A stretch of DNA of 64,000 nt from Fragilariopsis cylindrus CCMP1102 (Eukaryota; Bacillariophyta; Bacillariophyceae; Bacillariales; Bacillariaceae), in the NCBI GenBank assembly GCA_900095095.1, contig FMBT01000320.1, positions 310,001 to 374,000 of the forward strand. Reading direction: 5' to 3'. How positions within the stretch are numbered: position 1 is the stretch's first letter; each line of letters opens with the position of its first letter. Position numbers and translations under genes: made by a program. Below are positions 1 through 64,000 of the stretch, one piece after another. The notes under the pieces were generated by a model. That model had not been told where the DNA came from, ran no database searches, and saw nothing but the letters and a program-made list of their open reading frames with translations.

Positions 1-989
1 GAAAAAGAAGGATCAGAAATATTACTAAATGATCCCACTAAATTCTTTATTTTTGAAAATGGTGACGGTAGTGATGGTGGTGGTAATGACGGTAGTGATT
101 CATCTAATGAAACAAATATATATTCTGGTTCCTCATTAGGGAAACCAATTGATATCCGTGATCCATTACGGACTGGACAACCACAGGGACGTGTATTTCC
201 AATACCAATTGGTAAATTACCCAAAGCTGATTTACGAACAGAGAAAGAAAAGAAACGTCAAGAACGTGAAGATCGATTATGGGCCGCCGCGAATGTCAAT
301 CAAGAACAAGCAGAGGATGAAGCCTTGATTGCGGAAGAAGATCGTGTATTTGGTGAAGAAATTGATTATGAGGAAGCGAATAAGAATTGGGATTCCGATG
401 ATGAGGAATGGAATAAGGGATTAGATAGTGATTCACCTACTGATAATAAAATCATGTCGGTACCCAGAGAATATCGTTATCGAGATGATGATATTGATGA
501 AGTTATTCTACAATTAGAAAAGAAGGCAAAAATTATGCAATCCCATGTCTCAAATAATATTAAAACAATTGAACAAGAAGCTAGATCAAGAATTATTGAT
601 GGCGGTGATAGTAATACTGCAGGAGATATCATTGTTGGTGATAATACTAGTACCGATGAAGAAGATGCACCATTCTTTGATAAAGAAACAACAAAACAAT
701 TAATTAATGTTGGTGCTAATGTTGAAAAATATGAAAAATTAATGTCATCATTATCACGTGAACAATTATTATCAATGTTTGCATTAGAAGGGAAAGACAT
801 TGATAATATGACAAACAAGAAGAATAAGGATGGTTCAGATAGTGGTGACACCGATATTTACGGTAGCGATATCGATACAGCACATACATCCACAACATTA
901 TTTGAAGATATTCCTGGATTGGCAGAACAACAAATTATTGAATTAACCGAACTTGAATCATTTATTCGTATTGCAGAAAAACAAAATTA

Positions 990-990
<1 letters not shown>
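1..990 (+). CDS. Acidic low-complexity protein, 3' part only
   Basis: The reading frame is open from base 1 to a TAA at 988-990, so the 5' end and true start lie outside the window. About 329 residues are visible. They include a Gly/Asp/Ser-rich stretch, a segment with LGKPIDIRDPLRTGQPQGR, a basic patch (EKEKKRQERED) and a long acidic region rich in Asp/Glu. The end, FEDIPGLAEQQIIELTELE, may be helical. I see no catalytic motif and recognise no family. The charge pattern (basic patch, then acidic tail) would suit a nuclear or nucleic-acid-associated scaffold, but that is only inference. Confidence 0.75.
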
Positions 991-1020
<30 letters not shown>

Positions 1021-1821
1021 ACAAACATGTCAAGCATGTCAAACAAACACAACAAAAGGAAAATTAAGTGAAACAACCAGCGTTCTAACAGCAATAAAAA
1101 AAATAAAGATATAACTTCCGTTCGCTTCGTTTCGTTTTCGTTCGTGTGTACATGAGTGGCGTGGGTAGCGGTACGGCAGGACATGGTATGGCATGGTATG
1201 TTAGTGATCATGCATTCAAGCACAGTACAGTATTATTACACCAACTGACAGCCACAAAACAAAACAACAAAAATATAGACGAGGAAAAAATAATAATAAT
1301 ATAAAAAAGATTTAAAAAAATAAACATAAATTAGCTAGACTAGCTAGACTAGCCAGCCAGCTAGCTACTGTAATAGTACTGTAGTAAGTTAGATTTTAAC
1401 TACACTACAGTACAGTAATATAGTAATTGTTTTCTCTCTGCGGTTAGCAGTTCTTGTCGTTGTCGTCGTTTTCGCTCTTTATTTGCTGTTGCTTGCTTGC
1501 TGTTCTTGCGGCGTTGCTTGTCTTCGTTCTTGCTTTTCGTCCTGTTATTCCGTGTCGTTTGTCAGACGTACGGCCGTACGTCGACAGTTATAAATTTGGG
1601 GGAGGACGATTTACCGTATCGGCGAAGATACAAATTTTCATTTCTAGAAAAAAATACGCGCCACTGAAAAATGTCGTAGCGTACTTCAAACAACGACACA
1701 AGAAACGACAGCAGGCAAACACGAACAAACGCACATACAGGCATGTACTGCGCAACAAAGGCAACAAAGAGGGCAAGATACAAAATAACATAAAACAAGG
1801 ATACGTTTAAATTATAGCATC
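991..1821. other. Non-coding interval with simple repeats
   Basis: No convincing gene. It begins with about five copies of the pentamer AAACT (991-1019), downstream of the preceding stop codon. Around 1332-1360 there are short TAGCTAGAC/CCAGC repeats. Several copies of TACTGTA/TACAGTA occur (1226, 1367, 1377, 1406, 1411). An open frame at 1454-1810 starts with TTG, has skewed composition and is most likely the 5' leader of the next gene. Confidence 0.6.
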
Positions 1822-4029
1822 ATGGTAACTACTAGCGAACAACAAGGAACAGTACTAGACATGACGGCAAAAGCAGCAACACAACCACAGTCGCAAACAC
1901 ATCCTGAAGATGATGACGTATTGTCATCAATACGTGCTATAAAAGAAATCGTTGAAAAAGAATTTAGTTTAAGTGAACATAATCGCAGAAGATTATCAAT
2001 ATCGAGTGTTGACGAGGGAGCAGTAGTCAACGAGAACGAGAACGATAACAACGCTGCTCCTGACGCTCCTGCTAACGCTACCAATAATAATATTGAAGAT
2101 TACAATTCATGGAAGAATCAATGTTATCGATTAAAACAAGAATTATATGAAATCAAAAATAAAAATAAATTCGAATTTCAACAAAAAATAAATGAACTTC
2201 AATCGATTAAGAAACATTTGACCGATAGTGAGTTGGAATTAAAATGTGAATTGGATATGAAAACCATACTGCAAGATACAGTAACATCCCAAAATATACA
2301 TTCCCAAACATTAACAAATCAATTAAATATATCCAAAGAAAATCAAAAATTACTTCAAACAAAATTATCTAATTTAGTAACGTCATTAGATAATGAAAAG
2401 ACATCAATTGAATCAGAACGACTAACATCTCGTCAATTAGTTGAAGAAAAACAATTTTTTATAGATGATATTCAGAAACGTTGTGATTTAGAAGAAATAA
2501 AAACATTACGTTTGGATAATGAATGTACTACAATGAAACTAAAAATTCAACAACAAACTATAATTATTCAAAAACAAATGGAAGAGGCTGAAAAGATAAA
2601 AACACTACATATTGAATCTATGCAAAGAATGCAGGATCTCTTAGAACAGAGTACGGCTGCTACTGCTACTGTTACTGCTGCCTCTACATCAGCTACTGCT
2701 ACTGCTATTGTTGATGATTTTAAAACTGATTTAGTCGTCAAGGCATTAAAAGTACAAGTGAAACGATTAACAGAATCAAATACAAAATTACTTGATGAAA
2801 AAGATGAAGCAGCAGCAAATGCAGCAGCAAATGCAACTGCAAATGCCACAGGTACTACAGGTGCAGGTACTAGTCAAATAGTTTTTGAATTAGAATCCTC
2901 CAAGAAACAAATGATCATTATACAAGAATTAAAAAAGATTATTCAACAAAAAAAATCTGCCTATGAAAAACTTTTAGTTGATTATGAAAACGAAAAAGAA
3001 ATGAATAATGCAAATAATAATGGAATGACAACAGCTGCAATTACACCAATTGATACCTCAGCAGAACCAACAACTACATCCCTTCAAAAAAAATTACATG
3101 CATTAGAAGCGGGACTCGTAAAAGATTCAAATACAATCAAATCACTTGAAAATCAAATCTCATCTACTGAAAAACAATCACAAAAAACAAAGGGTAGTAG
3201 TAACGTTGTTGTGGTACTTAGGAAAAAGAAACATTTATTAGATGGAATGAAGAAACAATATCGTACTAAATCAATCTTAGTATCCAATGATATTATTAAT
3301 TTACAATTAAAAAGATTAGTTGAAATCCAGCGTCGTGGTACTAATGTTGGAAATATTCAACAACTAAATGAATGGAATGTAGCAATAAAGAAATTATCTG
3401 AAAATCATTCACGAATTATTACGTTGCGTAATAGTCTTCAAGAACAAGAAAAAGAAGATAATAATAAGGAAAGCAGTAGTAGTAGTAGTAGTAGTACCAA
3501 TAACAACAACGGAGGTAGTATCAACGATGGAGGTTGTGTTGGTAACAGTAACAACAACAACAACAACAACAACAACAGTAATAATGACAAGGCTGCTGCT
3601 GCTGTTGGTAGTGGTAGTGGTAGTGGTAGTGGTACAGGTGGTAAAAGTAGTAGTAGTAGTGACAACAACAGTAACAATAACAACAAAAAGAAGTCAGTTT
3701 TGCCTTTGTCAACGACGACACCATTCAAGAAGAAACAGAAGAAAAATAATAATACGAATACAACGACGACGACAACCACAGCTACTACCGCTGCTGCTAC
3801 TGCTGCTTTTACCGCAACCACCACAGCAGCCGATGCCGGTGCTACAGGTGGTGGTGATGCAGTTCAACGAAGAAAAAAACGAACAAATACATCAGCAGCT
3901 AATACTACCACCACCTCGGCAGCGGTTACTGGGGATGATGATAACAACAACAACAACAACAACAACACCAATAGTAGTAGTAGTAGTAGTAGTAGTAATA
4001 ATGCAAAACGAATGAAGAAAACAAATTGA
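1822..4029 (+). CDS. Large coiled-coil protein with low-complexity C-terminus
   Basis: 735 residues from an ATG shortly after an in-frame stop region; no intron is needed. Residues ~90-270 and ~350-540 are rich in Glu, Lys, Gln and Leu with heptad-like spacing (for example LKQELYEIKNKNKFEFQQKI), typical of long coiled coils. They are separated by Ala/Thr-rich linkers. From about residue 550 the protein is almost purely Ser, Asn, Thr and Gly runs from trinucleotide repeats, with basic patches (KKKQKKNNN, RRKKRTN, and KRMKKTN at the end) that look like nuclear localisation signals. I recognise no family. A structural nuclear or cytoskeletal role is inference. Confidence 0.8.
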   Translation: MVTTSEQQGTVLDMTAKAATQPQSQTHPEDDDVLSSIRAIKEIVEKEFSLSEHNRRRLSISSVDEGAVVNENENDNNAAPDAPANATNNNIEDYNSWKNQCYRLKQELYEIKNKNKFEFQQKINELQSIKKHLTDSELELKCELDMKTILQDTVTSQNIHSQTLTNQLNISKENQKLLQTKLSNLVTSLDNEKTSIESERLTSRQLVEEKQFFIDDIQKRCDLEEIKTLRLDNECTTMKLKIQQQTIIIQKQMEEAEKIKTLHIESMQRMQDLLEQSTAATATVTAASTSATATAIVDDFKTDLVVKALKVQVKRLTESNTKLLDEKDEAAANAAANATANATGTTGAGTSQIVFELESSKKQMIIIQELKKIIQQKKSAYEKLLVDYENEKEMNNANNNGMTTAAITPIDTSAEPTTTSLQKKLHALEAGLVKDSNTIKSLENQISSTEKQSQKTKGSSNVVVVLRKKKHLLDGMKKQYRTKSILVSNDIINLQLKRLVEIQRRGTNVGNIQQLNEWNVAIKKLSENHSRIITLRNSLQEQEKEDNNKESSSSSSSSTNNNNGGSINDGGCVGNSNNNNNNNNNSNNDKAAAAVGSGSGSGSGTGGKSSSSSDNNSNNNNKKKSVLPLSTTTPFKKKQKKNNNTNTTTTTTTATTAAATAAFTATTTAADAGATGGGDAVQRRKKRTNTSAANTTTTSAAVTGDDDNNNNNNNNTNSSSSSSSSNNAKRMKKTN

Positions 4030-4106
4030 GAAATTCTTATATTTTCTTAGGGAAATTTTGCTACGGTAATGACGAAAATGTACGCAAACGGGTGGATTAT
4101 AAAATG

Positions 4107-4145
4107 AAGGATGGATGGATGGATGGATGGATGGATGAATGAATA
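4107..4145. repeat. (GGAT)n microsatellite
   Basis: About seven tandem copies of GGAT/ATGG followed by degenerate ATGAATGAATA, in the 3' region of the coiled-coil gene. Confidence 0.9.
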
Positions 4146-4344
4146 AAACTTAAAAAAAGAACAAAACAAATAATAATAGCAGTTTAAAGAAAATTAATTG
4201 AAACTAACACACGTGCAGTAACTTGTTGCCACATATCGCCGAAAGAGCAAGATCAGTGGTGGGAAAATCAACAAAATAAGTTAGCCTTTAACTATTATGA
4301 TTTATAATTTTACTTTATTTGTTTACTGCAATCCAACCCCCTTA

Positions 4345-5667
4345 TCACCGTAATCGATGAAACAATCCAAGTGCAATTCTTGATGTCATCTCCTTCTTCC
4401 CTTGTATCACTGGATTCATACCATGAAAATACATGCCATTACTACGAAACACAACAACATCACCTCTTCCTTGAAACGGAATGGCTGTTGTGCTCCATTC
4501 ATCATTCGTTCCGTTCAACACATGCAATTCGCCACGATTAAAGTCTATTGTTGGTTCCGATAACATAATCAATGCTTGATATGGAAATTCACTATTATCA
4601 TCTTGATGTGTCCAATTTTCTGCATTCAACGTATAACATAATAAAATTGCTTTGCTATTACGTTCTGGCAACGATTCCATCCTCTCACATTTTTTATCTT
4701 TACTGCTTTCAGGGAACATACCACCTAAATCTAATTGATCAAATAATCTTTGTTGTATTTTAGTAACAAGATCACCAGAACATGTAAAATTTTTATCATA
4801 ATAAATACCATTGGAACCGGTAGCACTTGTTTCAGTTAGTTTTGTAGAATCTTTGTTATTTGTATAATTTCCAATATTTGATAAAAGATGATGACACAAT
4901 ATTTCTGGTATTAAAGAAGGACATAAACAAAGGCCATCGTCCATCAGTTGTGACTGGTAGATTGCACGTGTTTCATCCTTCAATGAAATCATATGCATTG
5001 CATCGTGTATAATTATTTCTGATTCAATGGAACAATTTTCATAATTTGTAATGATAGTTTCAAGAACTCTTTCTACTTTATTTAGGTTATCTTTTTGTAT
5101 TGTTTGTAATTCAGTTGTTTTCTTTTTTGGTTCAGCAAGAGAACAACCATCCCATAATGCTCTACCAAAGGTACGTAACGATGTTGTTTTTGTATTGAAT
5201 TGTGCTAGGAACGGCATGTTTAATTTGATGGCTATCCGTCGTAATGCTTGACGCAGTCGTACTTGTTTCGCATTTAATTCGTTGGACGTACGGTCGTGTG
5301 CTATGTAGTCCTCCACCAAAGCGACTTGTATTCGTTCCATGTTTAATGGACCACGCGATGCGATATATCCTTTGTAGGCAGGTTGTTGATGAACATTTTC
5401 TACATATTCTAATAAAGCTGCACGAGAGAGATTGCTTGTGCAGGTACAATTATGACATTTATCCGAAGAAAATAAAATTGTAGTTCTGTTATTGTCGGTG
5501 TTTTGAGTGGAAGAGGATGTTTTCTTTTTGGAGTTGGTACAGTCAAAGGATGGATTAGATGTGTTATCGGAGGGTTTTTTTGACTTGGTGGATTCCTGTT
5601 TTTGAGTAGAATTTTCATTAGTAGAAGATGTTTGTCTAGAGCGAAGTTTTCTTTTTTGGGGTATCAT
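4345..5667 (-). CDS. 2-oxoglutarate/Fe(II)-dependent dioxygenase-like protein
   Basis: 440 residues, single exon. The C-terminal ~90 residues show a double-stranded beta-helix oxygenase signature. H354-x-D356 (WTHQDDN) gives the first two iron ligands, then QALIMLSEP and RGELHVLNG follow. H415 (YFHGMNP) is the third ligand, and R430 (SRIALGLFHR) is the likely 2-oxoglutarate-binding arginine. The N-terminus is basic and Ser/Thr-rich (KRKLRSRQ, KSKKPS), resembling a nuclear localisation signal, and is followed by a short cysteine cluster (CHNCTC). The fold suggests hydroxylation or demethylation of an unknown substrate. The exact subfamily (Tet/JBP-like, prolyl-hydroxylase-like or other) cannot be decided by eye. 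Confidence 0.72.
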   Translation of the reverse strand: MIPQKRKLRSRQTSSTNENSTQKQESTKSKKPSDNTSNPSFDCTNSKKKTSSSTQNTDNNRTTILFSSDKCHNCTCTSNLSRAALLEYVENVHQQPAYKGYIASRGPLNMERIQVALVEDYIAHDRTSNELNAKQVRLRQALRRIAIKLNMPFLAQFNTKTTSLRTFGRALWDGCSLAEPKKKTTELQTIQKDNLNKVERVLETIITNYENCSIESEIIIHDAMHMISLKDETRAIYQSQLMDDGLCLCPSLIPEILCHHLLSNIGNYTNNKDSTKLTETSATGSNGIYYDKNFTCSGDLVTKIQQRLFDQLDLGGMFPESSKDKKCERMESLPERNSKAILLCYTLNAENWTHQDDNSEFPYQALIMLSEPTIDFNRGELHVLNGTNDEWSTTAIPFQGRGDVVVFRSNGMYFHGMNPVIQGKKEMTSRIALGLFHRLR

Positions 5668-5715
5668 TATGGCTTGTGATGGTTTGGTGGTGAGTTACGG
5701 TGCACTCATTGATTG

Positions 5716-5878
5716 ACGTCGACGTTGACGTTGACGTTTACTTTGACGAATGATACCGAACGATGTATTCGGAGGTGGAGACGAGGTGGCAAATCGATCT
5801 GGTGCGTTGCTGTAGATGTAGCTGCCGATGCCGCTGTTGCTGTTGCTGTTGCTGTCGCTGTTGCTGTTGCTGCTACCG
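5716..5878. repeat. Two hexanucleotide repeat tracts
   Basis: A GACGTT-type tract (about 5716-5745) and a GCTGTT/GCTGTC tract (about 5826-5875) lie upstream of the oxygenase gene. They create overlapping open frames on both strands (5706-6042), which I regard as repeat artefacts. A transcribed 5' leader is possible. Confidence 0.7.
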
Positions 5879-6305
5879 CGATTTTTCTTCTTTTATTATC
5901 GGTCGATGGTGGAAAGGTTATCCGTATTGCCTTAACCACACGAAAATGCAACGTCCGGGTAGTAAGTAGAGGTAATGGTCTACTAGCACTACCAATATCA
6001 AGAAAGCAAGAGGGACGGCGATATATAATATATAATGTGTGATGTGAGTAGTTGCAATGCTAATGCATAAGAAAAGATAATTATTATGTGACAAAAATGA
6101 AACTAAAACGACAAATACTGTTGGATTCGATTGATTCTTCATTCAAGTTTGGACCAAAAAAGCATTTTACAAGGAAGCTGGAATCCTACCAATCAATAGA
6201 GCAATGAAAGATACACTAAGTTACAGTAGTACCACTTTGGTGCGCTACACCCCTCAAAATTTTGAATTTTCGCGCCGAATAAATCTCCGCGTGGAACTAG
6301 TCATT

Positions 6306-8270
6306 AATATAAAAAAACTAAATAATGCCCAAATTTTACTAGTATTTGTTAGTCTAGTATATAATAACAACTTTAGCATCAAGTCAAGTATATACACCTA
6401 AAAAGTCATTTTTTTGGAAAATTTGACTATGAAGTTTACAATTGACCTATTGGATGGAGAAGTCTTATATTCTTTAGTCTCCTAAGCCTACTGGTATCTC
6501 ATAATGTAGGCTCACACACAGCACACACCATCTTTTTATGAGATATCTTGTTCAGGACACAAAGCAGGGTAGAACTTCCAAGAAAATGCTTCTTTTTGGT
6601 CAGGGAGAGTTCCTCTACCTTACCGTGTGTGTAACAAATTATGGACTTTGGAGCGCTAGGTATGTGTTCTTCACTGGAAGGTGGTAGAGGGTGTGATGCA
6701 GCCTAGGACGTGGGAAAATGACCCATTTGGGGGGGGGGGGGGTATGTGACCTAATACACACTCAAAAAGATGAATTTTCCCAAAGTAAGCACATGGGGTT
6801 GACCATATACACCAAAGTAAATATAAACTTGGCAAGCTATGGGCAGGACCATGCTGATGTGGGTGCTAAAAGGGGGAAAACCTGTTTTTGGGCCTAAATG
6901 ACCCTTTTGGGGGCTTAGTACACCCTGACACCTTCCTAACCTCCCTAGAGCCCTAAGCAATAGTTGGACCTTGTACCCATAGGTATAATGTTGAGCTCCA
7001 TAGAAATTTTCAAGGTTATTAGGTCTGTATTGATGGTGCATCACGGCCTTGATTACACGTGCACTTGGCGCTTAGAGAAATTGTGTGTTTTAATAGCGGT
7101 GGATGTTGACCCATGACACCCCAAATTTATGTATGGTTACCTAAAACAATGATATAATCCAAAACCTTTATTTTGAAATAGGTTGATGCCTAGCTATTTC
7201 ATTTGGGACTCAGCATACCTGGTATGGGTGCGGTAGCATCTCAAATATTTTTGCAAAGTGCGCATTTTGGGCCATTTTATGTCTGTTCTATTGTTCCCCG
7301 CCCCACCACACCATCAATCTGGCAGATGTTCCAAGCATTGAGTTGGTGTATTTTGATCATATGCATATATGGAAGGTATCTGGGTGTTGAAACCATGTTC
7401 CAATTCCTTTTTTTGATGTTGTGGCAGCCTATTATGAATGGTACTTTTGGGCATGGAAATATGACATGTTGGCTAAGATGCAATGTTTGTGTTCTGGAGG
7501 CAAGAATAGGGTAAGTATGAGGGATCATTACCCTTGGGTATGAGATGGATGACAAGGTGGTATTTTGGTGCACCATGCTGGTTCTAGAACCTAAGAAGAA
7601 GTTATTCATCTTACTCATCTTACTATTCAAAGTTGTTTAATATTATTCCAATAACCAAACTCCACTGAAGAATTTGTGAGATAAAAATGATACCAATCAG
7701 AATTACTTTCGTCAAGTGATGATGAACCACCAGGAATTGTAGGAGGCAAACACAATGTTCTACTACACTATGTGAATGCAAGTGCAACCAACCTATTTGT
7801 GTTATCCTCTGCATTCCTTTCAAATGAGATATTTTGCTGTTCATTTCTGATCAAAAATCTTGTTATTTTTGTGTGCCTGCCATAAAAATAGAATGAATTT
7901 TATTCCTCAACCATATGAATAGAAAAGTTGTAGGAGGCAAACACAATGTTCTACTACACTATGTGAATGCAAGTGCAACCAACCTATTTGTGTTATCCTC
8001 TGCAACACTTTCAAATGAGATATTTTGTTGTGTGAACACATACATTTTAAATTCCTAAAATGTGTACTGTGTGTGAGCCTACATTGTGAGATACCAGTAG
8101 GCTTAGGAGACTATGGAATATAACAGTTCTCCATCAAATAGGTCGATTGTAAACTTCATGGTTTATTTTTTCAAGAAAATGACAGGTGTATATGTTTGAT
8201 GCTAAAGTTGTTGTTATATACTATGACTAACAAATACTGGTAAAAGTTGGGCATGATTTAATTTTATATT
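6306..8270. mobile_element. Non-autonomous DNA transposon with long terminal inverted repeats (copy 1)
   Basis: The left arm (6306-~6640) and the right arm (~8045-8270) are inverted, imperfect copies of each other for at least 210 bp. Shared blocks include AATATAAA at the tip, the segment ending TAGTATTTGTTA, and TAAGCCTACTGGTATCTCA. The same arms occur at 53.5 and 57.1 kb. The interior has a poly-G run (6731-6742) and a direct repeat about 105 bp long with a period near 190 bp (7738-7843 and 7928-8030). Interior blocks match the second copy in reverse orientation. I see no transposase, only short frames such as 7203-7514. I could not identify a clear target-site duplication, so the outer limits are approximate. 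Confidence 0.75.
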
Positions 8271-9984
8271 GAGAATTTGCAATAGTGCAGTAGACATGCA
8301 TAGTGGATTTTTCTTACCTATGATTGGACCCTATCTATAATACCCTGGTAAGAATGTGACAGGCAGCATAGCATATGATGTGTTTACTATGTGCATCTAC
8401 TACCGAATACTACAACCACACATTGAAGAGTATTACTAGTTATTTATATTTAGTGATGTGCACCAGATATTCCTTGTGAAAGTCTGGGTTTGGAGATGTT
8501 TTTACAATGAAGGTAGGTGCTAGTGGGTAGGGCGCTTAATTTTTTTTGACTCATACGTTATGATAGTAAAATTGTTAACAGAATATCAACAACCATGAAC
8601 TCAAAAGCATCAGCAGGAGGATAATAGTACATAATGAATATGTAGAAATATTAGACATTAATATATTATAGTCAGCTAGCTAACAGCAGAGAGACCAACA
8701 CATAATATGTTGCTTTTTAAAAATGCATAGTGCAGCAATGCATTACAAGAGGCAAGAGCGGTATCTCTATAATATTATTGCGCACGTATGGCCATCAGAC
8801 ATCCTACAGGAAGCACAAAAGCAATCTTGGACAGATAATAATATAGTAGTATATGGGATTCATTCCAGATTTTCATCAGCCTACACAGCACATTTCTGTA
8901 TTCCTCCATACCATAATTCATTGTAAGTCAGAGTTAGTTATTGAGTCTATAGGTTCTAATATAGAAGAATATAGTAATGCATAGTATAAAGAGGACTGTT
9001 GCTGTTGTTGTACAGGGAGAAGAAGCATGTAGTATATGTATCTTTGAAGCATCAGCAGCAGCAGAACAAACAAACCAAGCAGCAAACAAACATCAGATCA
9101 GATCAAGTCTCCCCTCACCTTCACTGTTCGTTTACTGATGGATACCTATCTAGCTACAGTAGCTATCTAGGACTACTAGGCTATCTATCTATCTATCATA
9201 ATATGAGCAGGTGAACTGCTGCTTGCTAAGCAAGACTAATGCTAATAATGCTTCTGCTGATAATACTTCTGCTAACAATGCTTCTGCTAACAGCGCTTCT
9301 GCTACAGTGGGTGGATAGGAGGAGCTTACTATATTATAGTAAGATGTATGTTGTCTAGTCCAGCTGAATACAATACGAATGATGATGAGAGTTTTAGATT
9401 GGATGGTACGAAATAATAAATGCATTGTATTGGTATTTGTAAGTAATTTTTATTTTACAGTTCTTTATTATTATTATTATTTATTTATTATTGTGTTGAT
9501 TGGATGCATAGATGATGGATCCATCTATCTATCCAATCAACACAAAAAAAAAAGGAAGAGCGTTATAAAGAAACAATCGTTCGCTCTCTTCATTCATTCA
9601 AATAAACACGAGTCTATTCATTCATTCGTACGTTCGTTGCACAACAGCTGTTGTAGCAATACTGTAGCTCATAGAGTAAAAGTGTTGGATTGAGATCTTT
9701 TTTTCTCTAAGTCGCTTCCAAAGCGAAGAAGTAAAAAAGTCTTGTTTTTGATGTGAATGATGCATGCATGCATGCATTCGTATCATCAAGGATGGAATGA
9801 GGGGAGCGAAAGTTAAAGCCCATTCATTCCATTCCCACCCCCCACCGACGATGATGTATCCCCTTGATTTATTTTAGCGACAGTAGAAGAGGAAGAGACA
9901 AACCGCTTTTGTGCTGCATCGAGAGCAAAACGAAGCGGCAGGCCTGTCCGATCCGTCTTGTGTTTCTTCGAGAGTTTCGTACCT
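8271..9984. other. Non-coding interval with short repeats
   Basis: No gene I can support. It holds a 15-bp tandem motif of the type AATGCTTCTGCTAAC repeated about four times (9236-9303), an (ATCT)n stretch near 9181-9198, an (ATGC)n stretch at 9761-9776, and A-rich and T-rich runs. All open frames here are under 110 codons and lack family resemblance. A fragment at 9813-10020 on the minus strand may belong to the next gene. Confidence 0.55.
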
Positions 9985-10566
9985 TTAACATCCAAACATA
10001 CCGGCCATATCATTATCATCATCATCTTCTTCATCGTCTGAGTAACAAAAGACTTCATCTTCTTCATCATCAATCATATCATCTTCATCAAATGCATTAC
10101 ATCGTTGAATTGAAAAGAATGCATTGATACCACTACCACCACTTGATGATCTTGATGATAACATAGTGTTAGGTGGTGAACGGAATACTGATGCTTGTGC
10201 TTCATCTTTTGTACGCCATGAGGATGCCATCATTTTCATGGATGGGAATATTGGTACTGCTGAATTCGAAAAGAAAGATGATGGTTGGGATGAAGGTGGT
10301 GTTGCTCCATAGCCAAAAGAGGCAGGACTACCTGCATCTCTTGGTGGAGTTGCGGGCATTTTCTTGGGTGATATTGGTACACCTCGTCCCTCCGCAGAAT
10401 GAGCGGACATACCAGAACAAGATGAGGCTGATGACGAGAATTGATTATTGCTATCAATATTACCTTTCATATTACCAACTGCTTCTGTCGATTCATTACT
10501 TCGATTACGATTAAAATCGATAACCGTTGTCAGATTTTTGGACGAGGATGTTGTTTGACTTCTCAT
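9985..10566 (-). CDS. Small Ser/Pro-rich protein with acidic tail, unknown
   Basis: 193 residues from ATG to TAA. The N-terminal half is Ser/Asn-rich. The middle carries proline-directed sites (PISPKKMPATPPRDAGSP) like those phosphorylated by CDK or MAP kinases. The C-terminus has long Asp/Glu runs (EDDMIDDEEDEVF, SDDEEDDDDNDMAG). Just downstream another frame (to about 9813) encodes a plausible basic segment (KGTKLSKKHKTDRTGLPL). The real protein may therefore continue through a missed splice or a one-base frame error near 9990-10010. No family recognised. Confidence 0.6.
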   Translation of the reverse strand: MRSQTTSSSKNLTTVIDFNRNRSNESTEAVGNMKGNIDSNNQFSSSASSCSGMSAHSAEGRGVPISPKKMPATPPRDAGSPASFGYGATPPSSQPSSFFSNSAVPIFPSMKMMASSWRTKDEAQASVFRSPPNTMLSSRSSSGGSGINAFFSIQRCNAFDEDDMIDDEEDEVFCYSDDEEDDDDNDMAGMFGC

Positions 10567-12603
10567 GGTTGCGAAAGTTTAAGTTTTAGTTTTGCGGAAT
10601 GAAATTTAAAAAAGGTTGTTTCGATTAGTCTCGTGTCTTGTTATGGTTAGTGGTTTACGGTTTAGGAGTTCACTTCTGTTGTGATTTGAGTATTTATTAT
10701 TTGTATTGTATTGGTTTGAATGTCAACGAAGAATGTCTTTAGAGGAGGTTTAATTTTGATCAGAAGAGGAATTAAATATATTGTGTGCTGTTTTATGTTC
10801 TTGCACCTCCGCTTACTGTGTTTGTTCGTGTCGTGTTTTATCATGCGCTTCACGCAACAACTATGAAGAAAAGTACGAGATGTTTTTGTCAATAGTCAAG
10901 ACATTCCACGAGGTTCTGTTCTTCTATTCTTACTAGGTTACGGCGGTTAATTCGTTTGAAAGATTGAAGGAATTTTTACCTACAATTTATCTACATCTAC
11001 AAAACGGTATGTTAACATATATACTTCGCGCGCTATTTTTTTCGAATTTGATTTTTTAGTACTTATACTAAAAATCTTAGTATGTTCTTGTGTTAATTAA
11101 AACTACGAATAGAAATTTATTGAGCTTATTTAAATCGTTTCAAGCCTCCCTCCAACAGTTTTCAACAAGAATTTGTACACAAGAATGAGAAAAAGCGCGA
11201 ATGACTCCTAGAGAATTGAAACGTGAATAAATTGAAAATGTACAGTAATTGATTTTTTAAAATCATGTCCCGAGTGTTATAAAATACGATCAATCAACGG
11301 GAATGACTTGACTGACTCATATATACTTAGAGTACAGTAACAGCAAGAGTTCGCATTCGTGTTTCTTTTATCCTAATAAAATCGCACATACTTTTTGAAT
11401 CGGGGGGTTAAAGTCCAATTACATACTGTACAACCAAAGAATAGGACCTACTGTATGACACTATATACCTTCTTTTAGGACCAAACACATCCGATGTTTA
11501 AGATATACAAAAATTAAGTAGTTAGTCATCCGCCGATGATACTTTTTATTTGAACGTGAAGTCATATGGAACGACTGTTCTTGCTGACTGACTTTTAATT
11601 GGCTGATAGTAAAGGAGATTTCGTTTTGAATGAATCTTTGAGCAGATTGTTAAGAAAGGCATCCGGGTTCAAAATCAAAAGCAAGAAACCTTCGGTTCAA
11701 CTCAGAATTTGTTTCTACCGGTATCAACACATCCATCCGCCTTCATGCATACTGTACACCCATCATGATGTCACGTTATTTGTAGAACGGCGTTGAAGCA
11801 AAATCTACAAAAATGTCAATCAAAACAAAAGGCGCCCTCATTTCATTCGCGCCATAAAATGTATTGAGATGCCTTACACGTGCACAGCATCCTCTCCGTA
11901 CAGTATCGTCAATCAATTTTCTTTCGCTACTTATTGCTGTGTTATGGATAGCCTGGCCCTGACTTTATGTGTCACAAGATTGATTCGATTGATTCATTCG
12001 AATACAGTAGAATAGAATCAATCCATCGAATCGATCTCGTCATATGTTCTGCCCAACTGAACTGTTCACAAAGATGAAGATGAAGACGAAGATGATCAGA
12101 GCGAGTGAGCGAGTCTCTCTCTTGATGGGAGAAAACGACGTTTGGGCGTTTGAATATGGCATTCCACACGGCACGATGCCAATTTATTAATCTTGGGGAA
12201 CAAAAGAATGATAATGAATATATATATAGACAGACAGCGGCACACACGTCAGGCAAATATCAGCAGCAGCAGCAGCAGCAGCATCACCTCTGAATAAAAG
12301 ACATCAAGAAAAAGCATAGTACAACGATTGTTCACAGTATGTGACGAGAATGTCAAAGTATAAACGACTACAGCTACTACCGTTCATTATAATAATTATA
12401 ATACTGTACATTGGTCCTATACATACCATCCAACAACATGATATGATTAATTATTACTATTAAATATATATGCCTACGGCAAGGTTACCTTCGTTTTGTT
12501 CCATTTATAATATTACGTTTCGGTCAAAGATACTACTGTACCGAATAATGGCATAGGCGAAGCGACGTTCGTTTTTAATATATATAAGGACTACAGTTCC
12601 TTC
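10567..12603. other. Long non-coding interval
   Basis: About 2 kb without a supportable gene. It contains many TACTGTA/TACAGTA heptamers (11241, 11333, 11424, 11449, 11750, 12003). From about 11965 to 12190, and again around 12510-12570, it holds sequence duplicated downstream of the intact GTPase gene (see the repeat entries). A CAGCAG triplet run lies near 12260-12285. Confidence 0.55.
11965..12190. repeat. Upstream copy of a duplicated flank (pair with 13975-14228)
   Basis: This block matches 13975-14228 along most of its length. Shared landmarks are GTGTCA..AGATTGATT, TTCGAATACAGTAGAATAGA, GATCTCGTCATA, GATCAGAGCGAGTGAG, CTTGATGGGAGAA and GGCACGATGCCAATT. It lies downstream of the truncated HA-domain copy, just as the partner lies downstream of the intact gene, so both are parts of one tandem segmental duplication. 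Confidence 0.85.
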
Positions 12604-13600
12604 TTAAGAGTCGAAGAAACCAATTGCCTCCAGCTTGGCAATCTTCTCGCTACTCTTGGGGCGATTTGCTGTCGATCTCTGGTGCATTCCCCATATACCG
12701 AGCTTTCCCTTACAAGGTATACGGCAATGTCCATGTTCATCCTTAAAATTCTTCAGCTCCTCATATCGTTGGTCCCATTCAGCGATAACGCTCCACTGAA
12801 AATCCATGTCAGATAAATGCTGTAACTTTTCATCATTCATTGCCGTCTTTAGTCCTGCTTCATGTCTTTTCTTATGCCCGCGTTGGTTCTTCACCCACTG
12901 GCAAACATCACAAAGAAGGTCAGCAGAACATTTATAGATTTGATCAAATATAGAATAAATAACACGCTATATATTATTCTTCTACTTACCACTCCTAGTT
13001 TCGGGTCATTTCGAGGCACATCACAATGCCCATTCTTCTTCCAGTATACTTTCAACTCATTACATTTTTTGTACCATCCAAGCAAGGCTCGTTTACTGTT
13101 CGTTTTAGCTAATTCTTCTCCAGTAGGTTCAAGTGTTTTCCCACGACGGATACGATGACGCACATGACGTTTCTTCGAATCTTCGATAAAGTGAAGGAAG
13201 TCCCTACACTCCTTATGTTCCAGACTATTATTCAGCTTCATGAGAGATCTATATGACCATTCTTTCGCTCCCAACAGCTCTTCATGCAGAGATTTGACTT
13301 CACGTTGTTCTGACTCTTCTCCTTAATATTTTATGAAGGATGTTGTTCAATCCGCTTTTACCCATTCTGAAAATTTCAGATCGAGTGTAGACAAAGAAGT
13401 CGTTCATGGCGATATAACAAGAGACCAATGTGACCTCGAATGCAATGAAAATAGGCTCAATTAGATTTTTCATAGCCTCGATCAGAATGGATTTTTGATA
13501 GCCTCGATCAGAATGGATTTTTGATAGCCTCGATCATACTATAGTGGAAGGCCTCATTTTCGATTGTTTCGCTGTCCATTAGGCCTTGTAACAAGGTAAC
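12604..13600 (-). pseudogene. Truncated duplicate of the GTPase-HA gene
   Basis: Two exons resemble the last two exons of the gene at 15009-17887: 12990-~13300 and 12604-12897, joined by a GTAAGT...CAG intron at 12898-12989. Together they encode one split HA repeat (GWYKKCNELKVYWKKNGHC, LGV then WVKNQRG) and a second (WDQRYEELKNFKDEHGHC). Relative to the intact copy, about 110 codons are deleted between RDFL and HFIEDSKK. The frame has a stop just upstream of the homologous LHEELLG segment and no ATG in the right place. Homology continues without an open frame to about 13600, and the GTPase domain is gone. A short HA-only protein cannot be excluded, but decay is likelier. Confidence 0.75.
13472..13536. 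repeat. 26-bp tandem repeat inside the pseudogene
   Basis: The unit beginning ATAGCCTCGATCAGAATGG is repeated at 13472 and 13498, with a partial third copy from 13524. The intact gene has only one copy at the matching place, so the expansion happened in the decaying copy. Confidence 0.85.
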
Positions 13601-15008
13601 AAGGCCTAGATTGAATTCATTTCGCTTTCGTCTGCCAGTCATCAGCTTTTTACGCGTCAAAATCCGTGTACTGTAGTTAACTTTAAAAACCCTCTCTTCG
13701 ATCCCTTTAATGTGCCTTCTTTTGTGTCTCGATAATGGTATTTCACCGTCCTACAACGTTCAGTTCTCACTATCTCATGGATAGAGACAGCCAGTGCAAT
13801 AAACAATCTAGTAGATCTACATTTAGTAACAATTCTGGTCCAAAACGACCAAAAAACCGACAAAGAAAAGATATTTTTGGATCATACCGATACGATGATT
13901 GGCATGTAGTCCTATGCATGGGGAAGAGCAAAAGCAAGATCTAATGGCAGAGAGCTCACAGCCACACCCTTATCGCTATGTGTCAAGATTGATTGATTCG
14001 ATTCATTCGAATACAGTAGAATAGAATAGAATCAATCAATCGAATCAATCGATCTCGTCATATTATGTTCTGCACAACAACCGACAGGATGAACTAAACA
14101 GTTCACGAAGATGAAGATGAACATGATCAGAGCGAGTGAGTGAGTCTCTCTCTCTCTCTCTTGATGGGAGAACGACATTTGGGCGTTTGATATGATATGG
14201 TATACCTCACGGCACGATGCCAATTAACGTTTCGGTCAAAGATATTACTGTAACGAATAATGGCATAAGCGACGTTCGTTTTTTTTTTTCAAAAAAGGAT
14301 TAATATAAGAAAGAAATATAAGGTCAAATGATCATTGATTTACAGCGTTGCTTATTAGAGGAATGTATGGCATCTTATTTTAATATAGTCTCCAAAACAA
14401 TCATTGAACTTGTGTTTAATTTGTGACACTACTGTAACGCTACTGTCGATTTCCTTATTTATCTATTCATCTATATATATATATCTACGGCTGTGATAAT
14501 GTCGAGGAGAGATGAATGCAATCGATTTGCATTGTTGAGCGTCAAAGGAAGGAAATGGGGACAAGGTGAAGACTGTGAAAGTGGCGTGCATCATGACGTT
14601 CCTACTACTACTACTACCGATACTACTACTACAACTACTAAGCGACGATTTCAATTTCTATCTTTTCCGCCCATAACGTACGACGATAATAACATTGATT
14701 GATACATCTGGTGAAGTAGACAAGGAAAAAATGTCGAAGATCTTTTGCTAATTGTTGACTAGAAACATTGGTTGCATCGTCTCATCAATTCTACTTTTAG
14801 AAGCATTTCTTGTTATAGAAAATAGAGTTTTATACTTTTTAAAAGTGGGATATAAAAAATATTTGGTTATATTCTATTGTGACTAAAGCACAAGATAAAT
14901 ATTCTTGATCAACTAACTACTTTCGCACACAAAAGTTCCTCCTGCAGAACTCTATAATGATATAGCATGACAAAAAATAGCCTCATAACAGTCATCGAGT
15001 TTTCCTCC
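13601..15008. other. Non-coding interval including duplicated flank
   Basis: It holds the second copy of the duplicated flank (13975-~14290, including GTTTCGGTCAAAGATA and AATAATGGCATA), a (CT)n run near 14143-14160 and a (TAT)n stretch near 14472. A small ATG-initiated frame at 14499-14702 (67 codons, with a Thr run) has no resemblance to any family I know, and I do not call it. Confidence 0.55.
13975..14228. repeat. Downstream copy of the duplicated flank
   Basis: Partner of 11965-12190, with small indels such as an expanded (CT)n run. Both copies continue into a shared block ending AGCGACGTTCGTTTTT (12560s and 14270s). The offset between copies is about 2 kb here. Confidence 0.85.
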
Positions 15009-17887
15009 TTAAGAGTTGAAGAAACCAATTTCCTCCAGCTTTTCGAGTCTTCCCTTATTGTTGCGGGAACGTATCCTCTTTGACCTCTGCTCCATCACCC
15101 ATATTCCCAACCTCCCCGATCGTTGAGATACACGACAGTGACCATGCTCTTCCTGAAACTTCTTCAGCTCCTCATATCGTTGATCCCATACAGCGCTTTC
15201 GCGCTCCTTTCTAACGCTCCAATGGAAATCCATATCAGATAAATGCTGTAACTTTTCATCATTCATTGCCGTCTTTAGTCCTGCTTCATATCTTTTCTTA
15301 TTTTGGCGTTGGGTAAAAACCCACTGAAGAACATCACAAATAAGGTCAGAATATTTATAGATTTGATTAAATACAAGATAAACTGCACACTTTTATTCCT
15401 CTACTTACCAGTCCTAGTTTGGGATCTTTCTGAGGAACATTACAATGCCCATTTTTCTTCCAGTATACTTTCAACTCATTGCATTTCTTGTACCATCCCA
15501 GCAAGGCTTTTTTCCTATTTGTCTGAGCTAATTCTTCTCCAGTAGGCGCAAGTGTTTTCCCACGACGGATGTCATGACTATGCCGCACAGGAGCTTTCTT
15601 CGAATCTTCGATGAAGTGTTCTGACCGACTCTTCACGTCATTCAGATCTTGTATGGCCTTTTTGAAGATAGTAGGCTCTATATCCTCAAAAGTGGTCATC
15701 GCTTCAATAACGGAATCAGTCGATTCAATAATTACCTTCGCTTCTTTGACACGACCAGCCATATCGCCTGCCACGTTGTCAAACACAGTTTGGGATTTAC
15801 ATTGGAGAAAGTAAGTAGATTGTTGTGAATACTTAGTAACATAATCATCAAAGTCACGAATCATAGATTTGAAATCTGGGGTAGAATCCTCGTCAATAGC
15901 AGAAGAAAGAGATTCGGATGACGAAACAGCTTGAAGGAAGTCCCTACACTCCTTATGTTCCATACTATTATTCAGCTTCAAGAGAGATTCATATGACCAT
16001 TCCTTCACTCCCAACAGCTCTTCATCAAGAGATTTGTCTAGATCCTCAAGATTTGTCACGCAGTTCTGACTCTTCTCGTCAATATTATGAAGGATGTTGT
16101 CCAATCCGCTTACCCATTCGGAAAATTCCAGATTGAGTGTAGACAATTTAGATAAGCCAAAGAAGTTGTTCATGGCGACAATAAAGTTCACTTTGTCAAT
16201 TGTTTCATTCAATGTAGTAGATGTTGGATCACTAGAGACCAATGAGACCTCGAGTGCAACGAAGATAGGCTCAATTAGATTTTTGATAGCCTCGATCATA
16301 GTGGAGGTCTCTTTTTCGATTGTGTCGCTGTCCATCAGGCCTTGCAACAAGGTAACAGTCGAATCAAATCGAGTAATTGATTGTTGTAGAGATTCTGCGC
16401 TCTGAGGAACAGTAGGATCGACATCAGAGATAGCTTGTCTGATTTTAGAAATGAGTCCTTCAGTGATGCCGTTGATAAAGGAGCAACAATTGAAGTCCAT
16501 TCCAACAATATTGCAGATACTCGCTGACTTGGACAGCAAATGTAGCTTTGATGATAACGCACCCGACATCTCGCCAAAATCAGAGAAAATACGAGCTGTC
16601 AAACTTTCAATATTGGATGATAACTGGGTAACGAATTTCTTTGCTAGTCGAATGCCCTTCTGAACATCTTGATCGACTTCAGGCAGGGAGAGTGCTTTAG
16701 CCAAACCAATCATTTTACAAAGATAAGCTTCTGCCGAATCCATATTGGCTACTTTGAGAGAAATATCTAAATTATGAATCAAAATGTTGACTTGCACCGA
16801 CAATGTAGCCATTGATTCTTTCGAGCAGAAGTTGACAAAACTTTCTGCAGGATTATTCAGACGGGATCCACTCAATAGACGTTTTAAAGTATCAGGCGCA
16901 TCATCAGTTTCTTCCGGATCAATGCAAATTGCCTCACCCGGTTTTGCCTTTGAGATCATATCTGTCAAAAGCGCATATAGGATATCACTATCTTCTATAT
17001 TAGGATCCTCTTGGATAACTTTCCTGAAACCTTCAAGCTTTTTTGAAATGCGTTTTTTATCCTTCCCTTCGCAACGTGTAAATATATACGCAAATGGCGA
17101 AAAATCAATAGATTCACGTCCAATCATGGCAATAACAGTCGATAGATTTTTTCGTAACGGAAGCCATTGACTTGCATCCATAGTCCTTTGATCAATACAG
17201 ATAACAGGTTTGATGGAAGCAGCACCTTTAAGAGCATGAATAATTCCGAGGCCGTTGCTGATATCTTGTTCCACGCCCTTGCTATCTCCGAATCCAGGTG
17301 TGTCACAAATAGTGATGGAATCGTCTCTACCATCATCTCGCTTGAATGGAACACACACGGCTTGAATTGTTGTCGTCACAGATTTTGCACCACCAGATAC
17401 CGCAAACTTGGTTAGATTCTCGTTTGCTAGCTCAACAGGTTTGTAGTGAGCAAACCCATCAACGTCTTCTTCTTCAAATTTGGTTCCAGCTAGATAGTGA
17501 GCGGTTGTTGTCTAGAAAAAAGAAAACACAATAAAACGTAAGTGTTATAGTATATCCTTATATTCGAACTTTCGCCGTGCAACTCTCACAATGCGTTTGA
17601 CTTACCTTTCCTGCTCCCGTTAAACCAATTTGTAACAGCACATCCTTATTAGCAATTTCTTCGCCAGCTTTCTTACTAGCCTTGAGTAAATCGTCTACAA
17701 GCAGATCGATATCCATAACGTCTTTCTTCAATTCGGTGGTATAATCTTCCACATCCATATTTCCAACGACATCTTTCATGGTTTCATCTTCTACTTCCAT
17801 CCCATCGATATCGACGTCGTTCATGTTATCAGTATTCTTCATCGTTTCCGGATTAGAATCTTCCACTTCGATTTCGATGTCAGCCAT
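15009..17887 (-). CDS. AIG1-like P-loop GTPase fused to two helicase-associated (HA) repeats
   Basis: Three exons: 17606-17887, 15409-17511 and 15009-15323. Introns of 94 and 85 bp (GTAAGT donors, TAG and CAG acceptors) keep the frame, giving 899 residues. Residues 1-60 are acidic. The Walker A motif GLTGAGKT (88-95) is split by intron 1 exactly between K and T. The G3 motif is DTPGFGD (164-170), and a TRCE motif near 239 resembles the G4 of AIG1/GIMAP GTPases. A long, mostly helical region follows (about 280-740). At the C-terminus are an HA repeat spanning intron 2 (GWYKKC...NGHCNVP...LGL/WVFTQR, ~766-830) and a second one (WDQRYEELKKFQEEHGHC, LGIWVMEQR) ending near 899. HA domains usually follow helicases and may bind nucleic acid. 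No helicase motifs are present here. The function of the fusion is unknown. The divergent neighbour begins 510 bp away. Confidence 0.85.
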
Positions 17888-18397
17888 GATAGTTGCTGAG
17901 GGAGCGACGCGAAAAATGTTAATACGGTAAAGCGAATTGTTTATATTGTTACCTTTCTCACTCTTACAAAGTTATGAGCTTGTGGAGAAAATATTATGAA
18001 AGTTAATGCTGAATTGCTTTCTGGTATTACAAGCAGCTACAACTACTAGGGACGTTATATTATTCGGTATCACCAGTGCAATACTATTGAAAGAGCGTGG
18101 AAACGCCTGTAGCTAGACGAAAGTCTAGACAACTCTCATTCGGTATAAAACGCAGCTAATGTAGCTATTCTAAAACGTATCAACTCCACCCAATAACTAA
18201 CTAGAAAAAATAAAACTTGAATTTTTAATCTGATTTATTAACAAATTTATTATTTAATTACTGTACACGTGCTGCAAAACGTGATCACACGGCACTAAAC
18301 TTTCCGCCGCGATCGACGAGTTTTCGGGGGAAAATATAATAGACACGCAAATCAAGAAGGAAAGAGGCATTGACGAATTTTATTAACAAACTCTACC
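17888..18397. promoter_or_regulatory. Divergent promoter interval
   Basis: 510 bp between two head-to-head genes, so it must hold both promoters. I see an A/T-rich stretch at 18200-18260, a short inverted repeat AGCTAGACGAAAGTCTAGAC (18112-18131), and two related ATTCGGTATAA/ATTCGGTATCA words (18061 and 18138). I recognise no defined transcription-factor site. Confidence 0.35.
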
Positions 18398-19877
18398 ATG
18401 TCTCCACATTCAGTTCCTAGAAACGATATCTTCGAAAAAATCAACGAAATGACCACTCCTCCATACGACAATAATGATGGGCGTGATTTCGATTGCGTCG
18501 TCGTTGTCGTTGATCCATTTTCGACAGGATTTAACTGCGCCCAAGAGATAAAAAAACGAGGGTACGAAATTATTGCCGTCTGGACGGACGGCCTTGAAGA
18601 AACTATGAAGAGTTGTACATCTTCAGATAAAGGTAATTTTTCATTCCTTGGTGAAGTGGAACAGCAAAATTCACTCGCTGAAACCAAGTGCTGTCTTGAA
18701 CAAGTTGCAGCAGGTCACGGAATCATTGCATGCTTGGTTGGAGCTGAATCTGGAGTTGATTATGCAGACGCACTTTCGGAATACCTTGATGTTCGATCGA
18801 ATGGAACTGAGATCACCTCTCGTAGAGATAAGCACATTCAACAAGAATTAATCAAGGGTGCAGGCCTTCGATCATGCCGGGAGGCAGTTGGTTCGAAATT
18901 CGCTGACGTCGAATCATTCCTCAATACAGAAGCATATCCTGTTGTTCTGAAGCCTACTGAGTCGGCATGTTCAGATGGAGCAAAACTCTGTGAAACCTTC
19001 AAGGAAGCCAAGGATCATTTTAATACCTTGATGAGCAGACAAACTGTATACGGTGGCAATTGTCCTGCAGTGCTGTGCCAATAATTTCTTCGCGGACAAG
19101 AATATGTGGTAGATCATGTATCTCGTGATGGGGTACATAAGACCTGTATGATTTGGGTCTATGACAAACGTCCTGCCAATGGATCAGCTTTTGTGGTAAG
19201 TACAAATTACACTGAATCAATCTGTTTTAAGATGAATTAATCGATGATATTGACTCAAACCAAAAATGAATCGAATCTAACTCAATTCTTTTAATTTATC
19301 TCTACTTATTTTCTCTTTCTACACACAGTATTATGGGATGAAACCAGTAAATCCTGACAGTGAAGAAGGCAAAATTCTCATTGACTACACTCGAGGTGCA
19401 CTTGATGCAATAGGAATTAAAAATGGACCCAGTCATGGAGAGATCATGATGACATCGGAGGGACCTTGCTTGGTGGAGATTAATTGCCGTGCTCACGGAT
19501 GGAACGGTATTTGGATTACTCTTGCCCGTGCATTAACTGAGGGATACTGTCAGATCGACATGGCAGCCGATGCTCTGTTGAATCCGGAAGCATTTCACAA
19601 CATACCTGATAAAACATCCTTTCCAGGCTCACGTGTTAAATATACGATTGATTTGATGACAGCAATTGGAGTTGTTGTCTTAATGCATGAGGATTCAGAT
19701 AAGGTTCAGCGCGATCTTGCTTTCATCCGTCACATGGAAACAATCAACGGTTTCTTCACCTTCAAGAGTCCTGTAGTGGAGAAGAACAAATGCTCAGCAT
19801 CACAACAACCTAATGATAGAATGATGATTAGGAGCACCTGTGACGACGTGGATGAAGGCAGTGAGCTTGTTGTCTAG
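18398..19877 (+). pseudogene. ATP-grasp ligase-like gene interrupted by an in-frame stop
   Basis: Exon 1 (18398-19195) and exon 2 (19329-19877) join through a GTAAGT...ACAG intron of 133 bp with the frame intact, giving about 448 codons. At 19082-19084 a TAA interrupts exon 1 between AVLCQ and FLRGQEYVVD. Downstream the same frame continues with ATP-grasp features: YVVDHVSRDGVHKT, then IKNGPSHGEIMM and CLVEINCRAHGWNG, where the Glu and Asn of VEINCR match the metal-binding E-x-N. Upstream, YPVVLKPTESACSDG is the ATP-binding lysine strand. Such enzymes ligate carboxylates to amines using ATP; the substrate here is unknown. GAA to TAA is the simplest explanation of the stop. It could be a real null allele, an assembly error or readthrough. 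Confidence 0.65.
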
Positions 19878-19925
19878 AAATTCATATGATGGTGGTTGGG
19901 AAAAAGAACGAAATTGATCTAATGA

Positions 19926-20003
19926 ATGTTAAGTTAATAAAAGTAGATACAATAAATAAACGATAAGTTAAGTAAATAAAAGTAGATAAAATAAATATAC
20001 GAT
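19926..20003. repeat. Direct repeat of ~38 bp in the 3' flank
   Basis: The segment AAGTTAATAAAAGTAGATAC with the following AATAAATAAACGATAA is repeated once, adjacently and imperfectly, just after the ATP-grasp gene. The rest of 20004-20600 shows nothing I can name. Confidence 0.7.
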
Positions 20004-20705
20004 AAAAGATAAACTTGATGCAACTTTGGACGCTTTGCTACATGTAACTACAGTTCGCAAATGTGATGCTATAATTTGTACATATACATGGACTCACATT
20101 ATGCCGTTGAAGTAATGTTGCTACAATACTGACAGCAGTAAAATAGTTTCGGCATTGGTGTCATCATATGGATAGCAATACTAATAATAGATCGACGAAA
20201 GCATTTGGCAAAGAATGATAGGAGTAGGCCAGACATAATATTACTTGTTGTATGCTCGCTGCCTCTCTTTCTGTTTCTCTTAAGTGTTTAAGTGTATCAG
20301 AGGAAGTACGATACTGTGCTTGAAAGATCCGTCATTTTATTCATGTTACCTCGAAGTACTGTAGCTTGAAAATTTTCGGCCTCGTGAAACTTCATACAAC
20401 GCGATAAAAAATGCACGATTCATGAGAAAGCGAACATAGGAACACCTTCGAAGTAGTGTGTGTTCCAGTGACGCGCACGTCAGATATTAATGCAGGAAAA
20501 TATCAGAGAACTTGAAGTGTCAATTTTGATGGAACAGAAAAGAAGGAAAGAAAGTAAACGAAAATACTAGTTTTTCGACACCAAATGTTTTGTTCAGCCA
20601 ATCTCACCAAAACTTTAAATGATTAATGCAATCTCACAAAAACTTAATCACCAAAACCAAAAGCAATATAAGCAACAAAAGTCAATAGAAACTATCATTA
20701 TCATA

Positions 20706-22596
20706 ATGTCGCCCGAATCTTCGATGCAAAATCGCGAAGAGGAATCTCTTACGGATATCGAAAAGCAAGTCATGGAAAAGGAAGAGATCAATAAGCAAGA
20801 TGATGATGACGAAGAAAGTACTACAACACCGCATATTCAGTTGGGATGTGGAGTATTAGGTCGCTATCCAATCATATCATTGGTCACATTTGTTTTGACT
20901 GGTATCCTTCTCGGAATCGGTCTATCTTACTGGAGGCCTACTGATGAAGACGGACAAAACTCTAAGGCGGTCGCCCTACAATGGATCGGACTTGTTGGTG
21001 ATATGTTCCTAAGGTACGTATCGTATTTTCGTAGAAAAATTTAGTACAAAGCCCGTATGAGTTTATAAAGCTATTTCTTACCACCACTACTTTTCCACTT
21101 CCCCCTTTTTCAGAATGTTAAAATGTATTGTATTACCAATTGTATTTGTGAATGTGATTATTGCAGTTGTTGATATGATGCAAGCTGGACAAGCGGGTGG
21201 TGTTGGCGGACGCACCGTTTTGCTTTATCTAGGTACAACCGCTCTAGCTGGAATCAATGCATGCATTTTCAGTGCAGTTTACATGAGATGGTATCGGATG
21301 GGTCATACACAAGAAGAATCACCCAGTTATGTCACTCTCGGATGCGGCGAAAACTCCTACCTTATGGAATATCCAAACGGAACTGTCGCTTGCTCCTCAG
21401 ATTATGGATCCGAAAACGATATCTTGTTCACCTTCAATGATGTGAATGGTACCTTAGGATTAACATCGAGTGGAAGTGTTGCTGAAATCTCATTGAGTGA
21501 CACTATCTATCTAGGTATTTTTGAGACATTGATTCCTCAGAACATCTTTGAGGAATTCTACAACGCAAATTTTGCTGCAGTGATTGTTTTTGCCATTGCT
21601 TTGGGTATTGCTGCAAGCAAAGTCATTAAGAGACAGAACATTCATTCAAGTGATATGACATTTATGTCTCTTCTTGTTGAAATTGATCATATTCTTACTG
21701 TGATGATTGTCTGGATTATAATGTTAACTCCTTTCGCTGTATTGAGTTTGGTCGCAGCAACCATTGGTGCAGAACACGATCTAGCTGCACTTTTTACAAA
21801 CATGGCCTATCTTATTGCTTGTATTCTGACCTGTTACATTACACATTTCTTCGTGACGTACATGGGTGGATACTACTTGTTAACAAGAAGAAATCCTTTT
21901 TACTATGCAAAACATATGGCTCCCGCACAACTCCTTGCTTTTGCCTGTTCAAGCTCCGCTGCTACTGTTCCACTCAGTACCGAATCCGTCAAATCTACTG
22001 GTTTAGTTCCAGATGCGATTGCAAGATTTGTTATTCCACTTGGTGCTACCGTGAATATGGATGGCGCATGTATTCAAATTGTTTGCAGTTGTATCTGGTT
22101 AGCATATTACAATGGTATTGAAGTAACTATTGCCAACTTTATTTTGCTTGTTATCATCTCAACATTTGGTTCTATGGGCACAGCTCCGGTTCCAAATGCT
22201 GCACTGGCTTTGATTCTGACATCTTTCAATACCGTCTTTGGTACAACTGGTACGCCCGAAGGGTTCAGTTTGTTATTTGCAATTGACTGGTTTATTGATC
22301 GTTGCAGTACCGTACTTAATGTTACTGGTGATATGACCGTTTGCGGTGTAATTGGATCGATGGTTGATATGAAGCAAGATGGTGGTCGTTCTAGTATTAC
22401 ATCTATTGGATCGATGGTTGATACGAAGCAAGATGTTGGTCGTTCGAGTATTAAATCTACTATCAAGGAATACCAACAAAGCCATTGTGAAGTTTCCCCT
22501 GTGGCTGGGAGTAGTCAAATTGGTACCAGTAGTGGTCACATGATTTCACACAATGATGACGAAAATGCTACCCACAAGAGTTCTGATCTCGAATAA
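20706..22596 (+). CDS. SLC1-family (DAACS) amino-acid:cation symporter
   Basis: Exons 20706-21013 and 21114-22596 with a 100-bp GTACGT...CAG intron; 596 residues. An upstream in-frame ATG at 20619 would add 29 Gln/Lys/Ile-rich residues; the later ATG, opening MSPESSMQ, looks more natural. Family landmarks: FLRMLKCIVLPIVFVNVI across the splice, the hairpin-1 serine motif SSSAAT (382-387), NMDG in TM7 (417-420), GSMGTAPVP in hairpin 2, and DRCSTVLNVTGD in TM8 (498-509). In animal glutamate carriers the fourth residue of that last motif is Arg and contacts the side-chain carboxylate. Here it is Ser, as in ASCT-type neutral carriers, which suggests uptake of small neutral amino acids. A plasma-membrane location is likely. 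The cytosolic tail carries a duplicated IGSMVDMKQDGGRSS-like unit. Confidence 0.9.
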
Positions 22597-23251
22597 AAAA
22601 AGGTATTCTTTGAGTGTTCCTGTATCTTGTAGTTTCCGTGAATAGATCAATATATATATTAAGTTAAAAATAGGTTTTTATTAACTTTTTAGAGTAGTAC
22701 CACATTGTTTTGGTCTGAAAATTTTAGGTTGGTGTGTCTATTTTTTGAGCTAAACATACCCCCTGCGTAAATACCAGCATTAAAAAAAATGATATCTCGT
22801 ATCTTGTGGTCAATGTTAATAAACTATATAGATTGTGCCAGTTCACCATCTGATTCTTCTGCTATGCCTTCGGATTCCGATACGGTAGTAATCTTGAAAA
22901 ATCATACTGCAGCAATAGATCCATTCCATCAATACGGGATGCATTATTTCGTGTTGGTATTAGTTTGAATGAATACAGTAGTAATAATTACTAATTTTGG
23001 TACGGCCAAAATAAAGATCGCCCCCCCTTCTGGCAAACAACGCAAAAGATAAAAGATACACTCATCGTGATGACGTCAAGCTTTTACAAAAATGAACATA
23101 ATTATTAGTTTTCGATCAACCCCCGCCCACGATATCTCCAATGAATCGAATGAATCAATCATCAAATCTATCAAATCGAACGGAATGAATGAACCGAATG
23201 AACAATGAATCATAGCTAGAAACTTTACTGTAATACTGATAATAGACGACA
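22597..23251. other. Non-coding interval
   Basis: No gene seen. A/T-rich, with a TACAGTA at 22973, a C run near 23021-23028, and short ATGAATC/GAATGAA repeats at 23140-23210 just upstream of the next start codon. Confidence 0.5.
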
Positions 23252-25342
23252 ATGTTACCATCATCATTGTTACGTAGTAGTGTGGTGCTACGACTGCTGC
23301 TACTACTACTGCTGATAGTAATAATACTGCTGCCGGGTGGATCGTCATTCTTATTCGTTACGAATAAACATCATTCTTTGCCGTCATCGTCATTCTTCTA
23401 TGATAATGATAATGATAATGATAATGATAATACTGTTATTATTACTAGAGGACGACTACGATCACAACAACAGCAAAATGAACAACGAAGAACAAGAATG
23501 AGAATAAGAATGAGATTGGGTAGCGACACCGGCAGCAGCATTAATCGTATTGATGACTACGACGACGTCGACACTAATAATAAACGTTTTGCAGCAGTAG
23601 CAGCACCAGTAGCAGCAGCTGTAGCTGTAGGGCCTGAAGCAATAACAATGACATCAGCATTATACGATGCCAATGACAAAGACAAAGACAAAGACGATAA
23701 CAATAATAAAGATATCAAAATTGAAAATAAAGATATAGATATAGACAGTACTAATAGAAAAATACATTATCTATCCAATATACAAAAAATATATTGTATA
23801 TCTGATTTACATGTTGATTCCGATGAGAATATGAATTGGATACAAAATCAATGTCATGATTTTACAGTTGCATTTGGGGACAACGATTCAAACAATGAAA
23901 GTACAAATAATTCAAATAGTACAAATTCAAATAGTAACTCAATTATAATTGTGGCTGGTGATATATCCCATCAACTACAAAAAATTGAAACTACCTTAAA
24001 ATTATTAATAGATACAGGTGCATATATTGTTTTTGTTCCTGGGAATCATGAAGCATGGTTAACAAAATCGGAATTAGATAATAATATGAATTTGAATTTG
24101 AATGGATCAGACTCAAACTCAACGTCAACAGCAACAGCATCAGTACAACAATCATTCAATTCAATCACAAAATTAAAACAAATACAAAATTTATGTTATA
24201 AATTAGGTGTATATACAACAGGGAATTGTATTTGTGTGAATGGTGGTATGAATGGTGGTATTGAAAATGAGAATGACAATGAGAATGATGATAGCCATAA
24301 GAATAATAACGATGAAGTAGTATGGATATTACCATTGGATGGTTGGTATGATGGTTCTTTATCATTTGTTAATTTACAACCGGACGACAGCGACGAGACA
24401 ATAATGAACTCATCATTATCATTATCATCATCATCATCATCATCATCATTGTTAGAGTCAAAGTCAGTAGACTCAGTAGACTCAGTAGACTCAAACTCAA
24501 ACTTAGACAATAATAACAATAATCAACAGCATGAACATGGACAACATGAACATGAACATGAACAACATAGACATGGACAACATTATAATCTTGTTAGTGA
24601 TTTTTTAAAATGGCCTTGGGTGGATTTTCAACGTTGTATATGGCCATTATCATTATGGGAAGAATTTGATGAATTGGAATTGGACGACGATCAGCAAAAT
24701 CAAAATCAAAGTCGATCACGATTATTAAAAAAGATACCATATGGTCTTGTGGATTACTTCCTACAACAAAATCAAAAGAATATTCTGGATGTCTATCATC
24801 ATGAACAACATAAACGTCATCAGCAGCAGCAGCAGGAGCAATCCCGTAGCAGTAATACAATAAGTACAAAAAGTACAAATACAAGTACAAAAACTACAAC
24901 AACAACATTAATCACAGTCACACATTTTTTAACAAATCAACAATCCTTACCCGATTGGTGTAATATACAAGAAAGTAAATTTAATATTAAGGAATGGTTA
25001 GAACATGGTGTACCTGGTATATCCGCAAAATTTGCATTAGTGGCTGGTTCTTCTAAAATAGATCAACAAATACGTTCCATACAAATATTAAATAATAATG
25101 GACATAATGAAAATGGAAATGAATTATTGTCTGATAATAATTGCAAAAATAAAAGAATACATATATTTGGTCATTCACATCGTCCAAAAGATTTTATATA
25201 TGATGGTATACGATATATACATAATCCATTAGGGAAACCAAGAGAACGTGAGATGTATATGATTAATCCAAATATATCATTACTGCAGGATTGTTTGATA
25301 TGGGAAAAGAAGAAGAAAAAGAATTGGGATGATAATAATAAT

Positions 25343-25406
<64 letters not shown>

Positions 25407-25540
25407 GCAATAAAGGAAAAACAATTATTCGATACTGGGAACAATATGGTGGAGGATTAAAAATGTTACAAAAACGGATGAAGGATCAACGTCAATTGCG
25501 TGAGAAACAACGTCAACAACGTCGTACTAACAACACGTAA
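23252..25540 (+). CDS. Secreted or organelle-targeted calcineurin-like metallophosphoesterase
   Basis: 762 residues, single exon. The N-terminus has a strong hydrophobic segment (LRLLLLLLLIVIILL, ~13-27) followed by GGSSFLFV. This is a signal peptide or anchor, and the Phe after it could fit diatom bipartite plastid targeting, though that is uncertain. Metal-binding motifs appear in order: SDLHVDS (D185, H187), AGDIS (236-239), PGNHEAW (264-267), THFL in the second half, and FGHSHRP near 639-645 followed by HNPLGKPRE. These are the five canonical blocks of the calcineurin-like phosphoesterase fold. Between them lie long Asn/Ser, Asp and Gln/His insertions from trinucleotide expansion, so the family core is spread over ~480 residues instead of ~250. 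The substrate is unknown. Confidence 0.85.
25346..25405. repeat. In-frame (GATGAC)n tract coding poly-Asp
   Basis: About ten GATGAC hexamers in a row near the 3' end of the phosphoesterase gene encode roughly 20 aspartates. Alternating synonymous codons suggest expansion of a hexamer rather than a triplet. Confidence 0.9.
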
Positions 25541-25569
25541 CACGTAAGTAGTGATCTTATTTAGTGACA

Positions 25570-25602
25570 ACAGTAACAGCAACAGCAACAGCAACAGCAA
25601 CA
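25570..25602. repeat. (CAACAG)n microsatellite
   Basis: Five to six hexamer copies in the short interval between two convergent genes. Confidence 0.85.
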
Positions 25603-25709
25603 TTAAAAATGAATATGAAAAGAGCTGCTAGATACTCTAGCTTGTAGTGATACACCTACTTCTTCTACAGATAATAAAACGCAGAAACATTTCTCTATTT
25701 TATTTATGA

Positions 25710-28557
25710 TTATTGATGCTGTCCTTCTACTGGTAGAATAACATTGTTTAAAACATAATCCAAATTTGTCATGCGTGAATTACTTGTTCTTGCATAATCA
25801 ACTTTGCTTTCTTCTTCTTCTTCTTCTTCTTCTTCGAATTCCTCCCCTTCAACCTCTGCTTCTTCTTCTTCTGCCACTACGGTTGTTGGAATTGTATCAT
25901 CCACTGCTACAGATGGAGTAGTAGGTGTAGGAGAATTCGATTGCGAATCAGTGGGAGAATTCGACTGTGAATCAGTAGGAGAATTCGATTGTGAATCAGT
26001 AGGAGAATTGTTTGGTGATGTCGTTGGACTGTAAGTTCGTGGATGCATTGGGATGTCGGTAGTAGAATCGGTTGGTGAATCAGTAGTAGAATCGTTCGGT
26101 AATGTCATTGGACTATCAGTTGGTGGTTTCGTAGGAGATATCGATGGTGCCTTTACTGGTGGATTTGTTGGTGTTATTGGCAAAATTACAGGAAGAGGAC
26201 TACCAGTGTGACTTTCTGTTATTGGTTGTGGTTCTTGCCGTGTCATTAGAAGTTGTGCTGCATCCGATGGTGAATCAGTAGGAGGATTAGTTATTGGTGA
26301 TACCGTTGGAAAATCAGTTTGGGAGTTGGTTGGTGATATTGGCGATGAACTTGTTGGGTTGACAGTAATAGGACTGTCAGTAGGAATGCCGGTAGTAGAA
26401 GCAGTTGGTGAATCAGTAGGAAAGTTAGTGATTGGCGATACTGTTGGGAAATCAGTCCGGGAGTTGGTTAGTGATATTGACGGATCGTTAGTCAGTGAAT
26501 CCGTTGGACTGACAGTAATAGGACTTTCAGTAGGAATGTCGGTAATATAATCGGTTGGTGAATTAGTCGGAACATCGGTTGGTGATCTTGATGGTGTCGT
26601 GGGACTATCAGTTGGTGATGTTGCTGGTGAATCGGTCGGTGATTCCGTAGGAAATAACGATGGTGAATCAGTAGAAGATACCGATGGTGAATCGATAATA
26701 GAAAGATTAGTAGTTTCATAATCGACTTTCCTCTCTTCTTTTTCTGCTTCTGCTTCTGTTTCTGCTATGACTGTTGTTGTTGTCGTTGGATTTGTTTCAT
26801 CCGCTGCCACAGGTAAAGTTGTAGTAAGTAAAGCTGTTGATGAATCTCCTGCTCCATCAGGTGATGCTATTGACGATCTTGTTGGTGGTGGCGTTGTTGA
26901 TGATGCTTTTGTTGATGATGTTGGTGAATCTGTAAATATCGTAGAACCTGCAGATACAACTTTAAATCCGAGATCAGTGTTGAATTCATCATCTTCTACA
27001 GCCGTACTAATAATTTCAACTACTTCATCAAGTTGTAGTTCACTGCCTTCAACGGGAATTACTGTAATCACATTTTTATAACAAGTAACGTCGTCAGTTG
27101 TACCAGTAGGAGGAAAATAAATTGGATCGCAATCATCTAATAACTCAGCAACAACTATCACTGTAAGATCTGCTATCGTTTGTAGATGACGATGACGGCG
27201 GTCCTGTAGTTGTTCTCCTAAAACCTTTTCCGTTTCCAATTTCATATCAGCTTCAACTTGCTCTCTAGATTTAGTGTTAGGAGCAGCAACGATTACTTTC
27301 ACAGCGGCACCATTTTCAGATGGTGTGTCAATAACAGACGTACCAGAAGATGAACCAGAAGACGAATCACTAGCCGTTGGCGTAGTTGGAATTGCACTTG
27401 GAACAGTAGAGGGGGACTCAGATATTTCAAGACAAGTGACGCACAAATTATTTGTGGTATCGAAGGGTGATTCCGGATTGACTTGATTGTTGCATTTGCT
27501 ACTAGTAAACATCGAGTCTACTTCCGCGGTATCATTCATCCCACTGACATAGGTCTTGATCAAATAATAATGAACGAGAAAACATACCATTGAATTTCAA
27601 ACCTGCGCTAACATCCCAATCATTTAAATCGATGTTGAAAGTTTCGGTATTATCAAACATTTTACTAAAATCTGTACCTGCACTTACATTCCATTCACTG
27701 ATGTCCTGGTTGAAGACAGGATTATTCTCAAACATGGATTCAAATGATGTCACCGAACTAACATTCCAACATCCAATCTCATTGTTGAATTGTGAGTTAT
27801 CGATATCAGTACATGTTGATGAAGCATCTGAATATATATTACTCATATCAGTAACCTGTGAAACATCCCAACAACCAATAATGGTCCCAAATGCTTGTCC
27901 AATATTACTTGTCGCACCACCATTCACATTGAATTCATTAATGAATGCAGCAAGTTGTTTGGGTGTTGTGGATGCCGAAATTGGATTTCGTTGTGCACCC
28001 GGTACTAAATCACATTCTTCATTGCAAATTCGAATCGTTGGACTTCCGGAAGGGACTTGCGAAGGTACTTGCGTGTTGCAACCGTAGTAACCTTTGCTGC
28101 CTTTGCTGCCTTTACTACTACTGCTTTTACTTCCATAATAAACGCCGCAACCACCTTTACTGCCTTTGCTGCCTTTACCACCTTTACCTCCATAATAATT
28201 TGCATAGTAATTTCCATCGTAATAATTTCCATTACTATTATTGCCACCATAATAAAAATTATTGCCACCAGAATAACCATAATAACCGCCACCGCTCTTA
28301 CTACTTTTTAATTTACGGTCAATATTTCGTTCTATTGCTTGTTCACTATCTAATAAGGACAATGTTGCTGTTTCCTGTTGTTGCTGTAGTCTTGACCGTC
28401 GTAGTAGTAGGTAATCATTATTATTACCTCTGGTACGAAATTGTTGTTTGCTCGTCGATGTAGCAGTAGATGTACCTACTGATGAAAGTAGCGATACGGC
28501 GGCAACAATTGTAAAGAGTTTGACGACTATCGAACGTACTAAAGACATACTGATCAT
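25710..28557 (-). CDS. Secreted cingulin/silaffin-like protein with DUF285 repeats and an SPT stalk (one frame break)
   Basis: Two overlapping frames, 28557-27532 and 27590-25710, form one protein if a single base is removed near 27535-27545. There QDLCQWDE-stop should continue as MNDTAEVDSMFTSSKCN, as in the paralogue at 33.6 kb. Part 1 (341 residues): signal peptide (1-28), DYLLLRRSRL (48-57), R-K-L (81-83) followed by KSSKS, a Tyr/Gly/Lys-rich domain (89-160; GNYYDGNYYANYYGG, SKGSKGSKGYYGC), then DUF285/BspA repeats (205-341; FNQDISEWNVS). Part 2: a Cys-containing end of DUF285, a globular segment with an RRHRHLQTIADLTVIVV strand, a long SPTDSPT-type stalk, an acidic run of Glu and a short tail. 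Probable location: cell wall or secreted matrix. A silica or adhesive role is inferred from composition and from the RXL site. Confidence 0.75.
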
Positions 28558-28649
28558 AATGACGAATACTATATCTGTTTGTTTGAGTTTTTGACTTTGA
28601 CTTTGAGTTTGTTCTTGTGTGTCGGTTTTTGTTTTTGTGTGTGAGTCTA

Positions 28650-28654
<5 letters not shown>

Positions 28655-28680
<26 letters not shown>

Positions 28681-28681
28681 T
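28655..28681. repeat. (CT)n microsatellite
   Basis: About thirteen CT dinucleotides just upstream of the DUF285 gene start; it may lie in its promoter or 5' leader. Confidence 0.9.
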
Positions 28682-29621
28682 TTTGATTATGGTAATAAAA
28701 TTAAAAAAAATGCATGGTGGTATGATGATATTATTTTTATTTAGAAACATCCACGTAAAATAAAAATAAAATAACAGCGACTTCAATTTAATTAATTAAT
28801 ATATAATTGAATTCAATTAGATGTAATCGATGCCAAAATTTGTCTAAGGAAGAAAGTCATTGGATTCAATTAAGTATATCTCGAAGTTTTCTTCTTCTTC
28901 TACACGATCCGCAAGGTCATTTTAATACCATAAGTAATGTCCCCCTCCCCATACTAGTAGTCTTAGTCGCTCTTAAATGAAAATTCCTCAAATTCCAATC
29001 AAAAACTGACACTAACTTCAACACAGCGCGTTTTAATTGAAACTGTGAATGGATTAGAAAGCACACACGCGTCGCACAGTACCGTAAATTTACGTGGATG
29101 TGACCTCGTACGGCGTTAAATGGGGTTCTTCGTAGTCGTAGTCGTAAGTCGCAAGTCACATTTTACTATTGATTTGAATAATAAAAATATTCCTAACATC
29201 TACTACTGCTATGCTCTGCCCCCCAAACAAGAAATCTAGCATAAGTTTTCATTACTGAAGGTACGCACCGATTGCAATAGACACTCAGTCATCTACTGTC
29301 CGGTATTTGGGAAGGCACAGAAAATACTGGTAAATAAACGTTCGAACAATATTATATATTGTTACGTCATAGTCTGAAGTCTAAGCTAATAGAGGAAGAT
29401 ACCTACGAGTACTGTAGATAGTGTTTAAGTTTGGGGGATTGTTGTGTTTCCATTCCTTCGGGAATTGCATTCCACTCTACATATATTCCTAGTCACATTA
29501 TAGTACAGTACTAAGTTAGATAGAAAGTAGGACGTCTTTTTCCAGAATAAATAGTTGCTGTTTTTATGTATTTATGAATGATGTACAGTAACCGGCTGTA
29601 TTGGGGATTTAATCTATATTA
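28682..29621. other. Non-coding interval
   Basis: No gene supported. It is A/T-rich with TACAGTA/TACTGTA words (29412, 29503, 29581). A weak minus-strand frame at 28917-29159 has no family resemblance. Confidence 0.5.
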
Positions 29622-30125
29622 AAGGCATCGATTATTCATTCGCTGCATGCACTACGTATACGGCACGTACTGTACTATACTCTGTACCTTATACTTCCAT
29701 TTCGTAAAGTTAGTAAGTGCAGTAGTAGGACTACTTATGAGTTCTTGTTGATGATAATTATATTCGTCCTCGTTGAACATTCGCTGAAATATGCTTAAGA
29801 GTATAAACTATCAAAGCTTTGACATTTGTTATCCCTTGAGGATTCGTTGGTGCTGATGTAACAACAGCATTAACGGCATCGATTCTTCATTCGCTGCATG
29901 CACTACGTATACGACACGTACTGTACTATACTTTGTACATTACTTGCATTTTGCATAGTTAGTAAGCACAGTAGTATGCATGAGTTCTTGTTGTCTTTAA
30001 AATGATGATAGTTGTGTTCGTCCTCGTTGAACATTCGCTGAAATAAGCTTAAGAGAATTAACTCTTAAACCTTTGGCATTCGTTATCCCTTGAGGATTCG
30101 TTGGTGGTGATGTAACAACAACAGT
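29622..30125. repeat. Tandem duplication (~251-bp period) of a gene's 3' end
   Basis: 29622-29871 and 29872-30125 are imperfect tandem copies. Both run from GGCATCGATT...CATTCGCTGCATGCA through CGTACTGTACTATACT, GTTCTTGTTG, TTCGTCCTCGTTGAACATTC and ATCCCTTGAGGATTCGTTGG to GATGTAACAACA. Copy 2 includes the last ~40 codons and stop of the gene at 29997-32677. Copy 1 is a degenerate, non-coding repeat of the same segment placed after that stop. Confidence 0.9.
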
Positions 30126-32677
30126 AACGACAGGAGCGTCTGTAATAGGCTGCAGTGGTGGTGGTGTTGGAGGTGGCGTCACTGGAACAGCAGTTATGGT
30201 AACGACAGGAGCGTCTGTAATAGGCTTGGTTGGTGGTGGTGTTGGAAGTGGCGTCACTAGAACAGCAGTAGCAGGTGGTAGTGTTGGAGGTGGCGTGACA
30301 GGAACAGCAGTAATGGTAACGGCAGGAGTATCTGTAATAGGCTTGGTTGGTGGTGGTGTTGGAAGGAGTGTTACTGGAACAACAGGAGCAGGTGGTAGTG
30401 TTGGAGGTGGTGTCGCAGGAATGGTAACGACAGGAGCGTCTGTAATAGGCTGTGACGTTGGTAATGGCGTAGTCGCCGGAGCAACAGGAGCAACCGTGGT
30501 CGTTGTTGTTGCTGGATTATCGATTGGACTATCAGTTGGTTCGTCATCGTCGTCGTCGTCATCGTCGACATCATCATCGCCAGTAGCAGTAGTAGTAGTT
30601 GGACTGAACGATGGATGAAACGTTGTAGATGGATCGGTTGGATTGAAAGTTGGACTAGTAGTACGTTGTTCTTGCTTTATCTTCCCATCATCCTTATCAT
30701 AAGCATCTTCATCTACATTACTAAAGACGAAGTTGCTGTTGTTATTGACTTCAGTAGTCGTTGGTTGATCTGTTTTTGTTGCTGCATAGTGCATATTGAC
30801 ATTGTCGAAAACGATAATGGAACGGGTATAGAAAGAGTAATAAGGTGGAAAAAGCAGTTAGTTTACTTCTTCATCATTATAATAGGATCTAGTTGTGTCG
30901 TAAATTTGGCCGTCTTTAGGGAAAACTACAATACTATACAGTAGCGCTTTAATCATGTATATTCAATACAATACTGTATAGCAATACAGTTCATAAATTT
31001 TTTATTTTACTTACGAAAAAATGTAGAAAGGTCTGCTGTTGTTGGCGAAACTGCCGGTATATCCGTTGCTGCACTATCAGTTCGACTATCAGTTGCTGAA
31101 TCGTCGTCATCATCGTCATCATCATCCCCATCGTCATCATCATCGTTTCCAGTAGTAATAACAACCGGCAGTAATGGTGTTGGTATATTCGTTCTATCTT
31201 GTCCAATACCAGCAATAGTTTCTGTCCGTGAAGTAGTTACTACAACTGGTGATGCTGATGGTGGTGCACTGACCAATGGTGCTGAGGATATTGTTGGTGT
31301 AAGTTGACTTCTACTTCCTTCACTTGATTTATTCGTGTTTGTCATGGACTTCTCTGCCTTTGAAGCTGATGATTTCAAAGACTTTTCTGTCTTCGCTGTC
31401 GTCGTTGAAGTTGATTTATTCGATTTTTCTGATCTAATACCAATTTGTGATTTCATAGACTTATCTGACTTCGCTGCTGCCGTTAAAGCTCCAGCAACAG
31501 TTACTGTCGGTGAAGTAGTTACTACAACTGGTGCTACTGATGGTACATCACTGACCGATGGCGCTGGGGATGTTGTTGGTGTACGTTGACTCTTACTTCC
31601 TTTACCTGCTTTGTCTGATTTATTCGTCATGGACTTTTCTGCCTTTGAAGCTGATGCTTTCAAAGACTTTTCTGCTTTCGTCGCCGTCGATGTTGAAGCT
31701 TTAGCTGATTTCATCGACTCATCTGACTTCGCTGCTGCCGTTACAGCTCCAGCAAAAATTATCGGCGGTAAAGTCGTTACAATTGGTGCTGCTGATGGTA
31801 CATCACTGACTGATGGCGCTGAAGATGTTGTGGGTGCTGCTGATGGTACATCACTGACCGATGGCGCTGGAGATGTTGTTGGTGTAAGTGTAAGTCGACT
31901 CTTACTTCCTTTACTTGATTTGTCTGATTTATTCGACGTCGTGGACTTTTCTGCCTTATTTGAAGCTGATTTTTCTGATTTAAATCCAAAAAAGATATCA
32001 TCACCACTTCCTTTACTTGATTTGTGCGATTTATTCGATATGGACTTATCTGCCTTTGTACTAGCTGATTTTTCTGATTTAAATCCAGAAATAATATTAT
32101 CACCACTACTTCCTTTACTTGATTTTTCTGATTTATAATTCGTCATGGACTTATCTGCCTTATTTGAAGCTGATTTTTCTGATTTAAATCTAAGAAAAAT
32201 ATTATCAACACCACTTATTCCTTTACTTGATTTGTTCGTCATGGACTTATCTGCCTTAATTGAAGCTGATTTCTTTTCTGATTTAAATCTAAGAAACATA
32301 TTATTACTAGTATCACTTTTATCACTTTTTAATGCACGACGATTAAGTTTAAGAGTTAGATCAAGATCATCCTCCTCGTTTAATCGTCTTTCGTTCTTGT
32401 TCTCGTTCTCTTCTTCACCTTGTCCGACGATAATTGCATCGCTATTGTTGTCTAATAATAATAACGACATCATTACTGCATGATCTCTTGATCTTCTATC
32501 ATTTCCTCTTCTTAGATAATAGGAGGATGATAATGCATGATTGGTAGGAGTAGTAGCAGTAGTAGCAGCATCATCAGTAATAGTAGACGAAGAAGATTCT
32601 ACGACAGCTGCCGAAAATAAGAACAAGAAGACAACAATAACCAGCGTTGTTGAAGGAGAGCATGCAGTATTGATCAT
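29997..32677 (-). CDS. Secreted silaffin-like Lys/Ser-repeat protein
   Basis: Exons 31015-32677 and 29997-30781 join through a 233-bp intron (donor GTAAGT, acceptor TATGCAG) in matching phase, giving 815 residues. Residues 1-27 form a signal peptide. YYLRRGND (53-60), MMSLLLLDN (69-77) and RRAL (113-116) followed by KSDKS match the two neighbouring genes. Residues ~128-260 are four repeats of about 34 residues built on FKSEKSASNKADKSMTNKS, with Lys spaced as K-x-x-K, the pattern of silaffins and cingulins. Further Lys/Ser blocks alternate with Pro/Thr/Ser linkers (SPAPSVSDVPS). An acidic Asp run and a Pro/Thr-rich C-terminal exon (PPPTKPITDAPVVTI repeats) complete it. Phosphorylated Ser and modified Lys would suit silica binding; this is inference from family composition. 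There is no DUF285 domain. Confidence 0.8.
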
Positions 32678-33586
32678 GATTGCTCTTAAGATTTTTTTTT
32701 TAATAGACTAACTGTCCATACTATAGTCTGTATATATCGAGACTGACTCTTGTCTTTTTATTAATGCTGTTTTTTTGTTGTTGTTGCTATCCTTGTTCTC
32801 ATAAAAGATGATATGATCGAGTTGGAACAACAGAAAAAAAATTAATGCCATATAAGAAACGTTTTGCTTCCTACAAGACTCAGTCATCCATGACGTGCGT
32901 GAGGGAAATAATGAGTGTTTTTGGGGACTGTAAATTATTGCGAACAAGTAAAATAGACGCGTGAATTTTACAAAATAAATAAATAGTAGACATAAATGTG
33001 TGAAAGTCTTTCTTCGATAACCCTCAAAAGCATGATTAAAAACAAAAATGCTTCGAGGGCAATACTAACTATAACGAATCTTGCCTAAAATAAATAATGA
33101 TCCACACAAAACAAAGAGATGCTTTCAGGATTTTTTTATTTATATATTTCGGGGAACGAAGGAGATGCACGACAGCTTTTATTGTGATAATGGGAAAACG
33201 CCAAACTAAACAATAAAGTCCTACGAGGCTTTTAACGTTACAGTGTATACTTGTGTGATGTACTTCAAATTTTTGTTCTTTGTGAGAGGGAACGCACGCA
33301 CGCAGCTTACGGTAGCTCTACGACTTCCGATATCATATCATTCTTTTTTTTTGAGGAACATCGTAAAGATTACTATTTATATACGATTTAAGTTGCAGTG
33401 TATGTATAAAGGCTGTAATGTTATGGTACATTTTAAAGAATAAGAAAACGTATAGTAGTCTTTCTGATTTACTGTTTATATTAATCAACATTATTTATTT
33501 ATATATATTTTCTTTTGATTGTACATTTATTTCAGTCAGTACAGTAGTCCAAGTACTACTGTAAGTATTGTCCACTACTAGTATCG
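32678..33586. other. Non-coding interval
   Basis: Promoter side of the silaffin-like gene and 3' side of the next. No gene seen. It has A/T-rich stretches (33130-33150, 33490-33515) and TACAGTA at 33540, immediately downstream of the next gene's stop. A frame at 32708-32947 has no support. Confidence 0.5.
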
Positions 33587-36280
33587 CTAGTATATGATGA
33601 TATAATCAGTAGCACAAGGTCCAAGATCTTTTTCCTTGCATGTGAGAGGACAATAATAAGATAATAGTTTAATATCTCCTTCATCTGTTGGCCAATTTTT
33701 CTTACATCTCTTTCTGGTCCTTTTTTCACCAACCCATGTACAATTTTTAGCATCAAATCCCCTATATTTAAGGTTGGTACTGTCAATGCATTTATCAGTA
33801 CGTACTTCAGATCGAGTGTCCTCACCACCGATCCTTGCTGTACTTAAAATCGTAGCACCTCCATCTCGGCCTGTAGATTGAGCTACAGTTGCATTACCTG
33901 CAGTATTACGGCAACTTTCGCAAAAATTATTCGGATTTTGATCGAAGCGAGGTGTTGGTTCCATTTTATTATTGCATCCACTGGAAAGAAACATGCTGCT
34001 CACTTTGGCATCGTTCCGCATTCTATTCCCCCATGCACAAAGACGTTGTTGAAAAGAAGCGGCGAAGGCAAACATGCCTCCAAAATTGGTCGCAGAACTC
34101 ACGTCCCACTCACTAATAACTCCGTTGAAGACACTATTTCCTTCAAACATTGTTTCAAAACTGGTCACAGAACTCACGTCCCAATCATTAATATCTCGAT
34201 CGAAGAAACTTTGTTTAAACATGCTTTCAAAAGTAACAGCAGAACTCACGTCCCAATCATTAATATCTCGATCAAAGCTACTAAAAGCAAACATTCCTGC
34301 AAAACTAGTCGCAGAACTCACGTCCCAATCATTAATATCTCGATTGAAGGCACTTGATGCAAACATGCCTTTGAAAGTAGTTGCAGAACCCACGTTCCAA
34401 TCACTGATATCACTATTGAAGAACCTTGCCTGAAACATACTTTCAAAACTGGTCGCAGAACGCACATTCCAATCACTGATATCTCCATTGAAGACACTTG
34501 ACTCAAACATGCTTTCAAAACTAGTTGCAGAACTCACGTTCCAATCACTGATATTTCCATTGAAGATATTATTTAGTAAAAACATGTTTTCAAAACTAGT
34601 TGCAGAACTCACGTTCCAATCACCAATAACTCCATTGAAGGCAAAATTTTGTGCAAACATGCTTTCAAAAGTAATCACAGAACTCACATCCCAACATTCA
34701 ATATCATTATCGAAACTTCTGTTGTCATAAATATCAATCATACTATACGCAAGTCGCATATTTTGTACCGCTGATACGTCCCAACAATTGATAATGTTTC
34801 CGAAGTCTCTTCCACTTGTACTACTAGCTTCACCGTTAACATTAAAATCATTGATATATCTAGCAAACTCAATGTCGGTTGTTCCTGCAAGAAGTCGAGA
34901 TCCACTTGCACCTTCTGCGTTGCATAATGTTGCGCACCGAGAAAGAGTTGCGGTAGGCGATGTAGTAGGCGATGTAGTAGGCGATGTAGTAGGCGGTGCA
35001 GTAGGCGGTGCGGTAGGCGGTGCAGTAGGCGGTGCAGTAGGCGGTGCAGTAGGCGGTGCAGTAGGCGGTGCAGTAGGCGGTGCTGATGGGGATCCAGTAG
35101 GTGATCGTGTAGGTGATCGTGTAGGTGATCGTGTAGGTGATCGTGTAGGTGATCGTGTAGGTGATCCTTTCGGGGATCCTTTCGGGGATCCTTTTGGGAA
35201 TCCTGTTGAGAATCCTGTTGAGAATCCTGTTGAGAATCCTGTTGAGAATTCAGTAGGGGATGCTGATGGGGATCCAGTAGGTGATCGTGTAGGTGATCGT
35301 GTAGGTGATCGTGTAGGTGATCCTTTCGGGGATCCTTTCGGGGATCCTTTCGGGGATCCTTTCGGGGATCCTTTCGGGGATCCTTTTGGGAATCCTGTTG
35401 AGAATCCTGTTGAGAATCCTGTTGAGAATCCTGTTGAGAATTCAGTAGGGGATGCTGATGGGGATCCAGTAGGTGATCGTGTAGGTGATCGTGTAGGTGA
35501 TCGTGTAGGTGATCGTGTAGGTGATCGTGTAGGTGATCCTTTCGGGGATCCTTTTGGGAATCCTGTTGAGAATCCTGTTGAGAATCCTGTTGAGAATTCA
35601 GTAGGGGATGCTGATGGAGATCCAGTAGGTGATCGTGTAGGTGATCGTGTAGGTGATCGTGTAGGTGATCCTTTCGGGGATCCTTTTGGGAATCCTGTTG
35701 AGAATGCAGTAGGGGATGCAGTAGGGGATGCTGATGGGGACGCTGATGGGGATCTTGTAGGTGATCCAGTGGGTGCAGCACTGGCAGAAGATGCAGGTGC
35801 TGTTGTTTGACTCCCTCTTACTTTACTACTCTTACTTGATCTGTTTGATTTGTCTGATTTCATCGAAATTGCTTTCTGTGATTTACTTGACTTTTGCTTT
35901 GTACTAAAACTTTTACCACTTTTTAAGCTACGACGAATATTGTTCTCGTTTCTTTCGTCGTAATCTTGGTCTTCTTGTTCGGTAATACCATTATCATTAT
36001 TGTTGTCGCTGTTTTCTAATGATAATAATGATAACGACAATACTGTTTCTTGTTCTTCTCTTGATGATGATGATCGTTTATTATCAACATTGCTTCGTCT
36101 TAGATAGTCAGGAGTAGCACGATGATTGACAACACTATCATCCTCGACGGCACTATTAGTAATAGACGTGGATGAAGATGAGAATGACGAGTCAGCTTTT
36201 CCGACAGCAATCGCTGAGAAGAAGAAGAATGAAAAGATAACAAGCGCTGAAGTAGTGGAGACTATATTATTGATCATCAT
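33587..36280 (-). CDS. Secreted DUF285/BspA-like wall protein with silaffin-like and SPTR/SPKG/STGF repeat domains
   Basis: 897 residues, single exon. Order of parts: signal peptide (1-29); DYLRRSNV (58-65); Leu-Ser-rich segment (80-90); R-S-L (117-119) followed by KSGKS; a Lys/Ser silaffin-like domain to ~156 (KSSKSQKAISMKSDKSNRS); a tetrapeptide repeat region (~165-440) in blocks PTRS, PTGS, PSAS, PTEF, STGF, PKGS and then APPT and TTSP; about nine DUF285 repeats (~450-790; DISDWNVSSATSFESMF); and a six-cysteine C-terminal domain (~828-890; C-x15-C-x11-C-x17-C-x3-C-x7-C, with NCTWVG and YYCPLTC) resembling ShKT-like domains. The signal peptide, RXL junction and repeats point to a processed extracellular protein of the frustule or its organic coat. 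Function is inferred. Confidence 0.85.
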   Translation of the reverse strand: MMINNIVSTTSALVIFSFFFFSAIAVGKADSSFSSSSTSITNSAVEDDSVVNHRATPDYLRRSNVDNKRSSSSREEQETVLSLSLLSLENSDNNNDNGITEQEDQDYDERNENNIRRSLKSGKSFSTKQKSSKSQKAISMKSDKSNRSSKSSKVRGSQTTAPASSASAAPTGSPTRSPSASPSASPTASPTAFSTGFPKGSPKGSPTRSPTRSPTRSPTGSPSASPTEFSTGFSTGFSTGFPKGSPKGSPTRSPTRSPTRSPTRSPTRSPTGSPSASPTEFSTGFSTGFSTGFSTGFPKGSPKGSPKGSPKGSPKGSPKGSPTRSPTRSPTRSPTGSPSASPTEFSTGFSTGFSTGFSTGFPKGSPKGSPKGSPTRSPTRSPTRSPTRSPTRSPTGSPSAPPTAPPTAPPTAPPTAPPTAPPTAPPTAPPTTSPTTSPTTSPTATLSRCATLCNAEGASGSRLLAGTTDIEFARYINDFNVNGEASSTSGRDFGNIINCWDVSAVQNMRLAYSMIDIYDNRSFDNDIECWDVSSVITFESMFAQNFAFNGVIGDWNVSSATSFENMFLLNNIFNGNISDWNVSSATSFESMFESSVFNGDISDWNVRSATSFESMFQARFFNSDISDWNVGSATTFKGMFASSAFNRDINDWDVSSATSFAGMFAFSSFDRDINDWDVSSAVTFESMFKQSFFDRDINDWDVSSVTSFETMFEGNSVFNGVISEWDVSSATNFGGMFAFAASFQQRLCAWGNRMRNDAKVSSMFLSSGCNNKMEPTPRFDQNPNNFCESCRNTAGNATVAQSTGRDGGATILSTARIGGEDTRSEVRTDKCIDSTNLKYRGFDAKNCTWVGEKRTRKRCKKNWPTDEGDIKLLSYYCPLTCKEKDLGPCATDYIIIY
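34946..35770. repeat. 12-bp coding minisatellite with higher-order structure
   Basis: Twelve-base units (plus strand GGTGATCGTGTA, GGGGATCCTTTC, GAGAATCCTGTT, GGCGGTGCAGTA) fill ~825 bp and encode tetrapeptides on the minus strand. Four larger blocks each begin near GCTGATGGGGATCCAGTAG-type sequence (about 35082, 35261, 35454 and 35609) and differ in the number of each unit. The plus strand is open across the whole tract only because the unit length is a multiple of three. Confidence 0.95.
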
Positions 36281-36514
36281 GACTGTTGATTAATAATTTG
36301 ATAATTACTTGTTCAAAGATAGGCCAGGTATAGTACTTGTAGGTGGTACGAAATAATAGCTACTAGTTCTACTGTAATAGTGAGACTTTTTATGTTTTAT
36401 GTTTTATGTTCTATGTCTTGTAGTTTTTATGTTGGTGTGTTGTTTCATGCGAAATTCAGTACTGTTGTAATACATACAACAACAACAAAATTATTCGGAA
36501 TAGACATGTAACTT

Positions 36515-36820
36515 AACGTGAGCAACTAGGAATGTTCTTTTTTGTTTCGCTCTTTTGAGATTACTATCGCGTACTCTACACCAATTTGTACGTAACCGAA
36601 TATTTGGTAACGTGAGCAACTCGGAGTGCTGTTTTTTTGTTTCGCTCTTTTGAGATTTTTCAAATGTCGATGTCGGGGGAATTACTATCGCGTACTCTAC
36701 ACGAATAATTAGTTACGTGAGCAACTCGGAGTGTTCTTTTTTGTTTCGCTCTTTTAAGATTTTTCAAGAGTCGATAGTAAGATTTTTTTTTGTCGGGTGA
36801 ATTACTATCCGTGACTTTCA
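36515..36820. repeat. Three direct repeats of ~95-105 bp upstream of the wall-protein gene
   Basis: Copies begin at about 36515, 36609 and 36714 with ACGTGAGCAACT. Each contains GGAGTGTTCTTTTTTGTTTC-like sequence, CGCTCTTTTGAGATT and a final ATTACTATCGCGTACTC block. They lie between the divergent starts of the DUF285 gene and the dirigent-like gene, so they may form part of a shared promoter. Confidence 0.85.
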
Positions 36821-37232
36821 AGTTGTATTGGAATATCCTTAGAAACACGACAGCCCGAACAATTAGGCAATGGATCATAAGCCTTCACTATTTCTTTCAC
36901 AAAAATACATACTGTAGTTAAATATTGGAATATAATACACGACTGCAATAATTTTGATACCGCAAAATTTTTTCATTCCGGACAAATGACATCGTACTCC
37001 TCTCTTGTTTATGCAACCCTCCCCCATGACGTTTAAGGCATCGCTTGCTATAGTATTATCTAATTAACAATCAGACCAAGGATCAGGTAGCGCGAAAATG
37101 ATGATAAATAAATTCGAAAATAAAGTTAATTATTGTAAACAGTTTTGTTGTCCGTGGTAGAATTTTTATTTGAGGAAATTGTTAAAAAGTGACAAAACAA
37201 CGAAAAAAGTAATAACAACAACAACACTCACG

Positions 37233-38293
37233 ATGTTATTTTCACGCACTGTTATTTCATCTCTTTTTTTTTCTTGTTTCGTCGTCGAAGGCAATTTCTT
37301 TCGATATAGAGGAGAAACCAAAGACAGAATCAAGTATATTTCGTGTTATCAAGCCAGCTGCATGAAGACGAAAACTTGGCAACTTTTGAGCCGTCTTTCG
37401 GTTTGTTTAATTTTTCGGATCCTTCAACTGGTGTGATTGGAACAAGATCATTTTTTTCTGGTAATGTTTATGATCGACGAACTACACCAATCAAACTGGA
37501 AGAGTCAGGACAAGGATTTCAACCGGTCGTGATTCCTGTACCACTTGATGGTGTAATTGGGACATTTTCAAGTATTAGTCTTGTAACACGTGGACTTCCA
37601 GCGCAAGATTTCGACCCGGATAATCCTAGCACGAAAATAACAATCACACAAATATCGTATACGGCTTATTTATGTGTCAATGAAATAGCAGCTGATCCAT
37701 TAGGTCCAGTTCTTGGTTGTTTACTTCTTCAATATGGTGGTCCATTTATTTTTTAATCACATATTGGATGCAGCTACGTTCCCAACATCAATTGATGCAG
37801 TAAGTTGTTGTGATTATTATACTATGATGATAGCTACTTTTTCTTTCTCTGTTTCGAATACTCATATTATGACACTGTGCACATTTATATTCGTTTTTCT
37901 TTAATGTTTTGTTATGCGTACTACTGTAGGATGTTTCTGGTGGTACAGGAATGCTTAAAGGTGCAAGTGGAATGGTTGTTAACGTTAATCGTTCCAATTC
38001 AGGTGGTAATGTTAGTTGTACTTGATCTAATCATTACTCTTGATAGTGATTTACCAAATTATATGCTTGCAACGAGATCACCGACATGTGGTAAGCAATC
38101 ATGTACCGATAATTTTGAATACGGATTTGAGGGCGATGCTTCAAAAGATTGTGACTGGGCTGCGAAGAAATCTAACAAACGATGCAAAAAAAAGGACTCT
38201 AGAACCAAGAAGATGATCAGCTTTCATTGTCCTTCCGTGTGCGATAGTGAATGCACAAAAAAGAAGAGACCGAAAAAGAGCAAAGGATCATAA
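37233..38293 (+). pseudogene. Dirigent-like barrel protein with six-Cys C-terminal domain, frame-broken
   Basis: The ATG at 37233 opens a signal peptide (MLFSRTVISSLFFSCFVVEG). The homologous reading then moves to another frame (37343-37753: SFFSGNVYDRR, LDGVIGTFSSISLVT, PVLGCLLLQY), shifts by one base in a T run at 37749-37754 (continuing NHILDAATFPTSIDA), and passes a GTAAGT...TAG intron (37800-37929). It resumes with DVSGGTGMLKGASGMVVNV, the GGTG-x(3)-GA signature of dirigent/allene-oxide-cyclase-like barrels. It shifts one base again near 38020-38026 and ends with ITLDSDLPNYML and a six-cysteine domain (C-x15-C-x10-C-x14-C-x3-C-x3-C; DCDWAAKK, FHCPSVC) like the end of the gene at 33587. 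Three breaks make a pseudogene likely; assembly indels remain possible. Confidence 0.6.
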
Positions 38294-38809
38294 GGGAAAG
38301 CAACGAGAAAAAAAACGAACGAAAACATCGTACGACTAGATTATCTATTAAATAATAGGTAATAAGTAGTAGAATATCCTAACATAACACAAAACGTAAA
38401 CAACTATGCAATATTTCCCGAGAAAAAAAATAGAATAGCATTTCAAATATCAATTCGTTAGCACGTGCAATACCAAAAGAATAATATTTCCTCTATCGTT
38501 TAACTATCTGATCTGTTCTTAACACGGCGTGCTTACGTGTATCGATACAACGACAACCAAGCTAGCTAGATAGACTAGTAACTAGCTTATTTATAGCTAT
38601 AATAATCTAGACAACAAACGAAAGTAAAGATTAAAATCTTTTTATCTTATGGTTGTATGAATGTATGCATAATACATAGTTTATCTTTGCTACTTTGTCT
38701 TCGACATTATTATTACTGTATCATGTACAATATGTAGTGGGATTGGATTTTCCCGCATTTCTAATTTTTTTCATTTCCATTTCACGCATTTATTTATTAT
38801 AGTATTTTA
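38294..38809. other. Non-coding interval
   Basis: 3' flanks of two convergent genes. Short TAGCTAGATAGACTAG-type repeats at 38565-38585 and TACTGTA at 38714. Nothing else recognised. Confidence 0.5.
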
Positions 38810-41305
38810 TTATTTCGATGGCGGCGATGGTAATGGTGTAATATTTGTATTCGTCAATTTTAATCGACATAATTCTGGTGCATCATCAATTATTGGTGGC
38901 CATTTTCCACCAGCCATTACATATTCCACCTCTTTCACTGTACGTGGACATAATGTTAAATTATGTACATAATACGACGAGGGTAGTAGTACATCATCAT
39001 TATCACCACCGTTGTCGTCGTCGTCGTCACTTGATACTTTCTGTTTCTTTGCTGTATTCTTCTTCTTACTGCTGTCGCTGTCGCTGTTATCATTCGTTAC
39101 CATCATCTTGTCGTCGTCGTCCTTCTTCTCATCAGAATGAAGAATAACAACAACATCTTCTAATCGGACACCACCATAACCACGATATTCATTATCAATA
39201 AGTTGTTTATTTAAATATGTAGATAAATGATTTTGAGGTTTTAATGCCTCATCTAATAAATGATCAATGAAATAACAACCTGGTTCCACAGTTAAAACCA
39301 TATTTGGTTTTAGTATACGTGTTGTCCTTAATGCTTTTAATCCTGGTTTATCAATTCGTCTCATTTCTATTGTAGTTGGTGTATTATTTTTATTATTGCC
39401 ATCATTGTCATCTAAATAACCACCAACATCATGGGTATCAATACCAATAAAATGACCAAGTCCGCATGGCATAAAGACTGCACCTAATCGATGATCACTA
39501 CGTACTAATTCTTCTAGTTTTTTATCCACATAATCACTTTCATTGTCATTGTCATTGTCATTATCAGGAATTTGTATGATGCCGATTTTGTATAAACCTT
39601 TCACAATTTCTAATTCTGCAATAATATGACATTCCACATATGATGTACCTGGTACTGTCATTAATTTATATACAGCACGTTGTGCATTCAATACACATTC
39701 ATATATAGCTTTATATTTGGTATCAAATTTACCATTTGCTGGATAACTACATGTTACATCTGATGCATAACATTGATATTCTGCACCCTGTAAGTGGGGG
39801 GGGGGGGGGGGTTATATATACCGATGAAAATTTGTGTGAGATAGAAATGCGTTTGTTGTGAGAGCAGTACAATCGTAAGTAAGTAGGTAGGTAGGTAGGT
39901 AGGTAAGCACCACAACCATCTATACGCGTGAGTGGGCAAGCAAGCAATCAAAGCGATCAATTGATCGAATGTAAATCTCAAATTGATGGATCTGTTCCAG
40001 TACGGTCGTCCGATTCAGTACTCGATCAGAATTGATTCAATCGGATTCGATTTGATCAGATCAGATTCGATTGGATTCAATCCAGGAGTAAAAAGCAGCA
40101 GTAGGAAGCAGAAAGCAAGCAGTAGGAAGCAAGCAAGCAGCAAAGAGACTTAGACTACTTACCATATCAAATAAACAATGATCCTTTTCTTGGATAAATT
40201 TCGAATTTGGTTCACCAGTATGACCATAATGTAATATAGCTGAATTTGGTCCACAACCACATATTGCTGTATAGGCTAATAATCTAGAACCATAATTGTA
40301 ATAGATATAATGTTTAAATAAACTTTCACATTGATATTCATATAAACCTTTACCAATATTAGTATTATTACCAACATTACTAACATTATTTTTTGTATAA
40401 CTTGATACTAAATTACGCATTACATACACATGTGCAAAACTTGTTATTTGTGTGACATGTTCCATTAATTGTACTTCCATTTTTGATTTATATACTCTAC
40501 ATCCTGCTAATACTGGAAATAATATAGTTGTATCAATATCAATATCATTAACTGACAGTAATTCTTTGTATTGCTGCTGCCGCAGCTCCTGCTGCAGCCG
40601 ATCAGGATAAGAAAAAAAAACAGATCCTTGTTTTCTTAGGTTTTCTTTATGCAAAGAATGTAGAATAGTTAGATCAAGTACGGGTTCATTGCCAATAGTT
40701 TTTTCAGTATCATACATTATACCAGAATCTGTATTTACTCCAGACATTAAAAGAATTTGTGTTGATGGAATTTTATTATTATCAAAATCAAAATCATAAA
40801 GAAAAACAAAATCAGCAATATAATTGTTCAGTGCAACATAACTTTCTAATTCTTTATTATATAGTACTTCATCAATACCATACATGACATTCCACTCCTC
40901 TAATGTACGAATTTTACCCATAATTGTTGCATACTCCGGTGGTAAACATGGTACAAATAATATTGTTCGTGATTCTGATGTTACAGTATTAATATCAACA
41001 GTAATATCAACAATAATAACAATCGAACAATCTGGTTCTTTTACACCGGTTAACCACCAAAAGTATGATTCTTGGCGAAAAATTGGTTCATGATCTGTAT
41101 CATATCGTGTTGGTGATATACCACCCTTCAATACAATGATATATCGTTGATGGCATTCTTTGGTATTACTTTCATTTTCAGCTTTAATTTTGTTTTCAAA
41201 ATATTCTTGTAAACGTGTAATTACTTTTTGTCGATTATATTGAAATAATTCAGTTGGTACTTGATAGGAATCATATCCTGGTCCACCTAGAAATTTACTA
41301 GACAT
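38810..41305 (-). CDS. PEPD: Xaa-Pro dipeptidase (prolidase)
   Basis: Exons 40163-41305 and 38810-39787, with a 375-bp intron (GTAAGT...ACAG), give 706 residues. It cleaves dipeptides with C-terminal Pro and is usually cytosolic and Mn-dependent. The N-terminal creatinase-like domain contains FRQESYFWWLTGVKEPDCS. The catalytic pita-bread domain follows (HYGHTGEPN, CLFDM/GAEYQCYASDVTCSYP). The five metal ligands are present: D380, D391, H493 (GLGHFIGIDTHDVGG), E549 (TVEPGCYFIDHLLDEAL) and E591 (GGVRLEDVV). The splice falls between Met and Gly of the DMG ligand motif. It is about 200 residues longer than animal PEPD because of Asp/Asn-, Ser- and Lys-rich insertions, mainly before the C-terminal CPRTVKEVE motif. 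Order and spacing otherwise match PEPD closely. Confidence 0.95.
39796..39811. repeat. Poly-G run (poly-C at the prolidase 3' splice site)
   Basis: Sixteen G on the plus strand read as C16 on the gene strand and end eight bases before the intron's AG, where a polypyrimidine tract is expected. Confidence 0.9.
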
Positions 41306-42188
41306 ACTGATACAATTACAATAAGTAGTATGCTCTTTATTGCTATAGACTTTATGTATTATCTGCGTATAGCAGTCTTATTGTGTGCTATTGCTGTTAT
41401 AGTATGATCCCTGCGTACGTGTGCTGTCCTGTACTGTAGTATGCTTCTGTTGCTGTTGATACCGGCGTATATGTATGCTATCTTGTTGATGGCTTCTATT
41501 CTCGACGTCTTGCTACGTTGATGATAGTTCGCAATAATGATGTTATGTGTTTTTGTGCTTTTGTGCTGTTGATTTGATATGTGTATGTTAAAAAAGATCC
41601 ATTTTCACTCGTCATTTTATTTTTAAGCGCGCGGTCATTAAGCGTTCGCTGGAGGAAGTAGTAACTAACCACTTGTGTCACATTGGAACACTGCATAATA
41701 ATAGTAAGAAAATGTAAGTGATGCGGTTGGCATACAGACTGACTCACTCGACTCTGGTTTCGTCGTCTTTTTCTTTTTAGATTTCGCGATGTATCGTTAG
41801 ATTTTTTTAAAATGATATCATGGTGCGCGAAGCTCACATTTTCACTGTACTAACGCCTCATTTATCAAATTTCAAGGAATTATATTTGTTCTTTTCCGTT
41901 GTGACCCGAATCAACAGAATAGTTGCAGTGCAATTTTGTCGTCTTCGGTGTGTTTGCTATTCTCTTGTAGGATAGTACTACTTGATTTCTATAATACCGG
42001 AGAGAGAGAGAGAGAGAGAGAGTTTCAAGTACAGTCATTGCCATTTCTTTTCTACTAGGAAGAGTCTGTATTGTACAGATAATATTGGATATAATAATAA
42101 TATATCAGTTTGATATAAGTATAAGAGCAGTTCGGAGGCAAAGTAGCATCATAATCATCAACTTCAACATACCAAATCCACAAATATA
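41306..42188. other. Divergent promoter interval
   Basis: Lies between the prolidase start and the next plus-strand gene. TACTGTAGTATG at 41434, an (AG)n run at 42002-42021 and A/T-rich stretches. A minus-strand frame at 41496-41837 has no family resemblance. Confidence 0.5.
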
Positions 42189-43676
42189 ATGGGCAAGTTC
42201 GATGATCTACGCAAATCATTGAATAAGAGTAAGAAAAAGTTATTTTCAAAATCAGCAGCAGTAGGATCATCGGATAGTAATGGTAGTGGTAATGGTAATG
42301 GTAATGCTAATGTTGATCATGGTATTAATAGTGGCACCACCGTCGTAAATAGTGTTGATAAGACAGAAGAAGATGGAAAGATTATTAATATTTCATCCGA
42401 CGACCTTCAGAAGATATTATCGACGAAGAAAAAGATGTCATTATCCTCTACTACTGATAGTGTCGTACCGATGTTACGGGTACGTACAATTGACAGTACG
42501 ACTACTCCCATTAGTGGGAGTCGTGGACATGGTAGTCGACGTAGATATAAGAGTAGTGCAAGTATGTCAGGAAGTAGTAGTGTAACATCTAAAACAAAAC
42601 AAAGAAGAAAGAAAAACAACAATTTACAGGAGCAGAATAGTTCCGGTAGCGTTATCAGTAATATAAGTAATGGAAGTGATTGGACGACACTAGCAACAAG
42701 TGATACTGTTGTAACAACAACAACAAAACAATATGAAAATGAATTATCAAATTATGTTAGTCATATGTTATTTATATCACCTGTAGTATCAATTATTACA
42801 GATGGGATAATGTTACTGAGTAATGTAACAGAAGAAGGAGAAGAGGATGATGGTCGTAGTGGTATTGGTAGTAAGATAAAGAATAGCAAGAGTTACGATA
42901 GTAGTGGTGGACCAGATGATGATCATAGTGAGTGTAACAATAGTGACGATAACGATGACCATGATGGTGATGATGATGATTCTAATGAATCAGATCATTC
43001 AGGTATAAGTGATACATCCTCATTGGATTCTTCTTCTAATGATGGTGGGTGTATTACGTTACATATACCATATGCATCATCTTTATCGATGAGTTTGAAT
43101 ACGATCCCATCATTGCTTGTTGATGCGATTGTTAGGCCTAGGCCTATTAGTAGTAGTAGTAGAAATAACTATAGTAATATCGGTATGATTAGTGAATCAA
43201 CATACGATGATGATTATTTCGACGATGATGACGACGACGACGACGTTTATGACGATGAATCGGTAGATTCAATGCAACCTGCATCTGCTGTAACAGCGCA
43301 AACTGCATTCGAACAACTAAAGCAAAAATCTGCGATGAAGAAAAAGAGTTATACTGATACACGTACTATTCCTTCTTCTAAAAGAAGTTTTGTAAAGGAT
43401 TATACGAAGGATGCCACTACATCGAAACAACGACAACAACTATTATTACAATTTAAAAATGAACGACAATCACAAAATTATAAACGAAATGAAATAGCAA
43501 TGAAACGCATTTCACCACGATCATCAAGAACAGCAACAGCAACAGCAACAACTACAAGCAAAACACAACAATTATTATTTCTAAGTCATGATCATGATTA
43601 TCATTCATTAGTTGGAATTGATTGTGGTGATGAATGTCGTGACGTCATTAATGAAAACAATCGTGATGATCAATAG
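42189..43676 (+). CDS. Ser/Asp-rich hypothetical protein
   Basis: 495 residues, single exon. The start is a basic segment, MGKFDDLRKSLNKSKKKLFS. MG at the N-terminus may allow N-myristoylation, but this is only a possibility. The rest is Ser-, Gly- and Asn-rich with basic patches (TKQRRKKNNN) and two islands of ordered sequence. One is YENELSNYVSHMLFISPVVSIITDGIMLL (about 180-208) and the other is GGCITLHIPYASSLSMSLNTIPSLLVDAIVRP (about 283-314). Asp-rich runs lie between and after them (DDDDDDDD near 348). I recognise no family; the two ordered islands are the parts worth aligning. Confidence 0.7.
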   Translation: MGKFDDLRKSLNKSKKKLFSKSAAVGSSDSNGSGNGNGNANVDHGINSGTTVVNSVDKTEEDGKIINISSDDLQKILSTKKKMSLSSTTDSVVPMLRVRTIDSTTTPISGSRGHGSRRRYKSSASMSGSSSVTSKTKQRRKKNNNLQEQNSSGSVISNISNGSDWTTLATSDTVVTTTTKQYENELSNYVSHMLFISPVVSIITDGIMLLSNVTEEGEEDDGRSGIGSKIKNSKSYDSSGGPDDDHSECNNSDDNDDHDGDDDDSNESDHSGISDTSSLDSSSNDGGCITLHIPYASSLSMSLNTIPSLLVDAIVRPRPISSSSRNNYSNIGMISESTYDDDYFDDDDDDDDVYDDESVDSMQPASAVTAQTAFEQLKQKSAMKKKSYTDTRTIPSSKRSFVKDYTKDATTSKQRQQLLLQFKNERQSQNYKRNEIAMKRISPRSSRTATATATTTSKTQQLLFLSHDHDYHSLVGIDCGDECRDVINENNRDDQ

Positions 43677-44755
43677 TAACTTGATTTGGGATTATCAAGT
43701 AATAGGTGTAGTCTTCAACCACGACATCATATGCCGATTATTAGGATATGAATTAATGATAGTAAAGTGTTTAAAAAGATCCAAACAAAACGAATCCTCG
43801 GTTAGTCTCAAGTCTAACAGGCCACAAAACAAAAACAAAAAGAACTAAATAAGAAACCAAAGAAAAATGTAGTATGATTATCTTTTGATCAAAGGTTCAG
43901 TAGGGTTTTACAGTTGTAATACCACTGGTCGTGTAGTTGTGTGTGTTGGTATCCCGCTAAAAGAAACTTATATAATACATAAATTCGATTTGCGATGATG
44001 AACAATAATTAGCAGTAAATATTAAATCCAGATCCAACTTTTATTTTTATCCAAAACCCGTGTAATAATTAGTATATACACAAGTAGTCATACTATTCAA
44101 ACTTTTGTTTTTGTAGCTACTGCTAGTAGGTAGGCAACCGTCTTCAAGTGTATTATATCCATATTTAGTCAGGGAATTTATACTGAAGCTAGACTTTGCG
44201 ATCCCGCGTCCAGTCAATGCTGATTAGTATAGTAGGCAAATAGATCGTACTAGTCGGTGAAATACGTAAGCAGCAGGCAAAGTGCCTCCCACAAAAAGAG
44301 TCTCCCGCTTCAACTGTCTTTTTAACGGGATGCTTCCTTGCTAGGAGATCGTGGTATGCATAGGTCCATCGTCTTTCTTTTCGACGATCACTGCTCCTCT
44401 AGCACCCAAAGGTAACGATGACGGCATTATTCGCGATGCCTTTTGCAAAAAGTGACATGTAAACTTTCTCAATTCAGTTTCGTTCAATATTAAAATGTCA
44501 CCCCTTAGGAGCCGGTGCGCGCGAAGATGAGGAATGGCGCACGCGCAAATCACAGTACAGATGCAATTTCACCAATCATCTCATTTTTTCTGACGCATAT
44601 TTTATTTTCACGATCACATCATAGTACCTAAGTTACAAGAACAATTGAAGATTGAAAGGGTGGTAACGTTTTGCGATCGAACGACGACGAGTAGTCCTAC
44701 TGTAATCACATAACGGGATTATCATACTATTTTAAAGCAAGCAACAGCAAATAAA
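43677..44755. other. Non-coding interval
   Basis: About 1.1 kb. A GC-richer patch (44280-44560) holds a 70-codon minus-strand frame without recognisable motifs. TACTGTA at 44699 is close to the next start. Nothing else supported. Confidence 0.5.
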
Positions 44756-46042
44756 ATGAATGATCGTACCAAAGGACTATTAATTATTTTAACAGGCGTC
44801 TTAATAATAAGTCCGGATGCAGTGTTAGTAAGATTTCTTAGTGAGGGTGGTGCCGAACCATGGACGATAATATTTTGGAAAATGTTAATCTCCATTCCAA
44901 TATCTGCAAGTTTTGCTGTATGGGAAGCGGGTGGATTCCATAATTTATGGAAATCAGTCTATGAGGGACGATTTTATTACGCACTTGCCATTCCAATCCA
45001 ATCAACGGTGGATGTCTTATTTACCTTTGCCTTTATTTTCACCACAGCCGCCAATGCATTACTACTCATCAATTTAAATCCATTATGGTGTGCCATTGCT
45101 GGAAAATTTATTTTAGGTGAAATTTTACCCCCCCGAACGTATGTAGCACTCGGTTTAGCATTGTGTTGTATCCTGATCATATTTGTACCCGAAGTGATTG
45201 ATAGGAATCGTGATATGAATGAGGACGACGAGGTTATTGAGGATGGTAAGGATGGTGATGGTGATGAAATAGCAGGAACAACAACGGAGTATATGTTAGG
45301 TGATCCGTCCATGAAAGGAAATATTATCTCATTATTTACTGGATTAGGTTTAGCTCTCTATATCACAATTGTACGTCATGGTGGTACAAAATCCAAATCC
45401 AAAAATATTAATTTAGTGGGTGCTGCCACGTTAAGTGGTATATGTACCTCTATTATTGCTTTGATCGTTCAAGGTCCAGGGAATGTACTACCATCCTCAT
45501 TTTGGATACTAACTGGACGTCCACACTGGCAATATTGGTTAGCACAAATCGGTGAAGGGATGATGATTGGTGTGATATTTATTGTCATGACAGTAGCACC
45601 ACGATACATCACAGGTGCTGAAGTGGGATTGTGTGTGTTATTGGAGGCAGTATTAGGACCATTATTTGTGTATTTAGCCTACGGTGATGCACCATCGAAA
45701 TTTACTATTATTGGTGGTTCCTTGTTGTTAGCTGTATTGGCAATACATGAATCAAGACCAATATTTGAAAAAGCAAAAGATGTATCACAATCTATTAGTC
45801 GTCGAATATCATCTTCCAGAATGATGAGAAATAGTAATATAAATATAAATGGGGGTAAAATGATTAGTGCTGATATAGCGGTGGTACCAGAAGAAGAATC
45901 GTATATTGAAAACAACAACTACGACGACGACGACGACGAAAACCAAAAACAAATTGAGATAATTAAATCCATTAACAATGAAGAGAAAGAAGGAACTGTG
46001 TTAAGTAATAAGGATGATGCCAATCATGATAATGAATGCTAA
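44756..46042 (+). CDS. EamA-type drug/metabolite transporter
   Basis: 428 residues, single exon. Ten hydrophobic segments are arranged as two five-helix halves separated by a charged loop (about 147-180; DEDDEVIEDGKDGDGDE). The first half has LLIILTGVLIISPDAVLVRFL and PWTIIFWKMLISIP. The second ends with ITGAEVGLCVLLEAVLGPLFVYLAYGD, a typical EamA helix-8/9 motif, then FTIIGGSLLLAVLAIHE. The C-terminal ~90 residues are a soluble Asn/Asp/Glu-rich tail. The family exports or exchanges small metabolites across membranes. Neither substrate nor membrane can be deduced, and there is no obvious targeting peptide. Confidence 0.85.
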   Translation: MNDRTKGLLIILTGVLIISPDAVLVRFLSEGGAEPWTIIFWKMLISIPISASFAVWEAGGFHNLWKSVYEGRFYYALAIPIQSTVDVLFTFAFIFTTAANALLLINLNPLWCAIAGKFILGEILPPRTYVALGLALCCILIIFVPEVIDRNRDMNEDDEVIEDGKDGDGDEIAGTTTEYMLGDPSMKGNIISLFTGLGLALYITIVRHGGTKSKSKNINLVGAATLSGICTSIIALIVQGPGNVLPSSFWILTGRPHWQYWLAQIGEGMMIGVIFIVMTVAPRYITGAEVGLCVLLEAVLGPLFVYLAYGDAPSKFTIIGGSLLLAVLAIHESRPIFEKAKDVSQSISRRISSSRMMRNSNININGGKMISADIAVVPEEESYIENNNYDDDDDENQKQIEIIKSINNEEKEGTVLSNKDDANHDNEC

Positions 46043-46221
46043 TGATCATAAATAACAGAGTAATACTCAAATATTGGCTGGTAAAATACAAATCTAATTT
46101 ACAAATTTACTACCGTTACTGATCAAGACAACATGCAACATGCAAGCATATGATCTATGCAGTTAGATATATAAGCAATTCCTTGAGATGGTTTTAGTAG
46201 TTCTTGTATTCGTATTCAACA

Positions 46222-47445
46222 TTACATCATATCTAATGTGTGTTCGTCGTGCTGTACTGTACTTAGCAGGATTGTTTCGGGGGTCGGAGAATGAAGAGAG
46301 GAAGCTTTCCCCCCTATTGATGATCTACTAGATCGATGAACTAGACACCATGTTGGTTTGCGATTCGACTTTTTTGGTGGACCTTTTTTCAATCGACCTG
46401 ATGATTCCATATCGTAAAGCACTCTGTTTAATTGTCTAGTATCGGGACGAATAGCTTCTGGAAATCGGCGACGGATATCCAAAACATTGAGATTCTTTCG
46501 ATTGAAATACACAACTTCCTTCAAAGTTTCAGAAACAAAATTCTCAACATCTTCGTCGTTCATAGGAATAAATTTTATTGAGAGTTTGAACGTGGCCAAA
46601 TCATTATTAGGAGTCTCTCCACCATCCTCTTTGTCGTTCACCTTTTTCCTTGAAAAAACGAACGTCTCTGCTGCCCCGTTTTTAACTCTTATTCCCTGTG
46701 AATGCCTTTCTGTCGACACATGAACGTATCCTGGAAATAACTCGTCTTGGAAGTTGTGATGAGATTTAGGTTCTATATCATAAGTGGTAAAGTTGGGGAA
46801 GTCCCATCTGTCGTAGGGAGCAGACGTTTTAAGGGTAACAACAATCTCTCCGTTGTCGGTAAGAATATGCTGCGCAGACTTCAAGAAATCTCCTATCAAT
46901 TTCCTGTTGCTCTCGATGCCCGCAGGATTTGGGCCTTTAACACCTAGAGCGTAATTCGCTACACCCGTATGTGGGAAGGTGAAAGGAATAATATCGAACG
47001 ACATTTCTTTCAACACGGAATGATCGTGAAGCTTTGTTGCATCCACCCCAAACAGAGTCGTTATAGACTGGCTTCGTAGAAAGTCAATGTCATTTCGAGG
47101 ATACTTCGATTTGACGGTCGCTTCACTATCGAAAAATGTTACTACGATATTGCGGTGACCAGATCGAAAAATTGATGCCTGTTGCGAACCGTCTCCACTT
47201 CCAACCGTGAGTATAACTCTCCTAGCAATCTTGATAGTCTGCGTCAGTGTATCCATCATGGTAAGATTTTCTACACCGGTAGGTTTGATTAGTAGCAGCA
47301 ACAAACAATAGTAATACATGAACATCTTGCTATCGGAAATTATACATTCAAAAAGATATATTGTACAGTAAGAATCTTTGGAAAATCTGCTCGTAGAAGG
47401 TAATGTACAATGAGAACTGACGTCGACCGATCTGAATGAGAACAC
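46222..47445 (-). CDS. BMT5-like (DUF2431) Rossmann methyltransferase
   Basis: 407 residues from the ATG at 47445, but the first ~60 are unlike the family. A start at 47259 (MMDTLTQTIKIARRV) gives 345 residues and looks better. Family features: ILTVGSGDGSQQAS (SAM-binding glycine loop; canonical members have GDGDFS), VVTFFDSEATVKSKYP, VDATKLHDHSVL, FDIIPFTFPHTG (the FNFPH-G active-site strand), NRKLIGDFLKSAQHILTDNGEIVVTLK, and PYDRWDFP. Yeast BMT5 methylates a uridine of 25S rRNA in the nucleolus, and by family this protein probably modifies RNA. A C-terminal extension (~310-400) contains a small winged-helix-like segment (LDIRRRFPEAIRPDTRQLNRVLYDME). A 38-bp direct repeat brackets the gene. 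Confidence 0.8.
   Translation of the reverse strand: MFSFRSVDVSSHCTLPSTSRFSKDSYCTIYLFECIISDSKMFMYYYCLLLLLIKPTGVENLTMMDTLTQTIKIARRVILTVGSGDGSQQASIFRSGHRNIVVTFFDSEATVKSKYPRNDIDFLRSQSITTLFGVDATKLHDHSVLKEMSFDIIPFTFPHTGVANYALGVKGPNPAGIESNRKLIGDFLKSAQHILTDNGEIVVTLKTSAPYDRWDFPNFTTYDIEPKSHHNFQDELFPGYVHVSTERHSQGIRVKNGAAETFVFSRKKVNDKEDGGETPNNDLATFKLSIKFIPMNDEDVENFVSETLKEVVYFNRKNLNVLDIRRRFPEAIRPDTRQLNRVLYDMESSGRLKKGPPKKSNRKPTWCLVHRSSRSSIGGKASSLHSPTPETILLSTVQHDEHTLDMM
46274..46315. repeat. Direct repeat bracketing the methyltransferase gene (left copy)
   Basis: TTTCGGGGGTCGGAGAATGA and the following AGAGAGGAAGCTTTCCCCCC match 47482-47522 with few changes. The left copy lies within the last coding codons and the right copy lies just upstream of the start region. 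Confidence 0.8.
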
Positions 47446-48267
47446 ATAATGAGAACACTGAACATGAAATGAGAAAATTATTTCGGGGGTATGAGAATAA
47501 AGAGGGGAAGCGCTTTTCCCCTCGCTCGAAAAGCCTTCACCTTTTTACGTGACTGAATTAAATGCGACTGAAAAAAGATATTAGCAAAAGGTCTGAATTG
47601 AGTCGATTGAGTCGAGCCGAATTAATACGACTGAAAAAAGAGTTTAGAAACGCAACAAAAATTGGTACTGTATGTACCGTGCAGTAGGGGCTGTGGTCAG
47701 AATACAGTATTCGTGATTAAATTAATGAGCGTAGAATATAGTACATACTCCGACAAAAATTAGTCCGACATTATTCAGAATTTAATATATATAATATGTT
47801 GTGTCGTTTACTTTCCGTCCATATTTCTTTTGTGCGAAGCGCCGTTGCCATACCCAACAAGTTTGCAAAGAAAAACAAAGAAGGATGACGATAATGCATC
47901 GCCAAGCTGACCTACAGATTTTTGGCCTACAGTATGACGATGAAAGCAATCAGTTGTAGTATAATATTAATGTGATTATTTTTCAAATTGTTTGTTCGTG
48001 AGTTACCTAGTAATATATAGTATGTACAAGATAGTGGATGCTTATTATCTTTCATTCTTGTTGCGGGCGAGGTGCTTGTCTACTCCGTAGTGAAGTGTAG
48101 TAGATTAGTGTTTGTGTTAGTGTTACTATTTCAATTGTGTGAGAGAAAGAAGCCCGTGATTTGTGCTTGAGTGTGTATGTGTTTTCATATACCGATACAT
48201 GCATGTGATGTTATATTCATAATATGTGAACATCAACATTAATTTCGTTACCGATTTGTGTAATTAT
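47446..48267. other. Non-coding interval with right repeat copy
   Basis: Contains the partner repeat at 47482-47522 (TTTCGGGGGTATGAGAATAA...), two related GACTGAAAAAAGA words near 47568 and 47628, and TACTGTA/TACAGTA words (47667, 47706, 47929). No gene seen. Confidence 0.55.
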
Positions 48268-49268
48268 TTAGGCCGAGCATCCAAGCAATACATCTGTCAT
48301 TTCATTGTTTGCAATTCCATTGTTAACGTTGTTGTTAACGATGCCATCGTGCTCGTTATCGTTACCATTACTATCCATTAAAGTGGTACCAAAGTCTCTT
48401 GTTGTAGTTCGTAAGGAATCGTCTAGCAAAAATAATTCATCCACTTCTTTGTTAAGACGATCATCGATAGCAACAATTGCATCAACAACATTATGAAGAC
48501 GAGTACTACGATCGCCATCAATGACATCACCGTTGCTGTTATTTTTGTTGTTGGTAGCGCAATCAAAGACTGATGCAAGATTTCGTCTTCCTGTAGTTCT
48601 TGGTGGTAGAGTAGTAAATGCGTTCATAGGTAATGGTTTGGCTATGACGGCACAGCATTGTTGTGGAGTACCAGTAGTCGTCTTCATCTTCTTGACTGTC
48701 TGCGTGATTATCATGGCGTTCTTGCTTGATGACGACTTAGTCGTTCCTGGAGTTTTACGTTTCAACGATGCTGCTCTATTTTCTAATCGTCTGATATGAT
48801 TGATCAGTAGATTACGAACCTTCTGCATCAACAATGGTGAATTCAATGGTAAATCAATCCAACATCCATCGGGTGCTTTTTCTGAAATCATACCTTTTAA
48901 TTGTGTTGCATTCGTTAAGAACCGACCCCGACCATCCGTTAAATCTAAAAATTCAGACAACGCATCAACTAATATCTCATGTTTCTTCTTCCATGATCTT
49001 GTATCTTGATATATTGGTATCTTGGATTCAATTATTTCCATAAATTCTAAATTACCTCTTTGAAATTTATTATTTTCATTCCAAAACTTTCCACCACGAT
49101 GGAATAATACATCATTTACACGTGGACATTCAATAATAGTAACCTCAAAGTCATCACCATCATCAGCATCAGCATCAGCATCGGTATTGGCATTAGCATT
49201 AGCATCATTAGTCGTAGTATCATTCTTCTTCTTCTTGTCATTGTTTTTGCTGACGCTATTTACTCTTC

Positions 49269-49305
<37 letters not shown>

Positions 49306-51885
49306 TCGATGTTGCTGTTGAAACCAGGATGGCGGTGGAAATGACAATGATGACGGTTGTAACAATAATTGAGGAATTTGCTGCTGCTGCTGCTGCTGCT
49401 GCTGAAAGGCGAACGATTGAACATGTTGTAGCTGTTGCTGTTGAAATTGATGGCACGGTGATGATACACCAACACCACCACCAAAAAAGGATGGTAGACC
49501 GTCCAATGAGATATCTAATCCTAACTGCTGCTGATCTTGTCCTTGTGAATGTTGTAAGTATGATAATGATATAGGTGAAGAATCATCCCGTGCTGTTTGT
49601 TCTTCAGCTTCAGCAATTGCAATTGCCTCTTGAGCAAGATTTTCTTGTTTTTCAAAGAATTCTTGTATCTTAATCCATTGAAAATGGTGTTTAAATTTAA
49701 GAGAACTTGTTCCTGTTAATGGTATATCATGTACATGTATACCATACGTTGATAATTGATTCTTTGTTTGAAAGTTACTTGCATCCTTATCATAGATCCG
49801 TACACGTTGTGAAAATACATGACCTAATCGTTGAATCATATCCAATCGTATTGATGATAATCCTCGATCATTTTCTATATCATAACATATATGCACAGAA
49901 CTACAACGAATTGGCATCGATTGATGAAGATTATAATATTCATCAAGGAATGTTGATGCAGATGGTGTCGATGATGATGATGATGATGTAGTTGAGGATG
50001 CACTTGTATTGCTTGTAGTAGAAAACGATGTAAAGCTGGATGCTACGGATGCAGATAGAATCAACACGATGCCGTCACGTTGTGCATCGATATCACATTT
50101 AGCAATAGTAGTAAAGAAGTATAGCATCGCCTTGAACTGGAAGGGAAGAAGAATGATGGGACGGGGTGGGATGGAATAGTGGGAAATACAAGAATGAATA
50201 AATGAATTGTGAGAGTGAGTGAGTATTACTAAATCATATAATGAATAATGTCTATCTGCATTACTATGAACTGCTAATAAAAGCTTATTACTAATACTTA
50301 CCATAGCATGTATATTATTATTATTGAGTTTTGATTGTTGTTCTTCTAATGATATTCCATGAAATATAACAACTCTTCTACCACTTCTTTCTCTTGATGG
50401 TAAGAGTTGAAATCCACCTTGTTTTAACCATGACATTTCTGGTGTAGCCATACTATGATGAATAGGAGGAGTATTAGTACTACTAGACAACAAGTCATCG
50501 TTAGTAGTATCAGCAGCTGCACCGCCTTCAGGTGTAGTACTGACACGTTTTGTACCTTTCGTCTTATTACTACCTCTTTTTTTGTAGGGTCGTTTTTTTC
50601 TTGGTGGTGGTAGTGGTGGTGGTTGTGATGTTGTTTCTGTGATGGTAGTAGCTCTGTTATTATTGTCCTTATTCTTGTTCTTGTTATTGTTATTGTTATT
50701 GTTACTATTCTTCATGATGTTTACTTGTGACTGATAATTTTGATGAAAGAAACGTTGTAATGTTAATGGATATTGTAATGCATCTTCACCATAATATTTA
50801 TACAATGTATTCAAATGACGTAGGAATCTTTCACATGCTTTTTGTGGATTCCATAACTCAGCACGTAAACACATAAGTTTTAAGGTAGATGAAGATGATG
50901 ATGAAGAAGAAGATGATGAAAATGATGACGAGGAGGATGACGAGGATAGGTGTTGATGTTGTTGTTCATCTTCTACTTCTTCTTTTCCTTTTTGTGCGTA
51001 TATATAATTCTTTCTTAAACATAATTCATATGCATATGTAGGAATGGCGGCGGAGGACGGTGGTAGAGCAGGAGTAGAATTAGTAGTATTACTAGATGTT
51101 CCATCTTCTTGGTGATCGTCATCATCTTCATCGTGATCACGAAAGAATAATGATGAATAATATGAATCATCAGTATGTGGTGTCGTTGTAGACGAACTCA
51201 TCATCATATCATCTAAATGTTTATTGAATTGTTGTAATGCACTACGGACAAATAATGGATTTGTTTCTTCGTCCATACATCCCATTGACTGTACACCATG
51301 AATTTCATCTTGAATACAACATCTTTCTGTATATGTGAGTTGTTGTAATCCATTTGATATTAAACTACGAACAATAGTGTCTGCTTGCTCAACTTCTTCG
51401 GTAGTAGTAGTAGTAGTAGTAGAAGAAGCAGATTCTACAACTAAAGACTGTTGCTGGATCTTCTCGTCCTGCTCTTCTTCTTCTTCGTTTTCTTTCGGAA
51501 GAGTGTGATCGTGATCAGATTGTTGCTCGGTCTCTTCTTCTTCTTTATTCGGAGGAGGAGGAGGAGGAGGAGTAACAGAAGCAAAAAAAGAAGCTTGTTC
51601 CTCTTCTTGTATCGTGATAGTAGTAACTGCTTCTTGATGCTCTACTTGCTGTAGTAGCTCTTCTTGCAGTTCATCTTCTTCCTTTTCCATCTTCGTCATG
51701 ATACCATCAACATGATCTTGATTGATCTGCATTTTCTGTTCCTGTTCTTGTTCTTGCAACTCTTTTGCTACTACTTCCAATGCTTCTTTCATCATGATAA
51801 TGGATTCCTGCTGATCCAGCTGATTATGATTATGATTATGCTGATGGTCTTGCTGTTGCAGCTGCTGCTCTTGTTCTTCGGGCAT
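48268..51885 (-). CDS. CRAL-TRIO-like plus DUF6824 protein
   Basis: The frame is open throughout, but a clear intron (GTAAGT...TTCCAG, 50137-50301, 165 bp) lies within it. Splicing gives 1150 residues and joins NNIHAM to FKAMLYFFTTIAKCDIDAQRDG. The N-terminus (1-190) is Gln/Glu-rich. Residues ~338-370 resemble a CRAL-TRIO N-terminal helix (ERFLRHLNTLYKYYG). The CRAL-TRIO-like lipid-binding lobe follows (RRVVIFHGISLEEQQ, DGIVLILSASV, VHICYDIENDRGLSS, QRVRIYDKDA, HVHDIPLTG). Residues ~866-980 carry a DUF6824-like domain (NDVLFHRGGKFWNEN, GRGRFLTNATQL, CWIDLPLNSPLLMQKVRNLL). That family is abundant in diatoms and usually reads VLFGRG. Poly-Gln, poly-Ser and Asn runs separate the domains. DUF6824 has no established function; a regulatory lipid-sensing role is speculation. 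Confidence 0.8.
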
Positions 51886-53497
51886 GTTTCTGTACTATTT
51901 TTAGTCTTTCCTGTTTTACTGTACTGTAATACGTATAAATTGAATCAAATCAAGGCGACGCGACGGGAATGAAGTCGCGAACGAAGGCAAACGAAGGCAG
52001 ATATTTGTGAGAAGAAAGAAGACACGGAAGAACTAAACTTTCTAATGCTTTATTTGTGATCATGAGGTGTTTTCACGTGACGATGGTACTGAAATACAAT
52101 AAGATCGGTAACTGCATGATAGAATACGGTATTAAAACTGTTCTGCTGAAAAAGAGGAATACGTTACTGAAAAAGAATAGAATAGAGGTACAGTAAAAAC
52201 AAAAACATACATATTGCAGGAAAAACTCAACGTAGTATGATCCCCAAAAGAAATACAGTATTTGATTCGGTTCGATTCGATTCGTACCTCTCGTGTCTAT
52301 CTGAGAAATAGAATAATGTCACTTGCGTTTGTGTTTGTGTTTTTGTGATTCGATTTTGACCGATTACTTTCTTGGTGTTGTTGAGTTGAGTTGTTTGTTT
52401 CGTTGTTGTTGTTGTTGTAGTTTGTACAATAAAGATTTGATTTTTATGATGAGACCGAATTGCAATTTGTTTGTTTTTTCTTTTGGTTGCCGCTCAAGAA
52501 AAAATGGATGTAAAATGACGTTGAATGCAGAATATTCTCTCGATGTTAAAGGTTAAGTCACATGGGAAACATTTAAGATGAACAAGAATAAACCTAATAT
52601 TTTTTATTTACTGACAGGTAGCGTATCGTATGATGGGACTTCTTTGAATACTTTATTAATTTATTTCTTGATTTTGGACAGATTTCTGTTACAGCACTTG
52701 TGCCGTGTTCTCGGATATTTTATAAAGTAAGAAGAATCGATGGTAAGGCTAAAATTTCTGAAGGAACAATTTCTTCCTCTTGATAAACTGGTAGCGATTG
52801 TGAAAGCGTAACGCGTTATGTTAAGGTAAAAGTTGCATTATTTAGAAATTAATCACACGGATGAGTTGATTTCTTGTAATGCGACTACATCGCCATCTAT
52901 TATTTTTGACCATTAACAAACTATTTTTTTGCGAATAAAGCTATTGGCGTTTCAGTGATCATCATCTAAGTAAAAGGGTTTTAGTGATAGATTCATTGTT
53001 GACAGATCTTTTCTTTATTATGTCCGTATATGCGACTACATCGCCATCTATTTTTTTTTCTATTAACAAACTATTTTTTTGCTGATGGCGTTTCAGTAAT
53101 TTAAGTGGAAGGTTTTAGTAATTAAAAGGTATTAGTGAAACAATTAAGTTAAATAATAGATTCGTTGACATAATGATGATATTCTTTATTTTACGTACTA
53201 GATGCGTTAAGTTTTTTGTTTCTTATTGTAAGGCATACTTCGGCTACGGTAAGAAGAATTTCTTTTTGACATCACTGTTACATATTATGAAACGAGACTA
53301 CTAGTAGAATCAATCAAAATAATAATATAAGATTGTGTCCAGTAGAAATCTGGACGCCCCCCCCCCTGAATTGCGAGTAATCGGTTCAAAGAAGTTTCGA
53401 CATAAAATAAATACGCTTTCTTGTAAAAAGACTAGTGTTAGCTAATTTCGCGTTTGGTTTCAGTCCGAAACTACTCGAAGCGATTACTACCAATGCC
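51886..53497. other. Non-coding interval with tandem repeats
   Basis: No gene supported. TACTGTACTGTA lies at 51918, close to the CRAL-TRIO gene start. GATTCGGTTCGATTCGATTC repeats lie near 52264-52284, and a C run at 53357-53366. Confidence 0.5.
52881..53175. repeat. Two ~150-bp tandem repeats
   Basis: Copies start at 52881 and 53032 with GCGACTACATCGCCATCTAT. Each has ATTAACAAACTATTTTTTTG, GGCGTTTCAGT and TTTTAGT, and ends in TTCTTTATT. The second copy has diverged and carries small deletions. Confidence 0.8.
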
Positions 53498-54340
53498 AAT
53501 ATAAAAACTAAATCATGCCAAAATTTTACTAGTATTTGTTATTCTAGTATTTAATAACAACTTTAGCATCAAATATATACACCTAAAGAGTCATTTTTTT
53601 GGAAATATTGACTATGAAGTTTACAATTGTGCTATTGGATGGAGAGTTAGTATATTCCTTAGTCTTGTAAGCCTACTGGTATCTCACAATGAAGGCTCAC
53701 GCACACCACGCATCAGCTTTTTATGAGATATCTTGTTCAGGACATAAAGCAGGGTAGAACTTTGAGGAAAATGCTTCCTTTTGGTAAGGGAGAGTTTCTC
53801 TACCTTACCATGTGTGTAATAAACAATGGTTCCAAAATATGCTATACGCGCTCCTTCAGTTCATGCACACATTCATGTACAATGACTAGCCTTTAACAAC
53901 GCACCATGTTACTAGTTAATTTCTTGCAGCTATTATTTTTGTTCGGCAGGTTTTTTCAGGAAAAAAACTTATGGAACCAATATCATGTTTAATTTTTATA
54001 TGACTGCAGAGAACTATTGGTGAATAGGGGTTTGCTTTCTTCGTCAAGGGCCAGAAACCATTTTTTACCCTATTTTAGCTAATCAACTAAAAATAATTTT
54101 GCATGAGGTGTAGCATGTGAACTAGAAGCCCTAGGAAAGTTGCGGCTTTAGGTGGTTAGGTTTTTTATGTGTATTTGGGTGGAAATACCTGTCAAAATTT
54201 GTATGGGAGAATTTTTAGCTAACAGTGACTATTTTATATATAAATTATTGTTTAAAAGCTGCCGCGTTGCTCCTCTCTGCCTTAGAAAGACAACGGTCGA
54301 CCCACCACTATTTTAAGTACGGTCCTTGATCTGTATTTAA

Positions 54341-54844
54341 CAGGATTCAGGTTATGGCGCCAAGGTTGGCGCCACTTTTGGGGGTCAATTTTTTGTAGGG
54401 GCATATTTCCCTCAAAAATCGGACTTACACCCCCCTATTGAGACACATCGCGTCTCCGAATAAGGGCACGTGTCTTTTTATATACTCAATAGAAGTCCCG
54501 TGTGCTTTGTATGGGCCGCACCTACGCTGTAATAAGCCCGTAAAAATTAATTATTGAAGAGCCATAGTAGGAAAATTCGCGGTTTGCGCTAAGTATCACG
54601 TTCAGTATGCCTGCGCGATTTTTAAAAGAATTTAAAAATCACAATTTTTGTGTACTCGTAGGAATCAACGTATGCCCTTGGTTTGAGTTGATAATGCGTT
54701 GAATATTAATTTATTTTGTCAGTTTCTTCACATGTATTCGCACCTCCAAAGATTTTCATTTTTATTTAATTTTTTTGGATGGAAATTATCGCGTGGTTTT
54801 TACTAGTAAAAATACGCGCAAAATACCTTATAACCTGAATCCTG
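54341..54844. mobile_element. 504-bp MITE with 15-bp perfect inverted repeats and TTAA target sites
   Basis: The left end CAGGATTCAGGTTAT (54341-54355) and the right end ATAACCTGAATCCTG (54830-54844) are perfect inverted repeats, each flanked outside by TTAA (54337-54340 and 54845-54848). TTAA duplication is the hallmark of piggyBac-type insertion. Inside the left end is an inverted pair GGCGCC-AAGGTT-GGCGCC. There is no coding capacity, so it is a non-autonomous element, nested inside the larger inverted-repeat transposon and therefore younger than it. Confidence 0.85.
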
Positions 54845-55587
54845 TTAATGAGATATTTTACTTGTTATATTTTTAGGGTTGTGACTACTGCAGCTGAACA
54901 ACCAAACATAGAACACTGGACTCAGTAACAATATACATCTTCAAACTTGCATATTCAACACTATATCAAATATTGGTGAGGTGGATGTATCCAGAACAAG
55001 TGCAACACTAATAGATTATGAAATACCTACTGCTGCTGTATAATATTCAAACAGTGCTGAACTCAGCCATAGTATATCATATACCTTTCAACTTGCATTG
55101 TTTTCACTATATCAGATATTGGTAAGGTGCGTATATCCAGGTATATCCAGAACAAGTGTAACACCTTGGAACTCTGTGAGGGTCTCTCAAACCATCAACA
55201 ATACCTTTGAACTCTGTGAGGGTCTGTCAAACCTTCTACAATCAACCTCACACAAATCTACACATTCCAACTTTCAGTGTGAGTTAGGTGACATAGCAAG
55301 GTTGATTTGTAACCGTACAGTTCCAAATCAGTAAAGATTTTGTAGACCATTAAATTTTGAAATAAGAACAAGTTACTGCGCACCTATCTATAGAAAGGGC
55401 GGAAAGTGCAAATGGGTGTGGTGTGTTTCACTATTTTTCTTTTTGATTCAAGAGTGATTTGTTACTATATTAATATTGGCCCGTGCACAAATACTCTCTG
55501 TTTCTAAATCTCCTGGAGGTTTGGTATGAAATTATCAAAGGATTGGTTGATTATTGGATTTTTGAGCTCCTCTTTGAGCTTATAATA

Positions 55588-55588
55588 A

Positions 55589-55619
<31 letters not shown>

Positions 55620-55626
55620 ACCCCCC
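55588..55626. repeat. Poly-C / (CA)n / poly-C simple repeat
   Basis: A run of about 19 C, then CACACA repeats, then C6. The minus strand yields an artefactual Gly/Val/Cys-rich frame. Confidence 0.9.
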
Positions 55627-57248
55627 AAGGATGCTGTGCACATTCTTTCTTGAACTATAGGCACAAAAAGGAGGTATGCACACGTACAGATCTATAGACC
55701 AGTAATTTTTGTAGTTAAAAAAATCTATCCTTGTGGAATGTGGAACCTTCATTCTATTAAAGCAATGACAAATTTGGTACTGATATTGCTGTAGGAAGTG
55801 GTGCTTGAGCTTTTCCCACCCATTCATATGCAGCCAAGAGAAGTAGATCTGCAGAGCAAAAATTTCAAAATATTCTATTACTACTCTGTACACAGGATTT
55901 TCTGACACACAATAGCAACTGATCAAAGTACTGACTCAAATTGAAGATGCAATGTGTAGTAGTAAACCATCAGAGATATATTGTGTTGTTGCATGGTTTG
56001 TCTTTGAGTTGTTGATATTACATAATCTTTTCTTGAAACATGCATGTTAAATTTGGTATGCATAGCCAGTACAAACACATTTCTCTGCCTGCCTTCCCCT
56101 GTCACACATAATAAGCATCTTGTCCAATTCTGTGCTCTCAACACTCATAATTACATCCAAAGAAGATTTGCATTCTATTCATATACCTTCACTTTTGCCA
56201 GCAACACACACAATGTTGCTATAGCTTTTAGATAGATGACATCATCATGGTGGTGCTGGTGCAAGTGGTGCTGGAGCTGCATCCACCCAGGGGATGCCCA
56301 TACAGATGCAGATGATAATATCGGGCAGAATGGAAGATATCGGGCAGAATGGAAGAAACAATGGCATGGTAGTATAATAAATAGCATTTAACTCAATAAG
56401 CTACAGGTAGGCACACATACAGTGTAGTAGAAAAAAAGAACAAAAATTACTAAATGCACTACCATCCACATATTGTACCAGAACGTTGTGTGTGCCTCCT
56501 ACAACTTTTATCTCCTTGTGGTTGCAGAATAAAATACATTCAACGGTCAAAACCCAACAGCACCCTTTAATCCCTAAAATAACAAAAATGTAATGCTTAG
56601 GTTTCTATGGAGGTTATGAAGGTATAGGGCTGCATTAACCACAGAAAGGGCCATTTAGGCCCCAGAACAGGGATTTCATGGAGGTTATGAATGTATAGGA
56701 CCACATTAACCACAGAAAGGGCCATTTTTAGGCCCCAAACAGGGTTTTCCACTTTTTTGCCTACCTTAGCTGTATCATCAACAAAAAGCACCAATAGTAA
56801 GCCCCCTTTGGTATATATGGTGCACCCCATCCACATATTTTGGGATAATTCACCTTTTTGAGTGTACTGCATGTCCACAAAACACTGCAAATGGACGGGT
56901 TTGGGGGTTATTTTGATTTGTGCTGTGTGTGAGCCTACATTGTGAGATACCAGTAGGCTTACTAGACTAAGGAATATGAAAGTTCTTCATCCATTAGAGT
57001 CAATTGGAAACTTAGTAGTTTATTATCCAAAAAAATGACTTTTTAGGTGTATATACTTGATGCTGAAGTAGTTAATATACTAGACTATCAAAGTAAAATT
57101 TGGACATGATTTAGTTTTTATATTTAGAATTCATTGAAGGAAAACTATTATTTAGTCTTGTTCGTGTTTTAGACTTCAATCGTGGTTAGCTATAAAATCT
57201 ACCTACACGTTGCAAGGCATAACATAAAAAAGTTACCGGTACGCAAGT

Positions 57249-58259
57249 TTGCAAATTCTAAATTATAACATAATACTACCGGTATCTTTACAAGCAAAAA
57301 GGTTGTGTATGCGAAAGACTATATACCAAAAAATGCAGTTATATTCTATTCCATTCCATCCCACCAGCATATCTTATATTATGCAATCGATATCTTCGAC
57401 ACAGATAAACAGTGGTGTTGGCAGCGGCGATATCATTACTATCGGTCGTCGTTGTCGTCCTCGCCAACAACAACAGTACCATTATTCTATCAGTATACCG
57501 CTAATATGGATAGCCCTGGTTCTACTACTAGTAGGAACGTGCACAACGAAAAGCAGCTGTATTCATAGTAGTGGTAGTAATAGCAGCAGAAGCAGTACAT
57601 GCATGATGATGACAATGGGGGTAGAAGGATTTCATATATTACCAATTATTGGTGGTGGTGGCGTTGTCAACAAGAACAAGAACAAAAAGAAAGACAATGC
57701 CGGTATGTTGTTACCTTGGACCACTGTTACCAATACTGATATTACCAGTACCAGTACCAATATTCCTGCCGCTACATCATCATCATCATCAACATCATCA
57801 ACAACAACAACAAAAACACCATTAACGGAACAATTGAATCCACAAATTAGAAAAAGGAACAATAATAGATTGATTTCATTTGTAGTAAAGTATCCATCAT
57901 TTGTAACTCTAAACCGAAAACAACAGCAACAGAATGCTGCTAGTCCTAGTGGTAGTAGTAGTAGTAGTAGTGATAGTAACGGATTCATCGTGAGTAGTTT
58001 TGATGGAGGAGGACCACCACCAACACCACCGCCACATGCAGTAGCATCCACATTCAATAATAATAATTATAAAGACGTTCTTGCCGTCGTCGTCGAAGTC
58101 GAAGTTGATAACAATCAGAAAAACAACAACAACAACAACAACAACAAAAGTCAAAATAATGACAATAGTAAGGACAATAACGATAACGATAACGTTGTTT
58201 CTAAATTTGTTTTAGATAGTTTGATAATGATGTATCATATATCACGTCAATTGTTATAA
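57249..58259 (+). CDS. Ser/Asn-rich protein with one membrane segment, unknown
   Basis: 336 residues from the first ATG. A later in-frame ATG at 57381 (MQSISSTQINSG) is the likelier start (292 residues). One strong hydrophobic segment, ISIPLIWIALVLLLVGTC, follows a short polar and basic stretch (RRCRPRQQQQYHY), giving a type II anchor or an uncleaved signal. The remainder is low-complexity Ser/Thr/Asn with a Pro cluster (GGGPPPTPPPHAV) and ends in a helical SKFVLDSLIMMYHISRQLL. I recognise no family. The downstream G-patch gene is convergent, 80 bp away. Confidence 0.6.
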   Translation: MQILNYNIILPVSLQAKRLCMRKTIYQKMQLYSIPFHPTSISYIMQSISSTQINSGVGSGDIITIGRRCRPRQQQQYHYSISIPLIWIALVLLLVGTCTTKSSCIHSSGSNSSRSSTCMMMTMGVEGFHILPIIGGGGVVNKNKNKKKDNAGMLLPWTTVTNTDITSTSTNIPAATSSSSSTSSTTTTKTPLTEQLNPQIRKRNNNRLISFVVKYPSFVTLNRKQQQQNAASPSGSSSSSSDSNGFIVSSFDGGGPPPTPPPHAVASTFNNNNYKDVLAVVVEVEVDNNQKNNNNNNNNKSQNNDNSKDNNDNDNVVSKFVLDSLIMMYHISRQLL

Positions 58260-58339
58260 TAATGGATACAATAGTGGATATTAAAGTAGATAATAAAGGT
58301 TATATGGTACATCAGTCAGTCATCATAATATTATTAATA

Positions 58340-59503
58340 TCATTCGCTAGTCTTTTTTGATTTCTTTGCTTTCTTTTTACTATCCTTTTTATCTTTCTTC
58401 TTCTTTTGTTGTTTTGTGGCTACGTCATTGTTTTCGTTTTCGTTACTATTCCCATCATCATTCTCTAAAGTAGTAGTCGTCATTTTTCGTCGCTTTTTCT
58501 TTCTTGGTGACTTTGGTTGTTGTTGTTCTTCTTCTACTTCAGAAATGATTGTCGTTTTAGTAGGTATTGTAGCAGGATCATCTTCCTCCTCTTCAGCAGA
58601 TGATGATGTAGAATCATTATTATCACCCTCCCTGCTATTTTCATTCTTCTCAAGTTTACGTTTCTTGCTACTTGATTTTTTTTTCTTTTTCTTCCTATCA
58701 GCTTTTTGTTTCTTAATTGAATCATCTTCGTCGTCGTCGTCATCATTCTTGACTGTTATTTTCGTGTTGTTGCTTTTTGTGGTATCCGATGTTGATTTCG
58801 ATGTTGATGTTGATGTTGATGTTGATTTCGTTGATAAAATAATTTTTGGTACCGACATCCCATCCCATTCGGTTAATGATTGTTGTTGTTTTTCTTCCTC
58901 TTTACTTACTGTCTTTTCCGCTCGACTCCATTTCCCATTTTGTTGTGTTTGGGCTCTCATACCAAATCTGGCACCACCGGTGGCTTGAAATAATTCTTCA
59001 TCGGTATATATTAATTTACTTTTACTTGTTTTTGTTGTACGTCGTTTTCTATTACTTCTTTTATTATCATCATCGTCACCGTCGCTACTACTGCTACTGT
59101 CTCTTTTTTTCTTTTTATTATCCTTGCTTTTTGATGATTTTTTACTTTTCTTTTTCTTTTTAGTAGATGCTGCTTTTAATCTTGCTAATGTATTACCCAC
59201 CGATGATTTCCACCATTGATCACCAGTCACAATCGGATCTATATTTGCACCGGAGGCACCAATACCACCCTGTTCTTCGGTACGTTTTTGTACACGGATA
59301 TGTGAGGAGATACCATTCCGGTTCTTACCTAATCCGGTACCTTCCTTCCAACCTAATTTTAGTAATTGTTTTCGTGCAAATTCATTGGGTCCAGTTGCCA
59401 CAGCTTCATTTAAATTAGAACCCATTTTTGATTTATGTTTCCTACCACATAAATGTAATAATGATACCGATGCTGCATTAGTATTATTAGAAGACGACGA
59501 CAT
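58340..59503 (-). CDS. G-patch nucleolar protein (GPATCH4/PINX1-like)
   Basis: 387 residues, single exon. The G-patch spans ~42-75 (FARKQLLKLGWKEGTGLGKN, then GISSHIRVQKR) with the canonical glycines. GANIDPIVTGDQWW follows it, as in the GPATCH4/PXR1 group. A second conserved block, YTDEELFQATGGARFGMRA (~167-185), resembles the TDEELFKACGG element of GPATCH4-like proteins. The remainder is Lys/Ser-rich (KKKKKSKKSSKSKDNKKKK, RKKKRRKM), typical of nucleolar proteins. G-patch proteins activate DEAH-box RNA helicases such as DHX15/Prp43 in ribosome or spliceosome work; the partner here is inferred. The BMT5-like gene in this window may act in the same compartment. Confidence 0.85.
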   Translation of the reverse strand: MSSSSNNTNAASVSLLHLCGRKHKSKMGSNLNEAVATGPNEFARKQLLKLGWKEGTGLGKNRNGISSHIRVQKRTEEQGGIGASGANIDPIVTGDQWWKSSVGNTLARLKAASTKKKKKSKKSSKSKDNKKKKRDSSSSSDGDDDDNKRSNRKRRTTKTSKSKLIYTDEELFQATGGARFGMRAQTQQNGKWSRAEKTVSKEEEKQQQSLTEWDGMSVPKIILSTKSTSTSTSTSKSTSDTTKSNNTKITVKNDDDDDEDDSIKKQKADRKKKKKKSSSKKRKLEKNENSREGDNNDSTSSSAEEEEDDPATIPTKTTIISEVEEEQQQPKSPRKKKRRKMTTTTLENDDGNSNENENNDVATKQQKKKKDKKDSKKKAKKSKKTSE

Positions 59504-61297
59504 CGTATTATTTTATTTCTTTGTGTTTAGTAGGATAAAAGTAGAAATCTGCACGGGGTTCTGTTCGTTCGTTGCCTTCTTCTGGTGTTGTCTTTTGTTT
59601 CTTTTGTTTCTTTGTGTGTATTGGATTCTTTGCTTGTCGTCGAGGATGGTATGTTGAACAAATTTAGAAGCGAACGGCACCAGTCATGAGGAGCAGGGGA
59701 TTGATGATGATGATGATGATGATGATGGTTGATCTTTTATTTTTGATTTTGCTCGCGTGCGTCAAATCAAAATAAATCTCAAAGAGAGAAAATGAATAAA
59801 TAATGCTTAACAATGATTGATTGATTGGTCAAGAAACGAGCTCATGTTGAATTCGAACAAACGGTCGAGGGCAGGACGAGGTAGAATATTGAAAGCGACT
59901 AACTCTGTTCAAACACTACTACTGTACTACAGTAGTATTATTATTGGCTGTTGTTGTCCTGTTAACTACTTGACTTATTGACTTATTTACTTACTTACTT
60001 GTTTATCTCTCACGTACTGGCATGTCATGTGGTTTAGCTACAGAAATAAATATTTGTGCATAGCAATTAATTATGAATGAAGTTGAGATCTTTTGGATTA
60101 TCACTTACTTACTTTCTTGAATACAAGTTCCATCTCAATCTAGCATGATGCATGTATGGCGTATGATGTATGTGGTGACAGGAGGTGATGATAAAAGTAT
60201 GTTTTAAGCTGGATGTTTCCTGGAAAATGGACTACTACTGAATGAGAGTCAAGTTGCAGGCTGGTATCACAGTGTCATAAAAATTGGCCCTGAACTGAAC
60301 TGGTGCTACTCTTCACTTCATACTGTCTGTCTATATTATCAATGGACCTCTATGAAAATACAAGTTGTTTGCTAGTTAGAGTATATCATGGTGGTGATTG
60401 ATGAGGATATCAATGTACATAATGAGCTTACTGCAACTCCTTATCTACAAGTCAATGCTTCATCCTTTCAAGCATAGCTGGTCCTCTTGTGTTGTGATGG
60501 AGTCTGCTTACATGAGTATTATGATGCTATGTGCCAAGTTGGTTATGAAGAATGGGGTAATTAACATGGTTGGTACTGTTCAATTATCTATTAATGGTGG
60601 TGGCCGGCCAACCGGTTGGGCAAGGGATTAGTGCAAAGGAGATTAAACAGTGCACATATGAGTTAGTCTCCCCTCCATCAACACAATACCAAGCCATTAC
60701 TACATGCTGTTTGGGTAGACAGTGACTTTGTGGAGAAGCTTTCTAATTTTCATTCTCCTACTATTGTAAAAGGAGGAACGAAGAGGAGAGTAAGAGATCC
60801 AGTACAGTAACCGAGAAAAGTGAAGTGCTGTGACGGAAACAAGGAAAACGCGACTGTCCGTCCTTCAATACGAATCCATGAGTCGTTAACACTAAAACAA
60901 TGGCGTTGAGAATTTTTTTTTCTTAAACTTGCCGACTTGGATTCTTTGGAATCTATTGACATTTTAAATCTTAAAAACGTAACATTATGCAAAATCGTCG
61001 AGCTTTCCTTCTGCATTGTAACAACAAGGATGATAGTTTCAGGCGAATCAATTTATTAACTCATTCTGGGACCAGCAGCTTCTATACATTACATCATGGT
61101 CAATGATGTATGGTTCGTAATCTCTCAACTCTCGATCACTGGGTTAAAAAAAAAGGAAAACCATTCTACAGATGTACTTTGCGCAACTCTTCATCATTCA
61201 TTATAAATTCGTCAACCTCTTCCATCGTTGAGATTACAAACATCGGACGTTTAATAAGAACAATCAAATCAAATCAAAGAAAGAATCAAATCAAATC
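59504..61297. other. Non-coding interval
   Basis: About 1.8 kb. A (GAT)n stretch at 59703-59727, adjacent TACTGTACTACAGTA at 59920-59934 and (ACTT)n near 59984-60000. The 77-codon frame at 60398-60631 has no support, nor does the minus-strand frame at 60750-61016. Repeated AATCAAATCAAA words (61262-61297) lead to the next start. Confidence 0.5.
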
Positions 61298-62830
61298 ATG
61301 CAATATCCTACTCGTAACCGTAGCAGTCGTCGTCAGAAGTCATACAATAATTTAGTAGATGTCGAGCATAATAACGAGAAGAATGTAGCTACTACTACTA
61401 AATGTAGTAAAGAAGAGACACCATTGTCGTCGTCAAGAATACTCTTTAACCGACGACAAGGAATAACATCGACGAACATGATATCTCGTTTCAAATCTAG
61501 AATATCATTGAACCGACGACAACAACAAAGAATAACACCAAGAAAAAAACAACCAGTAATTAATAGTAAGAAAAGAGGTGAAGTTGTTAGCAATAGCAAC
61601 AACAATATGAATAGGAATGTAAACAGCGGTGATATTAATAGTCCTGTATTGTCCTCATCATCACAGACTTGTTGTTCGACATCGTCGGGTTCTTCTTCCT
61701 CTTCCAAATCGACGTCGGAGTTGGAGTTACAGTCGAACAAACTGGTGGAAGGTAGTAGTAGCCAACAAAAACCACCACCACCATCACCACAACAGAAGGA
61801 AGAAGAAAAAGGACAAGCACTCCCTCGAAGTTATGTGGATGCTATATTGAAAGTATATGGTACATCACGACGATCATCCTCCTCCTCCTCACTATCCTCC
61901 TCATTGTATGTGGCAGACAACGACGACGTGGATTTATACCGTGATGTATTACAAATTTCATCAAAAGCTTCTAATCGTGAGATTCAAATGGCATACATAC
62001 GTGAAGGACGTTCTATGTTGATAACGACAAACAATAATGATAAAGATGATGGTACTACTACTAGTAGTGCTAGAAGCACAGAATTATTAGATGATCGTGA
62101 AACAAAATTGAAATTTATTGCATTAAGTATGGCACATGAGATTTTATCCACCCCTTCATTGAAAGAGATATATGATACAACACAACGACAACAGAGTGGT
62201 GGTTCTAGTGATGATGATGCTGTTTGTTGTGAAATATCTAAATCGGATTCTACTTCAAAAGCTAAGGCAAAGGAAAAACAAGTTAGTCCAGTAAAAGTTT
62301 TACGTGCATCATCTTATAATACAAATGTTGGTCGAGATATTATTTTCGGAAGATCATCATCATTACCGTCATCGTTACTATTATCGAACGGAATTGCTAG
62401 ATCAAGTACAGGCCTATCAGCATTAACATCATCGTCATCGTCATCGTCCTCGATACGATGGAAGGATCACGTAGAGGAAATGAAGTTCATCGGTCATCCT
62501 AATGAACATGAAAAATGGATTCGAAAAGCCGCTAAATCTGAGGAAAAGGAGAAGCAAAAACAACAACAACAACAACTTGAAAAACACACTAAGACGGAAC
62601 GTACCAATACGTCCTCATCTTCATCCACATCTACCTCTCAATGTTGTACTTCTATCCCAGAAGAATTAGAGTCCCGTTTAGTATCAATGGATGCTGATGT
62701 TGGTGGAGAGCGATTATTCGTAAAAGATTTTTGGGATACATTTGAAGATTCACTAGATACAGTAATAAATGTTGGAGGATGCTGTACAAATATGAACTAC
62801 TTATATACTTGTAGTAGTACTCCTGCATAA
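61298..62830 (+). CDS. J-domain-like protein lacking the HPD motif
   Basis: 510 residues from ATG. A basic, Ser/Asn/Gln-rich N-terminus (1-205) precedes a segment with the J-domain pattern. DLYRDVLQISSKASNREIQM is helix I and the start of helix II, AYIREGRSMLI follows, and after an acidic Ser/Thr insertion comes KFIALSMAHEILSTPSLKEIYD, which matches helix III and the A-x-E-I-L-x-P-x-x-R-x-x-Y-D end. The His-Pro-Asp tripeptide that activates Hsp70 should follow the YH position, but here it is REG, so Hsp70 stimulation is unlikely. A second ordered island (IRWKDHVEEMKFIGHPNEHE) lies near 385-410. Function unknown; a scaffold that keeps only the fold is one possibility. Confidence 0.7.
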   Translation: MQYPTRNRSSRRQKSYNNLVDVEHNNEKNVATTTKCSKEETPLSSSRILFNRRQGITSTNMISRFKSRISLNRRQQQRITPRKKQPVINSKKRGEVVSNSNNNMNRNVNSGDINSPVLSSSSQTCCSTSSGSSSSSKSTSELELQSNKLVEGSSSQQKPPPPSPQQKEEEKGQALPRSYVDAILKVYGTSRRSSSSSSLSSSLYVADNDDVDLYRDVLQISSKASNREIQMAYIREGRSMLITTNNNDKDDGTTTSSARSTELLDDRETKLKFIALSMAHEILSTPSLKEIYDTTQRQQSGGSSDDDAVCCEISKSDSTSKAKAKEKQVSPVKVLRASSYNTNVGRDIIFGRSSSLPSSLLLSNGIARSSTGLSALTSSSSSSSSIRWKDHVEEMKFIGHPNEHEKWIRKAAKSEEKEKQKQQQQQLEKHTKTERTNTSSSSSTSTSQCCTSIPEELESRLVSMDADVGGERLFVKDFWDTFEDSLDTVINVGGCCTNMNYLYTCSSTPA

Positions 62831-63355
62831 TATTATTACTCAAAATTGAGTGTTAAGATTCGTTACGGGTGTCATCCCACTTTATTCCGACGAGGGCAAA
62901 AGCAACGCCGTTGGTTTTCTTCACTCATACTGGTACTCGTGTTCCAGGATTCGGTGCAGGTCTTTGGAGCATACATAAATGCTGTCAATGCGTTGGTCTT
63001 AAAGAACGCAACAGGTGACGAGTGTTGTTTTGGTTGGACCTAATGTATTGAACAGTGGAATCACGGATGGAATAGAAGTATACGAAGAAGCTGCTGGTAC
63101 CGTCAAATCATTTGATGTATTTACTACTTAATAATCGAAGTACGTGTGAGAGGAGAAGGGATGAAACGGGAATCGAAAAGTACTAGAAAAAAAAGCCGTA
63201 ATATATATGTAAACGTTTACTGTAGCTATTGATTTTTAAATTAAAACACAGTACAGTACCACTTATAACCATAATTACTGTTATTATTCTGTATATTCTA
63301 TCTACCATAATGATAGAACATTGCGAGCCTAATAAGGACAAGAAACTTCCGTTCG
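62831..63355. other. Interval with possible coding remnant
   Basis: At ~62860-63131 several short frames read like pieces of a protein (GFGAGLWSIHKCCQCVG in one, VVLVGPNVLNSGITDGIEVY with EEAAGTVKSFDVFTT before a TAA in another). No single frame or clear splice joins them. This may be a decayed gene or unresolved exons of the J-like gene. TACTGTA/TACAGTA words lie at 63218 and 63252. Confidence 0.3.
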
Positions 63356-64000
63356 CTAGTTCAAAAATTCAATCATCGGGTACTCTTGATGTAACATTAC
63401 TATATTTGCAGCAGTCAAATCACTTTTGAACCATTGCAATGCTGGTGAGTTCCGAACGACCTTGATCAATGCATCTTGTGGTACATCCATGGTCTCATCG
63501 CTAAGTTCCTGTTTGGCATTTTTTTCTCTTATTTCATAGACGATACAAAGCGTTTTTGAGAGAAACGCGTGTCAGTGAATTGGAACAAAAAAACGTGAAG
63601 ATATGTTTTTGTTGTTGATTATTTAAATCAAAAATGTGACTATCCTCGCAAACAAAAACACCATTGTCCATGAATAACTCTCTTAAGCAGGTGAAAGATG
63701 AGTAAGAATTCCATGCATTACCTGACCACCTTGAAACTCGCACTGTTTTCAGTCTTGTACCGTAAAGAGATACCTTCATTGAAGCTTGTACATTATGCAA
63801 TCTCACTTTCTTTAACAGAGGGCAATTCATCTGTCACATCTAACTCAAGCAGATTTGGTAACAAACAAGTGAAAATATTTTGAAGAGATATGGAGGATGG
63901 TTCATTCCGAATCATGGGACTATCAACTCTAAAAGAAAAACCCAGGGATTCAATACGATCAAATTGAAAAGAATCGTTTTTGAGTGCTTGGATCACGTTG
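63356..64000 (-). pseudogene. Leucine-rich-repeat protein, 3' part, frame-disrupted and cut by the window edge
   Basis: Reading inward from the right edge, one frame gives NDSFQFDRIESLGFSFRV and IFTCLLPNLLELDV. A second (from 63830) gives NCPLLKKVRLHNVQASMKVS, GTRLKTVRVSRW, CLRELFMDNGVFVC and NSLTRVSLKNA. A third, in 63356-63540, gives YEIREKNAKQELSDETM and VRNSPALQWFKSDLTAANIV, ending EYPMIEFLN before TAG (63356-63358). That ending resembles the RWFRSDLT-type C-terminus common in diatom LRR proteins. Three frames need two shifts, near 63815 and 63545. They may be introns I cannot define, assembly indels or true decay. The 5' end lies outside the window. Confidence 0.5.

What the first reader, a model, noticed from the sequence alone, without database searches (positions are those of the whole stretch)
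25710..36280. Cluster of three secreted proteins sharing an RXL-KSxKS processing junction: candidate silica or cell-wall locus
Three consecutive minus-strand genes share an ordered N-terminal plan: signal peptide; YLRR-like motif (DYLLLRRSRL, YYLRRGND, DYLRRSNV); Leu/Ser-rich segment (TLSLLDSE, MMSLLLLDN, LSLSLLSLEN); then R-K-L, R-A-L or R-S-L followed at once by KSSKS, KSDKS or KSGKS. RXL pro-peptide cleavage and K-x-x-K/Ser-rich mature regions are known from silaffins and cingulins. Beyond the junction the proteins diverge, which suggests one secretion and processing module attached to different material-forming domains. Two also carry DUF285 repeats, a combination I do not recall being described. 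The silica role is inference.
Basis: partly seen in the sequence, partly recalled or inferred. Interest (0 to 1): 0.88.

Follow-up and report, generated by a model that had tools for sequence, protein, structure and literature searches.

The report
Silaffin-like leaders on DUF285 proteins
Three neighbouring genes of a silica-forming alga, most likely a diatom, encode secreted proteins with a cutting site and a lysine-serine tag like those of known glass-wall proteins, and two of them join that tag to DUF285, an abundant repeat domain of unknown function, which makes a cell-wall role for this domain testable.

Summary
Genes A, B and C each have a hydrophobic signal-like start, a YLRR-like motif, a Leu/Ser stretch and R-x-L followed at once by KSxKS. 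The octamer appears in 6-16 of 100,000 residue shuffles per protein. B and C leaders are clearly homologous; A-C is weaker; A-B alone is not significant. The genome has 27 matches to silicon transporters, so it is a silicifier, most likely a diatom. Signal, pro-stretch, RXL is the published RXL domain of biosilica proteins, and KxxK clusters are published frustule-targeting signals. What I did not find in print is their fusion to DUF285. A DNA pattern built from the junctions matches exactly at five places in the genome: A, B, C and two genes with Cys-rich repeats. Unexpectedly, 16 of 23 DUF285 genes have an RXL tripeptide 6-10 residues before the Cys cap of the solenoid. So RXL processing may be a property of the DUF285 family here, not only of this cluster. 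Silica or wall location remains inference: no expression, proteomic or localisation data, and no second diatom genome, could be used.

The parts
33587..36280 (-). Gene C, 897 aa, one open frame: signal-like start, pro-leader, RXL-KSGKS, K/S stretch, long SPT/PT repeat linker, DUF285 solenoid, Cys-rich C-terminal domain
   Evidence: ORF; Pfam DUF285 E 2.6e-77 and PT repeat E 3.7e-12; Cys-rich domain aligned
36086..36109 (-). C: DYLRRSNV motif
36011..36040 (-). C: Leu/Ser stretch LSLSLLSLEN
35909..35932 (-). C: junction RSL-KSGKS
35822..35923 (-). C: Lys/Ser stretch with three overlapping pentalysine clusters
33962..34939 (-). C: DUF285 solenoid with its Cys caps
   Evidence: Pfam; limits
33614..33796 (-). 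C: Cys-rich C-terminal domain; 83 places in the genome match at E <= 0.01 (a lower bound)
31007..32677 (-). Gene B, first exon (556 aa; 10.3% Lys, 18.9% Ser): signal-like start, leader, RAL-KSDKS, then repeated Lys/Ser units alternating with P/S/T-rich linkers
   Evidence: tandem array 31904-32304, period 99, 3.9 copies
32498..32521 (-). B: YYLRRGND motif
32447..32473 (-). B: Leu/Ser stretch MMSLLLLDN
32315..32338 (-). B: junction RAL-KSDKS
31895..32284 (-). B: Lys/Ser repeat block holding one lysine-enriched region KSSKGSK
29997..30781 (-). B: probable second exon, P/T-rich, joined by a GT..AG intron of about 233 nt (acceptor not certain; 245 nt and others also keep the frame)
   Evidence: inference from frame and splice consensus
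27532..28557 (-). Gene A, first part (341 aa): signal-like start, leader, RKL-KSSKS, Tyr/Gly-rich segment with two lysine-enriched regions, start of DUF285
   Evidence: DUF285 E 5.2e-29
28387..28416 (-). A: DYLLLRRSRL motif
28342..28365 (-). A: Leu/Ser stretch TLSLLDSE
28294..28317 (-). A: junction RKL-KSSKS
28087..28293 (-). A: cingulin-Y-like segment, 69 aa with 14 Tyr, 23 Gly, 11 Ser and 8 Lys, holding KGGKGSKGSK and KSSSSKGSKGSK
25710..27590 (-). Gene A, continuation in another frame: end of the DUF285 C-cap, a domain shared with K/S-rich genes elsewhere, then P/T/S-rich tail
26946..27296 (-). A: 'VAAP' domain (my name) with an internal RHL-Q site; relatives on C571, C260, C234 and C307
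   Evidence: no Pfam match at E <= 1 for A's copy

Best explanation
A, B and C are secreted precursors of cell-wall (frustule) proteins built from interchangeable parts. Step 1 (from sequence): a signal-like N-terminus sends them into the secretory pathway, and no later segment looks membrane-spanning. Step 2 (inferred from published RXL proteins): a diatom protease cuts at the R-x-L at the end of the pro-leader, so the mature protein begins at KSxKS. Step 3 (inferred from published targeting work): the Lys/Ser tract, with KxxK and pentalysine features, is modified and binds or directs the protein to forming silica or its organic matrix. Step 4 (inferred): behind it the payload differs: a DUF285 solenoid in A and C, long Lys/Ser repeats in B, Cys-rich repeats in the two outside relatives. 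The DUF285 part would be a structural or binding face held at the wall. The cluster arose at least partly by local duplication (B and C) with exchange of payloads.
For: Silicifying host: 27 matches to the silicon transporter family PF03842. Motif order and rarity. No 19-aa segment beyond residue 45 averages above 1.59 Kyte-Doolittle units, against 2.04-2.33 at the N-termini. Published lysine-enriched-region rule (PMC9650480): two such regions in A, one in B, none in C; C instead has three pentalysine clusters. Such regions are infrequent in the sequence held, which is not a random sample: 7 rows, 6 distinct genes, of 219 ORFs of 150 aa or more. The junction DNA pattern, built from the five known copies, matches exactly at 5 places of the genome: A, B, C, C67 and C464. 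The last two carry a signal-like exon, RRL, KSSK x6 and Cys-rich repeats. Payload exchange: the closest DUF285 relatives of C (pieces of 66% identity on C648, 60-79% on C565) carry a fasciclin-type stretch instead (Pfam run on the C648 copy). DUF285 family: 16 of 23 genes have RXL 6-10 residues before the Cys cap against a shuffle mean of 0.67 and maximum of 4 in 2000; RxL ranks first of 400 spaced pairs, in 6 of 12 sequence groups, with x = Q, K, R, H, S, I or F. Another DUF285 gene (C432) has, in the reading frame that follows its solenoid, a long Lys/Ser/Arg stretch, KGGGKSGGKSGSGK and a terminal RRRIL.
Against: No transcript, proteome or localisation data. C has no lysine-enriched region by the published rule, and neither A nor B has a strict pentalysine cluster. 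In cingulin CinW2 the two N-terminal lysine-enriched regions could be deleted or mutated without loss of frustule targeting, though each alone could target GFP (PMC9650480, passages), so such a region is not proof. A-B leader similarity is not significant. Gene A has a broken frame. The 16 RXL-bearing DUF285 genes are related, so counts are not independent: they fall in 6 of 12 groups. A and C, the genes of this finding, lack RXL directly before the cap. One source says that RXL sites had so far been found only in biosilica proteins but that their role in precursor processing remained to be proven (PMC5647440, passages). The genome pattern for R.LKS.KS with loose Ser codons gave 234 hits against 321 for its reversed control, and the strict junction pattern with up to two mismatches 65 against 136.
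Confidence: 0.6

Rival explanations
1. Adhesion or mucilage proteins: RXL-processed secreted glycoproteins of the outer coat or trails, with PT-rich linkers and DUF285 or fasciclin as adhesive domains, not silica-embedded.
For: A fasciclin domain stands in place of the leader in C's closest DUF285 relative; raphid-diatom signature genes include three fasciclin proteins tied to adhesion (PMC7335047, passages); PT linkers and Cys-rich ends look like surface proteins.
Against: Lys/Ser tracts with KxxK clusters are a published frustule-targeting feature; a Lys/Tyr-rich Amphora protein chosen as an adhesive candidate turned out to be in the biosilica matrix (PMC4220933, passages).
Confidence: 0.22
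2. RXL is a general processing site of the diatom secretory pathway and DUF285 here serves recognition (mates, bacteria) or ice binding; the Lys/Ser tract is only a charged linker.
For: RXL sits before many DUF285 domains without any Lys/Ser tract; [quoted passage not shown]
Against: Published RXL sites were reported from biosilica-associated proteins; A, B and C add KxxK features exactly after the site. I did not test RXL in secreted non-wall proteins of this genome.
Confidence: 0.13
3. Low-complexity convergence: Ser, Lys and Arg-rich N-termini matched by eye, with no shared origin or function.
For: A-B leader similarity is not significant; single octamers are short and the locus is rich in simple repeats.
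Against: B-C leaders 0 of 2000 shuffles, octamer 6-16 per 100,000; C and the C67 and C464 genes share 72% and 71% identity over about 50 residues across the junction; the three octamers of the window fall at similar places of three signal-bearing genes.
Confidence: 0.05

Closest known systems
Silaffins and silaffin-like proteins of Thalassiosira and Cylindrotheca
   Same: Signal peptide, pro-stretch ending in RXL, Lys/Ser tracts with KxxK; PT repeats occur in 14 silaffin-like or KXXK proteins of T. pseudonana (PMC5501833, passages)
   Different: No folded repeat domain reported for them in the passages I saw; here two of three carry a DUF285 solenoid; B is the nearest to a plain silaffin-like protein
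Y-type cingulins
   Same: A has a Tyr/Gly-rich segment with lysine-enriched regions like KSGKGSKSSGKSGK of CinY2 (PMC9650480 Table 1, seen)
   Different: Cingulins Y are said to lack the N-terminal RXL (PMC5647440, passages), which A has; A adds DUF285; the conserved 17-aa 'unknown motif' could not be compared
Silicanin-1 and SAP proteins (RXL domain)
   Same: In Sin1, 30 residues after the signal peptide ending in RRL, called the RXL domain (PMC5525289, passages); RXL after the signal in all three TpSAPs (PMC5647440, passages)
   Different: Those are membrane proteins; A, B and C show no second hydrophobic segment
DUF285 / PARCEL repeat proteins
   Same: DUF285 by Pfam in A and C; six PARCEL genes reported in Phaeodactylum, none in T. 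pseudonana (PMC2996958, passages)
   Different: The words silaffin (PMC11992049) and silica or frustule (PMC2996958) do not occur in the two main papers as searched

Membership tests
RXL-domain biosilica-associated proteins | N-terminal signal peptide | tested here: met
   Hydropathy only (2.04-2.33 over 19 aa from residues 6-8); no SignalP run
RXL-domain biosilica-associated proteins | Short pro-stretch after the signal ending in RXL | tested here: met
   RKL at residue 81 (A), RAL at 114 (B), RSL at 117 (C); longer than the 30 residues of Sin1
RXL-domain biosilica-associated proteins | Presence in biosilica or silica vesicle | not testable with these tools
   needs localisation or proteomics
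Silaffin-like proteins (screen of PMC5501833) | Repeated K-[S/G]2-K motifs one to six residues apart | tested here: inconclusive
   C has KSGK and KSSK six residues apart (met); A and B have motifs that overlap by sharing a Lys rather than being one to six apart; four of B's KSSK lie 34-36 apart
Silaffin-like proteins (screen of PMC5501833) | Pentalysine cluster (five non-adjacent Lys in 12-14 residues) | tested here: inconclusive
   met in C (three) and in the C67 relative (four); not met in A or B
Silaffins by composition (rule recalled, from no call: at least 10% Lys and 18% Ser) | Lys and Ser content | tested here: inconclusive
   B exon 1 meets it (10.3%, 18.9%); C only in 100-aa windows within residues 51-227; A nowhere. 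B with its second exon would be below 10% Lys
Cingulins | Lysine-enriched region: at least two K-[S/G]2-4-K motifs at most four residues apart | tested here: inconclusive
   met in A (two) and B (one, KSSKGSK); not met in C
Cingulins | Y-type conserved 17-aa motif after the signal | not tested
   motif letters are in supplementary files, not read; A has a Tyr/Gly-rich segment
DUF285 | Pfam PF03382 above the curated cut-off | tested here: met
   A 100.9 and C 256.7 bits against 25; B no match

The most novel reading that the evidence does not exclude
In this diatom the large DUF285 solenoid family is a class of RXL-processed cell-wall proteins: an RXL site was kept just before the Cys cap in most members examined while the surrounding residues changed, and in the window cluster (and in C432, apparently independently) a silaffin- or cingulin-type lysine tract was added so that the solenoid is bound to silica. 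DUF285, named as the only domain of unknown function among the 100 most transcribed diatom families, would then be a frustule or wall-surface protein family.
Probability: 0.35. Interest if true: 0.75.

Novelty: new variant of a known kind. Interest (0 to 1): 0.52.

Why it matters
DUF285 is reported as the one domain of unknown function among the top 100 diatom Pfam families by transcript abundance (PMC11992049, passages). A silaffin-type leader on DUF285 proteins, and an RXL site before most of the DUF285 domains examined here (16 of 23), give that family a concrete and testable place: the processed cell wall. It would also show how frustule proteins diversify, by swapping folded domains behind one processing site and lysine tag. 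The two PARCEL counts in print (six in the pennate Phaeodactylum, none in T. pseudonana) would fit a lineage-specific kind of wall protein.

Tried and rejected
Chance motif: rejected for the junction, kept open for A's leader. Loose codon pattern for R.LKS.KS: uninformative, since its Ser code also admits Thr and Cys or stop codons; of 234 hits, the first 30 in contig order were cut out as loci, 2 of these encode the octamer and neither frame holds a start or a signal. Promoter sharing: B-C reaches 2 of 300 shuffles but the match is a 15-base A-rich word, so no claim. Leader relatives at C278, C447, C451 and C26 (E 0.013, 1.6e-4, 0.12, 0.15): read and rejected as unrelated or low-complexity; five weaker ones were only skimmed, and six (E 0.77 and above) were not read. 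PDB search of C: only low-complexity matches to Circumsporozoite protein and OCM3. Viral contigs with C's leader: 15 stretches matched a pattern, none a relative. One search printed no row for gene B's lysine-enriched region; one search repeated the count with another de-duplication and is the one I use. Literature: DUF285 with diatom gives 3 papers (passages of two read, the giant-virus review PMC10720644 not read); (30 of 281 papers listed, those with more terms first) lists none holding DUF285 with silaffin or RXL; RXL with leucine-rich repeat and diatom gives 11, by title mostly oomycete or plant-immunity work (listing only); the listings show no title joining DUF285 and silica; one search was too loose to tell anything. 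Biosilica proteome papers of subscription journals are not held, so absence in print is only for this library.

Full report
What was checked. The three minus-strand genes exist as described. The quoted motifs sit at the given places and in the given order. The octamer R.LKS.KS is found three times in the six-frame translation of the window, once in each gene, 80, 113 and 116 residues after the start methionine. Shuffling the first 200 residues gives it 6, 16 and 9 times in 100,000 trials. Gene models need care. A changes frame inside the DUF285 C-cap. B probably continues through a GT..AG intron into a P/T-rich exon, giving 815 aa. C is a single 897-aa frame.

Host. The window lies in a 67.9-Mb, 818-contig assembly with 27 matches to the silicon transporter family, best E 1.1e-226; some pairs look like alternative haplotypes. 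PF03842 is said to be found mainly in diatoms and dictyochophytes (PMC11992049, passages). I take it as a diatom; the species was not identified.

Is the leader one module? B and C leaders are homologous: score 91 against a shuffle mean of 36, 0 of 2000 shuffles, and still 0 of 2000 without the octamer. A and C reach 8 of 2000 (97 without it). A and B reach 176 of 2000 (476 without it). At DNA level the best local match includes the junction for A-C (2 of 500 codon shuffles) and B-C (0 of 500); A-B gives 76 of 500. A pattern made from the known copies is found exactly at five places in the genome, the three genes and C67 and C464; with up to two mismatches it has 65 matches against 136 for its reversed control, so only the exact matches carry weight, and these were used to build it. 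What the search adds is that there is no sixth exact copy. Those two further genes have, as I model them, a signal-like first exon, a GTAAGC donor, then SNENNIRRRLK followed by KDKS or RDKS and KSSK repeats, then copies of a Cys-rich domain also found at the end of C and in 83 places at E <= 0.01. In that model they lack YLRR and the Leu/Ser stretch, so the junction with its Lys/Ser tract, not the whole leader, is the mobile unit.

Match to published rules. [quoted passage not shown] Lysine-enriched regions and pentalysine clusters can target GFP to the frustule; yet two such regions of CinW2 could be removed without loss of targeting (PMC9650480, passages). By these rules A has two lysine-enriched regions inside a Tyr/Gly-rich segment, B one, C none but three pentalysine clusters; B exon 1 is 10.3% Lys and 18.9% Ser. 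Among 219 ORFs of at least 150 aa in the sequence held (the window and fetched loci, not a random sample), 7 rows (6 distinct genes) have such a region: A, B, C67, C464, C432 and an acidic and lysine-rich frame on C451 whose start is not held.

The DUF285 family. The PF03382 search reports 180 matches, often several per gene. I read 26 DUF285 loci at whatever flank was held. In 23 a Cys cap could be found before the solenoid; in 3 (C63, C411, C439) not. In 16 of the 23, R-x-L lies with its R 6-10 residues before the first cap Cys; shuffles give a mean of 0.67 and at most 4. RxL is the top of 400 spaced residue pairs, 16 genes and 6 of 12 sequence groups; x is Q, K, R, H, S, I or F, while the residues after L differ between groups. 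The genes are related and two (C401, C648) look like haplotypes, so this is not 16 independent events. The 7 exceptions are C343 (Q in place of R) and six genes whose cap follows a P/S/T-rich linker, A and C among them. In A and C the RXL instead stands far upstream, at the KSxKS junction. A second DUF285 type, C432, has RRL before its cap and, in a frame following its solenoid, a long Lys/Ser/Arg tract with KGGGKSGGKSGSGK and a terminal RRRIL. That gene has several frame changes in the held sequence, so the link is likely but not proven.

Payload exchange. C's nearest DUF285 relatives (pieces of 66% identity on C648 and 60-79% on C565, likely haplotypes of one gene) have a fasciclin-type stretch where C has its leader (PF02469, E 3.8e-10, run on the C648 copy). 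A's late domain ('VAAP', no Pfam match) has six further copies on C571, C260, C234 and C307. I read four of the six; they stand beside Lys/Ser-rich stretches, and 4 of the 5 aligned copies, A included, have an RXL in the corresponding loop. So Lys/Ser tracts, PT linkers, DUF285, Cys-rich, fasciclin and VAAP parts are combined in several ways in secreted genes of this genome.

Verdict. The mechanism most likely is: secretion, RXL cleavage, a lysine-serine N-terminus that binds or is built into the wall, with a DUF285 or other payload. The first two steps rest on sequence and on published analogues, the third on published targeting work, and the wall role of DUF285 is inference. The listings and the passage look-ups show no statement joining DUF285 to RXL, silaffins or silica, within this library. 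It is a new variant of a known kind, of moderate interest, which rises if the RXL-before-cap rule holds in other diatoms.

Noticed in passing
G000 DUF285 loci (among L001-L046): R-x-L 6-10 residues before the Cys cap in 16 of 23 DUF285 genes, with variable x: a family-wide processing signature not asked about in the finding.
   Followed up: partly
L008 (C432), frame +, from about 2556: A DUF285 gene with a Lys/Ser/Arg-rich tail, KGGGKSGGKSGSGK and a terminal RRRIL; several frame changes in the stretch.
   Followed up: partly
window 37233-38293, + strand: Gene divergent from C, with a frame change or intron: signal-like start (37233-37292), a stretch of about 130 aa without Pfam match, then the same Cys-rich domain as C's end and a Lys-rich tail.
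   Followed up: partly
window 29618-30129: 254-bp tandem duplication (two copies, 84% matches) that includes the 3' end of gene B's second exon.
   Followed up: no
window 27532-27590: Frame change inside A's DUF285 C-cap, next to a GGG run: assembly error or decay.
   Followed up: no
L002, L005 (C648, C565): Fasciclin plus PT linker plus DUF285 in one secreted gene.
   Followed up: partly
L089-L091 (C571, C260, C234): A domain of about 120 aa with a conserved AAP core and an RXL in its loop, next to Lys/Ser-rich stretches; no Pfam match over the cut-off for the two sequences tested.
   Followed up: partly
G000: Several silicon transporter and DUF285 loci occur in near-identical pairs on different contigs, so the assembly seems to hold both haplotypes in part.
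   Followed up: no
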